Source: Halorubrum halophilum (GTDB lineage: Archaea; Halobacteriota; Halobacteria; Halobacteriales; Haloferacaceae). Taken from it: a DNA stretch of 64,000 nucleotides. Shown here one piece after another: positions 1 through 64,000 of the stretch. The stretch's first letter is position 1. Each line of letters opens with the position of its first letter. Under the pieces are notes generated by a model. That model worked only from the letters and a program-made list of their open reading frames with translations, searched no databases and had not been told where the DNA came from. The position numbers and the translations under genes were made by a program. The DNA lies in assembly GCF_000739595.1 (NCBI RefSeq), contig NZ_BBJP01000023.1, positions 62,001 through 126,000 of the forward strand, in the 5' to 3' direction.

Positions 1-371
1 GGGACGAAGTACGTCGGGACCCCCTCGGACTCCAGCGCGTCCATCTGCTCCAGCGCCGCGCCGTAGATCGAGGGGTCGCCCGAGTGGAGCCGAACGACGG
101 TCCGGCCCGCCTCGTGGGCGTCCCGCATCAGCGGGACCAGTTCCTCGAGGTCCTTTCCGACGGAGTTCACCTGCTCGGCGTGATCGCAGAAGGCGTCGAG
201 GAGTTCGCTGTTCACCAGCGACCCCGCGTGGACGACGAGGTCGGCGTCGGCCAGAAGCGCCCGCGCCCGCACCGTGAGCAGTCCGGGATCTCCGGGCCCG
301 GCGCCGACGAACGGGACTCCCTCGCGGTCGTCGAGCACCTCGGTCGCGGGCTCCGGGAGCGCGTCGCTCAC
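1..371 (-). CDS. cbiF: Cobalt-precorrin-4 C11-methyltransferase, partial (C-terminus outside window)
   Basis: Reading leftward from a GTG at 371, the first 123 or so codons are present and the frame runs off the left edge. The visible part has the tetrapyrrole methylase start (PFVGAGPGDPGLLTVRA), the DLVVHAGSLVN segment and the RLHSGDPSIYGA motif, which are typical of CbiF/CobM. The family transfers a methyl group from S-adenosylmethionine to C11 of cobalt-precorrin-4 in anaerobic cobalamin synthesis. Its start overlaps the stop of cbiL as GTGA, so the two are probably translationally coupled. The assignment is firm, but completeness cannot be judged. Confidence 0.9.
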   Translation of the reverse strand, partial: MSDALPEPATEVLDDREGVPFVGAGPGDPGLLTVRARALLADADLVVHAGSLVNSELLDAFCDHAEQVNSVGKDLEELVPLMRDAHEAGRTVVRLHSGDPSIYGAALEQMDALESEGVPTYFV

Positions 372-1120
372 GCGCCGCCCACCTCGGACCCGTCGGCGCC
401 CCGGTCGTCGGCAGCCGTCTCCGCCGCCTCCCCCGCCTCCGCGAACGCCGCGGTCGCCGGCTCCGCGCCGGCGTCGGGGCGCCGAGCGTACGCCAGCGTG
501 TAGTAGTCGCGCTCGGCGATCGCCTCGGGGTCGTCGGTGACGACGGTCTCGCCCTGCTCCATGAACAGGCGGCGGCCGTACGTCACCTCGTAGCCGGCCT
601 CGACGAGCCCCTCGTGGGTCGCCGGCGCGTCGGTCACCTTGAACAGGACCATCCGGTCCGGCCCGGTCGGCGACTTCCCGGCGTCGGCCTCCCGGAGCGC
701 GAGTCCCGCGCCGGCCTCAACCTCGACGCCGAGGGCGGTCGCGAACGCCGTCGTCGCCGAGACGCCCGGCACCGTCTCGACGGTCACGTCCGGGTGGAAC
801 GCGTCGAGCGTCCGCCGGAGGTGCCCGAACGTCGAGTAGACGTTCGGGTCGCCGAGGGTGACGAACGCCGCGTCGCCGTCGCGGGCGACGGGCGCGACCG
901 CGTCGGCGGCCTCCCGCCACGCGCGGCGGAGCTCGTCCGGGTCGCGCGTCATCGGGAAGTCGAGGTCACCCAGCCGGGACTCGGGGACGTGCTCGACCGC
1001 GACCGAGCGCGAGAGCCGCCCCGGCGTGTAGACGGTGTCGGCCGACTCCAGGACCCGCTTCCCGCGGAGCGTGATCAGGTCGGTCGCTCCGGGACCGAGG
1101 CCGACGCCGTACAGGGTCAC
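368..1120 (-). CDS. cbiL: Cobalt-factor II C20-methyltransferase
   Basis: This 250-residue protein begins MTLYGVGLGPGATDLITLRG, a standard tetrapyrrole methylase N-terminus with the glycine-rich S-adenosylmethionine loop. The TLGDPNVYSTF motif near residue 90 and ETVPGVSATTA near residue 120 fit CbiL, which methylates C20 of cobalt-factor II. The C-terminal 30 residues are an Ala/Glu/Asp-rich tail. The start overlaps the cbiT stop as ATGA and the stop overlaps the cbiF start, which gives a compact cbiT-cbiL-cbiF operon. Confidence 0.93.
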   Translation of the reverse strand: MTLYGVGLGPGATDLITLRGKRVLESADTVYTPGRLSRSVAVEHVPESRLGDLDFPMTRDPDELRRAWREAADAVAPVARDGDAAFVTLGDPNVYSTFGHLRRTLDAFHPDVTVETVPGVSATTAFATALGVEVEAGAGLALREADAGKSPTGPDRMVLFKVTDAPATHEGLVEAGYEVTYGRRLFMEQGETVVTDDPEAIAERDYYTLAYARRPDAGAEPATAAFAEAGEAAETAADDRGADGSEVGGA

Positions 1121-1725
1121 GCGTCACCTCCCGCGGTCGCCGCGTCGGCCGCGTCCGTCTCCTCCGCGTTCTCTCCGGCTCCCCCGGTGATCACGTACAC
1201 CGGGTTCTCGGAGTCGAAGCTCGTGGCACCGGCGAGCTCGTACCCGTGGCTCGCCTGGAACTGGACGACCTCGTCGAGGATGCCTCGGTCTCGGAACGCC
1301 TCGACGGCCCGCCCGGCGACCTCCAGCCGCGAGACGTTCATCACGACGCGGTCGGTATCCGTCTCGACCGCGTGGTCGAGCACCGCCTCGAAGTTGCGCG
1401 ACCCGCCGAGAAACAGCGCGTCAGCGTCGTCCGGGAGCCCCTCGGGGGCCTCGGCCTCGACGAGTTCCACGGTCGCGTCGTCGACGTCGTTCGCCGCGAG
1501 GTTCTTCCGCGTCACCGCCAGCCGATCGGCCTTGCGTTCGAGCGCGGTGACGCGGCCCGCCCGCCGCGCCGCTTCGATCGTCACCGCGCCGGTACACGAG
1601 CCGACCTCTACGAAGTGGTCTTCGGGGGTGAGACCCAACTTAGAGACGGTCACGGCCCGTATTTCGGGCTTCGTCGGTCCCGCCTTCGCGTCGTGGGGGA
1701 GCCGTATCGACGGTGTTCGAGGCAT
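1117..1725 (-). CDS. cbiT: Cobalt-precorrin-6B C15-methyltransferase (decarboxylating)
   Basis: The product has 202 residues when started at the ATG at 1725 (MPRTPSIRLPHDAKAGPTKP). This start matches the CbiT N-terminus, whereas the open frame continues upstream through non-coding sequence. The Rossmann motif HFVEVGSCTGAVTIEAA and the following ALERKADRLAVTRKNL segment are typical of CbiT. The family methylates C15 and promotes decarboxylation of the C12 acetate side chain. It is the first gene of the leftward cbiT-cbiL-cbiF operon. The last 20 or so residues are low-complexity Ala/Gly. An inverted repeat lies about 30 bases upstream. Confidence 0.92.
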   Translation of the reverse strand: MPRTPSIRLPHDAKAGPTKPEIRAVTVSKLGLTPEDHFVEVGSCTGAVTIEAARRAGRVTALERKADRLAVTRKNLAANDVDDATVELVEAEAPEGLPDDADALFLGGSRNFEAVLDHAVETDTDRVVMNVSRLEVAGRAVEAFRDRGILDEVVQFQASHGYELAGATSFDSENPVYVITGGAGENAEETDAADAATAGGDA

Positions 1726-1753
1726 CGGTTTCACGAGAGGAAGCCCGCGTAAT

Positions 1754-1769
1754 AACAATTGGGATTGTT
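1754..1769. promoter_or_regulatory. Inverted repeat upstream of cbiT (putative operator)
   Basis: AACAAT (1754-1759) and ATTGTT (1764-1769) are perfect inverted arms around a 4-base spacer, 29-44 bases before the cbiT start. The surrounding 50 bases are AT-rich in an otherwise GC-rich region. The arrangement suggests a regulator-binding site for the cobalamin operon. The regulator is unknown. Confidence 0.45.
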
Positions 1770-1871
1770 CTAAGCAAAGTTTTGTTGTGTTCGATCGACG
1801 GACTCGCCCGTATGCGCGGGTCGCGGAGTTGCGCGGGGGCACCGAACGCCGCGTTCGAACCCCGGCGTCGC

Positions 1872-2231
1872 TCAGTCCGCCTCCGACGCGGCCGCGTCCG
1901 GTCCGCGGCCGAGATCCGTCGCCTCGGGGCCGAACACGTCCGCCATGAGACCCGGCACGTCCGCGGGCGCCACGTCGGCGAACCACCGGCCGCGCGGGTG
2001 GACCGCAATCGCGGCGCCGTCGGCGCCACAGAGCCCGAGACAGCCGGTCTCGGCGACGTGAACGTGCGACCAGAACACGTCGCGCTCGCGGAGCCACGCC
2101 CGCACCGCGTCGAGGGTCTCGGAGGCGTCCCCCTCCGCGCAGGCGGCGTGCTCCGAGTCGCGGGCGTTCGTGCAGACCAGCACGTGGTCGGTGAAGCCGG
2201 CGTCCCAGATCGCCTCGCTCCGCTCGTTCAC
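1872..2231 (-). CDS. (2Fe-2S) ferredoxin-like protein of the cobalamin cluster
   Basis: A GTG at 2231 gives a 119-residue protein; the stop of cbtA overlaps it as GTGA. It resembles the thioredoxin-like 2Fe-2S ferredoxin fold: HVLVCTN near residue 15, a second Cys at AACAEG, and the pair ETGCLGLCG near residue 62. That is the C-x(10-12)-C...C-x(3)-C spacing of the family. Haloarchaeal cobalamin loci often carry such a gene beside cbtA and cbi genes. An electron-transfer role in corrin synthesis is inferred from context. The last 25 residues look disordered. Confidence 0.75.
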   Translation of the reverse strand: MNERSEAIWDAGFTDHVLVCTNARDSEHAACAEGDASETLDAVRAWLRERDVFWSHVHVAETGCLGLCGADGAAIAVHPRGRWFADVAPADVPGLMADVFGPEATDLGRGPDAAASEAD

Positions 2232-3031
2232 GGGCTCCCCGCGGGCGTCTCCTCCGCGAGACGGGAGTCGGTCGGTCCCGCGTTCCGGTTCGGACCGCTG
2301 CGCGCGTGGAACCGCGCGTGGGCGCCGGCCATGACCAGCCACGTGAGCGCCTGTCCGAAGACGACGAGCCCGGCCAGTCCGTGCGCCAGATCCGCCGGGA
2401 GCCCGGCCGGCACCGCGACGCTCGGAACGCCGACGAGGGCGACCGCGACCGCGACGAGCAGGGCCCACGGGAGGGCGCCAGCCGCCGCGGCGACCGGTCG
2501 GCCGTACCTCTCGCGGATCCGGTCGTACGCGTACATCCCGCTCACGGACGCGAGCGCGCCCGCCGCCACGAGCCCGACGTAGAGCAGCGCCGCCGCGTTC
2601 GGATCCAGCGCCCGCTCGACGCCGGGCGGCGCGGGCGGGAACGCGAGCCACGGCGCGACCGAGGCCGTCAGAAAGCCCGCGGCGCCGAACGCGTAGCTCC
2701 GGACGGCTCCGGATCCCGGGACGATCGGTTCGAGGACGTAGAAGGCGAGTCCGAACGCGACGACGCCGAGGAACACGCCCCAGAGGACGCCGGAGAGCAC
2801 GCTCACGCCGTCGGTCAGGGAGGCCGGAAGCGCGCCCTCCGCGTGGGAGTGACCGGCGTGTTGGTGGTCGCCCGCGTGTTGGTGGTCGCCCGCCTCGCCG
2901 GCGTGTTCCACCTGCGCGCCTCCCTCGGCGAACGCCACGAGCGGGTTTGCCACGAGCGCCACGAGCAGCCCGAAGACGAGCCCGGCGACGAGCCCGGACT
3001 TGACGCCGTTCGCCACGTAGGCGGCGATCAT
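2228..3031 (-). CDS. cbtA: CbtA-type cobalt transporter membrane subunit
   Basis: This is a 267-residue integral membrane protein. A first helix (VKSGLVAGLVFGLLVALVAN) is followed by a His-rich stretch with repeated HQHAG and HSH motifs (residues about 42-65) and then five or so further hydrophobic segments. CbtA proteins are predicted cobalt importers controlled with cobalamin genes. The His cluster is a plausible metal-binding loop. It sits one base after cbtB and overlaps the ferredoxin-like gene downstream. The C-terminal 20 residues are hydrophilic. Confidence 0.85.
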   Translation of the reverse strand: MIAAYVANGVKSGLVAGLVFGLLVALVANPLVAFAEGGAQVEHAGEAGDHQHAGDHQHAGHSHAEGALPASLTDGVSVLSGVLWGVFLGVVAFGLAFYVLEPIVPGSGAVRSYAFGAAGFLTASVAPWLAFPPAPPGVERALDPNAAALLYVGLVAAGALASVSGMYAYDRIRERYGRPVAAAAGALPWALLVAVAVALVGVPSVAVPAGLPADLAHGLAGLVVFGQALTWLVMAGAHARFHARSGPNRNAGPTDSRLAEETPAGSP

Positions 3032-3032
3032 C

Positions 3033-3215
3033 TCAGTGGCAGACGACGCCGGCCGCGTGCCGGAAGTTGTGCATCGCCTCGTGCGCCGTCGGGTCCTGAA
3101 ACAGCACGAGCACGAAGCCGAGCGCCGCCACCGCGAGGAGGACGGACAGGACCTGCGTCGGAGTGAGCGTCGCCCGTGCGAGTCGCAGTCGATCGTGAAC
3201 CGTGTTCGCCGTCAT
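3033..3215 (-). CDS. cbtB: CbtB-type cobalt transporter small subunit
   Basis: This 60-residue protein starts at the ATG at 3215 (MTANTVHDRLRLARATL). It has one membrane helix at about residues 22-40 and then a metal-ligand-rich tail with the pattern HEAMHNFRHAAGVVCH. That layout, one helix plus an extracellular His/Cys motif, is diagnostic of CbtB. It is the first gene of the leftward cbtB-cbtA-ferredoxin operon and acts with CbtA in predicted cobalt uptake. Confidence 0.87.
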   Translation of the reverse strand: MTANTVHDRLRLARATLTPTQVLSVLLAVAALGFVLVLFQDPTAHEAMHNFRHAAGVVCH

Positions 3216-3224
3216 TGGCAATCT

Positions 3225-3256
3225 GATTTGTACGAATAAAACTACACTTGTAAATC
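3225..3256 (-). promoter_or_regulatory. cbtB promoter with a short dyad
   Basis: On the minus strand a TATA-like TTTTATTC (3241-3234) lies about 23 bases before the cbtB ATG, consistent with a leaderless or near-leaderless transcript. It is flanked by GATTT (3225-3229) and AAATC (3252-3256), and TTGTA occurs twice at a 20-base interval (3228, 3248). The TATA call is fair. An operator role for the dyad is speculative. Confidence 0.4.
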
Positions 3257-3393
3257 TTTCCGAGTCGGCCGCGGGCGAGAGCGGGGCGCACATCCGATGT
3301 GCCTTTCCGCGTCGGCGGCGTAGCGGCTCCCATGAACGCAGTTTCGCCCGCGGTTTCCGCGGACGGCGCATCACGAGACGCGAGGAGAGACAG

Positions 3394-4191
3394 ATGAGCG
3401 GCAAAGACGAGTACTACAACAAGTCGAAACAACAGGGGTACCGGAGCCGCGCCTCCTACAAGCTGAAACAGATCGACGAGGAGGCGAACCTGTTCGAGCG
3501 CGGCGACACCGTCGTCGACCTCGGCGCCGCGCCGGGCGGCTGGCTGCAGGTCGCCGCCGAGGAAGTGGGAGAGTCGGGGACCGTCGTCGGCGTCGACCTC
3601 CAGCGCATCGACGACCTCGAGGAGCACGACGTGGAGACGATCCGCGGGGACATGACCGAGGAGCGCACCCGCCACTACCTGCGGGAGGCGGTCGGCGGGC
3701 GCGGCGCGGACGCGGTGATCTCGGACATGGCGCCGAACATGACCGGCGAGTACGCCCTCGATCACGCTCGGTCGATCCACCTCGCGCGGCAGGCGTTCGA
3801 CGTGGCCGAGGAGCTGCTCGCGCCCGGCGGCGACTTCGTGGTGAAGGCCTTCCAAGGCGAGGACCTCGACGCCTTCCGCGAGGACGTTCGCGAGGAGTTC
3901 CAGTACCTCCGGACCGTCTCGCCGCCGGCCTCGCGCGACTCCTCCTCGGAGGTGTACCTCGTCGCCAAGGGGCTGAACACGGCCCCCGTCGAAGCAGGCG
4001 ACCGGATCGAGGTGACGGTCGAGGAACGCGGCGACGAGGGCGACGGGATCGCGTACGTCGAGGGGTACTCGATCTTCGTCTCCGACGCCGACGTGGGCGA
4101 CACGGTGACCGTCGAGGTCGACGACGCCAAGCCGCGGTTCGGGTTCGCGACGCGCGTCGGCGGCAGCGAAGAGAGCCGCGGGGAGGAGTAG
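3394..4191 (+). CDS. rlmE: 23S rRNA 2'-O-methyltransferase RlmE/FtsJ with C-terminal TRAM domain
   Basis: The product has 265 residues from the ATG at 3394, which follows a GAGGAGA ribosome-binding site. The start [20 protein letters not shown] is that of archaeal RlmE. The S-adenosylmethionine motif [15 protein letters not shown], the ISDMAPN motif, VVKAFQG and SSEVYLVA supply the K-D-K-E catalytic residues. Residues about 205-260 form a TRAM RNA-binding domain, usual in archaeal versions. The enzyme methylates a uridine ribose in the large-subunit rRNA. It stands alone; the open frame upstream of 3394 is not supported. Confidence 0.93.
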
Positions 4192-4274
4192 CCGGCGCGG
4201 GTCGACGCCTCGGTGACGGCGGCCGCGACCGCGGCGAGCGAACGCGGATCGATGTCCCCGGCCGCGCTCGACTA

Positions 4275-4284
4275 GTTTTATTAA
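4275..4284 (+). promoter_or_regulatory. TATA box of the transducer gene at 4338
   Basis: TTTTATTAAA lies in a short AT-rich stretch about 55-60 bases before the ATG at 4338, so transcription would start near 4305 with a leader of about 30 bases. Confidence 0.55.
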
Positions 4285-4337
4285 ACGAGATAATTCGCGT
4301 CGAGCCGTTATATGCCCTCGCTCGAAACGGGCGGCAA

Positions 4338-6794
4338 ATGGATCGTAACGGCACGGGAGACCGAACGAATGAGGCGGGAGCGGACCGGGAAGCGGAAGCG
4401 CGGTCGAACGGCCACGGGTCGGACGAGAGGGCGACGCGGGCTGCGGACGAGGGGGCGACGCAGACCGCAGGCGACGACGCCCCGATCGGGGCGTTCCGCG
4501 AGGTCGCGGCGCGGCTCGCCGACGGCGACCTCGGTGCCCGCTTCCCGGAGGCGGAGGCGAGCGGGGAGGCGGCCGCGCTCGCGAGCGACCTCAACGCGTT
4601 CGTCGAGGGGGTCGCCGAGAGCCTGTCCGCGGCGGAGGGATTCGGCGACGAGGTCGCGGGCGCCTCCGAACACGTGCGGTCGAACGTGGCGCGAGCGAAG
4701 GCCCAGAGCGACGACGTGTACGAGGCGGTCGACGGGATCGAGACGGCGGCAACCCGCCAGCGCGACGACATCGCGGAGGCGACCCGAGAGCTGCAGAGCG
4801 TCTCGGCGGCGACGGAGGAGGTCGCGGCGTCGGCAGAGGAAGTGGCGACCACGGCCGCGAACGTCGCCGAGCGCGCCGACGAGGGGAACGACGCCGCGGC
4901 GGCGGCGATCGAGGAGCTACAGGTGGTCGACGAGCGGACCGAGACGGCGCTCGACCGGGTCGAAGAGCTTGAAACGGAGGTCGCGGCGATCGAAGACGTC
5001 ACCGACCTCATTCGCGACATCGCCGACGAGACGAACATCCTCGCACTGAACGCCTCCATCGAGGCCGCCCGCGCCGGCGAGGCCGGCGCCGGGTTCGAAG
5101 TCGTCGCCGAGGAGGTCAAGAGCCTCGCCGAGGAGTCCCGCGACGCGACCGCCGAGATCGAGGCATCGATCGGCTCGGTGCGCGACGAGACCGACGCGAC
5201 CGTCGCCGAGATCACGGAGATGCGCGAGCGCGTCGGCGAGGGAATCGACACCGCCGAGAGCGCGCTCGAAGCGTTCACGGACCTCACCGACGACATCGAG
5301 GAGACCACGAGCGGCGTCGAGGAGATCAGCGCCGCGAGCGACGACCAGGCGGCCGCGATCGAGGAGGCCGTCGACATGGTCGAATCGGTCGGCGGACTCG
5401 CGGACGACACCGCCGAGGACGCCGCCGAGGTGACGACGATCGCCCACACACAGAAGACGTCGCTGACGGAGGTGGCCGCCGGCGCGTCGACGCTGAACGA
5501 CCGAACCGGGGCGCTCGACGACCGGCTCGACGCCTACGACCTCGTCGGGGGGGCCGCGGACGACGACGACACCGTCGTCGAGTTCTGGCACGCGCTCGGG
5601 GGGCGCAAGGCTCGACTGCTCGACGAGTTCGTCGACGAGTTCGAGGCGGCGACCGAGGGCGTCTCGATTCGGCTCTCCTCGAAGGGGAGCTACCGGGGCG
5701 TGTTCGACGCCACCCTCGCGGCGGCCGAGCGAGGCGATCCGCCGGCGATAGCGCACCTCTACGAGATCGGGACCAAACGCGCGCTCGATAGCGGAGCGTT
5801 CGCCCCGGTGGAGGACCTGCTCGCGGAGACGCAACTCTCTCCCGACGACCTCCTCGACCCCGTCGCGAACTACTACCGGACCGACGGTCGGCTCCACTCG
5901 CTGCCCTTCAACGCCTCGATGCCCGTGCTCTACTACGACCGGGCGGCGTTCGAGCGCGCCGGACTGAACCCGGACGACCCGCCGGCGACGTTCGCCGAGG
6001 TGCGGCACTGCGCCGAGCGCCTGGTCGAGCGCGGCGGCGTCGAGACCGGGATCACGTTCGCGAACTACTCGTGGTTCGTCGAGCAGTGGTTCGCCGAGGC
6101 CGGCCAGCCGCTCGTCGACGCCGAGAACGGGCGGGCGGGGACGCCGACCGAGGCGTACTTCGACGCCGAGGCGGGCGAACGGGTGTACGAGTGGATCGCC
6201 GACATGGCGGCCGACGACCTCTACCACGACCCCGGGATCGAGGCCCGCGGACAGGCGCGGGAGGCGTTCCACGCGGGGCGCGCCGGGATACTGATCGGGT
6301 CGACCTCGGCGATGGCAGACGTTCACGAAAACGCGTCGTTCCCGGTCGGAACGGGGTACTTTCCGGTGGCCGACGAGCGCCACGGGGTCGTCGTGGGCGG
6401 CGGCTCACTGTGGGTCGCCGATCGGGCGACCGCCGAGCAGCAGCGGGCGGCCGCCGCGTTCCTCGGCTGGCTCGCCGCGCCGGAACAGCAGGCGCGGTGG
6501 CACCGAGAGACGGGATACTTCCCGGTCCACGAGGGAGCCGTCGACCGACTCACCCGAGACGGCTGGTTCGACGAGAACCCCGGCTACCGCACGGCGATGG
6601 ACCAGTTGCTGGACGCCGAGGAGTCGGTGGCCACGACCGGCGCCCGAATGGGACCGTTCGACACCGTCCGAACGCTGGTCGCCGAGGCCTCCGTCGATGC
6701 TCGGGAGTACGAGGTCGCGGAGGCCCTCGACAGGCTCACAGAGAGCGCGGAGCTACAGCTTCAGTCGTACGCCCAGGGGACCGACGACCGGTAG
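4338..6794 (+). CDS. Soluble methyl-accepting transducer fused to a C-terminal solute-binding domain
   Basis: This 818-residue protein has no signal peptide and no membrane helix. Residues 1-50 are acidic and probably disordered, and 50-100 resemble a short linker. About 105-400 form a chemotaxis signalling coiled coil whose hairpin tip ([20 protein letters not shown], residues about 225-245) is the conserved CheA/CheW contact. From about residue 412 ([10 protein letters not shown]) to the end the sequence is an ABC-type periplasmic sugar-binding domain of the UgpB/MalE class, with [14 protein letters not shown] and [11 protein letters not shown]. The tip must contact cytoplasmic CheA, so the binding domain should also be cytoplasmic. 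No transporter or che genes adjoin it. The domain calls are firm; the ligand is unknown. Confidence 0.85.
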
Positions 6795-6804
6795 GCGGCG
6801 AAGG

Positions 6805-7344
6805 TCAGACGGAGCCTTCGCGCCGGACCCACTCTCGGAGCGTGAACCGGTCGAACTTGCTCTCGTCGGCGACGGTCCACTCCGCTTCGTCCCACTCCGG
6901 GTAGAACGTGTCCCCGTCGTAGCTCCCCGCGACGTGGCTGAGCACCATCCGACCGAGGTGTGGCTGGAACAGCTCGTAGATCGCCCCGCCGCCGAGGACG
7001 TAGACGGGGGCGTCGCCGTCGGTCCCGTCGGTGCGGGCGCCGCCACCGTGACCGCCCGCGATCTCTTCGGCCCGTTCAATCGCCGAATCGACCCCGTCGG
7101 CGACGACCGCGGTCGGAACGTCGACCGAGTCGACGCTCCGGCTCACGACGATCTGGCGGGCGCCGGGAAGGTCGTCGCGCATCGAGTCGAAGGTGCGGCG
7201 GCCCAAGATCACGAGCGAGCCCGCGACGCGCTCCCGGTACTGTCGGACGTCGGCCTCGATGTGGGGCCACGGAACTTCCCCGTCCCTGCCGATCGCGCGG
7301 TTCTCCGCGAGCGCCGCGACGCTGGCGAGTTGCACGGGCGTCAT
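6805..7344 (-). CDS. folA: Dihydrofolate reductase
   Basis: This 179-residue protein has the family landmarks: [22 protein letters not shown] at the N-terminus with the active-site acidic residue, [12 protein letters not shown], and [13 protein letters not shown] for NADPH binding. A Gly/Asp-rich insertion lies before the last motif (residues about 95-112), as in several haloarchaeal enzymes. It reduces dihydrofolate to tetrahydrofolate with NADPH. It lies 54 bases downstream of, and in the same direction as, the cyclodeaminase-family gene. A T-rich CTTTTTGT stretch just upstream could be its own promoter. Confidence 0.93.
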
Positions 7345-7398
7345 ACGAGGGCAGGCGACAAAAAGCGGTCGGCGGGGCGCAACAAAAACGGAAGCGAC

Positions 7399-8463
7399 CT
7401 ACTCGGCGAGCCCGAGGAGGTCGAACGGGTAGCCGTTGTCGTTGTCGTCGGCCTGCTCGTAGACGACGCGGGCGGCCGCCACGTCCTGGATCGCGAGGCC
7501 GGTGGAGTCGAAGACGGTGACGCCGTCGACGCCGGCGTCCTCGCCGTCACCCGCACCGCCGCCGCTCCCGAATCCGGCCCCAGTCCGCCCCGGACGGTTG
7601 CCGACGACGATCTCGCCGATCTCGCCGTAGATGTCGGCGTCGGTCAGGATCCCCGCGGCGTAGGGGACGTTGATCTCGCCCGAGTGGGTGCACTGCTCGT
7701 GGTCGTCGATCACGATCGTCGCGTTCAACAGGAGGTCGTCGGCGAGCTCGTGTTTGCCGGCCGCGTCCGCGCCCATCGCGTTGACGTGCGTGTGCTCGCC
7801 CACGTCGTCGGGGCCGACGATGGGGTCCTCGACCGGGGTCACCGTCGAGAGCACGTCGCAGTGACCGGCCTCGGAGACCGAGCCCGCCCGCACGTCGAAC
7901 CGGTCGTCGAAGGCGTCGATGAAGTCCGCGACGCGCTCCTCGTCGAGGTCGCTCACGACAACCTCCTCGATGTCGCGCACCTCAGCGATCGCCTCCAGCT
8001 GGGTGTACGACTGGACGCCGGCGCCGACGATCCCGAGCGAGGTCGCGTCCGGGACCGCCAGCTCGTGGGTGGCGACCGCGGCCGCCGCGCCCGTGCGCTT
8101 CATCGTGAGCGTCGTGCCGTCGAGGACCGCCAGCGGGAACGCCGTCTCGGGGTCGGAGTAGATCATCGTCCCCATCACGGTCGGGAGGTCGTGGTCGGCG
8201 GGGTTGTCGGTGTGAACGTTCACCCACTTGATCCCGGCGGCGTCCCAGCCCGCGTCCTCGTCGGTGTCCTCCGTGCGCACGTCGAGGTAGGCGGGCATCG
8301 AGCGGAAGTCGCCGTTGTACTCCGGGAGGTCGATGTACGACTTCGCGGGCATCTTGGCGTTCCCGCGCTCGTAGGCCGTGAACGCGCCCCGAACCGCGTC
8401 GATGACGCGGTCCATGCGGGCGTTCTCGTCGACGTCGTCGTCGTTCAAAAGCAGCGTCTGCAT
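7399..8463 (-). CDS. Ornithine cyclodeaminase / mu-crystallin family dehydrogenase
   Basis: The product has 354 residues from the ATG at 8463 (MQTLLLNDDDVDENARMDRV). It carries the family NAD-binding motif SLGIVGAGVQSYTQLEAI, the substrate-side MPAYLDVR and KWVNVHTDNP segments, and the C-terminal VFDSTGLAIQDVAAARVVYE block. Relatives are ornithine cyclodeaminases, archaeal alanine dehydrogenases and other imine reductases, and the sequence alone does not separate them. A Gly-rich insertion at about residues 302-316 (FGSGGGAGDGED) is unusual but in frame. The open frame upstream of 8463 is rejected because it enters the repeat region. Confidence 0.85.
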   Translation of the reverse strand: MQTLLLNDDDVDENARMDRVIDAVRGAFTAYERGNAKMPAKSYIDLPEYNGDFRSMPAYLDVRTEDTDEDAGWDAAGIKWVNVHTDNPADHDLPTVMGTMIYSDPETAFPLAVLDGTTLTMKRTGAAAAVATHELAVPDATSLGIVGAGVQSYTQLEAIAEVRDIEEVVVSDLDEERVADFIDAFDDRFDVRAGSVSEAGHCDVLSTVTPVEDPIVGPDDVGEHTHVNAMGADAAGKHELADDLLLNATIVIDDHEQCTHSGEINVPYAAGILTDADIYGEIGEIVVGNRPGRTGAGFGSGGGAGDGEDAGVDGVTVFDSTGLAIQDVAAARVVYEQADDNDNGYPFDLLGLAE

Positions 8464-8560
8464 GTCGCAAAGTTTGCCTGAGGGGTACTTGAAGCCTATT
8501 GAATCGACGGCGGGCGGGAGGGCAGCCGTGAGGTAGGATCGGGAGCAGCGGCAACGATCG

Positions 8561-8568
8561 CTTATAAA
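8561..8568 (+). promoter_or_regulatory. TATA box of structured RNA copy 1
   Basis: CTTATAAA sits within GATCGCTTATAAACAAACGG, which is almost identical in copy 3 (16680-16698) and similar in copy 2 (13896-13912). A start about 25 bases downstream would fall at the first stem of the RNA. Confidence 0.55.
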
Positions 8569-8581
8569 CAAACGGTGTGCA

Positions 8582-8865
8582 GTGGCGCGCGCCTCCGAGC
8601 GGCCGCCCTCGGCGGCCGCGAAGGAGCGTCGCGCCAGGGAGTCAGTCGCCCGGAGCAACGCGGAGGGCGACTGACGAGGCTGGGGAGGCGTGAGGTGCGG
8701 TTGCAGTGCGGGGCGGGTGGGACTCAAAGGGGCAGCCGTGAGAACGGCGCAGGCGACGTAAGCACCGCAGGAACGAGCGAAGCGAGTGACGAGGAGCGCA
8801 ACGAGCGTGCGCCGTTCTCGCGGCTGGGGCTTTGGAGGAGTTCGCCGTCGATCCGGTGTCTCCTA
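8582..8865 (+). ncRNA. Structured RNA candidate, copy 1
   Basis: Three stems are separated by conserved single-stranded blocks. Stem 1 is GCGGCCGCC (8599-8607) with GGCGGCCGC (8611-8619), extended by outer pairs CTCC/GGAG and GGCGCG/CGCGCC. Stem 2 is GTCAGTCGCCC (8641-8651) with GGGCGACTGAC (8665-8675), followed by GAGGCTGGGGAGGCGTGAGG. Stem 3 pairs 8733-8751 with 8808-8826 over 19 bases with one G-U, and is preceded by GGGACTCAAAGGGGCAG and followed by CTGGGGCTTTGGAGG. Copies at 13921 and 16704 keep the blocks but change the stem sequences while preserving pairing. I do not recognise the family. It occupies the gap between the cyclodeaminase-family gene and ubaA. Confidence 0.65.
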
Positions 8866-8991
8866 CTTATAAGCGAGCGGCTGGGGCTTTGGAGGTATTC
8901 ACCGCCGATCCACGAACAGCCGCTTATAAGCGATCGACTGCGCCTTTGCAGGTGTTCGTCGCTGGATCGAGGTCAACCACTTATAAACGAC
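8821..8991 (+). repeat. Three tandem 57-bp modules, each ending in a TATA-like box
   Basis: Modules begin at 8821, 8878 and 8935, exactly 57 bases apart, and the first bases of a fourth start at 8992. Each reads roughly CGGCTGGGGCTTTGGAGG, then TTCACCGCCGATCC, a variable part and CTTATAA (8866, 8923, 8980). The first module overlaps the 3' end of RNA copy 1. Divergence rises from left to right, suggesting ageing duplications. The frame across the modules stays open only because 57 is a multiple of three; I do not regard it as coding. Confidence 0.7.
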
Positions 8992-9043
8992 CGACCAAGG
9001 CGCCGAACCCGTAACACTCCGAAACGCCGTACAGTCGGGAACA

Positions 9044-9051
9044 CGATTATA
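9044..9051 (+). promoter_or_regulatory. TATA box of ubaA
   Basis: GATTATAC lies 25-32 bases before the ATG at 9076, the standard spacing for a leaderless haloarchaeal transcript. It is separate from the repeat modules. Confidence 0.5.
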
Positions 9052-9075
9052 CCGACTCACACCTCACGTTCACCC

Positions 9076-9888
9076 ATGAGTCTCTCGCTCGACGCCGACC
9101 AGCTCGACCGGTACTCCAGACACGTGATCATGGACGAGGTCGGCCCGGAGGGGCAAAAGCGCCTCCTCGACGCACGCGCGCTCGTGGTCGGGGCTGGCGG
9201 GCTCGGCGCACCCGTCATCCAGTACCTCGCGGCCGCCGGCGTCGGCACCCTCGGAATCGTCGACGACGACGTCGTCGAGCGCTCGAACCTCCAGCGACAG
9301 GTGATCCACGGCGACGCCGACGTGGGCGAGCCGAAAGTCGAGTCGGCGGCCCGGTACGTCGACCGGCTCAACCCCGACATCGACGTGGAGACCCACGAGA
9401 CCCGGCTCGACGAGGGAAACGTCCGCGACCTGCTCGCCGGCTACGACCTCGTCGTCGACTGCGCGGACAACTTCCGCACCCGATACGTCGTCAACGACGC
9501 GGCCCGGATCGAGGGGCTTCCCGTGGTCCACGGCGCCATCTACAAGTTCGAGGGGCAGGCGACGACGCTCGTTCCCGACGGCCCCTGCTACCGGTGCCTG
9601 TTCCCGGAGGCGCCCGAGCCGGGGACGGTGCCCGACTGCGCGGCGACGGGCGTGCTCGGCGTCCTCCCCGGCACGGTCGGGTGCATTCAGGCGACCGAGG
9701 CGATCAAGCTCCTGCTCGACGCGGGCGAGACGCTCGAGGGGCGCGTGCTCTTCTACGACGCGATGGACATGACGTTCGAGTCCGTTCCGTACCGGCGCAA
9801 TCCCGACTGCCCGGTCTGTGGCGACGACGGTATCGAGACGATCGAGGGGATCGACTACACGGGCGGGTGCCGCGTCGACGCGGACTGA
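9076..9888 (+). CDS. ubaA: E1-like SAMP-activating enzyme (MoeB/ThiF family)
   Basis: This 270-residue protein has the adenylation domain of ThiF/MoeB/E1 enzymes: ALVVGAGGLGAPVIQYLA for ATP, the arginine-finger motif ERSNLQRQ, and DCADNFRTRYVVND. Zinc ligands are CYRC near residue 173 and CPVC near residue 248. The Cys in VPDCAATGVLGVLPG is the expected catalytic or thiol-carrying residue. In Haloferax the single such enzyme, UbaA, activates ubiquitin-like SAMP proteins for protein conjugation, tRNA thiolation and molybdopterin synthesis. The ATG at 9076 matches the family start; the longer open frame crosses the repeats. Confidence 0.9.
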   Translation: MSLSLDADQLDRYSRHVIMDEVGPEGQKRLLDARALVVGAGGLGAPVIQYLAAAGVGTLGIVDDDVVERSNLQRQVIHGDADVGEPKVESAARYVDRLNPDIDVETHETRLDEGNVRDLLAGYDLVVDCADNFRTRYVVNDAARIEGLPVVHGAIYKFEGQATTLVPDGPCYRCLFPEAPEPGTVPDCAATGVLGVLPGTVGCIQATEAIKLLLDAGETLEGRVLFYDAMDMTFESVPYRRNPDCPVCGDDGIETIEGIDYTGGCRVDAD

Positions 9889-9942
9889 GCGCGTCGCGGT
9901 GGAACCGCGACGGAACGACGACCCGCCGCGATAGCGGCGGAC

Positions 9943-10335
9943 TCACAGCGACCGGTTCGGCATCGCCGCCCCCGCAGTCCCACCGGCCCCGTCGTCGACG
10001 AACCCGGAGCGGACGCACCACCGACAGAACTGGTAGCCGGTCCGGTTCTCCGCGCCGCAGTGCCGGCAGACGACGGTCTCCCCGTCGGCGTCGAGCGGCG
10101 GCGGATCGCCCGTTGGTCCCGATTCCCCCGATTCCCCCGCGTTCGCCGTGAATCCCGCCACCCCGTCGCCGGAGGGCTCTGAGTCGGCCTTCGCCTCCTC
10201 GGGAACCTCCCGCGCCGACCCGAGGAAGTCGGCCGGATCGCGGTCCCCGCGCGTGAACAGCCACGCGAACGCGAGGTTGATCAGGGCCACCGCGCCGAGG
10301 ATCGCGACGAGCGGGGCGATTTCTGCTCCCGTCAT
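9943..10335 (-). CDS. Membrane-anchored zinc-ribbon protein
   Basis: From the ATG at 10335 the protein has 130 residues. An N-terminal helix (IAPLVAILGAVALINLAFAWLF) is followed by an acidic, Gly/Ser-rich linker and a four-Cys zinc ribbon, CRHCGAENRTGYQFCRWC, at about residues 90-107. Such single-helix zinc ribbons are common in haloarchaea and have no assigned function. It is convergent with ubaA and divergent from ridA. Confidence 0.75.
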   Translation of the reverse strand: MTGAEIAPLVAILGAVALINLAFAWLFTRGDRDPADFLGSAREVPEEAKADSEPSGDGVAGFTANAGESGESGPTGDPPPLDADGETVVCRHCGAENRTGYQFCRWCVRSGFVDDGAGGTAGAAMPNRSL

Positions 10336-10494
10336 ATGTCGTATGTTAGCACGCGAGGGATATAGGCGCAACGGTGATTCCGGGCGCGCGGAGCCGCGGA
10401 GGAGCCTCGGGGGAGCGGCGTCACGGAAGGACGACGACACGGGGAAGGCCCGTTCCCCGGTCACTTTATGGACGCCCGTCGAAAGCCGACGCGT

Positions 10495-10875
10495 ATGAAG
10501 GAGACAGTCCACACCGACGCGGCCCCCGCGGCGGTCGGCGCGTACAGTCAGGCGACGACGAACGGCGACCTCGTGTTCACGGCCGGGCAGATCGCGCTGA
10601 CGCCGGACGGGGACCTCCTCGACGACGCCTCGATCGCCGAACAGACCGAGCAGGTCCTCGACAACCTCGTGGCCGTGCTCGACGAGGCGGGCGCTGAGCC
10701 GGGAGACGTGCTCAAAACGACGGTCTTCCTCGCCGACATCGACGACTTCGACGAGATGAACGAGACGTACGCGGGCTACTTCGAAGAGTCGCCGCCCGCC
10801 CGGTCGGCCGTGCAGGCCGGCGCGCTCCCGAAGGGCGCCGGCGTTGAGATCGAGGCCGTCGCCGTCGTCGAGTAG
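10495..10875 (+). CDS. ridA: Rid family reactive-intermediate deaminase (RidA/YjgF)
   Basis: This 126-residue protein has the usual family length. It starts MKETVHTDAAPAAVGAYSQA, and has VFTAGQIALTPDG and NLVAVLDEAGA; the conserved Arg lies in PARSAVQAGALPKGAGVEIEA. RidA proteins hydrolyse reactive enamine/imine intermediates from pyridoxal-phosphate enzymes and form trimers. An ATG at 10468 in the same frame would add nine residues, but the family start favours 10495. The next gene begins directly after the stop. Confidence 0.92.
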   Translation: MKETVHTDAAPAAVGAYSQATTNGDLVFTAGQIALTPDGDLLDDASIAEQTEQVLDNLVAVLDEAGAEPGDVLKTTVFLADIDDFDEMNETYAGYFEESPPARSAVQAGALPKGAGVEIEAVAVVE

Positions 10876-11166
10876 ATGGCCGACGACTCCGTCGGGAGGG
10901 TCGGAAGCGGAGAAGACGGGAGCGAGGAGACCGCGAACCCGCCGGGCGCCCCGATGACCGCCCGGACGAGGGCGCGGTCCGCGGCCCTGTGGGGGCTCGT
11001 CGGCGGGTTCGCGTTTCTCGTGCTCGCGCAGGGGTACCTGCTCCTCGACGGCGACCTCCCCTTCGGGTACGTCGGACTGTTCGCGCTCGCGGGCGCGATC
11101 GCCGTCGCGTCCGGCGGGATCGCGTACGCAGTCGAGCACCGACTCCACGCGAAAAGAAGGACTTAA
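10876..11166 (+). CDS. Two-helix membrane protein, unknown function
   Basis: The 96-residue product has a hydrophilic N-terminal 30 residues and then two predicted membrane helices (ALWGLVGGFAFLVLAQGYLL and YVGLFALAGAIAVASGGIAY) ending in a basic tail. The ATG abuts the ridA stop with no gap, so it is probably co-translated. I recognise it only as a haloarchaeal conserved type. Confidence 0.75.
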   Translation: MADDSVGRVGSGEDGSEETANPPGAPMTARTRARSAALWGLVGGFAFLVLAQGYLLLDGDLPFGYVGLFALAGAIAVASGGIAYAVEHRLHAKRRT

Positions 11167-11193
11167 CAGTCCCACCGGATTATCTCAGACCGA

Positions 11194-11275
11194 GCCAGGA
11201 TGGCCGAGTGGTAAGGCGCACGCCTGGAAAGCGTGTTCCCTTCTGGGATCGGGGGTTCAAATCCCTCTCCTGGCG
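11194..11275 (+). tRNA. tRNA-Ser (anticodon GGA)
   Basis: The 82-base gene folds as a class II tRNA. The acceptor pairs GCCAGGA with TCCTGGC, and the anticodon stem CACGC/GCGTG encloses CTGGAAA with anticodon GGA. A long variable arm has TCCC/GGGA, and the T loop is TTCAAAT. It reads UCC and UCU codons. CCA is not encoded. A T5 run follows at 11276-11280. Confidence 0.95.
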
Positions 11276-11287
11276 TTTTTGTCGACG
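11254..11287 (+). repeat. tRNA-Ser 3' end, direct repeat copy A (att-like)
   Basis: Thirty-four bases from the T arm through the acceptor end to the downstream GTCGACG are repeated exactly at 11392-11425. A duplicated tRNA 3' end is the usual footprint of integrase-mediated insertion at a tRNA gene. Confidence 0.8.
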
Positions 11288-11391
11288 CCGCCGCGAGTGA
11301 GGAGCGGAGCGACGAGCGAACCCGGCGTCGACGAACACAGACGAGAATTTGAACTAGAGAGTGAAGCGAGTGGAGCGGGCGGAACGACTGA

Positions 11392-11425
11392 GGTTCAAAT
11401 CCCTCTCCTGGCGTTTTTGTCGACG
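11392..11425 (+). repeat. tRNA-Ser 3' end, direct repeat copy B (att-like)
   Basis: This is the second copy of the 34-base tRNA-Ser 3' segment, 138 bases downstream of the first. The segment between the copies (11288-11391) contains no gene and ends a 9-bp inverted repeat, GTCGACGCC (11281-11289) with GGCGTCGAC (11324-11332). It looks like the scar of a lost or miniature element. Confidence 0.75.
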
Positions 11426-11529
11426 ATTTCGAACGCGTAGCCTCGCGTAGCGACGCTTTCTGTAGTCACGGACGTTCCCACACACCGACACAAGACTCAT
11501 ATGTATGGGTAATGTTGACACAGGTGACG

Positions 11530-11697
11530 ATGCCAGACACGAAATCAGGTCGCGAGCGGAAAGGGAGGAACAAGCGCCGGCAGTTGGAGAGCCACCTCAA
11601 CCGACGCGAGCTCGACGCCGCCGACGAACCGCCGGAACCGACGATCGACGAAGTCGACTCGGAGTACCTCACCGAGACCGACGAGCTCGATCGGTGA
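11530..11697 (+). CDS. Small charged protein, unknown function
   Basis: The 55-residue product (MPDTKSGRERKGRNKRRQLE...) has a strongly basic N-terminal third and an acidic C-terminal half. That charge split is seen in several small conserved haloarchaeal proteins. In-frame ATG at 11512 is an alternative start; 11530 is preferred because the basic stretch then begins the protein. No domain is recognised. Confidence 0.6.
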   Translation: MPDTKSGRERKGRNKRRQLESHLNRRELDAADEPPEPTIDEVDSEYLTETDELDR

Positions 11698-12060
11698 CCG
11701 TTCGCGGCCGACCCCGCTTCTCCGTTCTCGTTCCGTAGCTCGTACGGCAGCCCCGAAGCGACGCCCACGGCAGCCCTCGATAGCGACACTTCAACGGTGG
11801 CTCTCGGCGGCAACAGCCTCGCGATCTCACACCCCGTGCGGGGACACCGTCGGAATAGACGATCGACGCAAAATTACATATAAACACAGCAGATGAGGGG
11901 CTTCGATCGCGACAGAGTCCCGTGCTAACTATACACACAAGAATCGCTCGATCGACGTGGAGTCCTGCGATTTTCGCGACGAACCCGTGGGGATCGACGA
12001 TCGCGATCGAACGCCGTTCAACAACACATTTATATAGAATCACAAACAATCAAGCAGTGT
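11698..12060 (+). promoter_or_regulatory. Thermosome upstream region with TATA box
   Basis: No gene is seen in these 363 bases. A TATA box, TTTATATA (12029-12036), lies 25 bases before the thermosome ATG, matching a leaderless or very short leader transcript. A second AT-rich TATA-like site, TTACATATAAAC, lies near 11873 and could be a second promoter. Thermosome genes are usually heat-inducible; no specific heat-shock motif was identified. Confidence 0.6.
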
Positions 12061-13719
12061 ATGAGCCAGCGAATGCAGCAGGGTCAGCCGATGATCATCA
12101 TGGGCGACGACGCCCAGCGCGTCAAGGACAAAGACGCACAGGAGTACAACATCTCCGCGGCGCGCGGCGTCGCCGAGTCCGTACGCTCGACGCTCGGGCC
12201 GAAAGGGATGGACAAGATGCTCGTCGACTCGACGGGCGACGTGACCATCACGAACGACGGCGTCACCATCCTGCAGACGATGGACATCGACAACCCGACC
12301 GCCGAGATGATCGTCGAGGTCGCCGAGACGCAGGAGGACGAGGCCGGCGACGGCACGACGAGCGCGGTCGCGATCGCGGGCGAGCTCCTCAAGAACGCCG
12401 AGGATCTCCTCGAACAGGACATCCACCCGACGGCCGTCATCAAGGGCTTCAACCTCGCGAGCGAGTACGCCCGCGAGCAGGTCGACGAGGTCGCCACCGC
12501 GGTCGACCCCGACGACACCGAGACTCTGAAGAGCGTCGCCGAGACGTCGATGACCGGCAAGGGCGCGGAGCTCGACAAGGACACGCTCGCTGACCTCGTC
12601 GTCCGCGCGATCCAGGGCGTCACCGTCGAGGCCGACGACGGCTCACACGTCGTCGATCTGGCGAACCTCAACATCGAGACGCGCACCGGGCGCGCGGCCG
12701 GCGAGTCCCGCCTGCTCTCGGGCGCCGTCGTCGACAAGGACCCGGTCCACGAGGACATGCCGAGCGACTTCGACGCGGCCGACGTGCTCCTGCTCAACGA
12801 CCCGATCGAGGTCGAGGAGGCCGACGTTGACACCGCCGTCAACGTCGAGTCCCCCGACCAGCTCCAGCGCTTCCTCGATCAGGAGGAAGAGCAGCTCCGC
12901 GACAAGGTCGACAAGATCGTCGAATCGGGCGCCGACGTGGTCTTCTGTCAGAAGGGGATCGACGACCTCGCCCAGCACTACCTCGCGAAGGAGGGCATCC
13001 TCGCGGTCCGCCGGACGAAGAAGTCCGACCTGAGCTTCCTCAAGAACGTGCTCGGCGCGCCCATTGTCAGCGACCTCGACTCGCTCACGGCCGACGACCT
13101 CGCGGTCGGCTCGGTCACCCGCGACGCCGAGGAGGAACTGTTCTACGTCGAGGGCGAGGACGCCCACGGCGTCACGCTCCTGCTGTACGGCACCACCGAG
13201 CACGTCGTCGACGAGCTCGAACGCGGCATTCAGGACGCGATCGACGTGGTCTCGACGACCGTCTCCGACGGGCGCACGCTCCCCGGCGGCGGCGCCATCG
13301 AGGTCGAGCTCGCTCGCCGGCTGCGCGACTACGCCGACTCCGTCGAAGGGCGCGAGCAGCTCGCCGTCGAGGCGTTCGCCGACTCGCTCGAACTGATCCC
13401 CCGTGTGCTCGCCGAGAACGCCGGGCTCGACGCCATCGACCTGCTCGTCGACCTCCGCGCGGCTCACGAGGCCGGCGACACCGAGGCCGGACTCAACGTC
13501 TTCTCCGGCGAGGTCGAGAACACCACCGAGGCCGGCGTCGTCGAGACGGCCCACGCGAAGGAGCAGGCGATCTCCTCCGCCGCCGAGGCCGCGAACCTCG
13601 TGCTGAAAATCGACGACATCATCTCCGCGGGCGACCTCTCGACCGGCGGCGACGGCGACGAGGGCGGCGCCCCCGCCGGCGGCATGGGTGGGATGGGCGG
13701 CATGGGCGGTGCGATGTAA
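12061..13719 (+). CDS. Thermosome subunit (group II chaperonin)
   Basis: This 552-residue protein begins MSQRMQQGQPMIIMGDDAQR and has the ATP-site motifs VRSTLGPKGMDKMLVDS, TNDGVTILQTMDI and DEAGDGTTSAVAIAG. Near the C-terminus it has TLPGGGAIEVELARRLRDYA and the Gly/Met-rich tail GGMGGMGGMGGAM. It forms double-ring cages that fold proteins with ATP in the cytoplasm. The haloarchaeal proteome usually has two or three paralogues, and this sequence alone does not say which one this is. Confidence 0.96.
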   Translation: MSQRMQQGQPMIIMGDDAQRVKDKDAQEYNISAARGVAESVRSTLGPKGMDKMLVDSTGDVTITNDGVTILQTMDIDNPTAEMIVEVAETQEDEAGDGTTSAVAIAGELLKNAEDLLEQDIHPTAVIKGFNLASEYAREQVDEVATAVDPDDTETLKSVAETSMTGKGAELDKDTLADLVVRAIQGVTVEADDGSHVVDLANLNIETRTGRAAGESRLLSGAVVDKDPVHEDMPSDFDAADVLLLNDPIEVEEADVDTAVNVESPDQLQRFLDQEEEQLRDKVDKIVESGADVVFCQKGIDDLAQHYLAKEGILAVRRTKKSDLSFLKNVLGAPIVSDLDSLTADDLAVGSVTRDAEEELFYVEGEDAHGVTLLLYGTTEHVVDELERGIQDAIDVVSTTVSDGRTLPGGGAIEVELARRLRDYADSVEGREQLAVEAFADSLELIPRVLAENAGLDAIDLLVDLRAAHEAGDTEAGLNVFSGEVENTTEAGVVETAHAKEQAISSAAEAANLVLKIDDIISAGDLSTGGDGDEGGAPAGGMGGMGGMGGAM

Positions 13720-13800
13720 CCACTCGGTAGGTTACTCACACTCCCGAGACGCCTCTCCGGCCGCGTACCGCACCTCGAACATGCACGCTCGCGTTCCCCC

Positions 13801-13813
13801 GTTTTCGTTTTTT
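13801..13813 (+). terminator. T-rich terminator after the thermosome gene
   Basis: GTTTTCGTTTTTT follows a C-run 80 bases after the stop. Consecutive T tracts are the normal archaeal intrinsic termination signal. Confidence 0.5.
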
Positions 13814-13920
13814 GCTCTGTAGAACTCCGTCGCAGTTGAGACAGCGATCCCGGCGGCCACGCTACGATTATTTAAAAGCCCGTGAGCGACAGTGACGATC
13901 ACTTATAAAGAGCAATGCGG

Positions 13921-14100
13921 TGGCGCGTGCCGACGAGCGGCCATCGGCCGCGAAGTCGCACGCGCGAGGGACGCGGTGAGCGCTCGAAGAGCGCGAACCG
14001 CGAGGCTGGGGAGGCGTGAGGTGCGGTACGGTGCGGTTGTGGGTGGATGGGACTCAAAGGGGCAGCCGGCGAGGCGGCTGGGGCTTTGGCGGTGTTCACC
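13921..14100 (+). ncRNA. Structured RNA candidate, copy 2 (compact)
   Basis: It follows a TATA box, CTTATAAA (13902-13909). Stem 1 is GCGGCC (13937-13942) with GGCCGC (13946-13951), with outer pairs CGAC/GTCG and GCGCGTG/CACGCGC. Stem 2 pairs GCGGT...ACCGC and an inner GCGCTC/GAGCGC just before the invariant GAGGCTGGGGAGGCGTGAGG (14002-14021). GGGACTCAAAGGGGCAG (14049-14065) leads into a short stem 3, CAGCC/GGCTG, and then GGGGCTTTGG. Stem 3 is only about 18 bases long here, against 94 in copies 1 and 3, so the long loop arm is optional. Confidence 0.62.
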
Positions 14101-14122
14101 GCAGCACCATCGATCGCTCTCA

Positions 14123-14130
14123 CTTATTAG
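14123..14130 (+). promoter_or_regulatory. Repeat-derived TATA box positioned to drive polX
   Basis: CTTATTAG stands at the place where each repeat module carries CTTATAA, and it is 26 bases before the polX ATG at 14156. The repeat tail therefore appears to supply the polX promoter, giving a leaderless message. Confidence 0.5.
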
Positions 14131-14155
14131 TACTATCCGGCCGAACCACCACGTA

Positions 14156-15913
14156 ATGAGCCGCAACGACGAGGTCGCCGCTCTCTTAGAGGAGTTCGCC
14201 GACCGGCTCGAAGCGACCGGCGTCGAGTACAAGCCGACCGCCTACCGCCGCGCCGCGGAGAACGTCCGCGAGCACACCGCGCCCATCGAGAACCTCGCGG
14301 GGGAGGGTGAGGACGCGGTCGCCGAGATCGACCGCGTCGGCGACGCGATCGCGTCGAAGATCGTCGAATACTTCGAGACGGGATCGATCGAGGAGCTGGA
14401 CGCGCTCCGCTCGGAGCTGCCCGCCGATATCGAGGCGCTGACCGCGGTCGAGGGCGTCGGGCCGAAGACGGTCGGGAGCCTCTACGAGGCGCTGGAGATT
14501 ACCACGCTCGATGAACTGGAAGAGGCGGCCGAGGCTGGCGAGATACAGGAAGTCTCCGGCTTCGGCCCCACAACCGAACAGAACATCCTCGACAACATCC
14601 CGTTCGCGCGCGAGGCCCGGAAGCGAACCCGCCTCGGCGACGCTCGCCCGGTCGCGGACGCGGCGCTCGCCTATCTCGACGACCTCGACGCGGTCGCGTC
14701 GGTCGAGGTGTGCGGCTCGATCCGGCGCTGGAAGGACACGATCGGCGACGTCGATCTGCTCGTCGCCAGCGACGTACGCGAGCCGATCGTCGAGGCGTTC
14801 ACCGACTGGCCCGAGGCTGACGCGACGATCGAGGCCGGAACCGGGAAGGCGAGCGTCCGCGCGAGCGGCACCCGGGTGGACCTCCGGATCGTCGACGGCG
14901 AGGAGTTCGGCGCCGCGCTTCAGTACTTCACCGGCTCGCGCGCGCACAACGTCGCGGTGCGCAACCGCGCGATCGACCGCGGCCTGAAGCTCAACGAGTA
15001 CGGCCTGTTCGACATCTCCGACGTCGACGACCCGGACGCGGGCCAGCGCGTGGGCGAGCGCGTCGCGGGCGCGACCGAGGACGGCGTCTACGAGGCGCTC
15101 GACATGGAGCCCGTGCCGCCCGAACTCCGCGAGGACAACGGCGAGGTCGCGGCGGCCGCGGCGGGCGCGCTTCCCGACCTCGTGGAGACCGAGGAGCTCC
15201 GCGGCGACATCCACACCCACACCGACTGGTCGGACGGCGGGTTCTCGATCGCCGAGATGATCGAGGCGGCCGCGGAGCGCGGCTACGACGCCCACGCGGT
15301 CACCGACCACGCCGCCGGGCCGGGGATCTTCGGTAACACCGGCCTCGACGAGGCCGAGATCGCGGCACAGGCCGACGCGGTCGCGGAGGCGGCTGAGGAG
15401 GCGTCGGCCGACATCGAAGTGTTCCACGGCATCGAGGCCAACATCGACGCTGAGGGCGCGATCACCACCGACGACGAGACGCTCGCCGACCTCGATATCG
15501 TCGTCGCCTCGCCGCACTCCGCGCTGGGACAGGACTCAGACGCCGCCACGGACCGGCTGATCCGGGCGGTCGAACATCCGCACGTCGATATCCTCGGCCA
15601 CCCAACCGGTCGGATCATCAACAGCCGCCCCGGAATCGCGCCCGACGTGGAGGCCGTGGTCGAGGCCGCCGCGGCCGCCGGCACCGCGATCGAGGTGAAC
15701 GCGAACCCCGCCCGGCTCGACGCCGACGGCGACACCGTGCGGGCCGCGATCGACGCGGGCGCGACGATCGCCGTCGACACCGACGCGCACGCGCCCCGCG
15801 AACTCGACAACGCCCGGTACGGGGTCCACACCGCCCGGCGCGGCTGGGCCGAGACGGCGGACGTACTCAACGCGCGCTCGCCCGACGAGATCCGGGCGTT
15901 CCTCGACGGCTGA
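14156..15913 (+). CDS. polX: Family X DNA polymerase with C-terminal PHP domain
   Basis: The product has 585 residues from the ATG at 14156. Residues 1-160 hold the 8-kDa-type domain with helix-hairpin-helix motifs (VEGVGPKTVGSLYE and VSGFGPTTEQNIL). Residues about 170-310 are the nucleotidyltransferase with VEVCGSIRRWKDTIGDVDLL, giving the Gly-Ser and catalytic Asp-x-Asp. From about residue 335 a PHP domain shows the metal ligands DIHTHTDWSDG, AVTDHA, HGIEANI, SPHS, DILGHPTGR and DTDAHAP. PolX enzymes act in base-excision repair, and the PHP domain gives 3'-5' exonuclease activity. The open frame upstream lies in the repeat and is not used. Confidence 0.94.
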   Translation: MSRNDEVAALLEEFADRLEATGVEYKPTAYRRAAENVREHTAPIENLAGEGEDAVAEIDRVGDAIASKIVEYFETGSIEELDALRSELPADIEALTAVEGVGPKTVGSLYEALEITTLDELEEAAEAGEIQEVSGFGPTTEQNILDNIPFAREARKRTRLGDARPVADAALAYLDDLDAVASVEVCGSIRRWKDTIGDVDLLVASDVREPIVEAFTDWPEADATIEAGTGKASVRASGTRVDLRIVDGEEFGAALQYFTGSRAHNVAVRNRAIDRGLKLNEYGLFDISDVDDPDAGQRVGERVAGATEDGVYEALDMEPVPPELREDNGEVAAAAAGALPDLVETEELRGDIHTHTDWSDGGFSIAEMIEAAAERGYDAHAVTDHAAGPGIFGNTGLDEAEIAAQADAVAEAAEEASADIEVFHGIEANIDAEGAITTDDETLADLDIVVASPHSALGQDSDAATDRLIRAVEHPHVDILGHPTGRIINSRPGIAPDVEAVVEAAAAAGTAIEVNANPARLDADGDTVRAAIDAGATIAVDTDAHAPRELDNARYGVHTARRGWAETADVLNARSPDEIRAFLDG

Positions 15914-15996
15914 CCCCTCTCCGGTCGCCTCCCTCCCTCCGCGACGCCCGCCCCTGAGCGAAACCGGTTTGCCCGCGACCCGCCTACGGGCTCGCA

Positions 15997-16641
15997 ATGG
16001 ACCGCGAGCAGGCCGTCGCCCGGCTGGAGACCCTCGTCGACCGCGTCGAACGCGAGACCATGCCGGTCCCCGTCCGTGAGGTGTGGGCCTTCGGCGACGT
16101 GGCGCTCGGGCTCGACCCGGTCGAGCGGCTCGACGTCTACATCACCAAGGACGTGATCATGGGCGGCGACACCGAGGCGGCCGCCGACTTCGCGGCCGAG
16201 TACGGCGTCAAGGGCGTCGGCACCTCCGTGCGCGCCGAGTGGGCGGAGGCGCACCCCGACCGCGTGCGCGCGAGCGACAACGGGTACGCCGCGCCCGAGA
16301 AATGCCTCGCGGCCGAACTCGTCGCAGACGACGAGCCGATCCACCTCGAAGTGTGTAACGCGAGCTTCGAGGATAACGTGCGGCAGCGCCTGAAGGGCGC
16401 CCTCGCCCGCGACGCCTACGAGGAGGTGCTCGACCCGCGCGGCGTCTGCCTGTGGGTCGACGGCACCCGCGACGAGGAGGCGTTCGACCGGCTGCGCGAG
16501 GCCTCGCTCGCGATGCCGACGCTCCCGGCCGCGCTCGGTATGCTCGGCGCCGACGAGGACGTGGCCAACGAGGCCGCGGACGTGCTCAAGCGACAGCGGG
16601 CCGAGCAGGAGGGGGCGTCGGTGCGCGGCGATATGGTCTGA
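15997..16641 (+). CDS. Conserved haloarchaeal protein (nucleotidyltransferase-like setting), unknown function
   Basis: This 214-residue soluble protein starts MDREQAVARLETLVDRVERE. It includes REVWAFGDVALGLDPVERLDVYITKD, vaguely like a nucleotidyltransferase G-x-D-x-D strand, but no complete catalytic motif is visible. It is alpha/beta-like, acidic and without membrane segments. It follows polX by 83 bases in the same direction. I recognise it only as a conserved haloarchaeal type. RNA copy 3 begins shortly after its stop. Confidence 0.75.
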   Translation: MDREQAVARLETLVDRVERETMPVPVREVWAFGDVALGLDPVERLDVYITKDVIMGGDTEAAADFAAEYGVKGVGTSVRAEWAEAHPDRVRASDNGYAAPEKCLAAELVADDEPIHLEVCNASFEDNVRQRLKGALARDAYEEVLDPRGVCLWVDGTRDEEAFDRLREASLAMPTLPAALGMLGADEDVANEAADVLKRQRAEQEGASVRGDMV

Positions 16642-16683
16642 TTCGGATCGGGTGTGGCTAAATCAGATCGCTCTCGATGATCG

Positions 16684-16691
16684 CTTATAAA
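16684..16691 (+). promoter_or_regulatory. TATA box of structured RNA copy 3
   Basis: CTTATAAA within ATCGCTTATAAACAAACGG matches the copy 1 promoter nearly base for base, and lies about 20 bases before the first stem. Confidence 0.55.
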
Positions 16692-16703
16692 CAAACGGTG
16701 CGG

Positions 16704-16980
16704 TGGCGTGCGCCTCCGAGCGGGCCATCGGCCCGCGAGGAGCACGCGCGAGGGAGTCGCTGGCGCCGGCGGCGCCAGCGACGAGGCTGGGGAGGCGTGA
16801 GGTGCGGTTGTAGGGCGGTTGCGGCTGGGACTCAAAGGGGCAGTCGCCGAGGGCGGCGGAGGCGACGTAAGCACTGCAGGGAGCGAGTGAAACGAGCGAC
16901 CGAAGCGCGCAGCGAGCGTGCGCCGCCCTCGGCGACTGGGGCTTTGGAGGTGTTCACCGTCGATCTGCCGTGAGCAACCA
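16704..16980 (+). ncRNA. Structured RNA candidate, copy 3
   Basis: Stem 1 is GCGGGCC (16720-16726) with GGCCCGC (16730-16736), with outer CTCC/GGAG and GCGTGC/GCACGC. Stem 2 is GTCGCTGGCGCC (16756-16767) with GGCGCCAGCGAC (16771-16782), a perfect 12-bp hairpin, followed by GAGGCTGGGGAGGCGTGAGG. Stem 3 pairs CAGTCGCCGAGGGCGGCG (16841-16858) with its exact complement at 16921-16938. Pairing is kept with different bases from copies 1 and 2, the hallmark of a selected RNA fold. A loop block, GGCGACGTAAGCACTGCAGG, is shared with copy 1. It lies between the gene at 15997 and a convergent methyltransferase gene. Confidence 0.66.
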
Positions 16981-17048
16981 CCTATAAGCAAGCGGCTGAG
17001 GATTTGGAGGTGTTCGTCGCCGATCCACAGTCACCGATCACGTATTAC
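16933..17048 (+). repeat. Two degenerate TATA-bearing tail modules
   Basis: Units beginning at 16933 (CGACTGGGGCTTTGGAGG) and 16993 (CGGCTGAGGATTTGGAGG) are 60 bases apart and carry CCTATAAG (16981) and CGTATTAC (17041) at the TATA position. A further CTTATAAA occurs at 17076. They match the 57-bp modules after copy 1 but are more decayed. Confidence 0.6.
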
Positions 17049-17123
17049 CGGCCAACAGCGACACCCCAACTCGACTTATAAACGACCACTCAGCCAACCC
17101 GATACAGGTACTCCCGCCACCGA

Positions 17124-17930
17124 TCACGCCATGCGTCCCACGGTCACGTCGAACGGGACGCGCTCGACGCGCTCGTACTCGCCCGCCTCGATCTCGCCGA
17201 CCACTTCCCGCCCCATTTCCCGCCAGCGCCGCCGCAGATCGTCGTACTCCCGCTCCGAGGTCGCCGCGATCAGCTCCTCGCGGTGATCGGCCAGCCCCGC
17301 GCCCGAGGCCTTCCGCGCCGCGGCGGTCAGCGCCGGCTCCGCGTACGGCGCCGCGATCCGCTTCTCGTGGACGTACCGCCGGGTCCGGACTTCCTCCAAT
17401 CCCGCCGCTGAGAACGCTTCCCGGACACGATCGCCGAGCGCCACGTCGGTGTCGACCCCCCGCAGGTACGCCTCCCGCGCCTCCCGCTCCAAGCGCTCCT
17501 CGCTCGCGACGCTCGACGAGACCGTCACGTCGGCGTTGTCGGGCTCGATCGCGGCCACCAACTCCGAGGAGACCCGTGCGAACTCCCGGACTGCGGCGGT
17601 CGGATCGGGGAGGTTGATGAGGAGCGCCTGACAGACTGCGAGGTCGACCGCGTCGTCCGGGAGGGGGAGCCGCGTCGCGTCGCCGGCGACGTACGGAAGG
17701 CCGGTCTCCTCGCGGGCGACGCGCAGGAGCTCCGGGTCGGCGTCGACGCCGATCACCGTCGCGTCGGGTGGCGTCTCCGCGTCGAGGACGCGAGTCAGCT
17801 CGCCGGTGCCGCAGCCGGCGTCGAGGACGCGGCGTCGACCCGGCAGATCGAGGTCCGCGAGGGCGTCCCGGCCGTCGGCCCACATCCCGCGGCGAGTGTG
17901 TTCGAGGTACTCTGCGGAGAAGCGTCGCAC
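17124..17930 (-). CDS. Class I SAM-dependent methyltransferase
   Basis: This 268-residue protein uses a GTG at 17930. Motif I is RRVLDAGCGTGELTRVLD near residue 35, motif II TVIGVDADPELLRVA, and the post-motif VDLAVCQALLINLPDP. The order is that of the Methyltransf_11/25 class, and the substrate cannot be inferred. The C-terminal 100 residues are charged and helical. The gene is convergent with the repeat region at 16642-17100. Confidence 0.8.
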   Translation of the reverse strand: MRRFSAEYLEHTRRGMWADGRDALADLDLPGRRRVLDAGCGTGELTRVLDAETPPDATVIGVDADPELLRVAREETGLPYVAGDATRLPLPDDAVDLAVCQALLINLPDPTAAVREFARVSSELVAAIEPDNADVTVSSSVASEERLEREAREAYLRGVDTDVALGDRVREAFSAAGLEEVRTRRYVHEKRIAAPYAEPALTAAARKASGAGLADHREELIAATSEREYDDLRRRWREMGREVVGEIEAGEYERVERVPFDVTVGRMA

Positions 17931-17992
17931 GTCCCCGCGTTGGACGCAGGGCGAATTAAACGTGAGGAAGACGGGCGGCGGCGATTCGATTC

Positions 17993-18457
17993 CTACTCTT
18001 CGTCGCCGTCGTCACCGCCACCGATCCCCGCCAGATCCGCGAGGAGCGCGGCGGTGACCCCGGCGCAGTAGCCGACGAACGCCCCGCTCAGCCCGACGAG
18101 CGCGAACGACCAGGTCACCCCGCCCAGCGGCGCGTCGCCGGCGCCCACGCCGGGAACGCCGAACACGGTGCCGACGACCACGAGCGCGGCGAACACGAGG
18201 GCGGGCACGACGCCCACCGTCAGGCACGCCGGCCCGCCGCAGCGCGCGTACGCGCCGGCCGCCGCGATCGGCGCGGGTGCGTAAAACACCAACAGCGGGA
18301 CGAGCCGGTCCGTCACCGCCGCCACGGTCCGGATGTCTGCGAGGTCGGCGACGACCGCGATCACCAGCGCCAGCGCCACGAGCCCGGCGAACCCCCCGAC
18401 CATCGTGAGGGCTAACCGACGCCGCTGCCCGATAAGCAGCGCTTTCGTGGTGGTCAT
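17993..18457 (-). CDS. Membrane protein with four predicted helices, unknown function
   Basis: From the ATG at 18457 (MTTTKALLIGQRRRLALTMV) the product has 154 residues with four hydrophobic segments, at about 15-40, 50-67, 75-98 and 112-140, and an acidic C-terminal tail. An in-frame start 27 bases upstream is possible but less likely. No motif is recognised. Confidence 0.65.
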   Translation of the reverse strand: MTTTKALLIGQRRRLALTMVGGFAGLVALALVIAVVADLADIRTVAAVTDRLVPLLVFYAPAPIAAAGAYARCGGPACLTVGVVPALVFAALVVVGTVFGVPGVGAGDAPLGGVTWSFALVGLSGAFVGYCAGVTAALLADLAGIGGGDDGDEE

Positions 18458-18577
18458 GTCCGTGGATCGCGGCCCCGGATACATAAAGGCGCGTCGGACA
18501 GTTTTAAACGATTCAACGAATCCCTGCGGGTTCGCCCCCGTGACGCCCCAATCAGCGAGGTTCGTTCCGCCCGGGAC

Positions 18578-19453
18578 TCACTCCGCCCGTAGCTCGCGGA
18601 CGCGATCGATGTTCCACGCGAAGCTCTTCCCGTCCTCGGTCGGCGTCTCCAACGCGAGCGGTACGTCTGCCAGATCCGGGTGGTTGAGGAACCGCTCCAT
18701 CCCGTCCTCGCCGATGAGCCCCTCGCCGATGTGCGCGTGCTCGTCCTTGTGGGTCCCGCAGGCGTGCTTCGAGTCGTTGAGGTGGACGTATTCGAGGTGC
18801 TCTAACCCCACCACGTCGTCGAACTCCGCGACCGTCTGGTCGACCGCCTCGGGCGTCGAGAGGTCGTACCCCGCCGCGAACGCGTGGGCGGTGTCGACGC
18901 AGACGTCGATCTCCGTCTCCGTGCGGTCGATGACCCCCGCCAGGTGCTCGAACTCGCCGCCGAGCTTCGTGCCCGCGCCCGCGTCGCTCTCGATCAGGAT
19001 CGTGACGCCGTCAGGCACGTCGAGGTCGTCGATCACCGAGGCGGCGTTGTCGAGCCCGCCCTCGACGCCCGCCCCCGTGTGCGCGCCGAGATGAACGTTA
19101 ACGTACGGGATCCCGAGCTTATCGGCCGCGTCGACCTCCTTCTGCATCGAGTCGAGCGACTTCTCGCGGAGCCCCTCCTTGGGCGTACAGAGGTTGACGA
19201 GGTAGGAGGTGTGGATCACCCACGGCCCCTCCATGTCGCGTTCGGTTCCCTCCCGGAACTGTTCGGCCTCCTCGTCGCCGATGTCCGGATCCTGCCACAC
19301 CTGCGGGGAGTGCGTGAATATCTGTCCGCAGTTGCCGCCGAACTGCGTCTGCCTGAACACCGCGTTCGCGATGTTTCCGTACGGCGGCGTTTCGGGATCG
19401 TTGGACGCTCTCGAACTAGAGATCGAGACGTGTGCGCCGACCTTGAGACTCAT
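18578..19453 (-). CDS. nfo: Endonuclease IV (AP endonuclease)
   Basis: This 291-residue TIM-barrel protein starts [12 protein letters not shown]. Metal-site motifs are [73 protein letters not shown] and the final [10 protein letters not shown]. These supply the three-zinc ligands of endonuclease IV. The enzyme cleaves abasic sites and 3'-blocked ends in base-excision repair. Length and motif order match the family. Confidence 0.96.
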
Positions 19454-19531
19454 ACCGTCTCCAGGTAAGCACCGGAAAAAGCCCCTTCGAAAACCGCCCG
19501 ACTTTTCACGTCCGGCGGTATCTCACCGTCT

Positions 19532-20065
19532 ATGACCGACGATCCCGGCCTCGCCGTCGGGGAGCGCGCTCCGAACGTCTCCGGGGACCTCGTCACTCCC
19601 GACGGCGACGTCGAGTCCGTCGCTCTCGACGACCTGCTCGCAGACGGTCCCGTGCTGCTGTGTTTCTACACCGCCGACTTCAGTCCGGACTGCGTCGAGC
19701 AGTGGTGCGCGTTCCGCGACTTCGACTGGTTCGCCTCCGGCGACGCGGTGCAGGTCGTCGGCGTCAGCAAGTCGGGTGTCGGGCTCCACCGGAAGTTCAT
19801 CGACCGGCTCAACCTCACCTTCCCGATGTTCTCGGACTCCGACCTCGAGATCGCCGCGGCCTTCGACGTGGTCTACCGCGCGCTCGGAGTCACGAAGCGA
19901 TCGCGTCGGTCCTGTTTCCTCCTCGATCGGGATCGGGTCGTCCGGTACCGATGGCTCAGCCACCACTGGCTCGATCCGACGCGCGACGTGCCTCCCGTTA
20001 GCGAGATCTACGAAGCGGTCCGGGAGCGCCTCGACATCGAGGACCCAGACACGTTCGGGTTCTGA
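19532..20065 (+). CDS. Peroxiredoxin-like redoxin (AhpC/TSA)
   Basis: This 177-residue protein starts LAVGERAPNVSGDLVTPDG, typical of the family. The active site reads ADFSPDCVEQWCAFRDF, with a peroxidatic-position Cys and a second Cys five residues on. The classic T-x-x-C threonine is replaced by Ser-Pro-Asp-Cys, so activity is likely but untested. The rest (VQVVGVSKSGVGLHRKFIDRL and FPMFSDSDLEIA) fits Prx folds. Its substrate is probably a hydroperoxide. Confidence 0.8.
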   Translation: MTDDPGLAVGERAPNVSGDLVTPDGDVESVALDDLLADGPVLLCFYTADFSPDCVEQWCAFRDFDWFASGDAVQVVGVSKSGVGLHRKFIDRLNLTFPMFSDSDLEIAAAFDVVYRALGVTKRSRRSCFLLDRDRVVRYRWLSHHWLDPTRDVPPVSEIYEAVRERLDIEDPDTFGF

Positions 20066-20083
20066 AGATCGGACCCCGAGCGA

Positions 20084-20986
20084 CTACGACGAGTCGCGCC
20101 CGGGCCGCGTCCGGACCCACTCCTCGTCGCGGTACTTCGTCTCGACGAGTTCCTCCGCGCGCCGGAGCTCCGCGTCGGTCCACGAGCCGTCGCGATCGAG
20201 GTCGACGCCCTCGCGGTCGAGGGCGACACCGGCACGGTCGCCGCCCTCCCCCGCCACCCACGCGACGAGCGCTCCTTCAACCGCCGCGACTGCGTCCTCC
20301 CGATCGATGTCGGCCAGCTCGTCCATCCCGACGACCCGGTCGCCGAACTCGGCCGGTGTCACGGGCGGATCCGCGAACGTCCCCAAGTGGCGCTCCGCCT
20401 CGACCGAGAACGTCAGCGAACCGTGCTGGATCACGGCCTCTCGCTTCCGATACTGAGCGTTTCCGGCGATCTTCCGCCGGCGATCGTCGCCGCCGGAGTC
20501 CTCGTTGCCGGCGTCGCCCGCCACCACGTCGTGCGCCGGGTGCAGTTCTCGCAGGTAGCAGGCCGGGTGGTAGATCTCCGGCATCGACTCCTCGACGTAG
20601 TCCGCGTCGATCCCGAGCCGGTCGAACGCGTCGAGGACGGGCTCACACAGCAGGTGGTAGCAGTCGAGCAGTTCGCCGGGCACGTCGGCGGCGGGGACGG
20701 CGATCGAGTAGGCCACGTCGCCGCGCGCGTCGTGGTAGATCCCGCCGCCGCCGGTCTGCCGCCGAGTCACGTCGATCCCCTCGCGTTCGCAGAACGCCCA
20801 GTCGACGGTTTCTGGGGCCTGCCGGTAGCCGAGCGTGAGACAGCTCGGGTCCCACCGGTACGTCCGCACGGTGGCCGGCCCGCCGGCGGCCGCCGTCTCG
20901 GCCGCGACCTCGTCGAGCGCCATCTGCATCGGTCCCGGCCGCGACTCCTCTCGGATCAGCCGCCAGTCGCCCGCCGGCGCGGTCAC
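20084..20986 (-). CDS. Lipoate-protein ligase A-like protein
   Basis: With a GTG at 20986 the protein has 300 residues. Family motifs are DPSCLTLGYRQAPETVDW, the glycine-rich TRRQTGGGGIYHDARGDVAYS, and the Lys-containing KIAGNAQYRKREAVIQHGSL that binds lipoyl-AMP. LplA enzymes attach lipoate to E2 and GcvH proteins. A hydrophilic Asp/Gly insert sits before the KIAGNAQ motif. The start is uncertain because the open frame runs on to 21163 without a family match. Confidence 0.82.
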   Translation of the reverse strand: MTAPAGDWRLIREESRPGPMQMALDEVAAETAAAGGPATVRTYRWDPSCLTLGYRQAPETVDWAFCEREGIDVTRRQTGGGGIYHDARGDVAYSIAVPAADVPGELLDCYHLLCEPVLDAFDRLGIDADYVEESMPEIYHPACYLRELHPAHDVVAGDAGNEDSGGDDRRRKIAGNAQYRKREAVIQHGSLTFSVEAERHLGTFADPPVTPAEFGDRVVGMDELADIDREDAVAAVEGALVAWVAGEGGDRAGVALDREGVDLDRDGSWTDAELRRAEELVETKYRDEEWVRTRPGRDSS

Positions 20987-21300
20987 CGTCTGCCACCTCC
21001 GCTTCGCGATCGGTTCCCGTCCGCGTGCATACGTCTCACGTCGGCGTCCCGTCCGAAAGCGGTTGCGTTCGACGATCCCACACGAACCGCGGTCGGCGCA
21101 AATTCTTTGCACTCGCCCGTGGAACGGCCACGTATGAGGTCCCCCCTCACAGAGTCCTTCCATCGTACGTGTACGCTACGGCCCGGACGACTGCCCGGCA
21201 CGGATCGGTCAGATGTCGGCGCCGGCTCTGCGGCAGCAAGCGCGGTGCTCGCGGTCGGCGTCGGCGCCGATGAGCTCGACGGTCCGTCCCTCTCCGACTG
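20987..21300. other. Intergenic region, one weak small ORF
   Basis: These 314 bases lie between divergent genes. A 55-codon frame from an ATG at 21134 to a TGA at 21301, overlapping the next ATG, shows no recognisable motif and ordinary background composition. I do not call it a gene. No clear TATA box was found. Confidence 0.4.
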
Positions 21301-22020
21301 ATGCTGTACACCGTCGCCGGAACTGGTTTCGTCGCTCTCGGTCTCGCGATCGGCTGGTACGGGCTCCGCCCGCTCGCGGTCGTTCCCAGCCTCCTCCGTG
21401 CCACCGTACGGGACCCGAGCGAGGTGACGGAGGCTGGGTCCTTCGTCGCCTGCCGCGGCGTTGCAAACGAATCGAGTGAGACCCTTTCGGCTCCGTTCAC
21501 GGGATCGCGGTGCCTCGGTTTCGAGTTCGAAGTTACCGAACGACAACCGTTCGGGGTCGGGATTCCGTGGTTTCAGGCTCATCTCGACGACGGCGTGGCG
21601 ACGCGCCCGTTCACTCTCGACAGTCCGGATGGCACCCTCACCGCCGTCCCGTCCGCCAAACGATTCGCGCTCGACACGGAATCGACGACCATCACGGTCG
21701 GTGCCGGTGAAACGCCGCCAGAGCGTATTCAACGATTCGTCGACGTGCGAGACGAACTCGAACCGGTCGCGAGATGGGTACGGATGATTCCGGGGCTCGG
21801 CACGCGGCGCTACGTCGAACGCCGGATCGATCCCGGCGAGGAGTACCTCGTCGCGGGAGCCACGGAACGGCGGCAGAACGAGGTCGTCCTCGCGGGCGAT
21901 CTCGTCGTCACCGATCGCTCGCCGAGGGGGTTCGCGATCGCGCGTTTCCGGAAGGCGCTGTTTCCGACGGTGATCGCGTTGGTTTTCGTCGGAGTCGGCG
22001 TCGGAGGTATCGTCCTATGA
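21301..22020 (+). CDS. GIDE/BAM-like domain membrane protein
   Basis: This 239-residue protein has an N-terminal helix (TVAGTGFVALGLAIGWYGL), a soluble domain at about 35-210 and a C-terminal helix (TVIALVFVGVGVGGIVL). The soluble part has FVACRGVANESSETLSAPF, then RCLGFEFEVTERQ, and PWFQAHLDDGVATRPFTL. That order resembles the GIDE/BAM domain of the mitochondrial E3 ligase MULAN, but no RING finger is present. Archaeal relatives exist without known function. It lies just upstream of an ABC exporter in the same direction. The homology call is inferred from pattern only. Confidence 0.6.
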   Translation: MLYTVAGTGFVALGLAIGWYGLRPLAVVPSLLRATVRDPSEVTEAGSFVACRGVANESSETLSAPFTGSRCLGFEFEVTERQPFGVGIPWFQAHLDDGVATRPFTLDSPDGTLTAVPSAKRFALDTESTTITVGAGETPPERIQRFVDVRDELEPVARWVRMIPGLGTRRYVERRIDPGEEYLVAGATERRQNEVVLAGDLVVTDRSPRGFAIARFRKALFPTVIALVFVGVGVGGIVL

Positions 22021-22066
22021 CCGACCGCAGTACGAGACCGGCCATTCACTCCGTTCACCCCTTCCG

Positions 22067-22909
22067 ATGACACGAGACACGCACGCCATCGAGACGCGAG
22101 AGCTGACGAAACGATTCGGAACCGAGACCGCCGTCGACGGGCTCGACCTCACCGTCGACCGCGGCACGGTGTACGGCTTTCTCGGACCGAACGGCGCCGG
22201 AAAGACGACGACGATGCGGATGCTGACGTCGCTGACGCGGCCGACGGACGGCGCGGCGTGGATCGACGGGAACCCCGTCTCGGACCGCGACGCGATCAGG
22301 GCGTCGATCGGTTACCTCCCCGAGGAACCGCCGGTCTTCGACGAGCTCACGGGACGCGAACAGCTCGAGTACTTCGGTCGGCTTCGCGACCTTCCCGCCG
22401 CCGAGACCGAGTCTCGGATCGCGGACTGGTTGGATCGATTCGATCTCACCGACGACGCCGACAAGCGGATCGACGATTACTCCAAGGGGATGCGCCAGAA
22501 GGTCGGGCTGATTCAAGCCTTATTACACGAGCCCGACGTGGTGTTCCTCGACGAGCCGACGAGCGGGCTGGACCCCCGGGCGGCTCGGACCGTCCTCGAC
22601 GTCATCGCCGAACTGACCGACGACGGCCACACGGTGTTCCTCTCGACGCACATCCTCTCGGTCGTCGAGGAGCTCGCGGACGCCGTCGGCGTCCTCTACG
22701 AGGGCGACCTCGTCGCCGAGGGCTCGCCCGCGGAGCTGACCGCGCGGATGGAGGCCGAGGAGGGGACGACGCTGGAGGACGTGTTCCTCTCGGTCACCGC
22801 CGAACGCGGACCGGCCGCTCCCGAATCGGCTTCCGGGAACGCCGGCGGTGCCGATTCGACGACCTCGAACACACGGGCCGAGGACAGTACGCGGGCCGAG
22901 GACCGATGA
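22067..22909 (+). CDS. ABC transporter ATP-binding protein
   Basis: This 280-residue protein has Walker A GPNGAGKTTTM, a Q-loop region with GYLPEEPPVF, signature YSKGMRQKVG, Walker B DVVFLDEPTSGLDP and H-loop FLSTHI. It belongs to the CcmA/NatA type that energises exporters with separate permeases. The C-terminal 35 residues are Ser/Ala/Glu-rich. The stop overlaps the start of the permease gene as ATGA. The substrate is unknown. Confidence 0.93.
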   Translation: MTRDTHAIETRELTKRFGTETAVDGLDLTVDRGTVYGFLGPNGAGKTTTMRMLTSLTRPTDGAAWIDGNPVSDRDAIRASIGYLPEEPPVFDELTGREQLEYFGRLRDLPAAETESRIADWLDRFDLTDDADKRIDDYSKGMRQKVGLIQALLHEPDVVFLDEPTSGLDPRAARTVLDVIAELTDDGHTVFLSTHILSVVEELADAVGVLYEGDLVAEGSPAELTARMEAEEGTTLEDVFLSVTAERGPAAPESASGNAGGADSTTSNTRAEDSTRAEDR

Positions 22910-24519
22910 CGCGGGCGAAACGTCCGCGGCTCGTCGCCCGGACCGAACTCCGGCGTCGCTGGCGGACGATGAAGGGGAACACGACGCAGCTGTTGGCGCT
23001 GGGGTTCGCGTCCCTCATGCTGCTTCCGTTCTCGCTCGGCGGCGTGTTCGGGGCGTACCTCGCCGGGGGGTTCGTCGCCGGAAGCGAGACCGAACCGCTC
23101 ATCGAATGGGCGCGGATGGCGTTCGTCTACGGGTGGATATTCGTGGTCGGGTTCGGCGGATATCGCGCGTACGCCGTCGCGCTCCGCCCCGACAACCTCG
23201 ACGGCTTGCTGACGACGGTCTCACACCGGGACGTGATCGGCGGCCTCCTTCTCACCGAACTCGCGCTCTGGTCCGCGTTCTTCGTCACGGTCGGAAGCGC
23301 CGCCGCGGTCGCGTTCGCCGTCGGCGCCGGCTCGCCGCTCACGATCCCCGCCCTGTTGCTCACGTTGTGTCTCCTCCTCGCGACCGGGATCCCGGCCGGC
23401 TTCATCATCGCGCTGGGCGTGCGGAACGCCGGCGTTCGATCGCGGCTCCTCAGTCGCCTCCGAACGCTGTTTCTCGCGCTGCTCGGGATCGGATACGTCG
23501 CGCTGATCTTCACGAACGCGTTCGCGTCGGTCTTAGAGCCGCTCTATCGAGCCCTCGCGCCGACGCCGATCGACTGGTTCGGCGATCTCGCCGCGATGGG
23601 GCTCGGCATCGGGGCGTCGCCGCTCAGAGCGATCGGTGCGGTGGGGTTCGCGGGCGCCTTCGTCGTCGCAGCGATCGTGTCCCTGTCCCGACTCGCGGAG
23701 TGGCTCTGGTACGCCGACGGCGTTCACGTCACCCATGAGATCGAGCGGTCGGACGACGGATCTCCGTGGTTCGGCGGGCTCTCACGGGTCCTCCCTCAGC
23801 CGGTCTTCGGCGTCGTCGCGGTCGACTGGAAGCGCGCTCGCCGGTCCCCGGTGTCCCTCTCGTTCGCGTTGTACCCGCTGATCGTCCTCGCCAGTCCGGT
23901 CGTCACCGCTGTCCAGACGGGCGAGATCGGAACGAGTCTTCCGCTGTGGATCGTGATAAGCGGCACGTGGGTCGCCGGGTCGCTGTTCGCGCTCAACGTG
24001 GTGGGACAGGAGGGCGCGGCGCTCCCCGTCACGTTGCTCTCGGAGGCGCCCGAGCGCTCGTTGGTCGTCGGACACGTCGTTAGCGGTGCCCTCCTGATAG
24101 CGCCGGTGACCGTCGCGGCGACCGCTATCGCGGGGATCCTGAGCCCGCATTCGGTGCCGCTTGTCGCGAGCCTCTGCGTGTCGGCGCTCGTCCTGTCGAT
24201 CGCGTCGGGTGCGATCGCGACCGGGATCGGCGTCGGGTTCCCGCGCTTCGAGGCGGTCAACGTCTCTCGAAGCACGAAAGCGATCGTTCCGAGCGTCTTC
24301 GCGTTCGCCGTCTACTCGGTCGCGGTGCTCGTCGTGGCGCTCCCGACCGCCATCGCTCACTCCGGCATCGCCGGCCACGCGCTCGCCTCGTTCGTCGGCA
24401 TCGACCGTCTCGCGGTCGGTCTCGGCGGGACGGTCGTTTCGACCGTCCTCGCGTGTCTCGTCGGTGTCGGTTCGATGTACGTCGCACGGAACCGCGTTCG
24501 CGGCTACCGCCTCGGATGA
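22906..24519 (+). CDS. ABC-2-type exporter permease
   Basis: Starting at the ATG at 22906 that overlaps the ATPase stop, the protein has 537 residues and about 12 hydrophobic segments in two six-helix halves. A hydrophilic region of about 60 residues near 275-320 separates the halves. It begins MTRAKRPRLVARTELRRRWR, a cytoplasmic basic N-terminus common in such permeases. With the ATPase it should form an exporter. The open frame before 22906 lies inside the ATPase gene. Confidence 0.85.
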   Translation: MTRAKRPRLVARTELRRRWRTMKGNTTQLLALGFASLMLLPFSLGGVFGAYLAGGFVAGSETEPLIEWARMAFVYGWIFVVGFGGYRAYAVALRPDNLDGLLTTVSHRDVIGGLLLTELALWSAFFVTVGSAAAVAFAVGAGSPLTIPALLLTLCLLLATGIPAGFIIALGVRNAGVRSRLLSRLRTLFLALLGIGYVALIFTNAFASVLEPLYRALAPTPIDWFGDLAAMGLGIGASPLRAIGAVGFAGAFVVAAIVSLSRLAEWLWYADGVHVTHEIERSDDGSPWFGGLSRVLPQPVFGVVAVDWKRARRSPVSLSFALYPLIVLASPVVTAVQTGEIGTSLPLWIVISGTWVAGSLFALNVVGQEGAALPVTLLSEAPERSLVVGHVVSGALLIAPVTVAATAIAGILSPHSVPLVASLCVSALVLSIASGAIATGIGVGFPRFEAVNVSRSTKAIVPSVFAFAVYSVAVLVVALPTAIAHSGIAGHALASFVGIDRLAVGLGGTVVSTVLACLVGVGSMYVARNRVRGYRLG

Positions 24520-24526
24520 CTCGGCG

Positions 24527-25216
24527 TCACAGCGACCACGACACGTCCCGCATCACCGTCTCGTACCCGAGCGCGGCGAGCGCCTCCGGGTAGTACCGGC
24601 GGGCGACGAGTCCCTGAACGAGTTGGCGCACGTCGACTCGATGGTCGGTCGTCCACGCCACGTCGACGACTGTTCGTTCTTCACGTTCCCGAATCCGGAC
24701 CGTGTAGGCCGCCCAGCGGTTCCCATCGACCGTGACGACGAGTTCCAGTTCGTCGACAGCACTCGATCTGTCGGAGCCCGATTCGTCCGGCAAGCGGTCG
24801 GTAGGTTCCACCCGCATCGTCACCGATCGAAGCCCGAACAGGTACGAGATATCGTACTCCACGGCCTCGTCGTCGACGGTCACGTCGTCGGTCTCGACGA
24901 GCCCCCACTGGAAGATGAGCACCGGCGGCCGTTTGCTCCCGAACTCGGCGCGAACCGTGTCGGGGTCGGCGTCGGTTTCGAGCCTCGCGTCCCCCCGTCG
25001 GCGAACGAGCGGCACTCGGACGAGCGCGAGGACGCCGAGTGCAGCGATGACGCCGACGTAGAACGGTAACGAGCGGATCGCGATCAGGGCGACGGCGACG
25101 ACCGACAGCGCGAGCACCCAACTGACCGTGCGTTCGACGCGATGATACCGGCGAACGATCGGACGGACGGCCCACGGCGGATCCAGCCGGTCTACCGAAG
25201 CGCTCATGGAGGGCAT
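24527..25216 (-). CDS. Membrane protein with two helices and a soluble C-terminal domain
   Basis: The 229-residue product has two adjacent hydrophobic helices at about 30-65 and then a beta-rich domain ending WSL. No known motif is seen. It converges on the ABC permease with only seven bases between stops. A role with the neighbouring exporter or with the membrane protein upstream is possible, but not shown. Confidence 0.65.
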   Translation of the reverse strand: MPSMSASVDRLDPPWAVRPIVRRYHRVERTVSWVLALSVVAVALIAIRSLPFYVGVIAALGVLALVRVPLVRRRGDARLETDADPDTVRAEFGSKRPPVLIFQWGLVETDDVTVDDEAVEYDISYLFGLRSVTMRVEPTDRLPDESGSDRSSAVDELELVVTVDGNRWAAYTVRIREREERTVVDVAWTTDHRVDVRQLVQGLVARRYYPEALAALGYETVMRDVSWSL

Positions 25217-25303
25217 ACGCCTGCCGTGAGTTCGGTACGGGTTTAATTCCTTTCAAAGAACGCACAAATCCGTTGGGGCCTCCGTCTCCGAGCGTGAGGG
25301 AAG

Positions 25304-26170
25304 TCAATTCGACGCCGTCGTCTGCCACCGGATCACGTACACGACGGACGACACCCAGAACGCGGCGAGAAACGCGTACATCGCGTCACCCGGGGGATAC
25401 ACCGACTCGGTAAAGACCCGCGAGATCGCGTACCCGACAGTAGCGACGAGGACCGGGACGCCGACGTACGCGATCACGTGCGGCCGCCAGTCGGCGTCCG
25501 GCGATCGATCTCGCTCGCCGTGAATATACATCGCGACCGCCGTCAACGGGGTCAGGAACATGACCAGACCGAGCAGTCCGAATGCGAACAGGAAGAACGC
25601 GGCACCGTCTGTCGGGCCGACGAACACGCCCCAGAGGACGAACGGCAGCAGAACGACGTACGCGAGGACGACGAGGGGGCACCGATCGCGGAAGTCGACC
25701 CGGGGCCCGTACCGGTTGACGAGCGCCGGGGTCAACGGATAGCGCCACGCCGTACCGAAGATCGCTTTCCCCATCGCGACGAACCCGACGACGAACGTCC
25801 ACAACCCGACGGCGAACCAGAGCGAGAGCAGCGCGGGAATCGCGAGGCCGGCGACCGCCGAAACGCCCGACGAGACAGACGAGGGAAGCGAGACGAGAGA
25901 CGAGAGGGCGGCGACGTCGGTGGCGCCCTGTCCGGTGAGCTCCGCGTAGGTGAACAGCGAGCCGAAGGTGACGACCGTCAGTGCCAGCACGGTGAGATGC
26001 CAGTCGAGGGCGTTGCGAGCGTTTCGCTTCGTGAACTCGTTCGTGGCGAGGAGGTACACGATCCCCGCTCCGGCGACGCCGGTCGGAATCGCGAGGAAGT
26101 GGACGAGGATTCCGCCGAGCGAGCGTTCGTCGAGCAGTTCGGGTCCGGATGCAGCGGGTGTGGAGGTCAT
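25304..26170 (-). CDS. Polytopic membrane protein (DUF4870-like start)
   Basis: This 288-residue protein has seven or so hydrophobic segments. The N-terminal 70 residues (GGILVHFLAIPTGVAGAGIV followed by FTKRNARNALDWHLTVLAL) resemble the DUF4870/TMEM family, in which an Asn-Ala-x-x-W motif follows the first helix. The remainder has no recognised relatives. It is followed by the winged-helix membrane protein gene upstream on the same strand. Confidence 0.65.
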   Translation of the reverse strand: MTSTPAASGPELLDERSLGGILVHFLAIPTGVAGAGIVYLLATNEFTKRNARNALDWHLTVLALTVVTFGSLFTYAELTGQGATDVAALSSLVSLPSSVSSGVSAVAGLAIPALLSLWFAVGLWTFVVGFVAMGKAIFGTAWRYPLTPALVNRYGPRVDFRDRCPLVVLAYVVLLPFVLWGVFVGPTDGAAFFLFAFGLLGLVMFLTPLTAVAMYIHGERDRSPDADWRPHVIAYVGVPVLVATVGYAISRVFTESVYPPGDAMYAFLAAFWVSSVVYVIRWQTTASN

Positions 26171-26201
26171 GAATGGGTGGGGATATGGTCCGCAGTTTCG
26201 G

Positions 26202-26792
26202 TCACGCCGACGGCAGGAGGTTCAGCGGGCCGTATCTGTCGCGAGCCCAGCGAACCGTTCGTTCGGCGGCGAGCAGCAGTACGCTCACGAACAGCAGGTC
26301 GAACGCGGTGTCCCAGAGCACGATGTCGCTCTGGGTGCCGCTTACGTCGGCACCGACTACCGTGAGGACGCCGCCGAGCGCGAGCAGCACGAGGCTCAAC
26401 TGGAAGCCAGCGAGTACGAGGGTGCGGATTCCTGCCGTGTCCGAGAGCGTGAGGAATCCGCGGGTGGAGAGCCGATCCAGCGGGGTATCCGCATTGAGCG
26501 CGCGTTTGCCTTCGGGCGACAGCGGCCAGTCCGACTCCGGGTGGTTGAGGTAGTACAGGGTGATCGAGTCGGGATACGTCTCCGTCGCGACGACGTCGAT
26601 CTCCTGTAGCTCCCGGAGCCGGTTCCGAACCGTGGCCCGACTGACGTCGGGCTTGATGCGCGCGTGGAGCTGGCGGATCGAGAAGAACGGCCGATCGGAG
26701 TCGACCATCGTCTCGACGACGTGCTCCTGCGTGAGCGTGTTGTCGAGGTTCCGATCGATCCGTTCGTCGATCCAAGGCGGAATCGGGGACAC
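26202..26792 (-). CDS. Winged-helix DNA-binding protein with two C-terminal membrane helices
   Basis: A GTG at 26792 (VSPIPPWIDERIDRNLDNTL) gives 196 residues. It is supported by a TTTTAAT box about 28 bases upstream (26818-26827), fitting a leaderless start. Residues 15-110 form a winged helix (FFSIRQLHARIKPDVSRATV, then RNRLRELQEIDVVATE). Residues about 130-190 contain two membrane helices. It may be a membrane-tethered regulator of the adjacent membrane genes, which is an inference. Confidence 0.65.
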   Translation of the reverse strand: MSPIPPWIDERIDRNLDNTLTQEHVVETMVDSDRPFFSIRQLHARIKPDVSRATVRNRLRELQEIDVVATETYPDSITLYYLNHPESDWPLSPEGKRALNADTPLDRLSTRGFLTLSDTAGIRTLVLAGFQLSLVLLALGGVLTVVGADVSGTQSDIVLWDTAFDLLFVSVLLLAAERTVRWARDRYGPLNLLPSA

Positions 26793-27229
26793 GGTATCGC
26801 TCCATAGTCGACGGGGGTGATTAAAACGAGGTGCGAATTTCGTCCCCGCCAACCGTCGTTTGACGGCCGTGAAACGAGTCTGTTCCGTGTTCACGATCTG
26901 GGAATCGTCGTACCGCGCCGGTTTGAAACACATTGACGGAGCGAGCCGATCGACTGCGGTTCGCGCCCGCGATCCGGTGGGTGGCGGCGATGGATCCCCT
27001 CTCGGCGGACGCTCGCGTCGAGACCGACTCGTCTTGGTTTCACGTCGACGGTCTCGCCGCTGTGTTCGCGGCGGTGTGCGCGGATGCCGTCGTACGTGTT
27101 CGCGGCGACAAGCACTACGAGAAGACTGACGTGGACGCCAACCGATCAATTTCCTATCGCGTTATCCGATTTATACCTCCGTTCGTCGAACGCGCGTCCC
27201 TTTTACGAATCCCCGGAGTAGGGGCACGC
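26793..27229. other. Intergenic region between divergent genes
   Basis: These 437 bases contain the minus-strand TATA box near 26822, a plus-strand GATTTATACC near 27168 and CTTTTACG near 27200, the last about 27 bases before the RIO2 start. No supported coding region was found; the open frames here lack family matches and overlap on both strands. Confidence 0.5.
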
Positions 27230-28144
27230 ATGGTTCGAAACGTCGCCGGCGACATGGCCGAGCTCGATCCCGAGGACTTCTATCTCCTCTCGGGCGTCGA
27301 GCAGGGGATGCGCTTCTCCGAGTGGGTCCGCCGGGACAAGATCCCCGACTACGCCGACCTGACGCGCGAGGAAGTCGACTACCGGATCGACCGGTGTCTC
27401 GACCGCGAGCTGATCGAACGGAAGACGATCCAGTACGAGGGGTACCAGCTCACCTTCGAGGGGTACGACGCCCTGGCGCTCCGTACCTTCTCCGAGCGCG
27501 AGACCATCGACGGCGTGGGCTCACCCCTGGGGTTCGGCAAGGAGGGAGACGTTTATGAGGCGCAGTCGTTCAAGCCGCTCGCCTTGAAGTACCACCGCGA
27601 GGGGTACACCAATTTCCGCGAGGTGAACCGCGAGCGCGAGTACACCGCCGATCGGGACCACGTCTCGTGGCTGTACACCGCGCGCAAGGCGGCCGAACGG
27701 GAGTTCGAGGCGATGGAGGCGCTGTACCCCGACGTGTCGGTGCCGCGCCCGGTCGATCACAACCGCCACGCCATCGTGATGGACAAGTTCGAGGGCGTCG
27801 AACTCGCGCGCGCGAAACTCGAGCCCGAGCAGGCGATCGGCGTCCTCGACCTGGTCCTCCGTGAGCTGGTGACCGCCTACGATCTCGGGTGGATCCACGC
27901 GGACATGTCCGAGCACAACGTCGCGGTCGCGGAAAGCGGGATCACGATCTTCGACTGGCCGCAGGCAGTCCCCGTCGACCACGAGAACGCCCGGGAATTC
28001 CTCGAACGCGACGTGGAGAATCTCCTGCGGTACTTCGGGCGGAAGTACCCCCACGAGGTGCCGCGCGACGCCGATATCGAGGGAATTGCCGCCGCGATCG
28101 TCGACGACTCGTTTACCACGATCCGGGCGTTCGGAGTAGAATAA
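27230..28144 (+). CDS. rio2: RIO2-type serine/threonine protein kinase
   Basis: This 304-residue protein starts MVRNVAGDMAELDPEDFYLL. It has the RIO2 N-terminal winged helix (residues 1-90), the ATP loop IDGVGSPLGFGKEGDVYEA, the catalytic loop IHADMSEHNVAV and the metal-binding IFDWPQAVP. RIO2 acts in maturation of the small ribosomal subunit. The start is chosen from the family N-terminus and a CTTTTACG box about 27 bases upstream; the longer open frame to 26933 is not used. Confidence 0.95.
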   Translation: MVRNVAGDMAELDPEDFYLLSGVEQGMRFSEWVRRDKIPDYADLTREEVDYRIDRCLDRELIERKTIQYEGYQLTFEGYDALALRTFSERETIDGVGSPLGFGKEGDVYEAQSFKPLALKYHREGYTNFREVNREREYTADRDHVSWLYTARKAAEREFEAMEALYPDVSVPRPVDHNRHAIVMDKFEGVELARAKLEPEQAIGVLDLVLRELVTAYDLGWIHADMSEHNVAVAESGITIFDWPQAVPVDHENAREFLERDVENLLRYFGRKYPHEVPRDADIEGIAAAIVDDSFTTIRAFGVE

Positions 28145-28252
28145 ACCACACTCGGCTATATCGAATCGCACAGAATCATCGACACCGGGTGTGCTCCCGC
28201 CCGTTCTGCGACCTGTCGCGGCAGCGCTGCTCCGGATTCGTAACCATTTTAT

Positions 28253-28274
28253 ATTTTTAGGGCAGCCTAAAAAT
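28253..28274. promoter_or_regulatory. Iron-box palindrome abutting the DtxR-family gene
   Basis: ATTTTTAGG (28253-28261) and CCTAAAAAT (28266-28274) are perfect inverted arms around GCAG, ending one base before the ATG at 28275. A TATA-like TTTTATAT precedes it. This matches the DtxR/IdeR/SirR operator pattern and suggests autoregulation by occlusion of the transcription start. Confidence 0.8.
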
Positions 28275-28715
28275 ATGGCGCACGTCGGCGAACCGGGGCC
28301 CACGCGGACGGCCCGGTACCTCCTCGCGCTGTACATCGCGGAACACCGAGCGTCGCCGCCGGTCTCGCCCGGCCGGATCGCCGAGATGCTCGACCGCTCC
28401 CCGGCGGCGACGACGGAGATGCTCAAGCGCCTCGCGACCGACGGACTCGTGGCTCGCGAGCCGTACGAGGGGGCGACGCTCACCGACGCCGGCCGGGAGC
28501 GTGCGGCCGATCTCCACGAGACGTACGTCGCGCTCTCGTGGTTCTTCCGCGACGTGCTCGACCTCGACGCGTACGAGTGCGAGGCGATGGAGATGGCCGG
28601 ACTGGTCAGCCCCGCGGTCGCTGAGCGGCTTACTCACCTGTTGTTCGAAGACGCTGAGATAGATACCGAGGCGCACCTCGACGACCTCGGCGCCTCACCG
28701 ACGCGCGCGGAGTGA
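28275..28715 (+). CDS. Metal-dependent transcriptional regulator, DtxR/SirR family (short form)
   Basis: This 146-residue protein starts MAHVGEPGPTRTARYLLALY. Residues 1-70 are the winged helix with the recognition segment RIAEMLDRSPAATTEMLKRL. Residues 70-135 form the metal-sensing dimerisation domain with HETYVALSWFFRDVLDLDAYE, CEAMEMAGLVSPAVAERL and the start of the third helix. The usual C-terminal SH3/FeoA-like domain is absent. In Halobacterium, members such as SirR, Idr1 and Idr2 control iron and manganese genes. An iron box overlaps its own promoter, so it probably represses the genes at 28768, 30067 and 34503. Confidence 0.85.
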   Translation: MAHVGEPGPTRTARYLLALYIAEHRASPPVSPGRIAEMLDRSPAATTEMLKRLATDGLVAREPYEGATLTDAGRERAADLHETYVALSWFFRDVLDLDAYECEAMEMAGLVSPAVAERLTHLLFEDAEIDTEAHLDDLGASPTRAE

Positions 28716-28742
28716 CTCGCGGCGCCGACCGCATCCTTTTTA

Positions 28743-28760
28743 CTTTAGGTTTGCCTAAAG
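28743..28760. promoter_or_regulatory. Iron-box palindrome before the small CxxC gene
   Basis: CTTTAGG (28743-28749) and CCTAAAG (28754-28760) flank TTTG, with a TTTTTAC stretch just upstream and the ATG at 28768. It is a 7-bp-arm version of the same operator. Confidence 0.78.
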
Positions 28761-28767
28761 GCTCTCA

Positions 28768-28935
28768 ATGTCAGCAGGCGCCCGGTCCCGCACCGACTCC
28801 CGTCGCGAATCGGAATCCGAACAGACCCCGTCTGTCACCGTCTGTGAGGGATGTCCCGGACGATCCGTGTTCATGGAGTCCGAGAACACGGACGGGTGGA
28901 TCGCGAGCGACCACGTCGTCGACGTGACTCGGTGA
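28768..28935 (+). CDS. Small CxxC protein under an iron box
   Basis: The 55-residue product (MSAGARSRTDSRRESESEQT...) has a Ser/Arg/Glu-rich first half, then VTVCEGCPGRSVFMESENT and the ending DGWIASDHVVDVTR. The Cys pair C-E-G-C could bind metal. The ending resembles small haloarchaeal proteins that finish in a Trp-Ile-x-Ser-Asp motif. It begins eight bases after an iron box and its stop is one base from the next gene's ATG, so it heads an iron-controlled two-gene unit. It is short but well supported by context. Confidence 0.7.
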   Translation: MSAGARSRTDSRRESESEQTPSVTVCEGCPGRSVFMESENTDGWIASDHVVDVTR

Positions 28936-28936
28936 G

Positions 28937-29248
28937 ATGACGGACGGATCCGCTCCGGGCGAGTCGGCGTCGTCGACCGGCGACGACCGGACGGTGATCG
29001 CCGGTCGGAACTTCGAACGGGAGTACCGCGTCGACGCGAGCGAGGCCGGCGAGTTCCTGATCGCGCTCGGGAAGCAACTCCGCGACGGCGACGACCTTCG
29101 GATCGAGACGGACGAGTGGGAGCTTCCCTTCGCGTTCGGCGAGCCGGTGGAACTCGAAGTCGACTACGAGGGCGTCGGCGAACCGGAGTTAGAGATCGAA
29201 GTGGCGCTGCCGGGTCGGACCGACCAGACGGCGCCGGACGTTCGCTGA
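28937..29248 (+). CDS. Amphi-Trp domain protein
   Basis: This 103-residue acidic protein contains the amphi-Trp pattern: REYRVDASEAGEFLIALGKQL, then DEWELPFAFGEPVELEVDYE. The family is small, haloarchaea-rich and of unknown biochemical role, with an amphipathic segment and a conserved Trp. It follows the small CxxC gene by one base and should share its iron-responsive promoter. Confidence 0.78.
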   Translation: MTDGSAPGESASSTGDDRTVIAGRNFEREYRVDASEAGEFLIALGKQLRDGDDLRIETDEWELPFAFGEPVELEVDYEGVGEPELEIEVALPGRTDQTAPDVR

Positions 29249-29267
29249 GCTGTCCGCCGTTTCTGCT

Positions 29268-29813
29268 TCAGTTCGTCGCGGACTCGACGACGAGCGTGTC
29301 GTCTTCGAGGTAGTGCTCGATGTGGTGCGTGTGCTCTTCGATGCCCTCCAACTGCTCGCGGAGCATCTCCGCGGTCGCGTAGTCGCCGAGCCCCTCCGCG
29401 AGTTCGATGTGCTGCCGGTAGCTCTCGATGATGTCGCCCATCATCTCTAGGTCGTTCTCCAGCGACGTGCGGATGTCGTACACGTCCTCGTCTTCCGACT
29501 CGACGGTGGCGTTCTCCGCGAGCGTCGTCATGCTGGCGTGCGGGACGCCGCCGAGCGCCTGCAGTCGTTCGGCGAGTTCGTCGGCGGCCGCCTCGACGTC
29601 CTCGTACACCTCCTGGAGGAACACGTGCACGTCGCGGAACTCCGCGCCCTCGACGTTCCAGTGGTGTTTGTGAAGCTGGTGGTAGAGGACGTACGCGTCC
29701 GCGAGGTCGACGTTCAGCGCCTCGATGATCTGCTCCGCCTTCTCCGGTTCGAGCCTGAGTGCGTTCTCTTCGACGGTGCCGGCGCGCTGTCGGGTCTCCT
29801 TCTGCGTGCTCAT
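29268..29813 (-). CDS. dpsA: Dps-like ferritin (DNA-protecting, iron-storing)
   Basis: From the ATG at 29813 (MSTQKETRQRAGTVEENALR) it has 181 residues. Ferroxidase-site residues lie in ADAYVLYHQLHKHHWNVEGA and FLQEVYEDVEAAADELAERL, spanning two subunits as in Dps. The family stores iron as ferric oxide in 12-subunit shells. In Halobacterium, DpsA is an iron-storage protein responsive to iron and oxidative stress. A TTATAAG box lies about 27 bases upstream. It converges on the amphi-Trp gene. Confidence 0.92.
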   Translation of the reverse strand: MSTQKETRQRAGTVEENALRLEPEKAEQIIEALNVDLADAYVLYHQLHKHHWNVEGAEFRDVHVFLQEVYEDVEAAADELAERLQALGGVPHASMTTLAENATVESEDEDVYDIRTSLENDLEMMGDIIESYRQHIELAEGLGDYATAEMLREQLEGIEEHTHHIEHYLEDDTLVVESATN

Positions 29814-29854
29814 AACACTACTTCGTACGCTCCCTACCCACTTATAACCCATCA

Positions 29855-29876
29855 ATACGAAAACACTTTTTCGTAT
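29855..29876. promoter_or_regulatory. Perfect inverted repeat upstream of dpsA
   Basis: ATACGAAAA (29855-29863) and TTTTCGTAT (29868-29876) are exact inverted arms with spacer CACT, directly upstream of the dpsA TATA box. It differs from the iron-box sequence. A partial iron-box half-site, GGCCTAAAAC, follows at 29877. The position suits an activator or repressor site. Confidence 0.65.
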
Positions 29877-30010
29877 GGCCTAAAACTCCACTAAACCGGT
29901 GTTTAATGCCTTATAAGGGCGATATTCGGAGTTTATATCTAATATATTGAATTTAATCGACTGCTTGATAATTCGCCACACAGAAGGCATACCACTTTCC
30001 GATCCGCCGA

Positions 30011-30026
30011 TTTAGGTCTGCCTAAG
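30011..30026. promoter_or_regulatory. Iron box, distal copy, siderophore operon 1
   Basis: TTTAGG-TCTG-CCTAAG, upstream of a TATA-like CAATTTAATG (30036-30045). One base of the outer arms is mismatched. Its centre is 36 bp from that of the next box. Confidence 0.7.
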
Positions 30027-30046
30027 ATTCGAAAGCAATTTAATGC

Positions 30047-30062
30047 TTTAGGGTGGCCTAAA
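30047..30062. promoter_or_regulatory. Iron box, proximal copy, siderophore operon 1
   Basis: TTTAGG-GTGG-CCTAAA lies between the TATA box and the ATG at 30067, where a bound repressor would block the transcription start. Confidence 0.78.
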
Positions 30063-30066
30063 CCGT

Positions 30067-31305
30067 ATGGGAACGCACGCGAACCGAAATGCGTCGACGC
30101 GCCGTGATCTAATCAGGTACGGCGGCGCGGTTGCGGGGGCGGGACTGCTCGCGGGATGTCTCGGAGCCGGATCGGGCGATCCCGGCTCGGACGGCGGCTC
30201 CGACGACGAAGAGTCGGGTGGCGACGACGGACCTGCGGGCTCGTACTCCGTCGAGATGGCGCCGGTCGGCGAACTGACGCTCGATTCGGTTCCCGAGAGC
30301 GTCATGGTCTACAGCCTCCTGTACGCGGACATGGCGGTCGCGTTCGGCCACGGCGACGCGGTAAACTCGCTCGGCTTCGACGCGGACGCCGGCGGGAACA
30401 CGCTCGACGCCTACTACGCCGAGCTCGACGGCGTCGAGTTCGATCGGGAGGGGATCCGCCAGCTCAACTCGGGCTCCGGCGACGGGATCACTGTCGACCG
30501 GGAGCTGCTCTACGAGCTTGACGCCGACCTCCACCTGGCGGACCCCTGCCTGTTCGCCTCTTTCGAGGGATGGGACGAGGACGACGTGGCGGAGATCCGC
30601 GACAACGTCGGACCGTGGTTCGGCAACGTGTACAGCCGCCGGAACTCCGAGCCGCCGGAGTCGTGCCGCGACGACTACGAGTACTACGGACTCTGGGAGA
30701 TCGCCGAGCGCGTCGCCGGCGCGTTTCGGGAGCCGGAGCGCTACGAGGCGCTCTCGGCGGTCCGCGACGACCTGATCGAGACGGTGCAGGCGGACCTCCC
30801 GCCGGAGGAGGAGCGCCCGACGGTCGGGACCCTCCTCTACATGGACGGAACCTACTACCCCTCGCGGCTCGACGAGCCCGGATTCGCCAACGCCCACGTG
30901 CGCCCCTTCGGCGTGCCCGACGCGTTCGGCGCCGACGACGTGACCTACGAGACCGCCTACGACCATGAGCAGCTGTTGGAGGTCGACCCCGACGTCATCC
31001 TCCACCAGTACGGGATGGAGTCCTACTACGACGTGGCGGGAACCCGCGAGGAGCTCGCCGACCACCCCGTCGCTGGCGAGCTCTCCGCGATCGAGAACGA
31101 CCGGTTCTACCCCTCGGGCGACCCGGTTCAGGGGCCGATCATGAACCTCTTCCAGATCGAGATGACCGCAAAACAGCTATTCCCCGAGCGGTTCGGCGAG
31201 TGGCCGGCCTACGAGCTCGGCGACGGCTACCCGGAGATTCCCGAGTCCGAGCGGCTCTTCGATCGCGACCGGGTCGCGGCGATCGTCGCGGGTGATGCAG
31301 AATGA
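30067..31305 (+). CDS. Siderophore ABC transporter substrate-binding lipoprotein (paralogue 1)
   Basis: This 412-residue protein has a Tat signal with twin Arg (STRRDLIRYGG) and lipobox LLAGC near residue 32, so it should be a lipid-anchored extracellular protein. A Gly/Ser/Asp/Glu-rich tether (35-60) precedes a two-lobed FepB/FhuD-like domain with SVPESVMVYSLLYADMAVAF and EQLLEVDPDVILHQYGME. It is the first gene of an operon with flavoprotein, permease and ATPase genes, overlapping the next ATG as ATGA-type coupling. Two paralogues follow at 34503 and 35738. Confidence 0.85.
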   Translation: MGTHANRNASTRRDLIRYGGAVAGAGLLAGCLGAGSGDPGSDGGSDDEESGGDDGPAGSYSVEMAPVGELTLDSVPESVMVYSLLYADMAVAFGHGDAVNSLGFDADAGGNTLDAYYAELDGVEFDREGIRQLNSGSGDGITVDRELLYELDADLHLADPCLFASFEGWDEDDVAEIRDNVGPWFGNVYSRRNSEPPESCRDDYEYYGLWEIAERVAGAFREPERYEALSAVRDDLIETVQADLPPEEERPTVGTLLYMDGTYYPSRLDEPGFANAHVRPFGVPDAFGADDVTYETAYDHEQLLEVDPDVILHQYGMESYYDVAGTREELADHPVAGELSAIENDRFYPSGDPVQGPIMNLFQIEMTAKQLFPERFGEWPAYELGDGYPEIPESERLFDRDRVAAIVAGDAE

Positions 31306-32303
31306 CCGGCGAGAGAGTCCGCGCGGAGACCGACGAAACCGACCGCGAGGGGACCGCCAAGGCGGTCGACTACGACGCGGTCGTGGTCGGCGGCGGCCCC
31401 GCCGGCTGCTCGGCCGCCGTCTTCCTCGCCCGCGAGGGGGTTGACGTCGCCGTCTTCGACCGCGGCCGGTCGTCGATCGCGCGATGCGCCCACCTCGGCA
31501 ACTACCTCGGCTTCCCGGCCGGGATCGACGTCGAGACGTTCTACGACCTCCTGCACGACCACGTCGAGCGGGCGGGCGCCGAACTCGTCGACGATCTGGT
31601 CGAATCGGTCGAATCGGTCGGAGGACGGGACGGCGACGCGGCGGAGCCGCGCTTCCGCGTCACCCCGCAGGAGGGCGAGCCGGTCACCGCCCGCCGCGTG
31701 ATCGCGGCGACCCGGTACGACGGCGAGTACCTCCGGGGGCTCGACGACGACGCGGCGATGTTCGAGACGCACGAGCACGGCGGCGAGGTCCGCGAGCACT
31801 TCGACCGGGAGTACGCCGACCCCGACGGGACGACGCCGGTCGACGGGCTCTACGTCGTCTCCCCCTCCGAGGCCAGCCAGCAGGCGATCACGGCGGCCGG
31901 GCGCGGCGCCCGCGTCGCTCGGCAGCTTATCACGGACGCGCGGATCGCGGACGGCTGGTGGCCCGCGGCGGCCGAGGGCGTCGACTGGGTGCGCCGCGAG
32001 GCCGAGCGCGAGGACGAGTGGGGAGACCGCGAGCGGTGGATCGAGCGGTTCGACGAGCGCCACGCCGACGCCCGCGTCGACCCGGACTCGGAGCGGTTTG
32101 CCCGCGTCCGCGAGGCGGCGATCGACGAGGCGCTGTCCGCGTACGTCGACGCCGACGAGGCCGAGGCGCGGGCGACTGAGGGCCGGCGCGCGCTCGCCGG
32201 CCACCTCGACCCTGACGCCGTCGTCGACGCTCACGGCGCCGAGGCGTTGCTCGACGCGATGGACGACGAGGCGATCGCCGCGTACGCCGAGGGGGCGCGA
32301 TGA
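31302..32303 (+). CDS. FAD/NAD(P)-dependent oxidoreductase of the siderophore operon (paralogue 1)
   Basis: This 333-residue flavoprotein is related to thioredoxin reductases. It has the FAD motif AVVVGGGPAGCSAAVFLARE and a C-terminal GLYVVSPSEASQQAITAAGRGA like the FAD-binding end of that family. The redox-active Cys pair is missing, as is an obvious second Rossmann motif. Position between the binding protein and permease suggests it reduces ferric siderophore or recycles its ligand after uptake. That role is inferred. It overlaps both neighbours by four bases. Confidence 0.75.
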   Translation: MTGERVRAETDETDREGTAKAVDYDAVVVGGGPAGCSAAVFLAREGVDVAVFDRGRSSIARCAHLGNYLGFPAGIDVETFYDLLHDHVERAGAELVDDLVESVESVGGRDGDAAEPRFRVTPQEGEPVTARRVIAATRYDGEYLRGLDDDAAMFETHEHGGEVREHFDREYADPDGTTPVDGLYVVSPSEASQQAITAAGRGARVARQLITDARIADGWWPAAAEGVDWVRREAEREDEWGDRERWIERFDERHADARVDPDSERFARVREAAIDEALSAYVDADEAEARATEGRRALAGHLDPDAVVDAHGAEALLDAMDDEAIAAYAEGAR

Positions 32304-33472
32304 GCGGCGGGCGGTCGGTCGCCGGCGAGAGCGCGGCGCGACGGGCGTCGGAGGGGCGGCTCGGATGGCTGTTCGACTCCAAGCTGGTCACGGTCGCGCT
32401 CGCCAGCGTCGCGGTCGTCGTCGCCGGCGGGCTCGTGCAGGTGAGTTTCGGCGCGTACTCGATGACGGTCGGGGAGGCGTGGCGCGCCGTCCTCGACCCT
32501 GCGGTCCTCCTTGACCCCCGCTGGCTGCTGAACTTCCTCGTCGGCGAGGGGTTGATGCGGTCGATCACGGGCTTTCAGGGAGAGCTGCCCGAGCTGGCAC
32601 ACGGGACGCTCATCGTCTGGAACATCCGGCTCCCGCGGGTGTTGGTCGCCGCCGTCGTCGGGATGAACCTCGGCGTCTCGGGGGCGATCTTCCAGGCAGT
32701 CACTCGAAACGAGTTAGCGAGCCCGTTCATCCTCGGCGTCTCCTCGGGCGCGGGGCTGATGATCCTGCTGACGCTCGTGGTGTTCGGGGGACTCTCGGCG
32801 TTCCTCCCGCTGATCGCGGCGCTCGGCGGCGCGGTCGCGTTCCTGATCGTCTACGTGATCGCGTGGAAGAACGGGACGAGCCCGGTTCGACTCGTGCTCG
32901 CGGGCGTGATCGTCGGGACCATCTTCAACAGCCTCCAGACGGGGCTGTTCTTCTTCGCGGACGACATCGGCGTCGTCCAGTCGGCGATCCAGTGGACGAC
33001 GGGGTCGCTGACGGGGACCGACTGGGAGCAGGTCCGGATGGCGCTGCCGTGGACGATCGTGGCAATGGTGTTGTCGCTCGCGGGCTCGCGCCAGCTGAAC
33101 CTCCTCCTCCTCGGCGAGCAGACGGCGAAGTCGCTGGGGATGTCGATCGAGAAGGTGCGGTTCGCGCTCTCCGGCGTCGCCGTGTTGGCGGCGGCCGCCA
33201 GCATCGCGGTAGCGGGCATCGTCAGCTTCGTGGGGCTGATCGTCCCCCACATGGTTCGAAACCTCGTCGGCAGCGACTACAAGCGGGTGATCGTCGGCTG
33301 CCTGTTCGTCGGCCCGGCGCTGATGGTCGCGGCCGACGTGGGCGCGCGGCTCGGGATGGGCGTCCTCACGGGCGCGGACTCGCAGATCCCGGTCGGTATC
33401 GTCACCGGGCTGATCGGCGGCCCGTACTTCCTGTACCTGATGCGGAAACAGCAGAGCATGGGTGATCTCTAA
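32300..33472 (+). CDS. FecCD-type iron-siderophore permease
   Basis: This 390-residue permease has a cytoplasmic N-terminus and about ten membrane helices. It carries RLPRVLVAAVVGMNLGVSGAIFQ, ELASPFILGVSSGAG and GIVSFVGLIVPHMVRNLVG, the FecCD coupling and transport motifs. Two copies dimerise with the ATPase to move ferric siderophores or corrinoids. It has one TM-rich insertion (about 80-120, hydrophilic) longer than usual. It is the only permease for three binding proteins in this block. Confidence 0.93.
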   Translation: MSGGRSVAGESAARRASEGRLGWLFDSKLVTVALASVAVVVAGGLVQVSFGAYSMTVGEAWRAVLDPAVLLDPRWLLNFLVGEGLMRSITGFQGELPELAHGTLIVWNIRLPRVLVAAVVGMNLGVSGAIFQAVTRNELASPFILGVSSGAGLMILLTLVVFGGLSAFLPLIAALGGAVAFLIVYVIAWKNGTSPVRLVLAGVIVGTIFNSLQTGLFFFADDIGVVQSAIQWTTGSLTGTDWEQVRMALPWTIVAMVLSLAGSRQLNLLLLGEQTAKSLGMSIEKVRFALSGVAVLAAAASIAVAGIVSFVGLIVPHMVRNLVGSDYKRVIVGCLFVGPALMVAADVGARLGMGVLTGADSQIPVGIVTGLIGGPYFLYLMRKQQSMGDL

Positions 33473-34363
33473 ATGTCAACGGAACGCGCGAACGCGACGG
33501 AGACGGACGAACCGGGCGGAACGAACGAAGCGATCGGGGCTGGCGGCGCGGACGACGGGGGAGACGCGAGCGACCTCGACGGCGAGGACCTCGTGCTGGG
33601 GTATCCGAACGCCCCGGAGCCCGTCATCGACGGCGAGTCGCTCGCGGCCGAGCCCGGCGCGGTCACTGCCCTCGTCGGCCCGAACGGCTCGGGGAAGAGC
33701 ACCCTGCTGAAGGGGTTGGCGAACCAGATCTCGCCGGACGGCGGCTCCGTGCTGGTCGACGGCCAGGACGTCCACTCGATGGACACGAAGGCGCTCGCGC
33801 GGAAGCTCGGGCTGCTCTCGCAGGAGAGCACGTCGCCGAGCAGCATCTCCGTCGACGAGCTGGTGTACCACGGTCGGTATCCACACCGCGGGTTCTTCGA
33901 GCAGACCACTGAGGAGGACGCCCGCGCCGTTGAGCAAGCGATCGAGCTGGCCGGCTGCGGCCACCTGCGCGACCGCGAGGTCGGGAGCCTCAGCGGCGGG
34001 CAGAAGCAGCTGGCGTGGATCGCGATGGTGCTCGCGCAGGACACGGACGTGCTCCTGCTGGACGAGCCGACGACGTTCCTCGATCTCCACCACCAGATGG
34101 AAGTGATGGAGATCATCGAGACGCTACGCGACGAGAGCGACGTGACCGTCGTCGTCGTGCTCCACGATATCGAGCAGGCCGCCCGGCTCGCCGACCGGAT
34201 GGTCGCGCTCAAGGACGGCGAGATCCGAGCGTGCGGGGCGCCCGAAGCGATCGTCACCGAGGAGCTGCTCGCGGACGTGTTCCGGATCGACGCCGAGGTC
34301 GTCGACACCGAGCGCGGGCCGCAGGTGACCCCGATCCGCGCGCGACACGAAGACACAGAGTAG
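33473..34363 (+). CDS. Siderophore ABC transporter ATPase
   Basis: This 296-residue protein has a 40-residue acidic N-terminal extension, then Walker A GPNGSGKSTLLKGL, signature LSGGQKQLAWIAMVL, Walker B DVLLLDEPTTFLD and H-loop VVLHDIEQA. The order and FepC/FhuC-like Q-loop (LLSQESTSPSSISV) fit iron-siderophore importers. It starts at the permease stop and closes the first operon. Confidence 0.93.
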   Translation: MSTERANATETDEPGGTNEAIGAGGADDGGDASDLDGEDLVLGYPNAPEPVIDGESLAAEPGAVTALVGPNGSGKSTLLKGLANQISPDGGSVLVDGQDVHSMDTKALARKLGLLSQESTSPSSISVDELVYHGRYPHRGFFEQTTEEDARAVEQAIELAGCGHLRDREVGSLSGGQKQLAWIAMVLAQDTDVLLLDEPTTFLDLHHQMEVMEIIETLRDESDVTVVVVLHDIEQAARLADRMVALKDGEIRACGAPEAIVTEELLADVFRIDAEVVDTERGPQVTPIRARHEDTE

Positions 34364-34446
34364 CCCGACACGCGGCCTGCGCGTCGAGGGCTCGGAGATC
34401 ACCGCCGCTGACCGTGCTCCGGCTAGTAGACGATCTGTGTGGAACA

Positions 34447-34464
34447 TTTTAGGCATGCCTAAAA
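34447..34464. promoter_or_regulatory. Iron box, distal copy, siderophore operon 2
   Basis: TTTTAGGCATGCCTAAAA is a perfect 18-bp palindrome upstream of the TATA-like ACTATATT (34473-34480). Centre-to-centre distance to the next box is 36 bp. Confidence 0.85.
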
Positions 34465-34482
34465 ACCGGAACGACTATATTG

Positions 34483-34500
34483 TTTTAGGCTAGCCTAAAA
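34483..34500. promoter_or_regulatory. Iron box, proximal copy, siderophore operon 2
   Basis: TTTTAGGCTAGCCTAAAA is a perfect 18-bp palindrome between the TATA box and the ATG at 34503, only two bases from the start codon. Confidence 0.87.
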
Positions 34501-34502
34501 AT

Positions 34503-35735
34503 ATGCGTGGAGATGACGCGACACGCGGCGACCCGACCCGCAGAGCCTTCGCAAAGTACGGCGGCGCCGTCGCCCTCGGCGGTCTCCTCGCCGGCTGCAC
34601 CGAGGGAAGCGCCGACGGTAACAGCGGTGACGGTACCGAGATCGGTGAGAGCGGCAACGACACGGACACCGCCTCGACGACCTCAACTGAACCGGACACC
34701 GAGGGCGAAGAGTCGGGCGGGGTCTCGTACACCGCCGCCATGGAGCCGGTTGGCGAGGTGACTTTCGAAGCGGTCCCGGAGCGGTGGGTCGCGTACGACG
34801 GCGGCTTCGCGGACATGGCCGTCGCACTGGGGAGAGGCGACGGGCTGGCCGGCGTCGGCAACGCCGACCGGTACTACACGTACGTCTACGACGAGCTCCC
34901 CGGAGTCGACGTCGATCGGAGCCCGATCGAGGCGCACCCGCAGGTCAGGACGAAAGAGGAGTTCTACGAGCTCGACGCCGACATCCACCTGTACGACCCC
35001 CAGATGCTCGTCAACTGGTTCGACTGGGGGGAAGACGATGTCGCGGAGATCCGCGACAACGTCGCCCCGTTCTTCGGAAATCTGATCTTCCGGCGATCCG
35101 ACGGCTGGCACGACTACCGGTACTACACGCTGTACGAGGCGTTCGAGCGGGTGGCGACGGCGTTCGACGAGCGCGAGCGCTACGAGGCGTTCGCCGAGTT
35201 CCACGAGTCGTTCATCGCGGACGCACAAGCGCGTCTTCCGCCGACAGACGACCGACCGAGCGTGTTCCTGACGTTCGAGGGAACCGACGAGCCCGAGACC
35301 TTCTCGCCGTACCGACTGGTCGACAAGGGGACGAGCAAGAAGCAGTGGCTCGATCTGGGCGTGACCGACGCGCTCGCGGGAACGGACGTCGAAAACCTCA
35401 GCACCACTAACCGCGGCGAACTCGACTACGAGAACCTGCTTGAACTGGACCCGGACGTGATTCTCGTCCGCGGACACGAGCGCAAATCGCCGACGGAGTT
35501 CCGTGACACCGTCCTCGCGTACATGGAGGATCACCCCGTCGGGAGCGAACTCACGGCGGTCCAGAACGGCCGCGTGTACCGCGGTGGCTACCTCAATCAG
35601 GGGCCGATTCACAACCTGTTCTTGACCGAACGAGCCGCGAAGCAGCTCTACCCGGAAGAGTTCGGTCCTGTCACCGGCGACGCGGAGCTGTTTGACCGCC
35701 AGCGCGTTGCGGACATCATCAACGGAGCGTTCTGA
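34503..35735 (+). CDS. Siderophore-binding Tat lipoprotein (paralogue 2)
   Basis: The 410-residue protein has twin Arg in DPTRRAFAKYGG and the lipobox LLAGC near residue 35. The acidic linker is rich in Thr/Ser/Glu. The binding domain shares EPVGEVTFEAVPERWVAYDG and NLLELDPDVILVRGHER with the first paralogue and ends LFDRQRVADIINGAF. It has its own doubled iron box but no adjacent permease gene, so it probably uses the permease at 32300. The next paralogue starts two bases after its stop. Confidence 0.84.
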   Translation: MRGDDATRGDPTRRAFAKYGGAVALGGLLAGCTEGSADGNSGDGTEIGESGNDTDTASTTSTEPDTEGEESGGVSYTAAMEPVGEVTFEAVPERWVAYDGGFADMAVALGRGDGLAGVGNADRYYTYVYDELPGVDVDRSPIEAHPQVRTKEEFYELDADIHLYDPQMLVNWFDWGEDDVAEIRDNVAPFFGNLIFRRSDGWHDYRYYTLYEAFERVATAFDERERYEAFAEFHESFIADAQARLPPTDDRPSVFLTFEGTDEPETFSPYRLVDKGTSKKQWLDLGVTDALAGTDVENLSTTNRGELDYENLLELDPDVILVRGHERKSPTEFRDTVLAYMEDHPVGSELTAVQNGRVYRGGYLNQGPIHNLFLTERAAKQLYPEEFGPVTGDAELFDRQRVADIINGAF

Positions 35736-35737
35736 CG

Positions 35738-37015
35738 ATGGATTCAAACGAGACAACCGATACTACCGGGACGATCGAACGCGAGACGCCGACGCGGAGG
35801 GAGACGATCACGTACGGCGGCGCCGTCGCCCTCGGCGGCCTCCTCGCCGGTTGCATCGGCGGCGGCGACGGCGACGAGGGCGATTCGTCCGCCGACGGCG
35901 CGACCGAGAACGGCTCGACCGACGACAGCTCGACCGACGACGACTCGGAGGAGTCACAGACCGAGGACGACGCCGAGGAGAGCTACACGGCGTCGATCTC
36001 GCCGACGGGAGCGGTCACCTTCGAGTCGCCGCCGGAGACGGTGTTCACGCGGCTCACCCACCACGCGGACATGGCGTTCGCGCTCGGTCGGGGAGACGAT
36101 GTCACCGCGCTGCATGCGCCCGACTACTACGACGGGCTCTGGAACCAGTACGTCGAGCGCCTGCCGGGCGTCTCGCTCGACTGGTCCGGACTCTACTCCT
36201 CGTGGGAGCCGGACAAGGAGAAGCTGTACGACCTCGACAGCGACATTCACCTCGCGGACCCCGCGTGGGTGACGCAACTGGAGGGGTGGGGGCGCGAGGA
36301 TATCGACGAGATCGCCGAGAACGTCTCGCCGTGGTTCGGCAACTCCCTCAGCGACCGCCACCAGGAGCCGACACCCGAGTGGGCCGACGGCTACGAGTAC
36401 TACGGGCTCTGGGAGCAGTTCGAGATCGTCGCCCGGGCGTTCGACGAGAACGAGCGCTACGAGGCGCTCGCGGAGGTCCGCGAGGGCCTCCTGTCGACGA
36501 TCGACGAGCGGCTCCCGCCGGAGGAGGAGCGTCCGACCGCGGTCATGATCGCCGCCGCCGACATCGAACAGATCTACGCGTACACCCTGAGCAACCCCGG
36601 CTTCCTCACGTCGCACACGCGCCCGCTCGGGCCGCGCGACGCGTTCGAGGGGAGCGTCGAGTCCGGGACCGTCGTCGACTTCGAGACGATCCTCGAGGCG
36701 GACCCCGACGTCATCCTCTACCTCGGCGGCATGGAGCCGGGAACGGACATGGCCGGGCGCCGGACCGCCTTCGAGGAGGACCCCGTCGGCTCGGAGGTCA
36801 CGGCGGTTCGGAACGACCGCATCCACCCGCAGGGCGCCCGGTATCAGGGACCGATCCTGAATCTCTTCCAGATCGAGATGACGGCGAAACAGCTCTACCC
36901 CGACGAGTTCGGCGCGTGGCCGCGGTACGAGTCGGGACCGTACCCGGAGATTCCCGAGGGCGAACGGCTGTTCGACCGCCAGCGCGTCGCGGACGCCATC
37001 AACGGGGACCTGTAG
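35738..37015 (+). CDS. Siderophore-binding Tat lipoprotein (paralogue 3)
   Basis: The 425-residue product has the Tat motif PTRRETITYGG, lipobox LLAGC and a long Asp/Ser/Glu linker of about 50 residues. The binding domain runs from TASISPTGAVTFESPPETVF to the end LFDRQRVADAINGDL, which matches paralogue 2. It is co-transcribed from the iron boxes at 34447-34500. The divergence of the three binding domains suggests different ferric ligands. Confidence 0.84.
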   Translation: MDSNETTDTTGTIERETPTRRETITYGGAVALGGLLAGCIGGGDGDEGDSSADGATENGSTDDSSTDDDSEESQTEDDAEESYTASISPTGAVTFESPPETVFTRLTHHADMAFALGRGDDVTALHAPDYYDGLWNQYVERLPGVSLDWSGLYSSWEPDKEKLYDLDSDIHLADPAWVTQLEGWGREDIDEIAENVSPWFGNSLSDRHQEPTPEWADGYEYYGLWEQFEIVARAFDENERYEALAEVREGLLSTIDERLPPEEERPTAVMIAAADIEQIYAYTLSNPGFLTSHTRPLGPRDAFEGSVESGTVVDFETILEADPDVILYLGGMEPGTDMAGRRTAFEEDPVGSEVTAVRNDRIHPQGARYQGPILNLFQIEMTAKQLYPDEFGAWPRYESGPYPEIPEGERLFDRQRVADAINGDL

Positions 37016-37192
37016 ATGCGCGCCCGCGAGTGGGCGGTCGCGGCCGCCTTCGGCGACCCGACGGAGTACGACGTGCCGGCCCTCCCGACGTGGCGGGTCG
37101 AGCGCGGCGCCGACGGCCACCTCGCGTTCGCGGCGGCCGATCGCGACGAGCCGTTCATCGCGGCGGAGCGACCGGTTCGGGTGCGGCGATGA
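37016..37192 (+). CDS. Small protein in the siderophore operon, unknown function
   Basis: The 58-residue product (MRAREWAVAAAFGDPTEYDV...) starts at the base after the paralogue 3 stop and overlaps the next small ORF as ATGA. The end, FIAAERPVRVRR, has the look of small conserved haloarchaeal proteins. Tight coupling on both sides is the main evidence. No domain is recognised. Confidence 0.55.
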   Translation: MRAREWAVAAAFGDPTEYDVPALPTWRVERGADGHLAFAAADRDEPFIAAERPVRVRR

Positions 37193-37341
37193 GCGCCGGG
37201 CGCCCCCGCCCCGACGAGGCCGCGGATCCGGCCGGAGCCGACCCGGCTCGGGACCGAAGCGACTACGACGGCTCGCGCGCGCCGACGGGTATGGCGAACG
37301 GAAACGACGACTCGCGACTCGAACGGAGGATCGACCGATGA
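37189..37341 (+). CDS. Possible 50-residue coupled ORF
   Basis: An ATG overlapping the previous stop begins a hydrophilic 50-residue frame (MSAGRPRPDEAADPAGADPA...) that ends in ATGA with the flavoprotein start at 37338. The composition is low-complexity Ala/Asp/Arg. It may be a translated linker ORF, or noise bridging two real genes. Confidence 0.35.
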   Translation: MSAGRPRPDEAADPAGADPARDRSDYDGSRAPTGMANGNDDSRLERRIDR

Positions 37342-38186
37342 GCGGTGACGAGACGCCCGGGGACGACGAGGCCGACTCGCGCCGCTCCCGCGACGTGGTC
37401 GTCGTCGGCGGGGGCGTCGCGGGCCTCTCGGCGGCCGTGTTCACGGCCCGGCAGGGGCTCGACACGCTCGTGATTGATGACGGCGGGTCGCTCCTCCGAC
37501 GGAACGCGCACTTGGAGAACTTCCCCGGGTTCCCGCTCGGCGTGGACGCCCGGCGCCTGCTCGACCTCCTCGCAGAGCAGGCCGCGACCGCGGGTGCCGA
37601 CCGGCTCGACGGCCGGGCGACGCGCGTCGCGGCGGTCGATGAGGGCGAGGGCGCTCAGGCCGGGGGCGACGAAGCGCGCGACGACGCCCGATTCGTCGTC
37701 GAGGTCGACGCAGACGACCGCAACGACCGCAACGACCCCGGCGACCTCGGTGACCCGATCCGGACCCGGTACGTCGTCGCGGCGACGAAAAACGAGGTGG
37801 GCTACCTCGACGGCGTCGAGGGAGTCGGGATCCTCGACCGCGGGAAGTCGTACGTCGACACCGACGAGCGCGGGCGGACCGGCGTCGACGGGTTGTACGC
37901 GGCCGGGCGGCTCGCGGAGAAGCCGCACCAAGCGGCGGTGTGCGCGGGTCACGGCGCGGAGGTCGGCGTGACGCTCTTGGAGGAGGACGACCGCGGGTTT
38001 TACCACGACTGGGTCGCGCCCGACGGGTACTTCACCGACCGGGGTCGGCAGGTGCCGCCGGGCTGCGAAGAGATCGACGACGACGAGCGACGCGAGCGCG
38101 AGGAGGCATCGCGCGAGGCGATCCGGGAGCGGTTCGCGGCGCTGCACCCGGACCCGCAGGAGACGCATCCGAGCTTGGAGGAGTGA
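37338..38186 (+). CDS. FAD/NAD(P)-dependent oxidoreductase (paralogue 2)
   Basis: This 282-residue flavoprotein is a paralogue of the product at 31302: VVVGGGVAGLSAAVFTARQG for FAD, RRNAHLENFPGFPLGVDARRL against RCAHLGNYLGFPAGIDVETF, and GVDGLYAAGRLAEKPHQAAV near the C-terminus. It also lacks the thioredoxin reductase Cys pair. A short Asp/Asn repeat (DDRNDRNDPGDL) interrupts the middle. It probably serves the ferric ligands of binding proteins 2 and 3. Confidence 0.75.
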   Translation: MSGDETPGDDEADSRRSRDVVVVGGGVAGLSAAVFTARQGLDTLVIDDGGSLLRRNAHLENFPGFPLGVDARRLLDLLAEQAATAGADRLDGRATRVAAVDEGEGAQAGGDEARDDARFVVEVDADDRNDRNDPGDLGDPIRTRYVVAATKNEVGYLDGVEGVGILDRGKSYVDTDERGRTGVDGLYAAGRLAEKPHQAAVCAGHGAEVGVTLLEEDDRGFYHDWVAPDGYFTDRGRQVPPGCEEIDDDERREREEASREAIRERFAALHPDPQETHPSLEE

Positions 38187-38209
38187 GCCGCACGCGGAGG
38201 TGACATCAC

Positions 38210-39220
38210 GTGATCGGAACGACGCTACTCGAGATCAGCGACCACATCGAATCGCTCGCGAGCGACACGGGCGAGTACTCACTCGTCTGCGCGCGGTACG
38301 GCGACCGACCGGTCCCGGCGGCCGGGCTCCGGTTCGAGAGCCGCGCCGTCGCGCGTGCCGCGGCGCGCGCCACCGAGCAGTACCGCGACGCGCTCCGCCG
38401 GTACGACCCGCGGCTGCCGTACTACGACGTGATCGTTCGACAGGAGTTCTTGGACGACCATTCGGCGACCGAACCCGAGGCTGACGCCGGAGATCGGGAC
38501 AAAGCACACGACGTGCGGCGGTTCTCGGCCGCGGAGGCGACCGATTGGACCCTTTCCGACCCGGCCGTAGCGGCAGTGGAGGAAGCCGGCGGTCGGGACG
38601 GCCGAGACGGGTCGGAAGCCCCGAGCGACGGGGACGACGACCGCGGGCGCGATCGCGTCGAGTTCTGCCACGAGGCGGCGGCCGCGGTGTTCGAGGCGTT
38701 GTCCGCGGGCGGTCACGACGACGCCGAGTCGGCGGTGATGGACGCCTACTTCGACCTCGCAGAGCGCGTGGGCGATCCGGATGACCTCTGTCTGTGCCTC
38801 CTCGAAGCGATGGCCGAGGCCCTCCATCGGCGGCTCACACCGGACGAACAGGCCTCGGTGCTCTCGGCCGCGGCGGCGGGGGTTTCGCCCGTTTCACCGG
38901 ATACGCCTGTCCCTACGGACGACCCCGTTTCAGGCGCGTTCGACCGCCTCGCCGGGGCCGGCGTCGTCGACGGGTACTCCTGCGATCCCGACTCGGCGGC
39001 CGGGAGCGCGACCGTTCTGGTGTCAGAGTACGCGCTCACGGCTCGCGACGGTCGGTTCCCGACGCTGCCGCTGGTCCTCGAACTGTACCGCCGGACGGAA
39101 CCCGGCCGCCGCCACGAGGCGGTCCGGATCGACTCCGTCGACGAGGGGTGGCGGGTCAGCCTCTCCACCGGCTCCAGCGACGGGCCGGTCGGACTCGCCA
39201 GCGCGGCGATCCGGTCGTAA
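38210..39220 (+). CDS. Conserved haloarchaeal protein of the iron operon, unknown function
   Basis: A GTG at 38210 after GGAGGTGA gives a 336-residue soluble protein (MIGTTLLEISDHIESLASDT). The N-terminal 90 residues are a compact domain. A linker rich in Asp/Gly/Arg (about 105-150) is followed by an alpha-helical region and an RWWL-type C-terminal beta segment. I recognise it only as a type often near siderophore genes in haloarchaea. It closes the rightward run that begins at 34503. Confidence 0.7.
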   Translation: MIGTTLLEISDHIESLASDTGEYSLVCARYGDRPVPAAGLRFESRAVARAAARATEQYRDALRRYDPRLPYYDVIVRQEFLDDHSATEPEADAGDRDKAHDVRRFSAAEATDWTLSDPAVAAVEEAGGRDGRDGSEAPSDGDDDRGRDRVEFCHEAAAAVFEALSAGGHDDAESAVMDAYFDLAERVGDPDDLCLCLLEAMAEALHRRLTPDEQASVLSAAAAGVSPVSPDTPVPTDDPVSGAFDRLAGAGVVDGYSCDPDSAAGSATVLVSEYALTARDGRFPTLPLVLELYRRTEPGRRHEAVRIDSVDEGWRVSLSTGSSDGPVGLASAAIRS

Positions 39221-39248
39221 CTGGCAGTGGGATCGCCCCGTGCCGGCG

Positions 39249-41495
39249 CTACCGGAGGACTACGACGCTTTCGACCGCAACTCTCTCATCGACGGATCTC
39301 CCGGCCTCGCCCGCGAACAGGTCTGTCTCGAACTCCGGCGGAACCGTCACGATTGCCGGTGTGTCGGCGAAGTTAACGACGACGAGGAGTGGATCGGCCA
39401 CCGCTCCATCGCCCTCCGAACCGTCAGTCGCGGGCGTCCGCTCGTACGCCGTCACGCGCTCGGGGTCGCCGTCGACGACCGACACGTCGGCGGCGCGGCC
39501 CGCGAAGTCGACGGCGCCGTCCCGGAGGAGCGGTTCGCGCTTCCGGAGCGCGGCGAGGTCGCGGTGGAAGTCGGTGAGGGCGTTGTCGCCGTCGTGCCAG
39601 CGTATCGGTCCGCGATACGTCTCGTTGCCGCGCTCCTGTCCGGCGTAGATCATCGGCGCGCCGGGAAGGGTGAAGACGGTCGCGGCGGCCGCCTGCAGCG
39701 CCTCTCGGCCGTACTCCGCGAGGTAGCGCTCCTCGTCGTGGTTCTCGACGTAGCGCATCTGGCGGCTCGGGTCGTCGAACCCGAGCCACTCGGCGCGGGC
39801 GAACGCGTCCGCGATCGCGTCCGCGGGCGCATCGCCCGCCCCGATCTTCCGGAGGGCGCGGTACAGCGAAGTGTCGTAGTGGACGTCGAACTCCCCCTCG
39901 CCGTAGAAGGGGTCGTGCGGGAGCGTCTCGTCGAGGAGGAGGAAATCGTCGGGCACGCGGTCGGCGACCTCCTTCCAGAAGCCGTGCGGGACGCCCCACG
40001 CCACGTCGGCGCGGAAGCCGTCGACGACCGCGCTCCACTCGTCGACCACGTCTAGCAGCCACGCGCGCACCGCCGGGCTGTCGAAGTTGAGGTTCGGGAT
40101 CCGCCGCCAGTTGAAGTAGTACTCCGGCATGTCACCGTCGGCGAGCTCCGCCCAGTCCGTGTCGGTCACGTCGAAGGCGCCGTCGGTCCGGCGGTAGTGG
40201 TCGGCGTACTCGTCGACCCCTGCGGCGTGCATCTGGAAGGCGGGGTGATCGCGGGAGGTGTGGTTGATCACCAGATCGAAGATCACCCGGATCCCCGCCT
40301 CGTGGCAGGCCGCGACCAAGGATTCGAACGCCTCGCGCGAGCCGAGGTCGGCGGCGGTGTCGTGGTAGTCGGTGACGTGGTAGCCGTGGTCCGTCGGCGA
40401 CGCGAGCACGGGCGTGAGCCAGAGCGCGTCGACGCCGAGACTCTCGACGTAAGGGACCCGGCGCTCGATCTCGCGGAACGTCGTCGGGAGCGTGTCCCCC
40501 GCGAACGACCGGACGAAGACCTCGTAGATCGCCGGCGAGTCGGCCCACTCGGGGGGCGCGTGGGGGTCAGCGATCGTCACTGATCCCCTCTCGTCCGACC
40601 CTGCGGTCCCGCTCCCGTCTCGCTCGATCCGCACCGTCTCAGCCGCGCCGTACCGGTCCGCGTGCGGGACGGCGTGGATCCGAACCCCGTCCGAGAGGTC
40701 GGCGGGAAGCTCCGAGACCGGGACCGAGAGTGTGTCGCCCGCCGCCAGCGACTCGATCCGCGCGACCGTCTCGGGGGACGCGTCGCGGTCGTCGACCAGG
40801 AAGTCGACGGTGACGGGCGACTCGCCGCCGTTCCGCCCGGTATCACCGCTGTCGTCGAGGTCGGGCGGCGCCGCGGCGTCGGCGGTGATTCGGACGGACG
40901 GGTCGTCGGCGTCGCCGCTCCCGTCACCCTCTCTCGCCTCCCCCTCGACCACCGCCGCCGACATCGAGACGCGCGGTCGACCCGGGCCCGAAACGGTCAC
41001 CTCGTCGCGGTGCCCGTTTCCCGGGTCGTCGTTGGCGACGAAGCTGAACCCGTGGCGGCCGGGCGGGACGCGGACCTCACAGACCCAGTCGCCGCCGTCG
41101 CGCTCGGGGCGGTCGCGGGCGAGCAGGCGGTCGTTGTGGGGCCACATCAGCGAGACGCGGTCCACGTCGCCGTCGTCGACCGGGAGGTCCGCGGCGGGGA
41201 CGCGGAGTTCCACCGACCGCCGCTCGTCGGGGTAGGCGCGCACGCGCTGGCGGTGCGTCCCGTCCGGGGCGTCGAGCGTTAGGACGTAGGTACCGGGGGC
41301 GTCGGGACGGAGGTGAACGACCGGCGCGTCCGGGCGACTCGTCTGGCCGGAATCGAGCGTTTCTCCCTCCCCACCGCTCTCGGCCGGCGCGTCGCGGAGC
41401 GTCCACTCGTAGGTGCCGTCGGGGTCGGGACTCCGCGGAGCCAGCTCGACGGATTCGCCGACGCTCGTCGCGCGCGGCGGCCCGGGTTCGTGCAT
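39249..41495 (-). CDS. GH13 alpha-amylase-family glycosidase with N-terminal carbohydrate-binding-like modules
   Basis: From the ATG at 41495 (MHEPGPPRATSVGESVELAP) the protein has 748 residues; an ATG at 41546 would add 17. Residues about 1-300 form beta-sandwich modules, including a PPGRHGFSFVANDD segment like the E-set domain. From about 325 the GH13 barrel shows DALWLTPVLASPTDHGYHVTDY, VIFDLVINHTS, nucleophile in DGFRADVAWGVP, acid/base Glu in LLLDETLPHD and YVENHDEERY. No signal peptide is seen, so it is probably cytoplasmic, acting on alpha-glucans or maltodextrins. It is divergent from the glucoamylase gene. Confidence 0.88.
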   Translation of the reverse strand: MHEPGPPRATSVGESVELAPRSPDPDGTYEWTLRDAPAESGGEGETLDSGQTSRPDAPVVHLRPDAPGTYVLTLDAPDGTHRQRVRAYPDERRSVELRVPAADLPVDDGDVDRVSLMWPHNDRLLARDRPERDGGDWVCEVRVPPGRHGFSFVANDDPGNGHRDEVTVSGPGRPRVSMSAAVVEGEAREGDGSGDADDPSVRITADAAAPPDLDDSGDTGRNGGESPVTVDFLVDDRDASPETVARIESLAAGDTLSVPVSELPADLSDGVRIHAVPHADRYGAAETVRIERDGSGTAGSDERGSVTIADPHAPPEWADSPAIYEVFVRSFAGDTLPTTFREIERRVPYVESLGVDALWLTPVLASPTDHGYHVTDYHDTAADLGSREAFESLVAACHEAGIRVIFDLVINHTSRDHPAFQMHAAGVDEYADHYRRTDGAFDVTDTDWAELADGDMPEYYFNWRRIPNLNFDSPAVRAWLLDVVDEWSAVVDGFRADVAWGVPHGFWKEVADRVPDDFLLLDETLPHDPFYGEGEFDVHYDTSLYRALRKIGAGDAPADAIADAFARAEWLGFDDPSRQMRYVENHDEERYLAEYGREALQAAAATVFTLPGAPMIYAGQERGNETYRGPIRWHDGDNALTDFHRDLAALRKREPLLRDGAVDFAGRAADVSVVDGDPERVTAYERTPATDGSEGDGAVADPLLVVVNFADTPAIVTVPPEFETDLFAGEAGRSVDERVAVESVVVLR

Positions 41496-41598
41496 ACGGG
41501 GTCCCGATTGCGCCCCGGCTTGAGCGTTTCCGTTCTCCGAACGCATGAACAACTCTTACACTCAAACTTCATACGCGGAGGGGTCGTTCACCCGCGTA

Positions 41599-43749
41599 AT
41601 GCAACTCCGCGACGCGCTCGACGACTACAAGCGGCACACCGGGCACGCCACCCGGTTCCCCGGCGAACGCCGGACCGTCACCGGGCGGTTTTCCGGGGGC
41701 GACGGGCGGCTCGTCCACGTCGACGCCGGCGGCGAGATCCGCGACTTCGGCTACCCGCTGACCGGGCTGACGGGGCTCGTCAGATCGCGCGTCGGCCTCG
41801 CGGTCGGCCGCGACGTCACGTGGCTCGACGAGGTCGCGACCGAGCAGCGCTACGTCGGCGACACGACCCTGATCGAGACCGTCCACGAGACGGATCACGG
41901 AACGGTGACCCGTCACGACGCGACGATCGGCGACGCTCACCTCACGCGCGCGACGATCGACGTGGGCGACGACGGGCACGCGAACGTCGACCCCGCCGAC
42001 CTCTCGCTCGTCGTCTACGCCCGGTTCGCGCCCGACGGGCGCGACGACCGGGTGGGTCAGCTCCGGTACGACGACGCGGTCGAAGTGTATCACGACGACG
42101 AGCACGACTTCCTCGCGAGCGACACCGGCTTCACCGACCTGCGGGGCCAGCTCCCGGCGACGTTCCCCGAACTGCTCGACGACACGCCAACCGACCTCCC
42201 CCGCGACCGCGGCGGCGACCGCTACGAGGAGGAGCGGCTCTCCGGCGAGGTCGTCGTCGACGCCCCCTTCGAGGAGGGCGTGGCCACGGTCGGTACCCTG
42301 CTGACAGACCGCGAGGAGACGACGCGCGAGGCGGCCCGCGTCCGGCTCGACGAACTCTTCGCGGACCTCGACTCTCCCGACGCGCTCGCCGCGGCCGCGG
42401 GCGAGACGATCCCCTCGGTCCCCGAGTCGGTTCCGTCCCGCGAGTCGGTCGTCGCCGACCTCCGTGTGCTCTCGCTGCTCTCCGCGGAGTCCGGGCTCCG
42501 GATCGCCGGTCCCGACTTCGATCCCTTCTACGCGACCTCTGGCGGCTACGGCTACACGTGGTTCCGCGACGACGCAGAGATCTCGACGTTCCTCCTCGGC
42601 GCTGACGCCCGGCTTGGACTCGGGCTCGGCGACTGGCACGCGCGCTCGGCCGAGATGTACGTCGCCACGCAGCGCCCCGACGGATCGTGGCCTCATCGGG
42701 TGTGGCCCCGAAACGGCTCGCTCGCGCCGGGCTGGGCGAACGCGCGCATCGAGGACGGTCCCGACGTGGACTACCAGGCCGACCAGACCGGCAGCGTCAT
42801 CGCCTACCTCGCGCAGGCGCGCGCCGCGGGCGTCGACGCCGAGGGGATCGACGAGAGCCTCGTCGCCGCGCTCGCCGGGCTCGACGAGACGCTCGAAGAA
42901 GACGGGCGCCCGGTCGTCTGTCAGAACGCGTGGGAGGACAGCGTCGGCCGGTTCGCGCACACGGCCGCGACGTTCCTGGAGGCGTACAGCGAGCTCGCGC
43001 TTCACGGCGACGGTCTGGACCCGGACGCGCTCGACGCGGAGGGAGACCTCGACCCCGCCGCGCTCCCCGAGGACCTCGCCGGCCACGCTCGGAATCAGGC
43101 GGCGCGGGTGTACGACGCGCTCGACGACCTGTGGGTCCCCGAACGCGGCTGCTACGCGCTCCGCGAGACGCCCGAGGGCGCGATCGACGACCGGCTCGAC
43201 TCCTCGACGCTGGCGCTGGCGAGCGCGCACCGCTCGTTCGACGCGCTCGGAGGGGACGAGGTGGCCGGCGACGGTGCCGGCGATGGAGGGGAAGAGACCG
43301 GCGCCGTCGACGCCGAGCGCCTCGACCGACTCGTCTCGCACGTCGAGACGGTCGTCGACGGGCTCGCCCGCGAGAGCGACGAGATTTCCGGACTGGTCCG
43401 GTACGAGGGCGACGGCTGGCGGCGAGCCGGCCAGCTTTCGGAGAAGGTGTGGACCGTCTCGACCGCGTGGGGTGCGAACGCCTGCGCCGAGCTCGCCGTC
43501 CTGCTCGCCGACCGCGACGACCCGCGCGCGGCCGAGATGACCGAGCGCGCCAGAGAGCTGCTCGCTCACGTCTCGCCCGGCGGGACGCTCTGCGAGCCGA
43601 CGAGCTACCTCCCCGAACAGTTCTTCGACGACGGGACGCCCGACAGCGCGACGCCGCTCGGGTGGCCCCACGCGATCCGGCTGGCGACCGTGGCGCTGCT
43701 CGACGACGAGCTCCCGCAGTTCGCCGACCGCGCCATCGCGGACGACTGA
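41599..43749 (+). CDS. GH15 glucoamylase-type glycosidase
   Basis: From the ATG at 41599 (MQLRDALDDYKRHTGHATRF) it has 716 residues; an in-frame ATG at 41545 would add 18. The first 290 residues form the beta-sandwich typical of archaeal glucoamylases. The (alpha/alpha)6 catalytic part has SGGYGYTWFRDDAEISTFLL, RPDGSWPHRVWPRNGSLAPG, and a general-acid region near CQNAWEDSVGRFAHT. The second catalytic Glu is expected in LCEPTSYLPEQFF. It hydrolyses glucose from glucan ends or acts on trehalose-like substrates. No signal peptide is seen, and it is divergent from the amylase gene. Confidence 0.88.
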   Translation: MQLRDALDDYKRHTGHATRFPGERRTVTGRFSGGDGRLVHVDAGGEIRDFGYPLTGLTGLVRSRVGLAVGRDVTWLDEVATEQRYVGDTTLIETVHETDHGTVTRHDATIGDAHLTRATIDVGDDGHANVDPADLSLVVYARFAPDGRDDRVGQLRYDDAVEVYHDDEHDFLASDTGFTDLRGQLPATFPELLDDTPTDLPRDRGGDRYEEERLSGEVVVDAPFEEGVATVGTLLTDREETTREAARVRLDELFADLDSPDALAAAAGETIPSVPESVPSRESVVADLRVLSLLSAESGLRIAGPDFDPFYATSGGYGYTWFRDDAEISTFLLGADARLGLGLGDWHARSAEMYVATQRPDGSWPHRVWPRNGSLAPGWANARIEDGPDVDYQADQTGSVIAYLAQARAAGVDAEGIDESLVAALAGLDETLEEDGRPVVCQNAWEDSVGRFAHTAATFLEAYSELALHGDGLDPDALDAEGDLDPAALPEDLAGHARNQAARVYDALDDLWVPERGCYALRETPEGAIDDRLDSSTLALASAHRSFDALGGDEVAGDGAGDGGEETGAVDAERLDRLVSHVETVVDGLARESDEISGLVRYEGDGWRRAGQLSEKVWTVSTAWGANACAELAVLLADRDDPRAAEMTERARELLAHVSPGGTLCEPTSYLPEQFFDDGTPDSATPLGWPHAIRLATVALLDDELPQFADRAIADD

Positions 43750-43842
43750 CGAGACGCGCCACGCTTTCGCTGCGGTATCGCCGACGATCGCCGTCGACGA
43801 ACGATACCCAACTGCTCCGAAGAATATGCGGTTTAGCGAACG

Positions 43843-43968
43843 TTACGCGTCGTTTTCGGGCGTCGCGAACCCGACGCCGCCGGCGAGGATCGCGGTTCCG
43901 GCGAGGACGGTCGCGCCGAGCACGACGAACACCGTGACGAACAGGCTCAGGACGGCGAACGCGAGCAT
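43843..43968 (-). pseudogene. 3' part of a small membrane protein gene beside an insertion sequence
   Basis: Leftward codons ending at TAA (43845-43843) encode a hydrophobic segment, LAFAVLSLFVTVFVVLG, then ATVLAGTAILAGGVGFA and PENDA. The frame continues upstream past the first ATG (43968) for about 12 codons into LLAGFV before a stop inside the insertion-sequence end at 44000. The natural start and promoter therefore appear to have been cut off by the insertion. A 41-residue protein from 43968 is possible. Confidence 0.55.
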
Positions 43969-44009
43969 GACGAACCCGGCGAGCAGTGCACTGGGTGAAC
44001 TACCCTACC

Positions 44010-45250
44010 CTACTCGCTCACGGCTGACGCCGTTCGCTCCTTGAGGGTAGGGCTTCCTGCTTCCACGACGCGCTTTGCAGATACAGGCGTATCCACAGGG
44101 AGCGCAGTCTCCACAGGCGGTGATTCGGAGTGTCCCACTCCTACTTTGTCGAGGCCGCGAGAAAGGATGTTCCACGCCGCGTTGGCATCTCTGTCCGCCT
44201 CGAAACCACAGGCGGGACAGGAGTGTTCACGGACCCACAACGGCTTGTCGGTCGAAACGCCGCACGACGCGCACTCCTTGGTCGTCCCTCTCGGGTTGAC
44301 CGCCACGAAGTGTGTTCCCTCTCGCTTGCACTTGTATTCGAGCAACGAGAGGAACGTTCGCCACGCGGCAGACGCCGTGTTACGGCTGTTCGACGGCGAT
44401 TCCATCATTCCCTTCACGTTCAGGTCTTCGACCGCCACGAGATCGTACTCCTGTGCGTAGTACGCCGAGAGTTTGTGCAAGAAGTCGCGGCGTTTCCGTC
44501 GCAGGTCAGCGTGATACTCCGCGACGCGCCGTCGTTGCTTTTCGTAATTGTTCGACCCGTGTTGCTTGCGTGAGAGCGTCCGCTGCTCGCGCTCCAAGCG
44601 GTCACGTTCGTCGGAGAGATCGAGCGACCCCACGGCGGTTCCATCCGTGTCGTGGGCATACTTGAGAATTCCCACGTCGATTCCGACGCACTTCTCGGGA
44701 TTCTCGGGAGGTTCTAAGATTTCACGGTCCATTTGGACGCCAAACGTGGCGAACCACTCGCCCGTCGGTTCCTTCTTGACCGTGACCTGCTTGAGTTCGG
44801 CGTCATCGGGGATGGCGCGGTGAAGCCGAATTGGTATGTCCGCGAGTTTCGAGAGCGATAGGACAGTCTGACCGCCCTTCTTGTCGAGCTTGAAGCCAGA
44901 CTGACTGTACGTGAAACTGCGGAACTCCCGTGGCGGCTTCCATTTGAGTTGACCGACGCCGTATCCGTTCTCTTTGAGTTTGGAGAGTGCTTTGAGGTTG
45001 TCGAACAGACGCTCTACGACGGTTTGGAGAACCTTCGAGTACAGTCCGAGAGGCCGTCCCACCATTTCTTGAGCTCGGGGAGCTCCGACCGAAGCGTAGT
45101 CATGGACGGCAGTTCGCCGTGATCGTCTTGGTACTCGTTGAGGCGATAGAGCGTGTGGTTGTACAGTTGCCTACAGATGTCTCGGTGGCGGTCCAACTCC
45201 TCGCGGTGGGTGTCGGACGGCTTGAGACGGTATTTGTAGGCGTAGTACAT
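44010..45250 (-). pseudogene. tnpB: RNA-guided nuclease TnpB (OrfB), frameshifted
   Basis: The N-terminal 66 or so residues (MYYAYKYRLKPSDTHREELD to LKKWWDGL, 45250-45050) and the remaining part (from about YSKVLQTVVERLF, to 44010) are in different frames. One base appears to be missing near 45045 in CGGACTGTACTCG. All nuclease residues survive: Asp in CVGIDVGILKYA, Glu in LVAVEDLNVKGMM, Asp in FEADRDANAAWN, and the zinc finger CASCG with CPACG. A second in-frame ATG at 45065 could start a 351-residue product without the N-terminal part. Probably inactive as a full protein. Confidence 0.82.
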
Positions 45251-45253
45251 CTG

Positions 45254-45388
45254 TTACTCGCGTTCCTCAATGAGTTCGTCCAACTGCTCACGGACGAACG
45301 ACGAGAGGTTGAGGTGTTGATCCTCAATCCACTCGTCTTGGTCCTCCCGAATGGTGATTGTCTTCCGTTTCACCGTAATGCACATCAT
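45254..45388 (-). CDS. Ribbon-helix-helix protein linked to tnpB
   Basis: The 44-residue product (MMCITVKRKTITIREDQDEW) has the RHH pattern: a beta strand KTITIREDQ followed by helices EWIEDQHLNLSSFVREQLDEL. The stop lies three bases before the tnpB ATG, so the two are co-transcribed. Small RHH or CopG-like genes next to tnpB occur in haloarchaea. It may regulate the element. The open frame upstream to 45502 is in the left-end hairpins and is not used. Confidence 0.68.
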   Translation of the reverse strand: MMCITVKRKTITIREDQDEWIEDQHLNLSSFVREQLDELIEERE

Positions 45389-45473
45389 GCACGTCACACG
45401 TATAACGGCTTCGGTAAACGTGGGCCTGTGGGGCTGCAACAGACCAATGTGCGAACAGATGATGGCGGCGTTG

Positions 45474-45578
45474 ACGAGACGCTCCGCGTCTCGTTCGCAC
45501 ACCAGAAACCTTTGATTTCTGGGGACGCTGTATCCCCACCCTACTTCGCTCCCTTCGGTCGCTCCGTTGAGGGTGGGG
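45474..45578. repeat. Left-end hairpin array of the tnpB element
   Basis: Three perfect hairpins follow each other: ACGAGACGC (45474-45482) with GCGTCTCGT (45486-45494), CCAGAAA (45502-45508) with TTTCTGG (45516-45522), and CCCCACCCT (45534-45542) with AGGGTGGGG (45570-45578). The last resembles the right-end hairpin and shares TCGCTC and CGCTCC loop sequences with it. Single-strand hairpins of this kind are recognised by Y1 transposases. Confidence 0.65.
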
Positions 45579-45656
45579 GCTTAGCGCCTATATACAGCTA
45601 AATCAGTCGAGTTTGGACATCCAAGATTATTTATCATTTCTAACGTATCTCAGTCT

Positions 45657-46322
45657 ATGGCACCACGATCAGTACTCGCAATTGGTGGCAACCGCTTTCC
45701 GTTCCATCGCTTTGAGGCACGTGGCCCAGAGATTTCCGCCGTATTCGACGATCAGATCACCTTGAAGCTCACGACCGACAAGGATGATCTCGTCGACCTG
45801 TCGGGATACGACGTCATCGTCGATTACCTCACGGACAGTTCCCTGACCGACGAGCAACTCCAAGGACTCCTCTCGTTCGTCGAGGACGGAGGGGGCTACG
45901 TGGGCATCCATTGCGCTTCCGATCTGACCAGCACGGAACCTGACGATCCGGATGACGTTATCGATTCTCACGACAATCCCTTCCCGGAACTGCGAGAGCT
46001 AATTGGTGGCCACTTCATCACGCACCCGGAACAAGCTGCCCTAGACATCCATATCGTCGACCACCACCACCCCGTCACTGCTGCGATGGATCATCTCACG
46101 GTGTGGGATGAACCGTACGTGGTCGACGTCGACGACACCGTGCGAGTACTGGCGCGGATGGATCATCCCGAACACGCCGATACGCCAGTGGTGTGGACCA
46201 AGTCCTATGGTGACGGTCGAGTGTTCTATAGCTCGCTCGGCCATAGCACGCCGTCTCTGACCCATGAGGGTGTTCAACGGCTCATTAGAGAAGGGACCCG
46301 ATGGGCCGCTGGCGATGACTGA
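45657..46322 (+). CDS. ThuA-like domain protein
   Basis: This 221-residue protein has VLAIGGNRFPFHRFEARGPE, LSGYDVIVDYLTDSSLTDEQ, GGGYVGIHCASD, and FITHPEQAALDIHIVDHHHP, then GRVFYSSLGHST. These are ThuA/glutamine-amidotransferase-like fold landmarks. The family is linked to trehalose or other sugar use; its reaction is not settled. A GATTATTTATC box lies about 27 bases before the start. GC is lower than in flanking housekeeping genes, so acquisition with the neighbouring insertion sequence is possible. Confidence 0.78.
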   Translation: MAPRSVLAIGGNRFPFHRFEARGPEISAVFDDQITLKLTTDKDDLVDLSGYDVIVDYLTDSSLTDEQLQGLLSFVEDGGGYVGIHCASDLTSTEPDDPDDVIDSHDNPFPELRELIGGHFITHPEQAALDIHIVDHHHPVTAAMDHLTVWDEPYVVDVDDTVRVLARMDHPEHADTPVVWTKSYGDGRVFYSSLGHSTPSLTHEGVQRLIREGTRWAAGDD

Positions 46323-46459
46323 GCGAAAAGCGGCTCGAGCGAAGATTTTCGATGAACCGAAAGCGTCTACAATTGTCACCGAGTTGCCGTAGCTCTCCAC
46401 GCCAACGATAGTCCCGCGGCGGGCGAAGTATTAACAACGGGATAGCCCAAAATTGGGGC

Positions 46460-47602
46460 ATGGATCCGATTACCCTCCAAGCCGGCCTCGGGTTCGGCCT
46501 CGTGAGCGTCGGGCTGCTCTTCCTGCTGCTCGTGGTCGTCACCCTCTGGCAGTCGTTCGAGATCGTCGACGCCTACGAGAAGAAGGCCCTCACGGTGTTC
46601 GGCGAATACCGGAAGCTGCTCGAGCCCGGAATCAACCTCATCCCGCCGTTCGTCTCCCGCACGTACGCGTTCGACATGCGGACCCAGACGTTGGACGTTC
46701 CCCGCCAAGAGGCGATCACGCGGGACAACTCGCCGGTGACCGCAGACGCGGTCGTCTACATCAAGGTGATGGACGCCAAGAAGGCCTTTCTCGAAGTGGA
46801 CGACTACAAGAAGGCCGTCTCGAACCTCGCGCAGACCACCCTCCGCGCCGTCCTCGGCGACATGGAACTCGACGACACGCTGAACAAACGGCAGGAGATC
46901 AACGCGAAGATCCGCAAGGAGTTAGACGAGCCGACCGACGAGTGGGGGATCCGCGTCGAGAGCGTCGAAGTCCGCGAGGTCAACCCCTCGAAGGACGTTC
47001 AGCAGGCGATGGAGCAGCAGACCTCCGCCGAGCGTCGCCGGCGCGCGATGATCCTCGAAGCGCAGGGGGAACGCCGCTCCGCGGTCGAGCAGGCCGAGGG
47101 TGACAAGCAGTCGAACATCATCCGCGCGCAGGGTGAGAAGCAGAGCCAGATCCTCGAAGCGCAGGGGGACGCGATTTCGACCGTTCTCCGCGCGCGCTCC
47201 GCCGAGTCGATGGGCGAACGCGCCATCATCGAGCGCGGCATGGAGACCTTAGAGGAGATCGGCAAGGGCGAGTCGACGACGTTCGTCCTCCCGCAGGAGC
47301 TCACCAGCCTCGTCGGCCGCTACGGCAAGGCCCTCTCCGGCTCCGACGTGCAGGATATGGAAGGGCTCGACGGGAAAGAGTTCGACGACGACACCCGGAA
47401 GATGCTCGGGCTCGACGACATCGACGAGATCCTCGGCCAGATCGAGGAGTCCGCGGAGATGGACGTCGAGGAGCTAGAGAAGGAGGCAGAGGCGGTCAAG
47501 GCCGGCGACGCCGGCGCGGACATCAAGTCGGCCGACGAGGTCATCCAAGAGATGGACGAGGAGCCCGTCGAGGGCGACGTGGAGACCGAACGCGAGAGCT
47601 GA
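46460..47602 (+). CDS. SPFH/band 7 membrane-associated protein
   Basis: This 380-residue protein has an N-terminal helix (GFGLVSVGLLFLLLVVVTLW), then the band 7 core (YEKKALTVFGEYRKLLEPGI, RTQTLDVPRQEAITRDNSPV). A long coiled coil rich in Ala/Glu/Gln follows (ERRRRAMILEAQGERRSAVE). The C-terminal 80 residues are acidic. Stomatin/prohibitin-type proteins form ring assemblies in the membrane and often work with NfeD or proteases, none of which adjoins here. A TATA-like AAGTATTAAC precedes the start. Confidence 0.9.
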   Translation: MDPITLQAGLGFGLVSVGLLFLLLVVVTLWQSFEIVDAYEKKALTVFGEYRKLLEPGINLIPPFVSRTYAFDMRTQTLDVPRQEAITRDNSPVTADAVVYIKVMDAKKAFLEVDDYKKAVSNLAQTTLRAVLGDMELDDTLNKRQEINAKIRKELDEPTDEWGIRVESVEVREVNPSKDVQQAMEQQTSAERRRRAMILEAQGERRSAVEQAEGDKQSNIIRAQGEKQSQILEAQGDAISTVLRARSAESMGERAIIERGMETLEEIGKGESTTFVLPQELTSLVGRYGKALSGSDVQDMEGLDGKEFDDDTRKMLGLDDIDEILGQIEESAEMDVEELEKEAEAVKAGDAGADIKSADEVIQEMDEEPVEGDVETERES

Positions 47603-47763
47603 CCGGCAGGCCCGGGATCGCCGTCGTCGGCAGCGAGAACCTCGTAATCGACGCCGATACCGCGGTCGGCGACCGCGATCTCACTGGCGGCACCCGCGAC
47701 ACGAAACGGTCCGATACCGCCCCGAACGAAGTGTTTTTGTCGGGGCGACGACTATTCAGGGTC

Positions 47764-48384
47764 GTGACCGACGGTATCGACGGACGGAAGCGCGAGACGC
47801 TCCGGCGGTTCGCCGCTATCGGAGCCGCCGCACCGTTCGTCGGGACCGCGAGCGCCGACTCCGGAGACGACGAAGCGGCCGACACGAACGAGACCCGCGA
47901 GGCGATCCGGGGATACGTGCCGACGACGCCCGGCGCGCACTTCTCCAAGCTCCGCGACGACCTCCGCCTCGGCACCGGCGAGGCGCAGTATCACCTCCGG
48001 AAGTTGGAGGAGGCCAGCGAGATCGAGTCGGCGAAGGACGCCGACTACCGCCGGTACTTCCCGGCCGGCAGGTTCGACGACCTCGACAAGCGTGCGCTCG
48101 GGTACCTCCGGCGCGACACGCCCCGCGGGATGGTCCTCACGCTGTTGCGCGATCCGGAGACGACCGGCGCGGAGCTGGCCGCCGAACTCGGTGTCTCCCG
48201 GCCGACCGTGAGCACTGCCGCAGCCGACCTCGAGGCGGCCGGGCTCCTCGATCGGACCGACGGCTACGCGCTGACGGAACCGGAGCGATTGCTCACGCTC
48301 GTGGTCCGGTACGCCGACTCCTTCGACGCCGACGCCGTCGCCTTCGCGGACGACGCGGCGTCGCTGGTCGCGTACGACCCTTAA
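47764..48384 (+). CDS. Winged-helix protein with a Tat-like signal N-terminus
   Basis: From the GTG at 47764 the protein has 206 residues. The start, GRKRETLRRFAAIGAAAPFV followed by GTASAD, has twin Arg, a hydrophobic core and an AxA-type end. After an acidic stretch come two winged-helix units: IRGYVPTTPGAHFSKLRDDL with AQYHLRKLEEAS, and TTGAELAAELGVSRPTVSTA. Two HTH units behind an export-like signal is contradictory for a DNA-binding protein; the signal may act as a membrane anchor. No transmembrane helix follows. The start at 47731 is an alternative. Confidence 0.65.
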   Translation: MTDGIDGRKRETLRRFAAIGAAAPFVGTASADSGDDEAADTNETREAIRGYVPTTPGAHFSKLRDDLRLGTGEAQYHLRKLEEASEIESAKDADYRRYFPAGRFDDLDKRALGYLRRDTPRGMVLTLLRDPETTGAELAAELGVSRPTVSTAAADLEAAGLLDRTDGYALTEPERLLTLVVRYADSFDADAVAFADDAASLVAYDP

Positions 48385-48418
48385 CCGGACGGTTCACTGC
48401 AGATAGAGACGAGTCCGG

Positions 48419-48673
48419 TCAGAGCGTGACCATCCACGTCGTCCCCGACGAGTAGCCCCACTTTTCGACGTCGATTTCGGTCGCCGCGTCGACGACCGCG
48501 CTCATGTTCGCGCCGACCTCCTTTGCCGAGAGATCGAGTTCGTCGGCGATCAGTCGCGACTTGAAGTACGTCTTCTCGGCCGCGTTCTCGCGGAGGTACC
48601 GCAGGATGCGCGCCTGTTTCGCGGAGAGACCGACTGATTCGACGGCGGCCGCGTCGGGTTGGACCGTGCTCAT
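48419..48673 (-). CDS. Small winged-helix protein conserved in haloarchaea
   Basis: From the ATG at 48673 (MSTVQPDAAAVESVGLSAKQ) it has 84 residues. The helix-turn-helix reads ARILRYLRENAAEKTYFKSR then LIADELDLSAKEVGANMSAV. The end WGYSSGTTWMVTL is a typical feature of a haloarchaeal conserved family. It may be a regulator or nucleoid-associated protein; no partner is evident. Confidence 0.75.
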   Translation of the reverse strand: MSTVQPDAAAVESVGLSAKQARILRYLRENAAEKTYFKSRLIADELDLSAKEVGANMSAVVDAATEIDVEKWGYSSGTTWMVTL

Positions 48674-48826
48674 ACCCGATACAGGTCGTCTCACCCCATA
48701 AGGCGGTTGGTAGACCGGATTAACACGCCGCAGTCGTGCGGTTTCTCTCGGTGAGTGGGGTCGCGGCGGGGGGACGAGTGCCCTGTTCAGGTACGATCCT
48801 CGAACCGCGAACGCGGTCGGTCGGAC

Positions 48827-49387
48827 TCAGTACAGGCCGGAGACGAACGGCCCGAGCGCTCCCGCCACCGCCGTCGCCAGCGCGTCGGCGCGGTCGACGC
48901 GGCCGTTCGTGAGCGCGCCCGCGGCGCCGCCGCGCCTCGCGACCCCGTTCGTGTCGAGGACGTCGTCCATCACGGGGCCGAGCTCCTCCCCCTCGTCGAT
49001 CCGCGTGGCGATGTCGGTCGGGAGTTCGAGGCTCGGACCCGCGCCGCGTCCGACTCGGGATCCGTCCGAGACCGCCGCCCACATGACGAGGAAAAGCCCG
49101 TCGGCGCCGTCGAATCCCGCGACGCCGCCCTCGATGCCGACACCGAGGTCGTACGGTCCCTGATCCGCGTCGAGGACACCCTCAGCCCGGTTCTCGGCGC
49201 CGGCGATCGTCTCGGCGTGGCCGGTCGGCTGCTCGCTGACGCCGGAAGAGACGGGGACCGACTCGACCGCGACGGTCCTCGGGTCCCCGCCGAGCTCGTC
49301 GACGAGGTCCGTCCCCCGCGACGACTCGAGCACCTGTTCGACCGCGCGCCGCTTCACCGGATTGCCGCTGCCGACGCCGACTCGCAT
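48827..49387 (-). CDS. Inosine/xanthosine triphosphatase (YjjX, DUF84)
   Basis: This 186-residue protein begins MRVGVGSGNPVKRRAVEQVL and has VSSGVSEQPTGHAETIAGAE, LGVGIEGGVAGFDG and GVARRGGAAGALTNGRVDRA, all landmarks of the NTPase family. It removes non-canonical purine nucleoside triphosphates to prevent mutagenesis. A TTTATTTG box is about 25-30 bases upstream on the minus strand. The ISH3-type element begins 42 bases beyond its start, so its promoter remains intact. Confidence 0.88.
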   Translation of the reverse strand: MRVGVGSGNPVKRRAVEQVLESSRGTDLVDELGGDPRTVAVESVPVSSGVSEQPTGHAETIAGAENRAEGVLDADQGPYDLGVGIEGGVAGFDGADGLFLVMWAAVSDGSRVGRGAGPSLELPTDIATRIDEGEELGPVMDDVLDTNGVARRGGAAGALTNGRVDRADALATAVAGALGPFVSGLY

Positions 49388-49429
49388 GGCCGCGGTTCGT
49401 CGGCGGGCTACAAATAAACAAGGAGAGAG

Positions 49430-50823
49430 CCCACGGCTTTACAGTAGGTGCCGAAGTACTGGAGAGATTCAATTGATTTCCGTTCCTCGTGGTCGAGAAA
49501 GACCGATCAAGTCGATGTTTTTCCTCAGCGAACCACTGTCCGAGAGCGAAGAAAATGGCATCAGCGAGTGGTTTGACGGTCTTGTCAGTAGTCAGCGGCG
49601 TGCTGACCCGGAGGAATCCGGGTCAGCCACCGCATCTGTCGCTATCCGTCCGGAACTGACAGCACGAACAGCCGAAACAGTGCTGTCGAGACGGCTGGTC
49701 GATCAGTGAATTCTCGCTGATCAGCAAGGAACAGACACACCAGAATCCACAGGTTGTACATCGCCACTGCGAACAGAAACTCGAACAGCCGCACCGGAAA
49801 TGTCGGTGACGACGTTCGCGGCAGAAACTCACCGATCTTCCGGTAGGAGGTTTCTATTCCCCACCGACGGCGGTATGCTTCTGCAAGCGGTTCAGCGGCA
49901 TCTTCCGACACCGCACAGTTCGTCACAAGACAAAACGAGTCGTCGTCCCGTGTGCGGTGCGGAACGACGACAAGTGTTACTGGAACCCGGCCGGTCGGTG
50001 GATTCTTTCGCACCATCTCGTAATCTGTGACGAATGGAGAAGCGTCGTGGGCGTCAAGCGCGCGCTTGACGCCCACAGTCTGTGGCGCACGCACAACAAA
50101 CTCGAAATCAAGCTCGACGAACGTCTCAACGAGTGGTACGCGGTAGAAGCCGCGATCACAGTAGACGCGGTTGATCTCGACGAATTGCCGAGCAGTGGTG
50201 ACGAGCCGGCGAATTGACTCCCGCAGCGTGCGGGAGTCATTCGCCTCAACAGATTCTGCTGCGAGTGTAAATCGAACGGCGGGATCGACAATACAGAGTG
50301 TCACAAATGCGTACGCGAGGTTTGTTCCGCGGTCTGGATTGACCGCACAGACGTGCGGTGTGTCGTCAGATCCGTAGTAGAGCCATTCGTGAATGTCTAG
50401 GGCAACATCGACAGGACGAGTGAACGCCCGCCGACGGTGGGCGTGAGCGAACGTGGCTGTCCGGACGCCATCGAACTGAGCGTCGATGGCGTCCGGGCTC
50501 AGTCCACGAAGGTGGTAGAGCAGTGATTTGGCAAGCGGACTCCGTTGCTGGAGATCGATGTCTTCATTTCGAGCAAGCTGAAGCTCCTTCGCGGTTGTAT
50601 GGACGAATTCGCCGTCGAAGGAACTCCGAGCGAGGACTCTCTGGAAGTCCTCGCTCGGATACTGTCCGTTCGGTTTCGTCGCAAAATCAAGATGCGTGAA
50701 TAACAGCGTAGAAGCAGCACGAGATAGCTGCTTCGCCTCAGTTGCGTGGATCATACCGCAGATTGGTCACCAACAACGAAAACAACGACTCAGCTACTTC
50801 GGCACCTACTGTTCAGCCGTGGG
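49430..50823 (-). mobile_element. ISH3-type (IS4-like) insertion sequence
   Basis: Both ends carry the inverted repeat CCCACGGCT, two variable bases and ACAGTAGGTGCCGAAGTA, at 49430-49458 and 50795-50823. The interior holds one transposase gene on the minus strand and about 180 non-coding bases at the left end. The ends give 1394 bases. No perfect direct repeat of the target is seen at the flanks (GAGAG against AGGAT). It lies between YjjX and btuF. Confidence 0.85.
49642..50754 (-). CDS. ISH3-family DDE transposase
   Basis: This 370-residue transposase shows the IS4-type DDE residues: Asp in VDVALDIHEWLYYG, Asp in RVYCDRGFYRVPL and Glu in YRRRWGIETSYRKIGEF. The C-terminal 60 residues are hydrophobic, as in this family. 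The frame is intact from 50754 to the stop, so the element may be active. The enzyme cuts and moves the element using the terminal repeats at 49430 and 50795. Confidence 0.92.
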   Translation of the reverse strand: MIHATEAKQLSRAASTLLFTHLDFATKPNGQYPSEDFQRVLARSSFDGEFVHTTAKELQLARNEDIDLQQRSPLAKSLLYHLRGLSPDAIDAQFDGVRTATFAHAHRRRAFTRPVDVALDIHEWLYYGSDDTPHVCAVNPDRGTNLAYAFVTLCIVDPAVRFTLAAESVEANDSRTLRESIRRLVTTARQFVEINRVYCDRGFYRVPLVETFVELDFEFVVRAPQTVGVKRALDAHDASPFVTDYEMVRKNPPTGRVPVTLVVVPHRTRDDDSFCLVTNCAVSEDAAEPLAEAYRRRWGIETSYRKIGEFLPRTSSPTFPVRLFEFLFAVAMYNLWILVCLFLADQREFTDRPAVSTALFRLFVLSVPDG

Positions 50824-50829
50824 AGGATG

Positions 50830-51606
50830 TCAAGAATAGCTCCCGATCCCGGGATGGAGCAGCCCCGTCAGCCGCTCGACGCCGTCGATCAGGGCGGGAC
50901 TCGGCTGGTTCAGGAGAGAGTCGTCGATCACGTGAACGGGGGCGTCCACGGCCCAGTCGCGCCCCTCGACGGTCGCGGGGTCGATCCGGTCCCCGTGGCC
51001 GCAGACGTGGACGACGACGTGGTCGGGATCGGCCCGCTCGACCGTCGCGAGATCGACCTCGCGGGAGCGCTCGCCCGGGTCGACGAAGGGGTACCGACCG
51101 CCGGCGGCGCGCACGGCGTCGGGGACCCAGTTGCCGGCGGCCATCGGCGGGTCCGACCACTCCTCGCAGTAGATGGTCGGGCGCGGTCGGTCTGCGACCG
51201 CGTCGGCGACTCGGTCGAGGCGCTCTCGGGCGGCGGCGGCGAGACGCTCGCCGGCCTCGGGCCGCCCCACGTCCGCGCCGCGGGCGGCGAAGGTCGCGAG
51301 CGCCTCGTCGAGCGTCGCGGGCTCTCGGTGCCGAACGTCGAACCCGCGCTCGCGGCAGTCGGCTGCGAGGTCGCTTTGGAGCCCGTCGCTGGTGAGGACG
51401 ACGTCGGGATCGAGGTCGGCGACGCGGTCGAGGTCGGGGTTCAGCCAGCCGCCGACGGCGGCGGGAGCGTCCGTTCCGTGGGCGCTGCCCGCGCCTTCAG
51501 GGGGATCGCAGTGAAGCGTGACGCCGACCAGTGTCTCGGCCGCATCGAGGGCGGCCACGGTCGCGGTCGCGCTCGGCGCCAGCGAGACGATGCGAGGGGA
51601 ACTCAT
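50830..51606 (-). CDS. Cobalamin-binding protein (BtuF-like)
   Basis: From the ATG at 51606 (MSSPRIVSLAPSATATVAAL) the protein has 258 residues. It is a Class III periplasmic-binding fold with GVTLHCDPP, DVVLTSDGLQSDLAA, IYCEEWSDPPMAAGNWVPDA and HVVVHVCGHGDRIDP. Most such family members have a signal peptide; this one has none, so it may be cytoplasmic. The stop is six bases from the terminal repeat of the ISH3-type element, so the C-terminus is intact. Confidence 0.85.
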   Translation of the reverse strand: MSSPRIVSLAPSATATVAALDAAETLVGVTLHCDPPEGAGSAHGTDAPAAVGGWLNPDLDRVADLDPDVVLTSDGLQSDLAADCRERGFDVRHREPATLDEALATFAARGADVGRPEAGERLAAAARERLDRVADAVADRPRPTIYCEEWSDPPMAAGNWVPDAVRAAGGRYPFVDPGERSREVDLATVERADPDHVVVHVCGHGDRIDPATVEGRDWAVDAPVHVIDDSLLNQPSPALIDGVERLTGLLHPGIGSYS

Positions 51607-51809
51607 CGGGTATGGGTCCGCGCGCCACCCGCCCAAGCGTTTCGGTCGGTGCGGTTCGGTGATCGGGCCGATCGCCGAAAACGCGTGATAGATCGTGTCC
51701 TTTCTCCGGGTTTCTGGAGACGTGTTCCGGTCGTTTTAAGTTCGGTTCCGCCGTCTATCGGGTAAGATCGCTCTCGGGCCGTGTTCAGTTACCGAGAGGG
51801 GGTTTAGCC

Positions 51810-52784
51810 ATGAGTGAACGATTACACACGCGGGGGAGTCGCTCCCGAACGGAGACGGACGAGGAGGAATCGGAACAGACCGACGAGACGCTGAACTGCC
51901 CGGAGTGCGGCGGTAACGTCATCAACGACGAGGAACACGGCGAGAGTGTCTGTGCGGACTGCGGGCTCGTCGTCGAGGCGGACTCGGTCGACCGCGGGCC
52001 GGAGTGGCGCGCGTTCGACTCCCGCGAGAAGGACGAGAAGAGCCGCGTCGGCGCCCCGACGACCAACACGATGCACGACAAGGGGCTCTCGACGAACATC
52101 GACTGGCGCGACAAGGACGCGTACGGTCGATCGCTCGGCGCGCGCCAGCGCCAGAAGATGCAGCGGCTCCGCAAGTGGAACGAGCGGTTCCGCACCCGCG
52201 ACTCCAAGGAGCGCAACCTCAAGCAGGCGCTCGGCGAGATCGACCGGATGGCCTCGGCACAGGGCCTCCCGGACAACGTCCGCGAGACCGCCTCGGTCAT
52301 CTACCGCCGCGCGCTCGACGAGGACCTCCTGCCCGGGCGCTCGATCGAGGGCGTCTCCACCTCCTGCGTGTACGCCGCCGCTCGGATGGCCGGCGTCCCG
52401 CGCAGCCTCGACGAGATCGCCGACGTCTCCCGCGTCGAGAAGGCCGAGATCGCCCGGACGTACCGCTACGTCGTCCGCGAGCTGAAGCTCGAAGTGAAGC
52501 CGGCGGACCCCGAGCAGTACGTCCCCCGGTTCGCCTCCGACCTCGAACTCAGCGAGGAGTCCGAGATGCGCGCGAAGAGCCTCCTGCGCAACGCCAAGGA
52601 GAAGGGCGTCCACTCGGGCAAGTCGCCGGTCGGCCTCGCGGCCGCCGCCGTTTACGCCGCCGCCCTGCTCACCAACGAGAAGACGACGCAGGCCGCCGTA
52701 AGCGAGGTCGCCGACATCAGCGAGGTCACCATCCGGAACCGGTACCACGAGCTTCTCGAAGCCGAAGACGGTCTCGTCGCGTAG
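51810..52784 (+). CDS. tfb: Transcription initiation factor IIB (TFB)
   Basis: This 324-residue protein has a zinc ribbon, LNCPECGGNVINDEEHGESV then CADCGLVVEADSVDRGPEWR, a B-finger region with the charged AFDSREKDEKSRVG, and two cyclin-like repeats (SLGARQRQKMQRLRKWNERF and SLLRNAKEKGVHSGKSPVGL). TFB recruits RNA polymerase at TATA/BRE promoters. Haloarchaea have several TFBs; this one is not further identified. TTTTAAG near 51733 could be its TATA box, with a leader of about 45 bases and GAGAGGGGG as ribosome-binding site. Confidence 0.96.
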   Translation: MSERLHTRGSRSRTETDEEESEQTDETLNCPECGGNVINDEEHGESVCADCGLVVEADSVDRGPEWRAFDSREKDEKSRVGAPTTNTMHDKGLSTNIDWRDKDAYGRSLGARQRQKMQRLRKWNERFRTRDSKERNLKQALGEIDRMASAQGLPDNVRETASVIYRRALDEDLLPGRSIEGVSTSCVYAAARMAGVPRSLDEIADVSRVEKAEIARTYRYVVRELKLEVKPADPEQYVPRFASDLELSEESEMRAKSLLRNAKEKGVHSGKSPVGLAAAAVYAAALLTNEKTTQAAVSEVADISEVTIRNRYHELLEAEDGLVA

Positions 52785-52842
52785 TCACTCCGTACTCAAG
52801 CGATCGGTCTTCTTCTCGCCGAAACGGAAAACGTCCGGAACG

Positions 52843-53829
52843 CTACGGAAGCCGATTGAGGTCCATCAGCACCGCGCTCGCAGTTTCGGGACCGCCCGCG
52901 CCGCGGCCGGAGACCGTGAGAGTTCCGGCCGAGGCGGTCTCGATCCGGACGGCGTTCGTCGTTCCCGACACGGAGAGCGGTGAGTCCCGCTTTACCAGCC
53001 GCGGGGCGACCCGGGCCGAGTCGTCTCCGACTTCGCCGATGAGTCTGACCGTCAATCCGTCTTCGCTCGCGAGGTCGAGTGCGCTTCCGGCGACGTTTCG
53101 GATCCCTTCGATATCGGCGTCGTCAAGCGTGAATTCTCGGGCGTCGGCGGGGTCGTCGGCGGCGCCGAAGGATAGCACGTTCGCGAGGATGACGCACTTG
53201 AGCGCCGCGTCAGTGCCGTCCACGTCGAAGGAGGGATCGGCCTCGGCGACGCCGAGGTCCTGCGCCTCTGCGAGCACGTGTTCGTAGTCGAGTCCCTCGG
53301 CGGCCATCCGTGAGAGGATGAAGTTCGCCGTCCCGTTCAGCACGCCCCGGACTGCCGTGACGTGTGCGGGGCCGTGGTCTGCGATGGTCGAGAGGACCGG
53401 CATCGCGCCGCCGACGGTCGCCTCGAACCGGATCTCGCCGTCGCTGTCGTCGACGAGCGACCGCAGGTCGCCGAACCGCTCCGCGACCGGTCCCTTGTTC
53501 GCGAGGACGGCGTGCCGGTCGCGCTCCAGCGCGGTCCGGACGTGCGAGAAGCCGGGCTCGGCGTCGCCCAGCGTCGTCGGCGTCGCCTCCACCAGCGCGT
53601 CGTAGTCGGCCGCGAGCGCGTCCGCGGGCTCGTCGTTCCCGACGATCCCTCGTTTGGCCTTGCGGGCGACGACCGCATCAGGGTCAACGCCGGCGTCCCG
53701 GCCGTCCGTCCCGTCCGCGACGACCGCGCTCGACGAGTCCGCGACCGCGACGACCTCGTGGCCGCGGTCGACCGCGAGCTCTGCGACCGCACGACCGACG
53801 ACGCCGGCGCCGACGATCGCGAGTCTCAC
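52843..53829 (-). CDS. hom: Homoserine dehydrogenase
   Basis: This 328-residue enzyme has MRLAIVGAGVVGRAVAELAV for NAD(P), HAVLANKGPVAE, VGGAMPVLSTI, RGVLNGTANFILSRM, and the catalytic Lys in DGTDAALKCVILANVL. It reduces aspartate semialdehyde to homoserine for threonine, methionine and isoleucine synthesis. There is no C-terminal ACT domain; an ACT protein is encoded upstream, and the two overlap as ATGA. Confidence 0.94.
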   Translation of the reverse strand: MRLAIVGAGVVGRAVAELAVDRGHEVVAVADSSSAVVADGTDGRDAGVDPDAVVARKAKRGIVGNDEPADALAADYDALVEATPTTLGDAEPGFSHVRTALERDRHAVLANKGPVAERFGDLRSLVDDSDGEIRFEATVGGAMPVLSTIADHGPAHVTAVRGVLNGTANFILSRMAAEGLDYEHVLAEAQDLGVAEADPSFDVDGTDAALKCVILANVLSFGAADDPADAREFTLDDADIEGIRNVAGSALDLASEDGLTVRLIGEVGDDSARVAPRLVKRDSPLSVSGTTNAVRIETASAGTLTVSGRGAGGPETASAVLMDLNRLP

Positions 53830-54356
53830 AGTTCACCCCGCGTCAGCGGCTCGATGAGATGGAGATCCTTCGCGTCGGCGATTCCCCGGATGGTCTCGAG
53901 CGTCTCGCTTACCCCGCCCTCCTCGACGGCGAGCCGTAGTCGAGCGCTCGACGTGTTTCGGGTTCCCTGTGGCGCCGACAGCGAGAGGTCCGTGACCGTC
54001 GCGTTCGACCCGTCCTGAATCTGCGAGAGCGTGTCCGACAGGTCCGTGTCGACGATATGTCCCGAGAGGACACAGACGAGCGACTCGCTGTAACGCTCCT
54101 CGCCGGCCTGGATCACGTTGATCCCACCGTTCTGAAGATCCGCGACGATCGCCTCGTACTGCGACTCGGTCGCCTCGAGATCGACCTCCACCGGGATGTG
54201 ACCGCGCGGAGTCACGCTTCCTCGCTCGTGGAAGATAGACAGCAGGTTCGCGCCGTTCTCGCTTATCGGACGCAGCGACCGGAGCAGTTCACCCGGTTCG
54301 TCGATGAGTTCGAGCCGGATCATGTAGGCGTTGACCGCGTTCTCGTCGTCTTTCAT
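53826..54356 (-). CDS. ACT-domain amino-acid-binding protein
   Basis: This 176-residue protein begins MKDDENAVNAYMIRLELIDE and has PGELLRSLRPISENGANLLS, GHIPVEVDLEATESQYEAIV and a second half ending in LRLAVEEGGVSETLETIRG. These are two ACT-like units. It overlaps the homoserine dehydrogenase gene by four bases, so it is likely a detached regulatory subunit sensing threonine or a related amino acid. That function is inferred from gene order. Confidence 0.82.
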   Translation of the reverse strand: MKDDENAVNAYMIRLELIDEPGELLRSLRPISENGANLLSIFHERGSVTPRGHIPVEVDLEATESQYEAIVADLQNGGINVIQAGEERYSESLVCVLSGHIVDTDLSDTLSQIQDGSNATVTDLSLSAPQGTRNTSSARLRLAVEEGGVSETLETIRGIADAKDLHLIEPLTRGEL

Positions 54357-54513
54357 CGGCGATCGCCCCCGCTCTGGCTACTGGGCATACACATTGGTGG
54401 CGAGTGGCGCGGTACGATAATAAGGATCCCGAAACGGCTCGCCCCGTCTCTGTGCTCGTCTGTAGACGCTCGGATCGCCGAGCTTCTCCGCCGAGCCGCT
54501 CCGGCCGGTAAGA

Positions 54514-55251
54514 TCAGTGTTTCGCCGGCTGTCGGTTCTCTGGGTGGTCCTCGGCGGCCGCGGCGGCGCTCTGGATCTCGCTTTCCGCGGTGAGATCGTC
54601 GATCAGCGTTCGGAGGCGTTCCAGGGGGATCTGTCCCGGTGCGTACTCGCTCTCATCGTCCGCGAGCGGCGCGTATCCGAGTCTGGAGCCGTATATCGGA
54701 GCGACCGCTCGAGAGTGACTCCCGATCCGCCCCATCGAGATTCCGGCCACGTCAATACCCTTCTTCGTTGCGACGTTGATCGAGCGAAGCAGGCGGAGCA
54801 CATCGGTGTGCTTCCGCGGGAACGTGGCCACCTTGGCGATGTCTCCGTACTCTCCGCACTGACGGAAGATCGCGTCAAGCACCTCGCGTTCCGGAGTGTC
54901 CTCGAACGTGTGGTGGGAGACGATACAGTCGACGGCGTTGTCGCGGAGTTCATCGAGGATCCATTCCATCCCGCGGGCCGTCTCCAGTTCGACGTCGACG
55001 ACCTCGACGTGGTCCGAACGCGACGCCGCCGAGAGTCGGTCGAGCCGGCCAGTGTCGGCCGCCTGTCCGCCGAACCAGCGGGTGCGGTTCGTCGCAATGA
55101 GCGGCAGCTCCCCGTCGTAGTCGTCGAGCTGTGCTAGCGGATCGTCCGCTTTATCCATCCGAAATTCGATAATATCGGCCAGCCCGCGCGCCGCCGGCTC
55201 CCGCGTCAGGTCGTTTGTTGTGGCCGCGAGTACGAACGCCTCGAAGTTCAT
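54514..55251 (-). CDS. aroD: 3-dehydroquinate dehydratase (type I)
   Basis: From the ATG at 55251 (MNFEAFVLAATTNDLTREPA) it has 245 residues. Type I features are IIEFRMDKADDPLAQLDDYD, the catalytic His in CIVSHHTFEDTPEREVLDA, the Schiff-base Lys in GDIAKVATFPRKHTDVLRLL, and GISMGRIGSHSRAVAPIYGS. It dehydrates 3-dehydroquinate to 3-dehydroshikimate in the shikimate pathway. The open frame to 55320 lies in the intergenic region. Confidence 0.93.
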   Translation of the reverse strand: MNFEAFVLAATTNDLTREPAARGLADIIEFRMDKADDPLAQLDDYDGELPLIATNRTRWFGGQAADTGRLDRLSAASRSDHVEVVDVELETARGMEWILDELRDNAVDCIVSHHTFEDTPEREVLDAIFRQCGEYGDIAKVATFPRKHTDVLRLLRSINVATKKGIDVAGISMGRIGSHSRAVAPIYGSRLGYAPLADDESEYAPGQIPLERLRTLIDDLTAESEIQSAAAAAEDHPENRQPAKH

Positions 55252-55397
55252 GCGACATTCTAGCATCCGACGGGTAAAAACGTTCACTGTCGACGCAGCC
55301 CGTTTACGCGTCGAGAGCACGACGGTGTATCCAGATTTTTCATCTTTGTTGAAACTGACGCGCAGGTATTAGTACGGTCGCTCGCACAGATCGACTC

Positions 55398-56189
55398 ATG
55401 ACGAAGCCGAACGAGTCGGAACCGGAGAGCTCGGAGCCGCGTCAGATCAAGAGCGTACGCCACGCGTTCGATATCATCAGGTACCTCGACGAAGTCGGCG
55501 GGGCGACGCTCTCGGAGACGGCAGAACACCTCGACATGCCGGTGAGCACGGCTCACGTCCACCTCACGACGCTCGTCGAGACGGGATTCGTCGTCAAGAA
55601 GTCCGGGGAGTACCGTTGCGGCCTCGAGTTCCTTCAGGTCGGCGGCCGTCTCCGCGACGAAATGGCACTGTACCAGGCGGCGAAACCGGAGCTCGACGAT
55701 CTCCGTGAGAAGACGGACGAGCACGCGAACGTCGTCGTCGAAGAGAACGGACATTCGGTCCAGCTGTACAAATCACAGAGTCCGAACTCCGTCGACGATC
55801 AAGCGCCACTCGGTGATCACTTCCACGCCCATTCGACGGCGACTGGCAAGGCCATTCTCGCGGAACTGTCCGCCGACGAAGTCGACCGAATTCTGGGCGA
55901 ACGGGAGCTCATATCCGTGACCGACTCCACCATCACCGACGAGACGCGCCTCCGCGACGAACTCGACGAGATCCGTGAACGCGGCTACTCGATCAACCGC
56001 GAAGAGCATTTCAAGGGCGTCTGTGCCGTCGGGACGGCGATCGTCTCCGAGCCCGACGACGCCGTCGGTGCGATAAGCGTGAGCGGACCCCTCAGCCGCA
56101 TGGACGACCACCGGATCGAGGCCGAGATTGCTCCCGAACTACTAAATAAAAAGAATATCATCGAGCTCAAGCTCAGACGCCGACAATAA
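55398..56189 (+). CDS. IclR-family transcriptional regulator
   Basis: This 263-residue regulator has a winged helix at about 15-75 (RHAFDIIRYLDEVGGATLSE and TAHVHLTTLVETGFVV). The IclR effector domain follows, with GDHFHAHSTATGKAILAELS, NREEHFKGVCAVGTAIVSE and AVGAISVSGPLSRM. IclR proteins sense small carbon compounds; this one sits at the head of a catabolic cluster (58157-64000) and probably regulates it. The end is A/T-rich, in line with the AT-rich region following it. Confidence 0.9.
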   Translation: MTKPNESEPESSEPRQIKSVRHAFDIIRYLDEVGGATLSETAEHLDMPVSTAHVHLTTLVETGFVVKKSGEYRCGLEFLQVGGRLRDEMALYQAAKPELDDLREKTDEHANVVVEENGHSVQLYKSQSPNSVDDQAPLGDHFHAHSTATGKAILAELSADEVDRILGERELISVTDSTITDETRLRDELDEIRERGYSINREEHFKGVCAVGTAIVSEPDDAVGAISVSGPLSRMDDHRIEAEIAPELLNKKNIIELKLRRRQ

Positions 56190-56621
56190 AAGTTCGAACG
56201 CTGGTTTAAACATAAGAAATATGTCTATTTATGGTATTCATATTTGATCTGTAATTAGCGTTTGCGGTTCGGAACCTCACCGGAGAGATCACGATCTAGC
56301 CGTTCACGATCTAGCTGTATTTGCTCGGTCCCTCTCAAATTTGTTTTATAAGAATATACTGGCTATTAATAACGAGTGTAGTTTTTTAGCTCATTATTCA
56401 AAATAGGTTGAACGGTACAGTAATACTGTTCCCGATCGCAGATCTAAATATTTTCTTATTTATTATACATAAGGCGGGGACTATTTTGAATAACAAAACA
56501 TACATTCGGCTTTTAGGTGAATGAGTAACTATCTCCGAATGTTCGAAGCGGAGATATATCTATGCCTTAGTTGGCCAATATTAAAAAAAAACATATTTTT
56601 TAGATAATATTAAGATATATG
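56190..56621. other. AT-rich non-coding region
   Basis: These 432 bases have a base composition far below the surrounding GC level and include runs such as AAAAAAAAACATATTTTTTA and TAATATTAAGATATAT. No gene, tRNA or inverted repeat with clear ends was found. It separates convergent IclR and MFS genes. Confidence 0.6.
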
Positions 56622-57788
56622 TTATGTGTGGCGAGGGACACCGGGCGTGTTCGTCCACCGCCACAGTGCTCCAACGGCGAGAACGAACGCGACAGCGATA
56701 GCGACCACTGTCCACTGAATCGCAGTCCGAATCCCGTATCGACCCGCGAGCACGCCAACGATCGCGGGTGCCGTCGCGAGCCCGACGTACGTCGATCCGT
56801 TCGTCACCGCGTTGAGCGGGCCACTGTACCCGGGCGCCGACTCGACGGCATACGCGGAGAGGACCGGAAATCCGGTCGAGATCGCCGCGCCGGCGACAAA
56901 GATCGTCGCAAAAAGAGCGGGACCGGTTACGCCCGAGAAGGCGACCGCGAGCGCCGGTATCGCGGGAGTGAGCGCGACTAACAGAAGCAGCAAGTGCGGG
57001 ACTCGTTCGATCGCCGTCGCACAGCTGAGCCGTGCCGGGATGTACGCAAGGAGATAGACCGACAATAGCGCGTTCGCCGTCGTCGTCGGGTAGAACGTCT
57101 CGGCGTAGTAGACGATCCAAGTGAACAGGATACCTTCGAGCGCTCCGGTGAGAATCATCCCGAGACAGCTCCCGAGAACCGCTGGTCGTCGAAGCAGTGC
57201 CGCGAGCTCGGCTCGCGACACCGAGCGCTCCGTGTCTATCGAGGGGAGGTCGTACCGCGCGGCGAGTAGCGTTGCGGGGAGGAACGCGCAGGCGACGACG
57301 AGGAACAGTGTCCGCCACTCCGCAACCGCGAGGACGATACTGACGAGCTGGGGCGTGAGCACGGCGCCGACAGCCCATACAAGCGTGTAAACCGTGTACA
57401 TCCGTGCGCGGTGCTCGGCGTAGAGGTGACTCAACACGACACGGTCAAGACCGCGAAACGCGCCGGCGGCCGTTCCCTGTCCAACCAGCGCGACCAGAAA
57501 GACCGCGTAGGTGGGAGCGGCGCTCATCGCGATCAGCGACCCGGCGGTACACGCTGCACCGACGAGAAGCACCGATCGCATCGAGAGCCGACCCGCGAGT
57601 GTCCCGGTGACGACGACTGCCACGAGAAACCCGGCGGTTCCCGCCGGTGCGACGAGTCCGAGCGTGGCCGCCGAAACGCTAAACTCCTCTCCGAGGGTTG
57701 CGAGAATCGGCCCGCGTGCCTGCACTGCGACGGCGTCGGCAAAGATAAACGAGAACACCGCTACTGTCCACGCACGTTTTTGGTCCAT
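56622..57788 (-). CDS. MFS transporter
   Basis: This 388-residue carrier has about 12 hydrophobic helices in two halves (first half WTVAVFSFIFADAVAVQARG; second half AVLGSCLGMILTGALEGILF). The loop between helices 2 and 3 carries GTLAGRLSMRSVLLVGAA, like the MFS G-x-x-x-D/R-x-G signature. It belongs to the group with multidrug and sugar exporters; its substrate is unknown. It is divergent from the epimerase gene, with a T-rich CTTTTTTGAC about 27 bases upstream. Confidence 0.88.
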   Translation of the reverse strand: MDQKRAWTVAVFSFIFADAVAVQARGPILATLGEEFSVSAATLGLVAPAGTAGFLVAVVVTGTLAGRLSMRSVLLVGAACTAGSLIAMSAAPTYAVFLVALVGQGTAAGAFRGLDRVVLSHLYAEHRARMYTVYTLVWAVGAVLTPQLVSIVLAVAEWRTLFLVVACAFLPATLLAARYDLPSIDTERSVSRAELAALLRRPAVLGSCLGMILTGALEGILFTWIVYYAETFYPTTTANALLSVYLLAYIPARLSCATAIERVPHLLLLLVALTPAIPALAVAFSGVTGPALFATIFVAGAAISTGFPVLSAYAVESAPGYSGPLNAVTNGSTYVGLATAPAIVGVLAGRYGIRTAIQWTVVAIAVAFVLAVGALWRWTNTPGVPRHT

Positions 57789-58156
57789 ATTCCGAAGCCT
57801 TCACAAGCTGTCAAAAAAGGTCACCGATTCCGGTCCTACTTCGACTCCGCTAGCGGCGACAGGAAGACAAGTTGTCCCCACGCGAGCAACCCACAGTTTT
57901 CACAATGTTGGATACGGCCCATTTTGACTGCCGTGTGCTCCCATAAACAACGTCTCGGTCGTCTCAAAGCCGCGTCGAATTACAAACATACTACTGTAAT
58001 TATAATGGTCTTTTGACAAAATAATTCCAGCGATAGTGAAATACAGTACAGAACTGACTCAGATCTCGCGACAGACCCGCGAAATCGCTCGAAGGCCAGT
58101 GAGAACCGGTCGGATGCAAAGTATTAAATAGAACAATGAACGACCGGCGTTTAGCG
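57789..58156. other. Divergent intergenic region
   Basis: These 368 bases between MFS and epimerase genes carry TATA-like sites on both strands, including GTATTAAATAG (58118-58128), about 30 bases before the epimerase start. No gene was found. Confidence 0.5.
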
Positions 58157-59053
58157 ATGGCAGCTCAAAATGTCCTTGTGACTGGTCCGTTCGGCGAGGC
58201 TGGGGAGGCAATTCTCAACCACCTTGCGGACGACGATCAATACGAGTTCACGTACCTCAACCGGAGCGATCATCCAGACTACGAGACGCATGTCGCGGAT
58301 ATCGCCGACTACGAGGCGATTCGACCGGCGTTCGACGGGCAGGACGCCGTTATCCATCTCGCCGCGCAGTCTGACGCCGGTGCTGACTTTGAGGAGATAA
58401 TCGATCCGAACATCCTCGGGACCTACAACGTGCTCAAGGCGATGGAGGATGCAGGCGTCGAGAAACTCATCTACGCGTCTTCACAGCGCGTGATGGGACT
58501 CTACGAAGAGGACCACGCTCCGGAACTCTACGAGGAGGACTACCCGAGTGAACACGACCCGCTCCGGCTCACTCACGAGACGCTCCCAAAGCCGGACGGG
58601 TACTACGGTGCCTCGAAGATGTTCGGCGAGCAGATCTGTCGGGTCCACGCGCGACGCGAGGGTGCACCGGAGCAGGTATACTCACTGCGCATTTCTAGTG
58701 TCCGGACTGCCGAGTACGACCATCCGTACGGCGACGCGGAGCGTGGAGTGGACCGCGGAGACGAGCACCGCGTGGACGAGGACGAAGTGTGGGACCAGTC
58801 ACAGACCGGCTCCTGGGAGCGCGGGAGCAAAGAGTACGAGGAGATGGTGAAACGACTGAAAGCGTCTTGGACCTCCCAGCGCGATTTCGCACACATGCTG
58901 GAGTGTTGCCTCGAAGACGAGGACGTCACCTACGACGCGTTCTACGCCGTGAGCGGGAACGCCGCTCGCTGGTTCGACATCGAGCACGCACAGGCCGTGC
59001 TCGGCTACGAACCGCACGACGACGCCGGAGAGTGGGACGGGCCGCCGGAGTAA
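58157..59053 (+). CDS. NAD-dependent sugar epimerase or uronate dehydrogenase-like protein
   Basis: From the ATG at 58157 (MAAQNVLVTGPFGEAGEAIL) the protein has 298 residues; an ATG at 58136 is possible. SDR-type motifs are the glycine-rich start, AVIHLAAQSDAGADFEEIID, LIYASSQRVMG and the catalytic YYGASKMFGEQICR. The nearest functional class is uronate dehydrogenase or NDP-sugar epimerase. Given the tricarboxylate transporter and alcohol dehydrogenase nearby, sugar-acid oxidation is a reasonable inference. Confidence 0.82.
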   Translation: MAAQNVLVTGPFGEAGEAILNHLADDDQYEFTYLNRSDHPDYETHVADIADYEAIRPAFDGQDAVIHLAAQSDAGADFEEIIDPNILGTYNVLKAMEDAGVEKLIYASSQRVMGLYEEDHAPELYEEDYPSEHDPLRLTHETLPKPDGYYGASKMFGEQICRVHARREGAPEQVYSLRISSVRTAEYDHPYGDAERGVDRGDEHRVDEDEVWDQSQTGSWERGSKEYEEMVKRLKASWTSQRDFAHMLECCLEDEDVTYDAFYAVSGNAARWFDIEHAQAVLGYEPHDDAGEWDGPPE

Positions 59054-59194
59054 AGACAGGGATGCCGGTCACCGGATCAGGCGGTGTGAACGCGTTGCCT
59101 CCGATCGCCGCATCGAATCTCGGTCACCGGTACAACCTCCGTCACGTCCCAGATGGGTCCACGACGACGTGACCCGCACGAGCCGATAGCGTCG

Positions 59195-59884
59195 CTACTG
59201 GATCGAGTCCTCGGGACCGACGACCGTCAGATCGTCGAGCAGTTCGTCGTAGCCGTTGATCTCGAGTAGGTACTTACCGGACTGCACCTCTTCGCGCGTG
59301 GCGTCTTCGGCGTCCATCTTCTCGTGAGCGAGTTCGAGCACCCGCTCGGCGCCGTCGCCGGGGATGACTGCGATCCCGTCGTCGTCGCCAACGAGGATGT
59401 CGCCGGGATCGATGCTCACGCCCCCAACCGAGATCGTGACGTTGACCGACCCCGGATCCTGCTTGAGTGGCCCCTGTGGGTTTACGCCGCGGCCGTAGAC
59501 CGGGAAGTCCATCTCGGCGAGTTCGCGGCTGTCTCGGTAGCCGCCGTCGATGACGAGCCCCGCGAGCCCATTCGCCTTACAGGACCCGCACATCAACTCA
59601 CCCACGTGGCCGACATCGGTGTACCCGTCACAGTCGATGACGAGCACGTCGCCCGGTTCGGCCATCGTGATCGCCTTGTGGATGATGAGGTTGTCTCCCG
59701 GTGATGCGTTAACTGTGACCGCCGTCCCAGCCATCTCAACGCCGTCACCGACCGGCCGCATGCCGGCGTCCATGGTGAGCCCGATGTTCCCCGTCACGTC
59801 GGAAACGATCGTACTCGGAACCTCCTCGAACTCCTCGACGATACTCCGATCTGGTCGTTCGATATCGTGTTCGATCGTGTGCAC
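59195..59884 (-). CDS. RraA-like protein (4-hydroxy-4-methyl-2-oxoglutarate aldolase family)
   Basis: This 229-residue protein has TIVSDVTGNIGLTMDAGMRP, AGTAVTVNASPGDNLIIHKA, PGDVLVIDCDGY, GLAGLVIDGGYRDSRELAEM and a metal-site GGVSIDPGDILVGDDDGIAV. The fold is shared by aldolases acting on 2-oxo acids and by RraA. Its place beside sugar-acid genes favours an aldolase or oxaloacetate decarboxylase role. A GAATTTATC box lies about 27 bases upstream. Confidence 0.85.
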   Translation of the reverse strand: MHTIEHDIERPDRSIVEEFEEVPSTIVSDVTGNIGLTMDAGMRPVGDGVEMAGTAVTVNASPGDNLIIHKAITMAEPGDVLVIDCDGYTDVGHVGELMCGSCKANGLAGLVIDGGYRDSRELAEMDFPVYGRGVNPQGPLKQDPGSVNVTISVGGVSIDPGDILVGDDDGIAVIPGDGAERVLELAHEKMDAEDATREEVQSGKYLLEINGYDELLDDLTVVGPEDSIQ

Positions 59885-60023
59885 ATTCTCGGCGAGGGTT
59901 ACCCGACTGATAAATTCATCGGTGATCCAATCTCTCCCGATATCGGAACGGCGATAGCCGGGACTGTCTGTTGTCTATTTAGGCAAAAAACGGAGACCGT
60001 TCCGGTTCGTGGGCCGACGGCCG

Positions 60024-61022
60024 TTACTGCTCCTCAATACCGAGTTCGTCGACGAGGTTCCCGTAGAAGTCGTACTGGTCGTCAAGGAAGGTGCGTAGCT
60101 CATCGCCGGTCCGGCGGGTTTGGATGAAGCCGTTATTGTCCATGAAATCGCCGAAGCCTTCGTCCTCGTACACCGACTGATACGTCTCAAGGAGGCTCTG
60201 CTGGACCTCGTCGGAGACGTCTGCAGGGGCGAAATGTGCCAGCCAAGATCCAATCTCGATGTCGAGCCCTTCGTCTGCCAGCGTCGGCACGTCGGGAAGC
60301 GCGTCGACCGGCTCGCTGAAGGCGACCCCGAGCGCTTCGAGTTGACCGTCCTGGACCTGCGGTGCGGCCTCCGCGGCTCCCACGGCAGTGGCGTCGACCT
60401 CCCCGTTCGCGACAGCAGTCATCGCCGGTGCGGCGCCGTCGTAGGAGATGTGCTCGACCTGCACGCCGGCCTCGCTGGCGATCCCGGCTGCGGCCATATG
60501 CCAGGAGGAGCCGAACCCGGAGTTCGCCATCTGGATCGTGTTGTCCTGACCGTAGCTGATCCAGTCGTCGACGGAGCTGAACTCGGCGTTCTCGTTGACG
60601 AGCAGCGTCGCCGGGAACTCCGTGTACTGCATGATCGGTGTGATGTCGTCGGGACTGAGATCGGCGATACCGAGGTGCTCGAACAGCGCGATCTCAGGCG
60701 CCGTACAGCCGATTGTGTGGCCGTCGGGGTCAGCGTTGGCGGCCGCGTTCATCCCGACCGATCCGGAACCGCCCGTCTGGTTGCTGACGTTCCAGGAGAC
60801 GTCCGTGTAGTTCTCCGCTGCATCGGCGACCGCGCGGCTCGTCCGGTCGGCCCCGCCACCGGCCGCCCAGGGTGAAACGATCTCCACGGGTCGAGACGGC
60901 CACGACTGACCACCGCTGAGTTGATCAAGACAGCCTGCGGTTGCCGCGAGTCCGGTGACGCCGGCACTCTTCAAAAATGTGCGCCTGTTCGATGCAGTTC
61001 GGCCACTGGTATCTCTTGCCAT
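60024..61022 (-). CDS. tctC: Tripartite tricarboxylate transporter substrate-binding protein (TctC/Bug type)
   Basis: This 332-residue protein has a Tat signal (NRRTFLKSAG) and a lipobox-like TAGCLDQL near residue 35. The binding domain shows the family start RPVEIVSPWAAGGGADRTSR and GSGSVGMNAAANADPDGHTI, then VEHISYDGAAPAMTAVANGE. It captures carboxylates outside the cell for TctA and TctB. The tctA/B genes are nearly 2 kb away on the opposite strand, separated by alcohol dehydrogenase and MBL genes. Confidence 0.87.
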   Translation of the reverse strand: MARDTSGRTASNRRTFLKSAGVTGLAATAGCLDQLSGGQSWPSRPVEIVSPWAAGGGADRTSRAVADAAENYTDVSWNVSNQTGGSGSVGMNAAANADPDGHTIGCTAPEIALFEHLGIADLSPDDITPIMQYTEFPATLLVNENAEFSSVDDWISYGQDNTIQMANSGFGSSWHMAAAGIASEAGVQVEHISYDGAAPAMTAVANGEVDATAVGAAEAAPQVQDGQLEALGVAFSEPVDALPDVPTLADEGLDIEIGSWLAHFAPADVSDEVQQSLLETYQSVYEDEGFGDFMDNNGFIQTRRTGDELRTFLDDQYDFYGNLVDELGIEEQ

Positions 61023-61126
61023 ACCATTCCTGCATATTCGACTATGTATAATAAGCGTTTGGATCGAGCGAGCAACGGAGTGTCCGATACCGAAACCTTA
61101 TACGATACACCCGTTCAGAAAACAGT

Positions 61127-62170
61127 ATGCGAGGGCTTGCAAAAACCCGCCGCGATTCCGGGAGCATGAAACTCGTCGACGTCGAACAGCCCGAACCAAC
61201 CGAAGACGAGGTACTCATCGAAGTCGAGTATGCGGGACTCTGTGGAAGCGACGCCGGCATCTACCAGTTCAAGTCTGCCTTCGAGCGGATGTCGCTCCCG
61301 ACGATAATCGGCCACGAATACGCGGGGACGGTCGTCGAGGTCGGCAACGGGGTCACGCGAATCGATCCCGGCCAGCGCGTCGTGGAACGACCGATTCGCG
61401 GATGTGGTGAGTGCTTTCAGTGCCAGATCGGAAGGGAAAACATCTGCCAGAACATCGAATTGACCGGTATCGATCGTGACGGTGCGTACGCCGGCTACAT
61501 CACGGCCCCCGCCGACTCGTTACAGATCGTACCCCAAGGGGTCGATCCGCGACACGCAGCACTCGCGGAGCCGACCGCGGTCTGTACGCGCGCAGTCATC
61601 GAGAACTCCCGTGTCGGTGCCGGCGATCGGGTCCTCGTCGCGGGTCCGGGACCGATCGGCCTCCTCACCGCACAGGTTGCGGAGGCACAGGGCGCGACGG
61701 TCACGGTCGCCGGTGTGGGTCGAGATACAAACTACCGCCTCCCGCTTGCAGAGGAACTCGGATTCGCGACGGTCAACATCGAGGAGGAAGACCTGGAGAC
61801 GTGTTGGACGGAAGATACGGACGGATTGGGGTACGATGTCGTCTTCGATACGACCGGTCACCCCTCCGGACTACCGATGGTGGCCGACGCGGTCCGGAAA
61901 GGTGGCCAGATCGTCCTGATCGGTCAGGCCGGTGAGACTTCGATTTCGACCACGTCACTGGTCCGCGCGGAGGTCGATCTGCAGTGTTCCTACAGCGCGC
62001 TGTACCGCGACTTCGACCGTGCCTTCCGACTGATCGCCACCGGTGACGTCGACCACGAGACATTCCTCGACGATCGGTTCAGCCTCACCGACGCGGAGAC
62101 GGCGTTCGAGGCATTTCTGTCCGGTGAGACGTGCAAGCCGGTCTTCGACGTGTCGGTGCTGCGAGAGTAA
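61127..62170 (+). CDS. Zinc-dependent alcohol dehydrogenase (MDR family)
   Basis: This 347-residue enzyme has the catalytic zinc ligand in YAGLCGSDAGIYQF, GHEYAGTVVEVGNGV, a structural zinc site CGECFQCQIGRENIC, and the NAD motif GDRVLVAGPGPIGLLTAQVA. It resembles polyol and sugar-acid dehydrogenases of the threonine/sorbitol group. Substrate is unknown; gene context suggests a sugar acid or polyol. A CTTATACG box is about 27 bases upstream, indicating leaderless transcription. Confidence 0.9.
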   Translation: MRGLAKTRRDSGSMKLVDVEQPEPTEDEVLIEVEYAGLCGSDAGIYQFKSAFERMSLPTIIGHEYAGTVVEVGNGVTRIDPGQRVVERPIRGCGECFQCQIGRENICQNIELTGIDRDGAYAGYITAPADSLQIVPQGVDPRHAALAEPTAVCTRAVIENSRVGAGDRVLVAGPGPIGLLTAQVAEAQGATVTVAGVGRDTNYRLPLAEELGFATVNIEEEDLETCWTEDTDGLGYDVVFDTTGHPSGLPMVADAVRKGGQIVLIGQAGETSISTTSLVRAEVDLQCSYSALYRDFDRAFRLIATGDVDHETFLDDRFSLTDAETAFEAFLSGETCKPVFDVSVLRE

Positions 62171-62241
62171 GTATCGGTGTTGCGAGCGCCGGCCTCACTG
62201 CGGACGATTCTCTGTCAAAAACGGCGCTGGCTCCGAGTCCG

Positions 62242-62916
62242 TCAGTCCGTTCGAGGGTCCCAGTCGTTCCACTCGCGCTCGACGAGATAGTCGTCGAGCT
62301 TCCGCTTCGGATTCTCGAAGACGTGTGACCCGTGGAAGACGAGGAGCGTGTCAAACTCGTGTTCGAGCAACGCGTAGAGATTCAGCTCCGCGTCTCTGTG
62401 ATTGTCGTTGAAAAGCGCCGGCGGCGGGAGGAGGTAGCCGGCCGGGAGTCCACCCCGGTCGGCGCCGTCAAGAACGTCACCAGAGATGAGGATATCCCGA
62501 TCCTCGAGAAGCAGCGCCGACGTTGCCTCCGTATGGCCGGGCACCTGGATGACCCGAATATTGCCGGCGAGGACATCGCCGTCCTCGTAGGCGACATCCG
62601 GCTCGATGTCGAGGCCCGCTTCCTCGAGGTGATCGTAGAGCTTCGTCTCGTCGGCCGGCATCGCGATCTCTGGGTCGAACGCCTCCACGACGTGGCTGAG
62701 CCCGCCGTGGTGACCGTGGTCGCCATGCGTGAGGATCACGCGATCGACGCCCCCGTACTGTGACTCTAGCGTTTCGACGAGTTCCGCGCCGTTCTCGTCG
62801 AATGCAGTGTCAACGAGCGTGATAGATCCCGGTTCCGGAGTGTCTTCAAGCACGAACACGCGGACGTGTTCAAACTGTATCTGGTCGATACCGTCGACCA
62901 CGTTACTTACGCTCAT
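62242..62916 (-). CDS. Metallo-beta-lactamase fold hydrolase
   Basis: This 224-residue protein has the metal-binding HxHxDH motif as THGDHGHHGGLSHVVEAF, then HTEATSALLLEDRDILISGD and FHGSHVFENP near the end. These are landmarks of the MBL superfamily. It may be a lactonase or thioesterase for a sugar-acid pathway, by context only. A TTTAATTC box lies about 25 bases upstream. Confidence 0.85.
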   Translation of the reverse strand: MSVSNVVDGIDQIQFEHVRVFVLEDTPEPGSITLVDTAFDENGAELVETLESQYGGVDRVILTHGDHGHHGGLSHVVEAFDPEIAMPADETKLYDHLEEAGLDIEPDVAYEDGDVLAGNIRVIQVPGHTEATSALLLEDRDILISGDVLDGADRGGLPAGYLLPPPALFNDNHRDAELNLYALLEHEFDTLLVFHGSHVFENPKRKLDDYLVEREWNDWDPRTD

Positions 62917-63124
62917 AGTCGTCTCAACATCTAGTTGTTTATGAATTAAATCTGCCGGATTTTCTCAGGTCCGAGCAGTCTCGCCTGGTTGACGTCGCGA
63001 GTGCGACCGGGACCCCCGCCGCCTTTCGGCGTGGCGCTCTCCCAACCAGTTCTTTTTGACCGTGTAGAGGGGTTCCAGTAGCTTTATACAAGCATATCTC
63101 TTGTGTGCCGAGTGAGAAGTACAC

Positions 63125-63640
63125 ATGGTAAAACAACGTATCGCAGACGCGGCCGACCGGGTTTCCGTGGGGACACTCTTGTCGCACCCGTTGTCAGTCG
63201 GGTTCATCCTCGTCTCGCTCGTAGTCATCTACGCTGCGAGCAACTTCCCCAACGATAGTCTATTCGGACCGAGTTTCTTCCCGATCCTCACTTCGGTCGG
63301 AATAATCGTCTTCGCTGTCGCCGACATGCTGAACGGAGCCGAAACCGAACTCGAAATGGGCGACATCGACGTTCGACCGCCAGCCGTCGTGTTGGGACTC
63401 CTGGTAGCGTACGTTCTCGTGATGCCGATTCTAGGGTTTTGGGTCGGATCGATGCTGTTCCTCGGCGTCCTACTGTACTACTCCGGCATTCGGTCTCTGC
63501 TACTCCTCGTCGGTCTTTCGCTTGGCGTGCCGACGCTGCTGTTTTACGTTTTCGGGCGGATATTCCTCGTCCGGCTCCCTGAGGCGATTGTCCCAGTCTC
63601 TCGATTGCTGCCGCAACTTCCGCTAGTGGTGGGACTCTAA
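63125..63640 (+). CDS. tctB: Tripartite tricarboxylate transporter small membrane subunit (TctB)
   Basis: This 171-residue membrane protein has four hydrophobic segments at about 22-40, 50-67, 85-105 and 110-150, and begins MVKQRIADAADRVSVGTLLS. The shape and position before tctA match TctB. The start of tctA overlaps its stop codon. It helps TctA form the sodium- or proton-driven carboxylate symporter. A CTTTATAC box lies 40 bases upstream. Confidence 0.82.
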   Translation: MVKQRIADAADRVSVGTLLSHPLSVGFILVSLVVIYAASNFPNDSLFGPSFFPILTSVGIIVFAVADMLNGAETELEMGDIDVRPPAVVLGLLVAYVLVMPILGFWVGSMLFLGVLLYYSGIRSLLLLVGLSLGVPTLLFYVFGRIFLVRLPEAIVPVSRLLPQLPLVVGL

Positions 63641-64000
63641 TGACCGTCGACTACATCGTCCAAGGAGCTCTCAACGCGACGGATCCGATCGCTATCGGGC
63701 TGATGGTCCTCGGTATCCTACTTGGTATCCTGATGGGGTCTATTCCGGGGATGACGGCGACGATGACCATCGCTGTGCTGCTGTCGTTCACCTTCACGAT
63801 GGACCCGGCCAACGGGATGATGCTGCTCCTCGGAATTTACGGCGGGGCGGTGTACGCAGGGTCGATCCCAGCGATCCTCATTCGAACGCCGGGAACGCCA
63901 TCGGCGGCGGCGACCATCTTCGACGGATACCCACTGTCACAGCAAGGGGAGGCCGGTCGGGCGATCCGTGTCGCTACGATCGCCTCCTTCATTGGCGGTT
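63640..64000 (+). CDS. tctA: Tripartite tricarboxylate transporter large subunit (TctA), partial
   Basis: The first 120 codons are present from the ATG at 63640 and the gene runs off the right edge. IAIGLMVLGILLGILMGSIP, then GMTATMTIAVLLSFTFTMDP and YGGAVYAGSIPAILIRTPGT are the TctA N-terminal signature, including the PGxxxT loop. TctA is the 12-helix transport subunit of the family. It overlaps the tctB stop by one base. Confidence 0.9.
   Translation, partial: MTVDYIVQGALNATDPIAIGLMVLGILLGILMGSIPGMTATMTIAVLLSFTFTMDPANGMMLLLGIYGGAVYAGSIPAILIRTPGTPSAAATIFDGYPLSQQGEAGRAIRVATIASFIGG

Follow-up and report, generated by a model that had tools for sequence, protein, structure and literature searches.

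The segment at 8561-8865 of the window (the whole stretch of 64,000 nucleotides of Halorubrum halophilum DNA analysed here) is one copy of a structured element that occurs in about four-fifths of the haloarchaeal genomes tested, exceeds 100 copies in two or more of them, and has apparently been neither annotated nor named. One strand of this element is selected to fold, and the simplest reading of its sequence is that the folded molecule is most likely RNA. We give even chances to the fuller account, in which this is a non-coding, dispersed, probably non-autonomous mobile element of the haloarchaea that carries a conserved folded strand, most likely RNA, as its payload. The element would rank among the commonest structured non-coding sequences in the Archaea and, as haloarchaeal genetics is practicable, its function is directly testable.

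Copy 1 and its relatives in the window are laid out as follows.

8561-8865, + strand: element copy 1, complete long form (model match 8562-8846)
8561-8569, strand unassigned: TTATAA-type box at the 5' end of copy 1, with a similar box ~30 nt past the 3' block
8584-8635, + strand: stem 1 with apical hairpin (arms 8584-8596 and 8623-8635)
8641-8675, + strand: stem 2, 11 bp (8641-8651 with 8665-8675), ~99% Watson-Crick over n=78 copies
8676-8695, + strand: conserved block GAGGCTGGGGAGGCGTGAGG of the 5' domain, GGYTGGGGAGG in the long forms of other genera
8715-8733, + strand: GGGTGGGACTCAAAGGGGC, three G-tracts and the helix 5' arm CAAAG (8725-8729)
8733-8826, + strand: stem 3 (8733-8751 with 8808-8826), inner motif ACGTAAGCACCGCAG / GAGGAGCGCAACGAG, hairpin 8772-8787
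8826-8838, + strand: GGGGCTTTGGAGG, fourth G-tract and the 3' arm CTTTG (8830-8834), partner of 8725-8729
8866-8990, + strand: 3' tail twice in tandem, decaying, each led by CTTATAA (8866, 8923), third box at 8980
13902-14117, + strand: copy 2, long form, stem 3 shrunk to a short hairpin
16684-16975, + strand: copy 3, complete long form, with one decayed tail copy at 16981-17010

The TATA-like box, stems 1-3 and the three conserved blocks all lie where the earlier note had placed them, and the stem 2 sequences it cited are exact. Its family of three copies is also real, with starts at ~13902 and ~16684 for copies 2 and 3, but stem 3 is nearly gone from copy 2 and the dispersed, mobile-like nature of the family had been missed. 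Compared with shuffled sequence, the two complete copies of the window have much stronger folds (z -5.2 and -5.3, with 0 of 200 shuffles reaching either).

The long form runs from a TTATAA box through stem 1, GCGAGGGA, stem 2, GAGGCTGGGGAGGCGTGAGG and a G-rich linker of variable length into GGGYGGGACTCAAAGGGGC, stem 3 and GGGGCTTTGGAGGTGTTC, with the second TTATAA box ~30 nt on. The inner motif of stem 3 has the form GNCGNAAG-GCACC-GCAG / GA-GGAGC-GCAGCGAG, with a conserved mismatch and an inner hairpin. Other genera commonly have a short form, which consists of the 3' domain alone and at its smallest is GGGACTGAAAGGGGC-hairpin-GGGGCTTTC (locus L284). Tandem repeats of the 3' tail stand behind many copies, and were seen both in Halorubrum, where TTATAA lies between the repeats, and in a different family (L151, L159, L172). 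That the duplicated tail offers the stem another partner to pair with was rejected, as the tail copy behind copy 3 retains CGGCTG where the stem has CGACTG. One subfamily (L034, L038, L041, L043, L046) shares longer common flanks, TGCAGATCGTCGGTGGC...TATTTAAA upstream and AGCCGACAGCAACACC downstream, and may represent a larger unit or a single replicon.

A BLAST search with copy 1 recovered at least 39 further copies from the same genome (E < 1e-52, best 40 candidates scored), and a covariance model of the 3' domain gave at least 135 matches in this 3.68 Mb genome and at least 133 in one single-contig relative, in each case among the best 150 candidates scored. These BLAST and model matches show that the element is not a product of chance. 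Densities in unbiased stretches (16 copies in 284 kb, 11 in 200 kb, 15 in 240 kb and 7 in 140 kb) suggest ~200 copies per genome by extrapolation, and we place the element at roughly 130-200 copies per genome. It was present in all 34 congeners tested; complete copies dominate and lone fragments are rare. The 133 copies of the single-contig relative follow Poisson spacing with neither strand clustering nor strand domains (runs test z 0.12), on which grounds replication-strand or clustered insertion was rejected, and the rarity of lone tails led to the rejection of a retro-type 5' truncation.

Across the haloarchaeal class, 232 of 292 genomes and 63 of 77 genera contain the 3' domain. A draw from the phylum gave matches in 45 of 295 genomes, all those listed lying inside the order, and the domain was found in 0 of ~242 genomes outside it. 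Among the named carriers are Haloarcula, Halobacterium sp. CBA1126, Halobaculum, Halonotius, Haloparvum, Haloglomus, Halorarius, Halorussus, Natrinema and Natronococcus. Matches also occur on plasmids, among them those of Haladaptatus and Halomarina, nearly all without annotation over the matched region, and the only named plasmid match of the first search to cover the 5' domain was that of Halorubrum salinarum. The phage records searched held no match, and a viral origin was rejected on that basis.

A comparison with Rfam, proposed in the earlier note, returned no known family: in release 15, at both gathering and permissive thresholds, the element was unmatched and a tRNA was the only match in the window, apart from one chance miRNA match that fell far below threshold. 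The literature searched contained no description of the element family, though subscription papers were thinly covered, so this absence is weak evidence. A halite metatranscriptome has reported conserved, unassigned intergenic RNAs of haloarchaea (PMC7002113). Archaeal MITEs, such as those of Haloquadratum walsbyi (PMC10969869), are similarly short, non-coding, multicopy and intergenic, with terminal inverted repeats shared by a subset of the present copies; the element differs in an interior that is conserved class-wide with compensatory changes on one strand, and in that most Halorubrum copies lack a clear terminal inverted repeat or target duplication. Bacterial REP/BIME-type extragenic palindromes (PMC2817692) are likewise hairpin elements found between genes by the hundred, frequently as inverted pairs, but the fold described here is far larger and multi-domain, with conserved inner loops and G-tracts. 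The intergenic repeats of HF1-group haloviruses (PMC7230728) occur in viruses of Halorubrum and are thought to carry promoters; unlike the element, which is unmatched in the phage collection, they are AT-rich.

The haloarchaeal sotRNA/omegaRNA (RF02656, RF02657; PMC12558985) is likewise a structured, multicopy RNA tied to mobile elements, and kinship with such a guide RNA of IS200/IS605 TnpB would account for a haloarchaeal, multicopy, structured and transposon-linked sequence. Three of 19 RF02656 loci lie within ~400 bp of a copy (G000:C87:43719-44106, C91:75329-75820 and C93:257-650), against ~0.6 expected by a rough estimate. The RF02656 matches are nevertheless separate loci, Rfam scans, even at the permissive E-value, give no match between the element and either sot family, and sequence and structure both differ. 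At the loci examined, copies do not sit at tnpB 3' ends and their neighbours are ordinary host genes rather than tnpB. With the RF02656 matches at other loci, this relationship was rejected as highly improbable.

The case for a selected fold comes from alignments that span the class. RNAalifold predicted 26 pairs from 28 diverse copies, 16 of them with two-sided changes, and a model built from these copies was used to gather 109 copies, all at loci other than those of the training set. Two-sided changes appear in 22 of the 26 predicted pairs of the gathered copies and 95.7% of cells pair, in an alignment that was fitted to the model and is therefore biased towards the structure. None of 500 shuffles of this alignment reached its scores, and pairing fell below 48% when the partner was slid by 1-3 columns. 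The search of haloarchaeal genomes with a covariance model that had been suggested at the outset thus yielded significant class-wide covariation. The compensatory change first read from the three copies of the window had been overstated, as whole stems are exchanged between copies at orthologous loci and the pairing kept among three copies is weaker evidence than it appears; the real covariation is that of the class-wide alignments. The conserved blocks, described in the earlier note as invariant and single-stranded, are present, but parts of them pair mutually (CAAAG with CTTTG, CAG with CTG) and their G-tract pattern had gone unremarked. This partial pairing is indicated by the helix CAAAG/CTTTG of Halorubrum, the counterparts of which covary as GAAAG/CTTTC or GGAAG/CTTCC in other genera.

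The kinds of mispair tolerated in the stems bear on which molecule folds. G.T wobbles outnumber A.C mismatches by 24:6 in one comparison, by 102:20 in the 109 gathered copies and by 20:5 in Halorubrum stems 2 and 3, and this excess points to a fold adopted by just one of the two strands. Single-stranded DNA, if folded, would give the same bias as RNA. RNA stems generally contain a certain level of wobble pairs and, by that yardstick, those of the element are rarer than usual, which counts against the RNA reading. Taken with the class-wide covariation and the empty Rfam result, the strand-specific wobble excess sustains the original claim of a selected fold in an unrecognised family.

The conserved blocks also contain the pattern GGG-Y-GGG...GGGG...GGGG. 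GGGNGGG stands directly before ACT in 71 of 80 Halorubrum copies and in 123 of 140 copies of other genera, and its loop base is almost always T or C. The four conserved G-tracts (GGGNGGG plus GGGG and GGGG) are those expected of a putative RNA G-quadruplex, and the two GGGG runs face each other between two helices. To judge from these motifs, the tracts fit a quadruplex pattern in which the long stem serves as one loop, and a G-quadruplex could form. We put forward, as a tentative possibility, that the element is a class-wide mobile structured archaeal RNA with a G-quadruplex core between two covarying helices, the long stem forming one loop, which is used in molar-potassium cells and exceeds 100 copies in some genomes. 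With such an element, quadruplex-duplex folds would have a natural example in cells rich in potassium.

The earlier note gave copy 1 its own promoter, and on that view the copies would form a family of trans-acting non-coding RNA genes, each transcribed from its own TATA box. The covarying fold and the wobble bias are consistent with a gene family, as is a TATA-type box at a fixed distance (~-14) in 67 of 97 Halorubrum copies, compared to 2.3 in shuffles. However, an equal box lies ~30 nt past the 3' block in 54 of 79 Halorubrum copies, and only 1 of 108 short forms of other genera has a TATA-type box at all. The usual archaeal spacing between TATA box and start would put transcription start inside stem 1. 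The similar TTATAA box at the 3' end and the short forms elsewhere without a box make the promoter doubtful, and it stands as weakly supported. Further, ~130 near-equivalent copies per genome with presence/absence polymorphism would be unusual for a gene, and we consider the gene family unlikely. The short forms without a recognisable promoter, together with their lack of a clear orientation preference relative to genes, are odd for an RNA.

The behaviour of the copies is mobile-like in that they are polymorphic between species, some lie in terminal inverted repeats and many are head-to-head. At the sites orthologous to those of copies 1 and 2, most congeners have no copy, and syntenic stretches contain shared sites beside empty orthologous sites. 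At shared orthologous sites, stems are replaced wholesale and blocks persist; this looks like cassette exchange between copies, as a result of which pairs conserved among the copies within a genome do not count as independent evidence. Terminal inverted repeats (TGTTCAGAT/ATCTGAACA) surround 19 of 135 copies of other genera, Halorubrum copies have only a TTATAA box at both ends, and most copies without the inverted repeats lack defined ends. The empty-site alignments are too diverged to show a target-site duplication at insertion. Adjacent pairs are head-to-head in 22 of 23 instances, with gaps mostly of 22-33 nt. In head-to-head pairs of short forms (L184, L192, L203, L214, L236 and others), the 3' ends face the flanking genes.

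As the vehicle varies and the core is constant, we think that the core itself is selected. For a mobile element with a folded payload, the reading we prefer, a DNA transposase would spread copies in trans and recombination at the conserved blocks would homogenise them. The payload may fold into a potassium-stabilised G-quadruplex (GGG-Y-GGG...GGGG-[stem]-GGGG) enclosed by two helices, and a protein would recognise it in this folded state. Complete copies would persist owing to the conserved fold, given that the vehicle differs between genera and the fold does not. The element could then show a folded RNA or strand being retained while its mobile vehicle changes.

The element is positioned between genes, and nothing is unusual about those on either side (ornithine cyclodeaminase family, ThiF, thermosome, DNA polymerase X, DUF7095 and methyltransferase). 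A number of copies follow closely on a stop codon (-5 to 44 nt), as is also seen at some loci in low-copy genomes, which would suit a role in the 3' UTR or as a terminator of the gene upstream. The upstream gene is co-directional for only 45 of 108 short forms, though, and a U-rich run after the fold is absent, making this role very unlikely.

Gene context also bears on a boundary or topological element acting between genes at the level of DNA, through chromosomal hairpins or a quadruplex and without a functional RNA, which we regard as unlikely. Placement between genes, with convergent gaps enriched for Halorubrum copies (19 of 49 vs 48 of 267), would be expected of such an element. So would the near-neutral orientation of short forms relative to genes and the distance to the unique genes downstream of them, 49-52 of 63 of which begin 84-151 bp after the short form and 0 nearer than 80 bp, distances that are approximate since the gene calls came from a simple codon-usage script. 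A further point in its favour is the occurrence of convergent pairs that enclose a single core gene. Conversely, an excess of G.T over A.C of 5:1 is unexpected for a cruciform, where both strands fold, and the conserved internal loops resemble RNA motifs.

Copies no more than 2.5 kb apart usually converge on one or two core genes that lie between them (L285-L293, L029:8769-10095), as in 8 of 10 close pairs of one relative (P ~0.0004 vs equal chances) and 3 of 4 in this genome. Composite-transposon cargo was rejected for the enclosed genes, which are core genes (CysS, SRP54, Thi4, MsrA and HisA). The msrA gene between two convergent copies (L029:8769-10095; L288, L294-L323) occurs in opposite orientations relative to its right neighbour across Halorubrum species. 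Copies flank it in both orientation states and the left neighbour differs too, so that a simple inversion is a candidate only, and the element may mark sites of gene inversion.

Follow-up and report, generated by a model that had tools for sequence, protein, structure and literature searches.

A high-copy repeat with a covarying RNA-like fold in Halorubrum genomes

Three copies of a folded repeat in one Halorubrum window

The window analysed here, a 64,000-nt stretch of the Halorubrum halophilum genome, holds three copies of a repeated element of ~260-270 nt, whose parts in copy 3 are listed in Table 1. Copy 3 follows a gene on its own strand (15997-16641) and precedes a gene on the minus strand (17124-17930), which is thus convergent, as the earlier note had described it. 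Elsewhere in the window lie three clustered paralogous genes with lipobox-like starts (YGGAVA...LLAGC) at 30117-31215, 34556-35665 and 35812-36931; these are 61-85% alike in DNA (families D5, D6, D10, D11 and D15) and look like substrate-binding lipoproteins.

Direct reading of the sequence bears out the earlier claim that stem 2 of copy 3 is perfect, with 12 of 12 pairs in GTCGCTGGCGCC-GGC-GGCGCCAGCGAC (16756-16782), and the same is true of stem 3, in which CAGTCGCCGAGGGCGGCG (16841-16858) pairs with CGCCGCCCTCGGCGACTG (16921-16938) at 18 of 18 positions. The loop block said to be shared with copy 1 is indeed nearly identical, GGCGACGTAAGCACTGCAGG in copy 3 (16861-16880) differing once from GGCGACGTAAGCACCGCAGG in copy 1. 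The P3 hairpin of copy 2 is reduced and is without the long hairpin of copy 3. Folding energies compared with those of shuffled sequences give z-scores of -5.4, -5.7 and -3.3 for the three window copies, and copy 3 scores 98.7 bits against the family covariance model, copy 3 being one of the 39 sequences on which that model was trained; together with very strong covariation across the alignment, these values show that the window repeats did not arise by chance. A search for a T-run terminator at the element found none. All three window copies point the same way, as had been noted, but this does not extend to the genome, where both strands are occupied, and the shared direction in the window is therefore a local coincidence.

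Table 1. Features of copy 3 and of related elements in the window
Feature	Coordinates	Strand	Description or basis
Copy 1	8562..8850	+	TTATAA 8562-8567; core ~8575-8850; covariance model 73.7 bits
Two tandem 3'-end repeat units after copy 1	8865..8970	+	Repeat family D9
Copy 2	13869..14108	+	TATTTAAA 13869, TTATAA 13903, core ~13917-14102; 75.1 bits
TTATAA box, copy 3	16685..16690	+	15 nt before GCGGTGGCG; either a promoter-like TATA box or a boundary of the element
Structured RNA core, copy 3	16700..16960	+	Folding, RNAalifold, covariance model, covariation
Closing stem, 5' strand GGTGG	16702..16706	+	Pairs with TTCACC 16953-16958; helix 1, 96% of cells paired
P1, outer stem and hairpin GAGCGGGCC/GGCCCGCGAG	16708..16754	+	Helices 2-3, 98-99% paired
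P2, perfect 12-bp hairpin (stem 2)	16756..16782	+	Family covariation, helices 4-5
Conserved junction CGAGGCTGGGGAGGCGTGAGG	16782..16802	+	Near-invariant across genera
Conserved block TGGGACTCAAAGGGGCAG, 5' strand of P3 base	16826..16843	+	Helices 6-7
P3, including the perfect 18-bp stem (stem 3)	16841..16938	+	Helices 7-12
Conserved CTGGGGCTTTGGAGGTGTTCACCG, 3' strand of P3 base and of closing stem	16936..16959	+	
Partial repeat unit, degenerate TTATAA box and RNA 3'-end copy	16980..17028	+	Repeat family D9
Class I 3' arm remnant, inverted-repeat end ...GTACTCCCGCCACCGATCA	17050..17126	+	Comparison with class I arms

Covariation and the folded strand

Besides a closing stem, the fold has two hairpins (P1 and P2), a G-rich junction that is nearly invariant, and a long third hairpin, P3, the base of which contains a GGG/GGG internal loop and the distal part of which alternates 2-bp Watson-Crick pairs with GA/GA mismatches. 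RNAalifold applied to 38 full copies returns 66 pairs, 36 of them with two-sided changes, and P1 (helices 2-3) shows such changes at 10 pairs. When 62 pairs are counted over the 38 copies, 97.1% of stem cells are paired vs 86.3% in shuffles, and two-sided changes occupy 223 cells vs 63, a value reached in none of 500 shuffles; sliding the pairing partners lowers pairing to 31-46%. Covariation beyond both shuffled and slid controls is what is generally expected of a structured noncoding RNA. The 5' domain of low-copy Halorubrum, Halorussus and Halobaculum-like copies is 94.3% paired vs 72.7%, in an alignment fitted to the model. The fold is clearly maintained by evolution, and the earlier description of the repeats as a structured, strand-specific, RNA-like element is well supported.

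Among cells that depart from the majority pair, G.U outnumbers A.C by 70 to 18, and by 75 to 13 in a second set, indicating that the plus strand is the one that folds; the GA/GA alternation of distal P3 favours the same strand. An RNA from the antisense strand, considered for the downstream TTATAA units, is rejected on both counts. Copy lengths modulo 3 show no excess of any residue, so the element is not protein-coding. Four tracts of at least three G each are found in 34 of the 38 copies. In copies L025, L326 and L336, several P1 and P2 hairpin tips are perfect palindromes centred on TTATAA or TTTTAA (e.g., GGCGCTTATAAGCGCC), a hexamer of the same kind as that marking the element flanks.

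Distribution, boundaries and known families

In this genome, covariance model R1, built for the 5' domain from 39 copies (105 positions), gives at least 137 matches with E ≤ 1e-3 among 150 candidates scored, and BLAST finds at least 40 places at 77-100% identity. All 34 same-genus genomes searched are positive, from at least 150 copies in Halorubrum sp. CSM-61 (G014) and 141 in H. xinjiangense (G028) down to 13 (G019) and 7 (G034). Named matches cover ~20 Halorubrum species, Haloparvum sedimenti and two Halorussus species. An order-wide draw matched 49 of 293 genomes, strongly only in Halorubrum, the counts outside this genus being lower bounds since few candidates per genome were scored. Two Halorussus-group genomes, H. 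salinisoli among them, carry 26 and 19 diverged copies, and a Halobaculum-like genus carries 3-5; Haloparvum has a full-length relative. The 3' domain (AAAGGGGC.../...GGGGCTTT) is retained in the Haloparvum copy and in some Halorussus copies, the remaining Halorussus copies carrying a different 3' end with TAGCTAGCTTC. In Halorussus litoreus (L262), the 5' domain is followed by an inverted TAGCTAGCTTC and an inverted junction block, which suggests head-to-head elements. Phage and viral collections gave no match, and plasmids gave partial matches only.

A TTATAA box precedes GCGGTGGCG by 12-25 nt, at near-fixed spacing, in 37 of 42 copies (chance rate ~0.1% per 22 nt), and another lies within 60 nt past GGTGTTC in 37 of 42, mostly at 20-26 nt. 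These boxes may act as promoters, going by motif and position. The haloarchaeal TATA box usually lies ~27 nt from the start, however, a spacing that would begin the RNA inside the conserved 5' strand, so TTATAA may mark element ends instead. A class I subset carries longer inverted arms on both sides, beginning TGATCGATAGCGGGAGTGGGTAT; terminal inverted repeats of the kind that define MITEs are thus present in a subset of copies. Core-less arm pairs also occur and could result from deletion between the direct TTATAA repeats. One such remnant outside the window (L142, G000:C81:208971-209101) consists of two class I arms alone and sits exactly at a synteny breakpoint, both partners of which carry a full copy in Halorubrum sp. 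CSM-61. Copies 1 and 3 are followed by 57-60-bp units, each a TTATAA-like box with a copy of the RNA 3' end (family D9), the unit after copy 3 being 86% identical to that after copy 1. Arrays of similar 3'-end units follow copies in G019, and copy L332 of G034 is followed by TTATAA repeats with a ~28-nt period.

Searches of Rfam 15 at gathering and permissive scores returned no family, the window tRNA being the sole match and nothing else coming near the gathering score, and we found no description of the family in open-licence literature. The large structured noncoding RNAs HEARO, GOLLD and OLE share with the element a large covarying noncoding RNA and conserved junctions, but the element matches no Rfam 15 model and has a far higher copy number. 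Eukaryotic SINEs are high-copy repeats of a structured RNA unit, old and diverged, and the Halorubrum element resembles them in each of these respects; unlike SINEs, it shows no poly-A and no variable target duplications, and its hosts show no reverse transcriptase in five genomes. A SINE-like retroelement served by a resident reverse transcriptase is rejected on this search (PF00078, 0 of 5 genomes; controls positive).

We then consider whether the selected fold is that of single-stranded DNA, a Y1 (HUH) transposase mobilising the element as a DNA hairpin in the manner of IS200/IS605-derived PATEs or REP/RAYT. A folded single strand with strand asymmetry would suit this reading, as would the GA/GA tandem mismatches, which are stable in DNA too, and Y1 transposase genes are present, though few. 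PATEs are moreover abundant in the related Haloquadratum (PMC3119063). The IS605-type right ends in these genomes are nevertheless unrelated to the element, copies do not lie at TnpB or Y1 genes save for one chance-like neighbour, and the high-copy G014 has a single Y1 gene, so that we regard movement by Y1 as very improbable. Several specific candidates of this type were rejected. An omega-RNA of TnpB or another IS605-linked RNA fails on adjacency, C87 being the sole neighbour when 32 TnpB matches are set beside 137 element matches. REP/BIME with RAYT is set aside because the element is 260 nt long and the Y1 genes of this genome adjoin tnpB, no solitary Y1 or RAYT being seen in it; a PATE is set aside because similarity to IS605-type ends does not go beyond short chance matches and class I copies have inverted arms. 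We saw no clear target-site duplication, and no transposase between class I-type arms in ~860 kb inspected.

The nearest described kind is nonetheless the PATEs, MITEs and SMRs of Haloquadratum walsbyi, which are likewise short, high-copy intergenic repeats of mosaic build that encode no transposase and show deletions of the core between direct repeats (PMC3119063). PATE ends match IS605-type ends and those of the Halorubrum element do not; the latter has a covarying 260-nt fold, with arms on a subset of copies, whereas the available text of that description reports no conserved RNA structure for PATEs (PMC3119063).

Sites, recombination and interpretation

Gene orientations, taken from simple codon-model gene calls, were classifiable around 50 copies. 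Convergent intergenic regions hold 23 of the 50 vs 21% of intergenic regions expected (p = 7e-5); tandem regions hold 10 sense and 11 antisense copies, and divergent regions 6. With no strand preference relative to neighbouring genes, the element is neither a leader nor an obligate trailer; a cis leader or trailer is ruled out, and the earlier assertion that the RNA is not a cis leader holds across these copies. An element that acts in cis at the 3' ends of genes, as DNA or RNA (a bidirectional terminator, insulator or mRNA stabiliser comparable to REP/BIME), would account for the convergent excess and for TTATAA boxes symmetric on both sides. That excess could be mere promoter avoidance, sense and antisense copies beside tandem neighbours are equal in number, the strand asymmetry is clear, and a 260-nt fold with invariant loops and a long P3 goes far beyond the needs of a terminator; we think such a role distinctly improbable. 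REPs are ~20-40 nt, tied to RAYT and located at gene 3' ends, and ERIC is a 127-bp near-palindrome. The element shares with REP/BIME and ERIC/IRU more than 100 dispersed intergenic copies and conserved foldback potential, and differs from REP and ERIC in its 260-nt length, three domains, invariant junctions and cross-genus covariation.

Comparison of one 300-kb contig with Halorubrum sp. CSM-61 reveals a copy at the orthologous site for ~10 of 12 testable copies. At the copy 3 site, an element in the same orientation is present in G014, G011, G061, G028, G026 and G030, two further genomes have truncated remnants, and G009 and G022 have no element between genes that are still adjacent. A copy matches its positional ortholog best in just 1 of 10 cases, and no statistical linkage joins the types of hairpin found at P1, P2 and P3. 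A copy occupies four of the eight tight synteny breakpoints vs 8% expected (p = 0.002), and at three of these four, copies are found at both target ends. Conserved sites with poor ortholog matches, unlinked hairpins and the coincidence with breakpoints together point to ectopic recombination between copies. Some copies carry hairpin cassettes inserted at fixed places. One of ~90 nt (GGAGCACGGAAGTCGCAGCCCGCGC...GACCGTCTTCCGG, with variants) lies between the junction and TGGGACTC, at the same place in copies of different species (L088, L091, L333, and G000:C81 at 157.6k and 163.7k). Truncated copies occur, and recent duplicates are nearly absent, with one pair at 95% and the next best at 86% among 61 copies compared, for which boundaries are approximate. 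With a single recent-looking pair and ~10 of 12 testable sites common to another species, present-day mobility is not seen.

The main rival to an interspersed element is a multicopy host noncoding RNA gene family, in which every copy would be transcribed and the RNA would act in trans with a protein, dosage explaining the copy number. Strong covariation, near-invariant single-stranded blocks, conservation that spans every Halorubrum genome searched and extends to other genera, sites conserved between species, and the near-fixed upstream TTATAA of 37 of 42 copies are what such a family would be expected to show. The variation from 7 to at least 150 copies within one genus and the many truncated copies are not, nor is the absence or great sparseness of the family in most haloarchaeal genera of the order-wide draw, and the TATA spacing would place the RNA start within the 5' strand. 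The earlier note had looked to a protein gene present in every genome rich in copies; no such partner emerged, TnpB, Y1 transposase and reverse transcriptase failing to fit, and this too counts against a host RNA, which we judge rather unlikely.

We also entertain, as an improbable composite, a new class of large functional RNA that would combine a fixed core (P1-P2, the G-rich junction and the GGG/GGG P3 base) with exchangeable hairpin cassettes, would have colonised haloarchaeal genomes without reverse transcriptase and been kept current by gene conversion, and whose four near-invariant G-tracts may fold into a G-quadruplex core in a haloarchaeal cytoplasm with molar potassium, and bind a dedicated protein or be catalytic.

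The explanation we favour, to which we give an even chance on comparative sequence grounds, is that of an old interspersed element of the non-autonomous kind. Its conserved unit would be a folded RNA, and it would have been amplified within Halorubrum, with ectopic recombination homogenising the copies. These would have multiplied with the aid of a protein acting in trans through recognition of the folded RNA (or of single-stranded DNA), the fold being retained owing to that recognition, and ectopic gene conversion between copies would now do most of the spreading and homogenising. High copy number, presence in every Halorubrum genome searched with large differences in number, covariation, unlinked hairpins, copies at breakpoints, arms and remnants, convergent enrichment and truncated copies all support an interspersed element. 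Against it stand the single recent-looking pair, the few Y1 transposases, and searches that returned no clear target-site duplication, autonomous partner or reverse transcriptase; near-invariant single-stranded blocks would be unexpected in a purely selfish element unless it is still spreading or converting.

The covarying RNA family described here has no Rfam entry, and several genomes of an intensively studied genus carry over 100 copies each; few known structured RNA elements of archaea would match it in abundance. The family offers a natural experiment on concerted evolution, in which sites persist and hairpins are swapped as modules, and it supplies a tangible reason why haloarchaeal chromosomes are rearranged. 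If expressed, the RNA would form a single pool drawn from over 100 loci.
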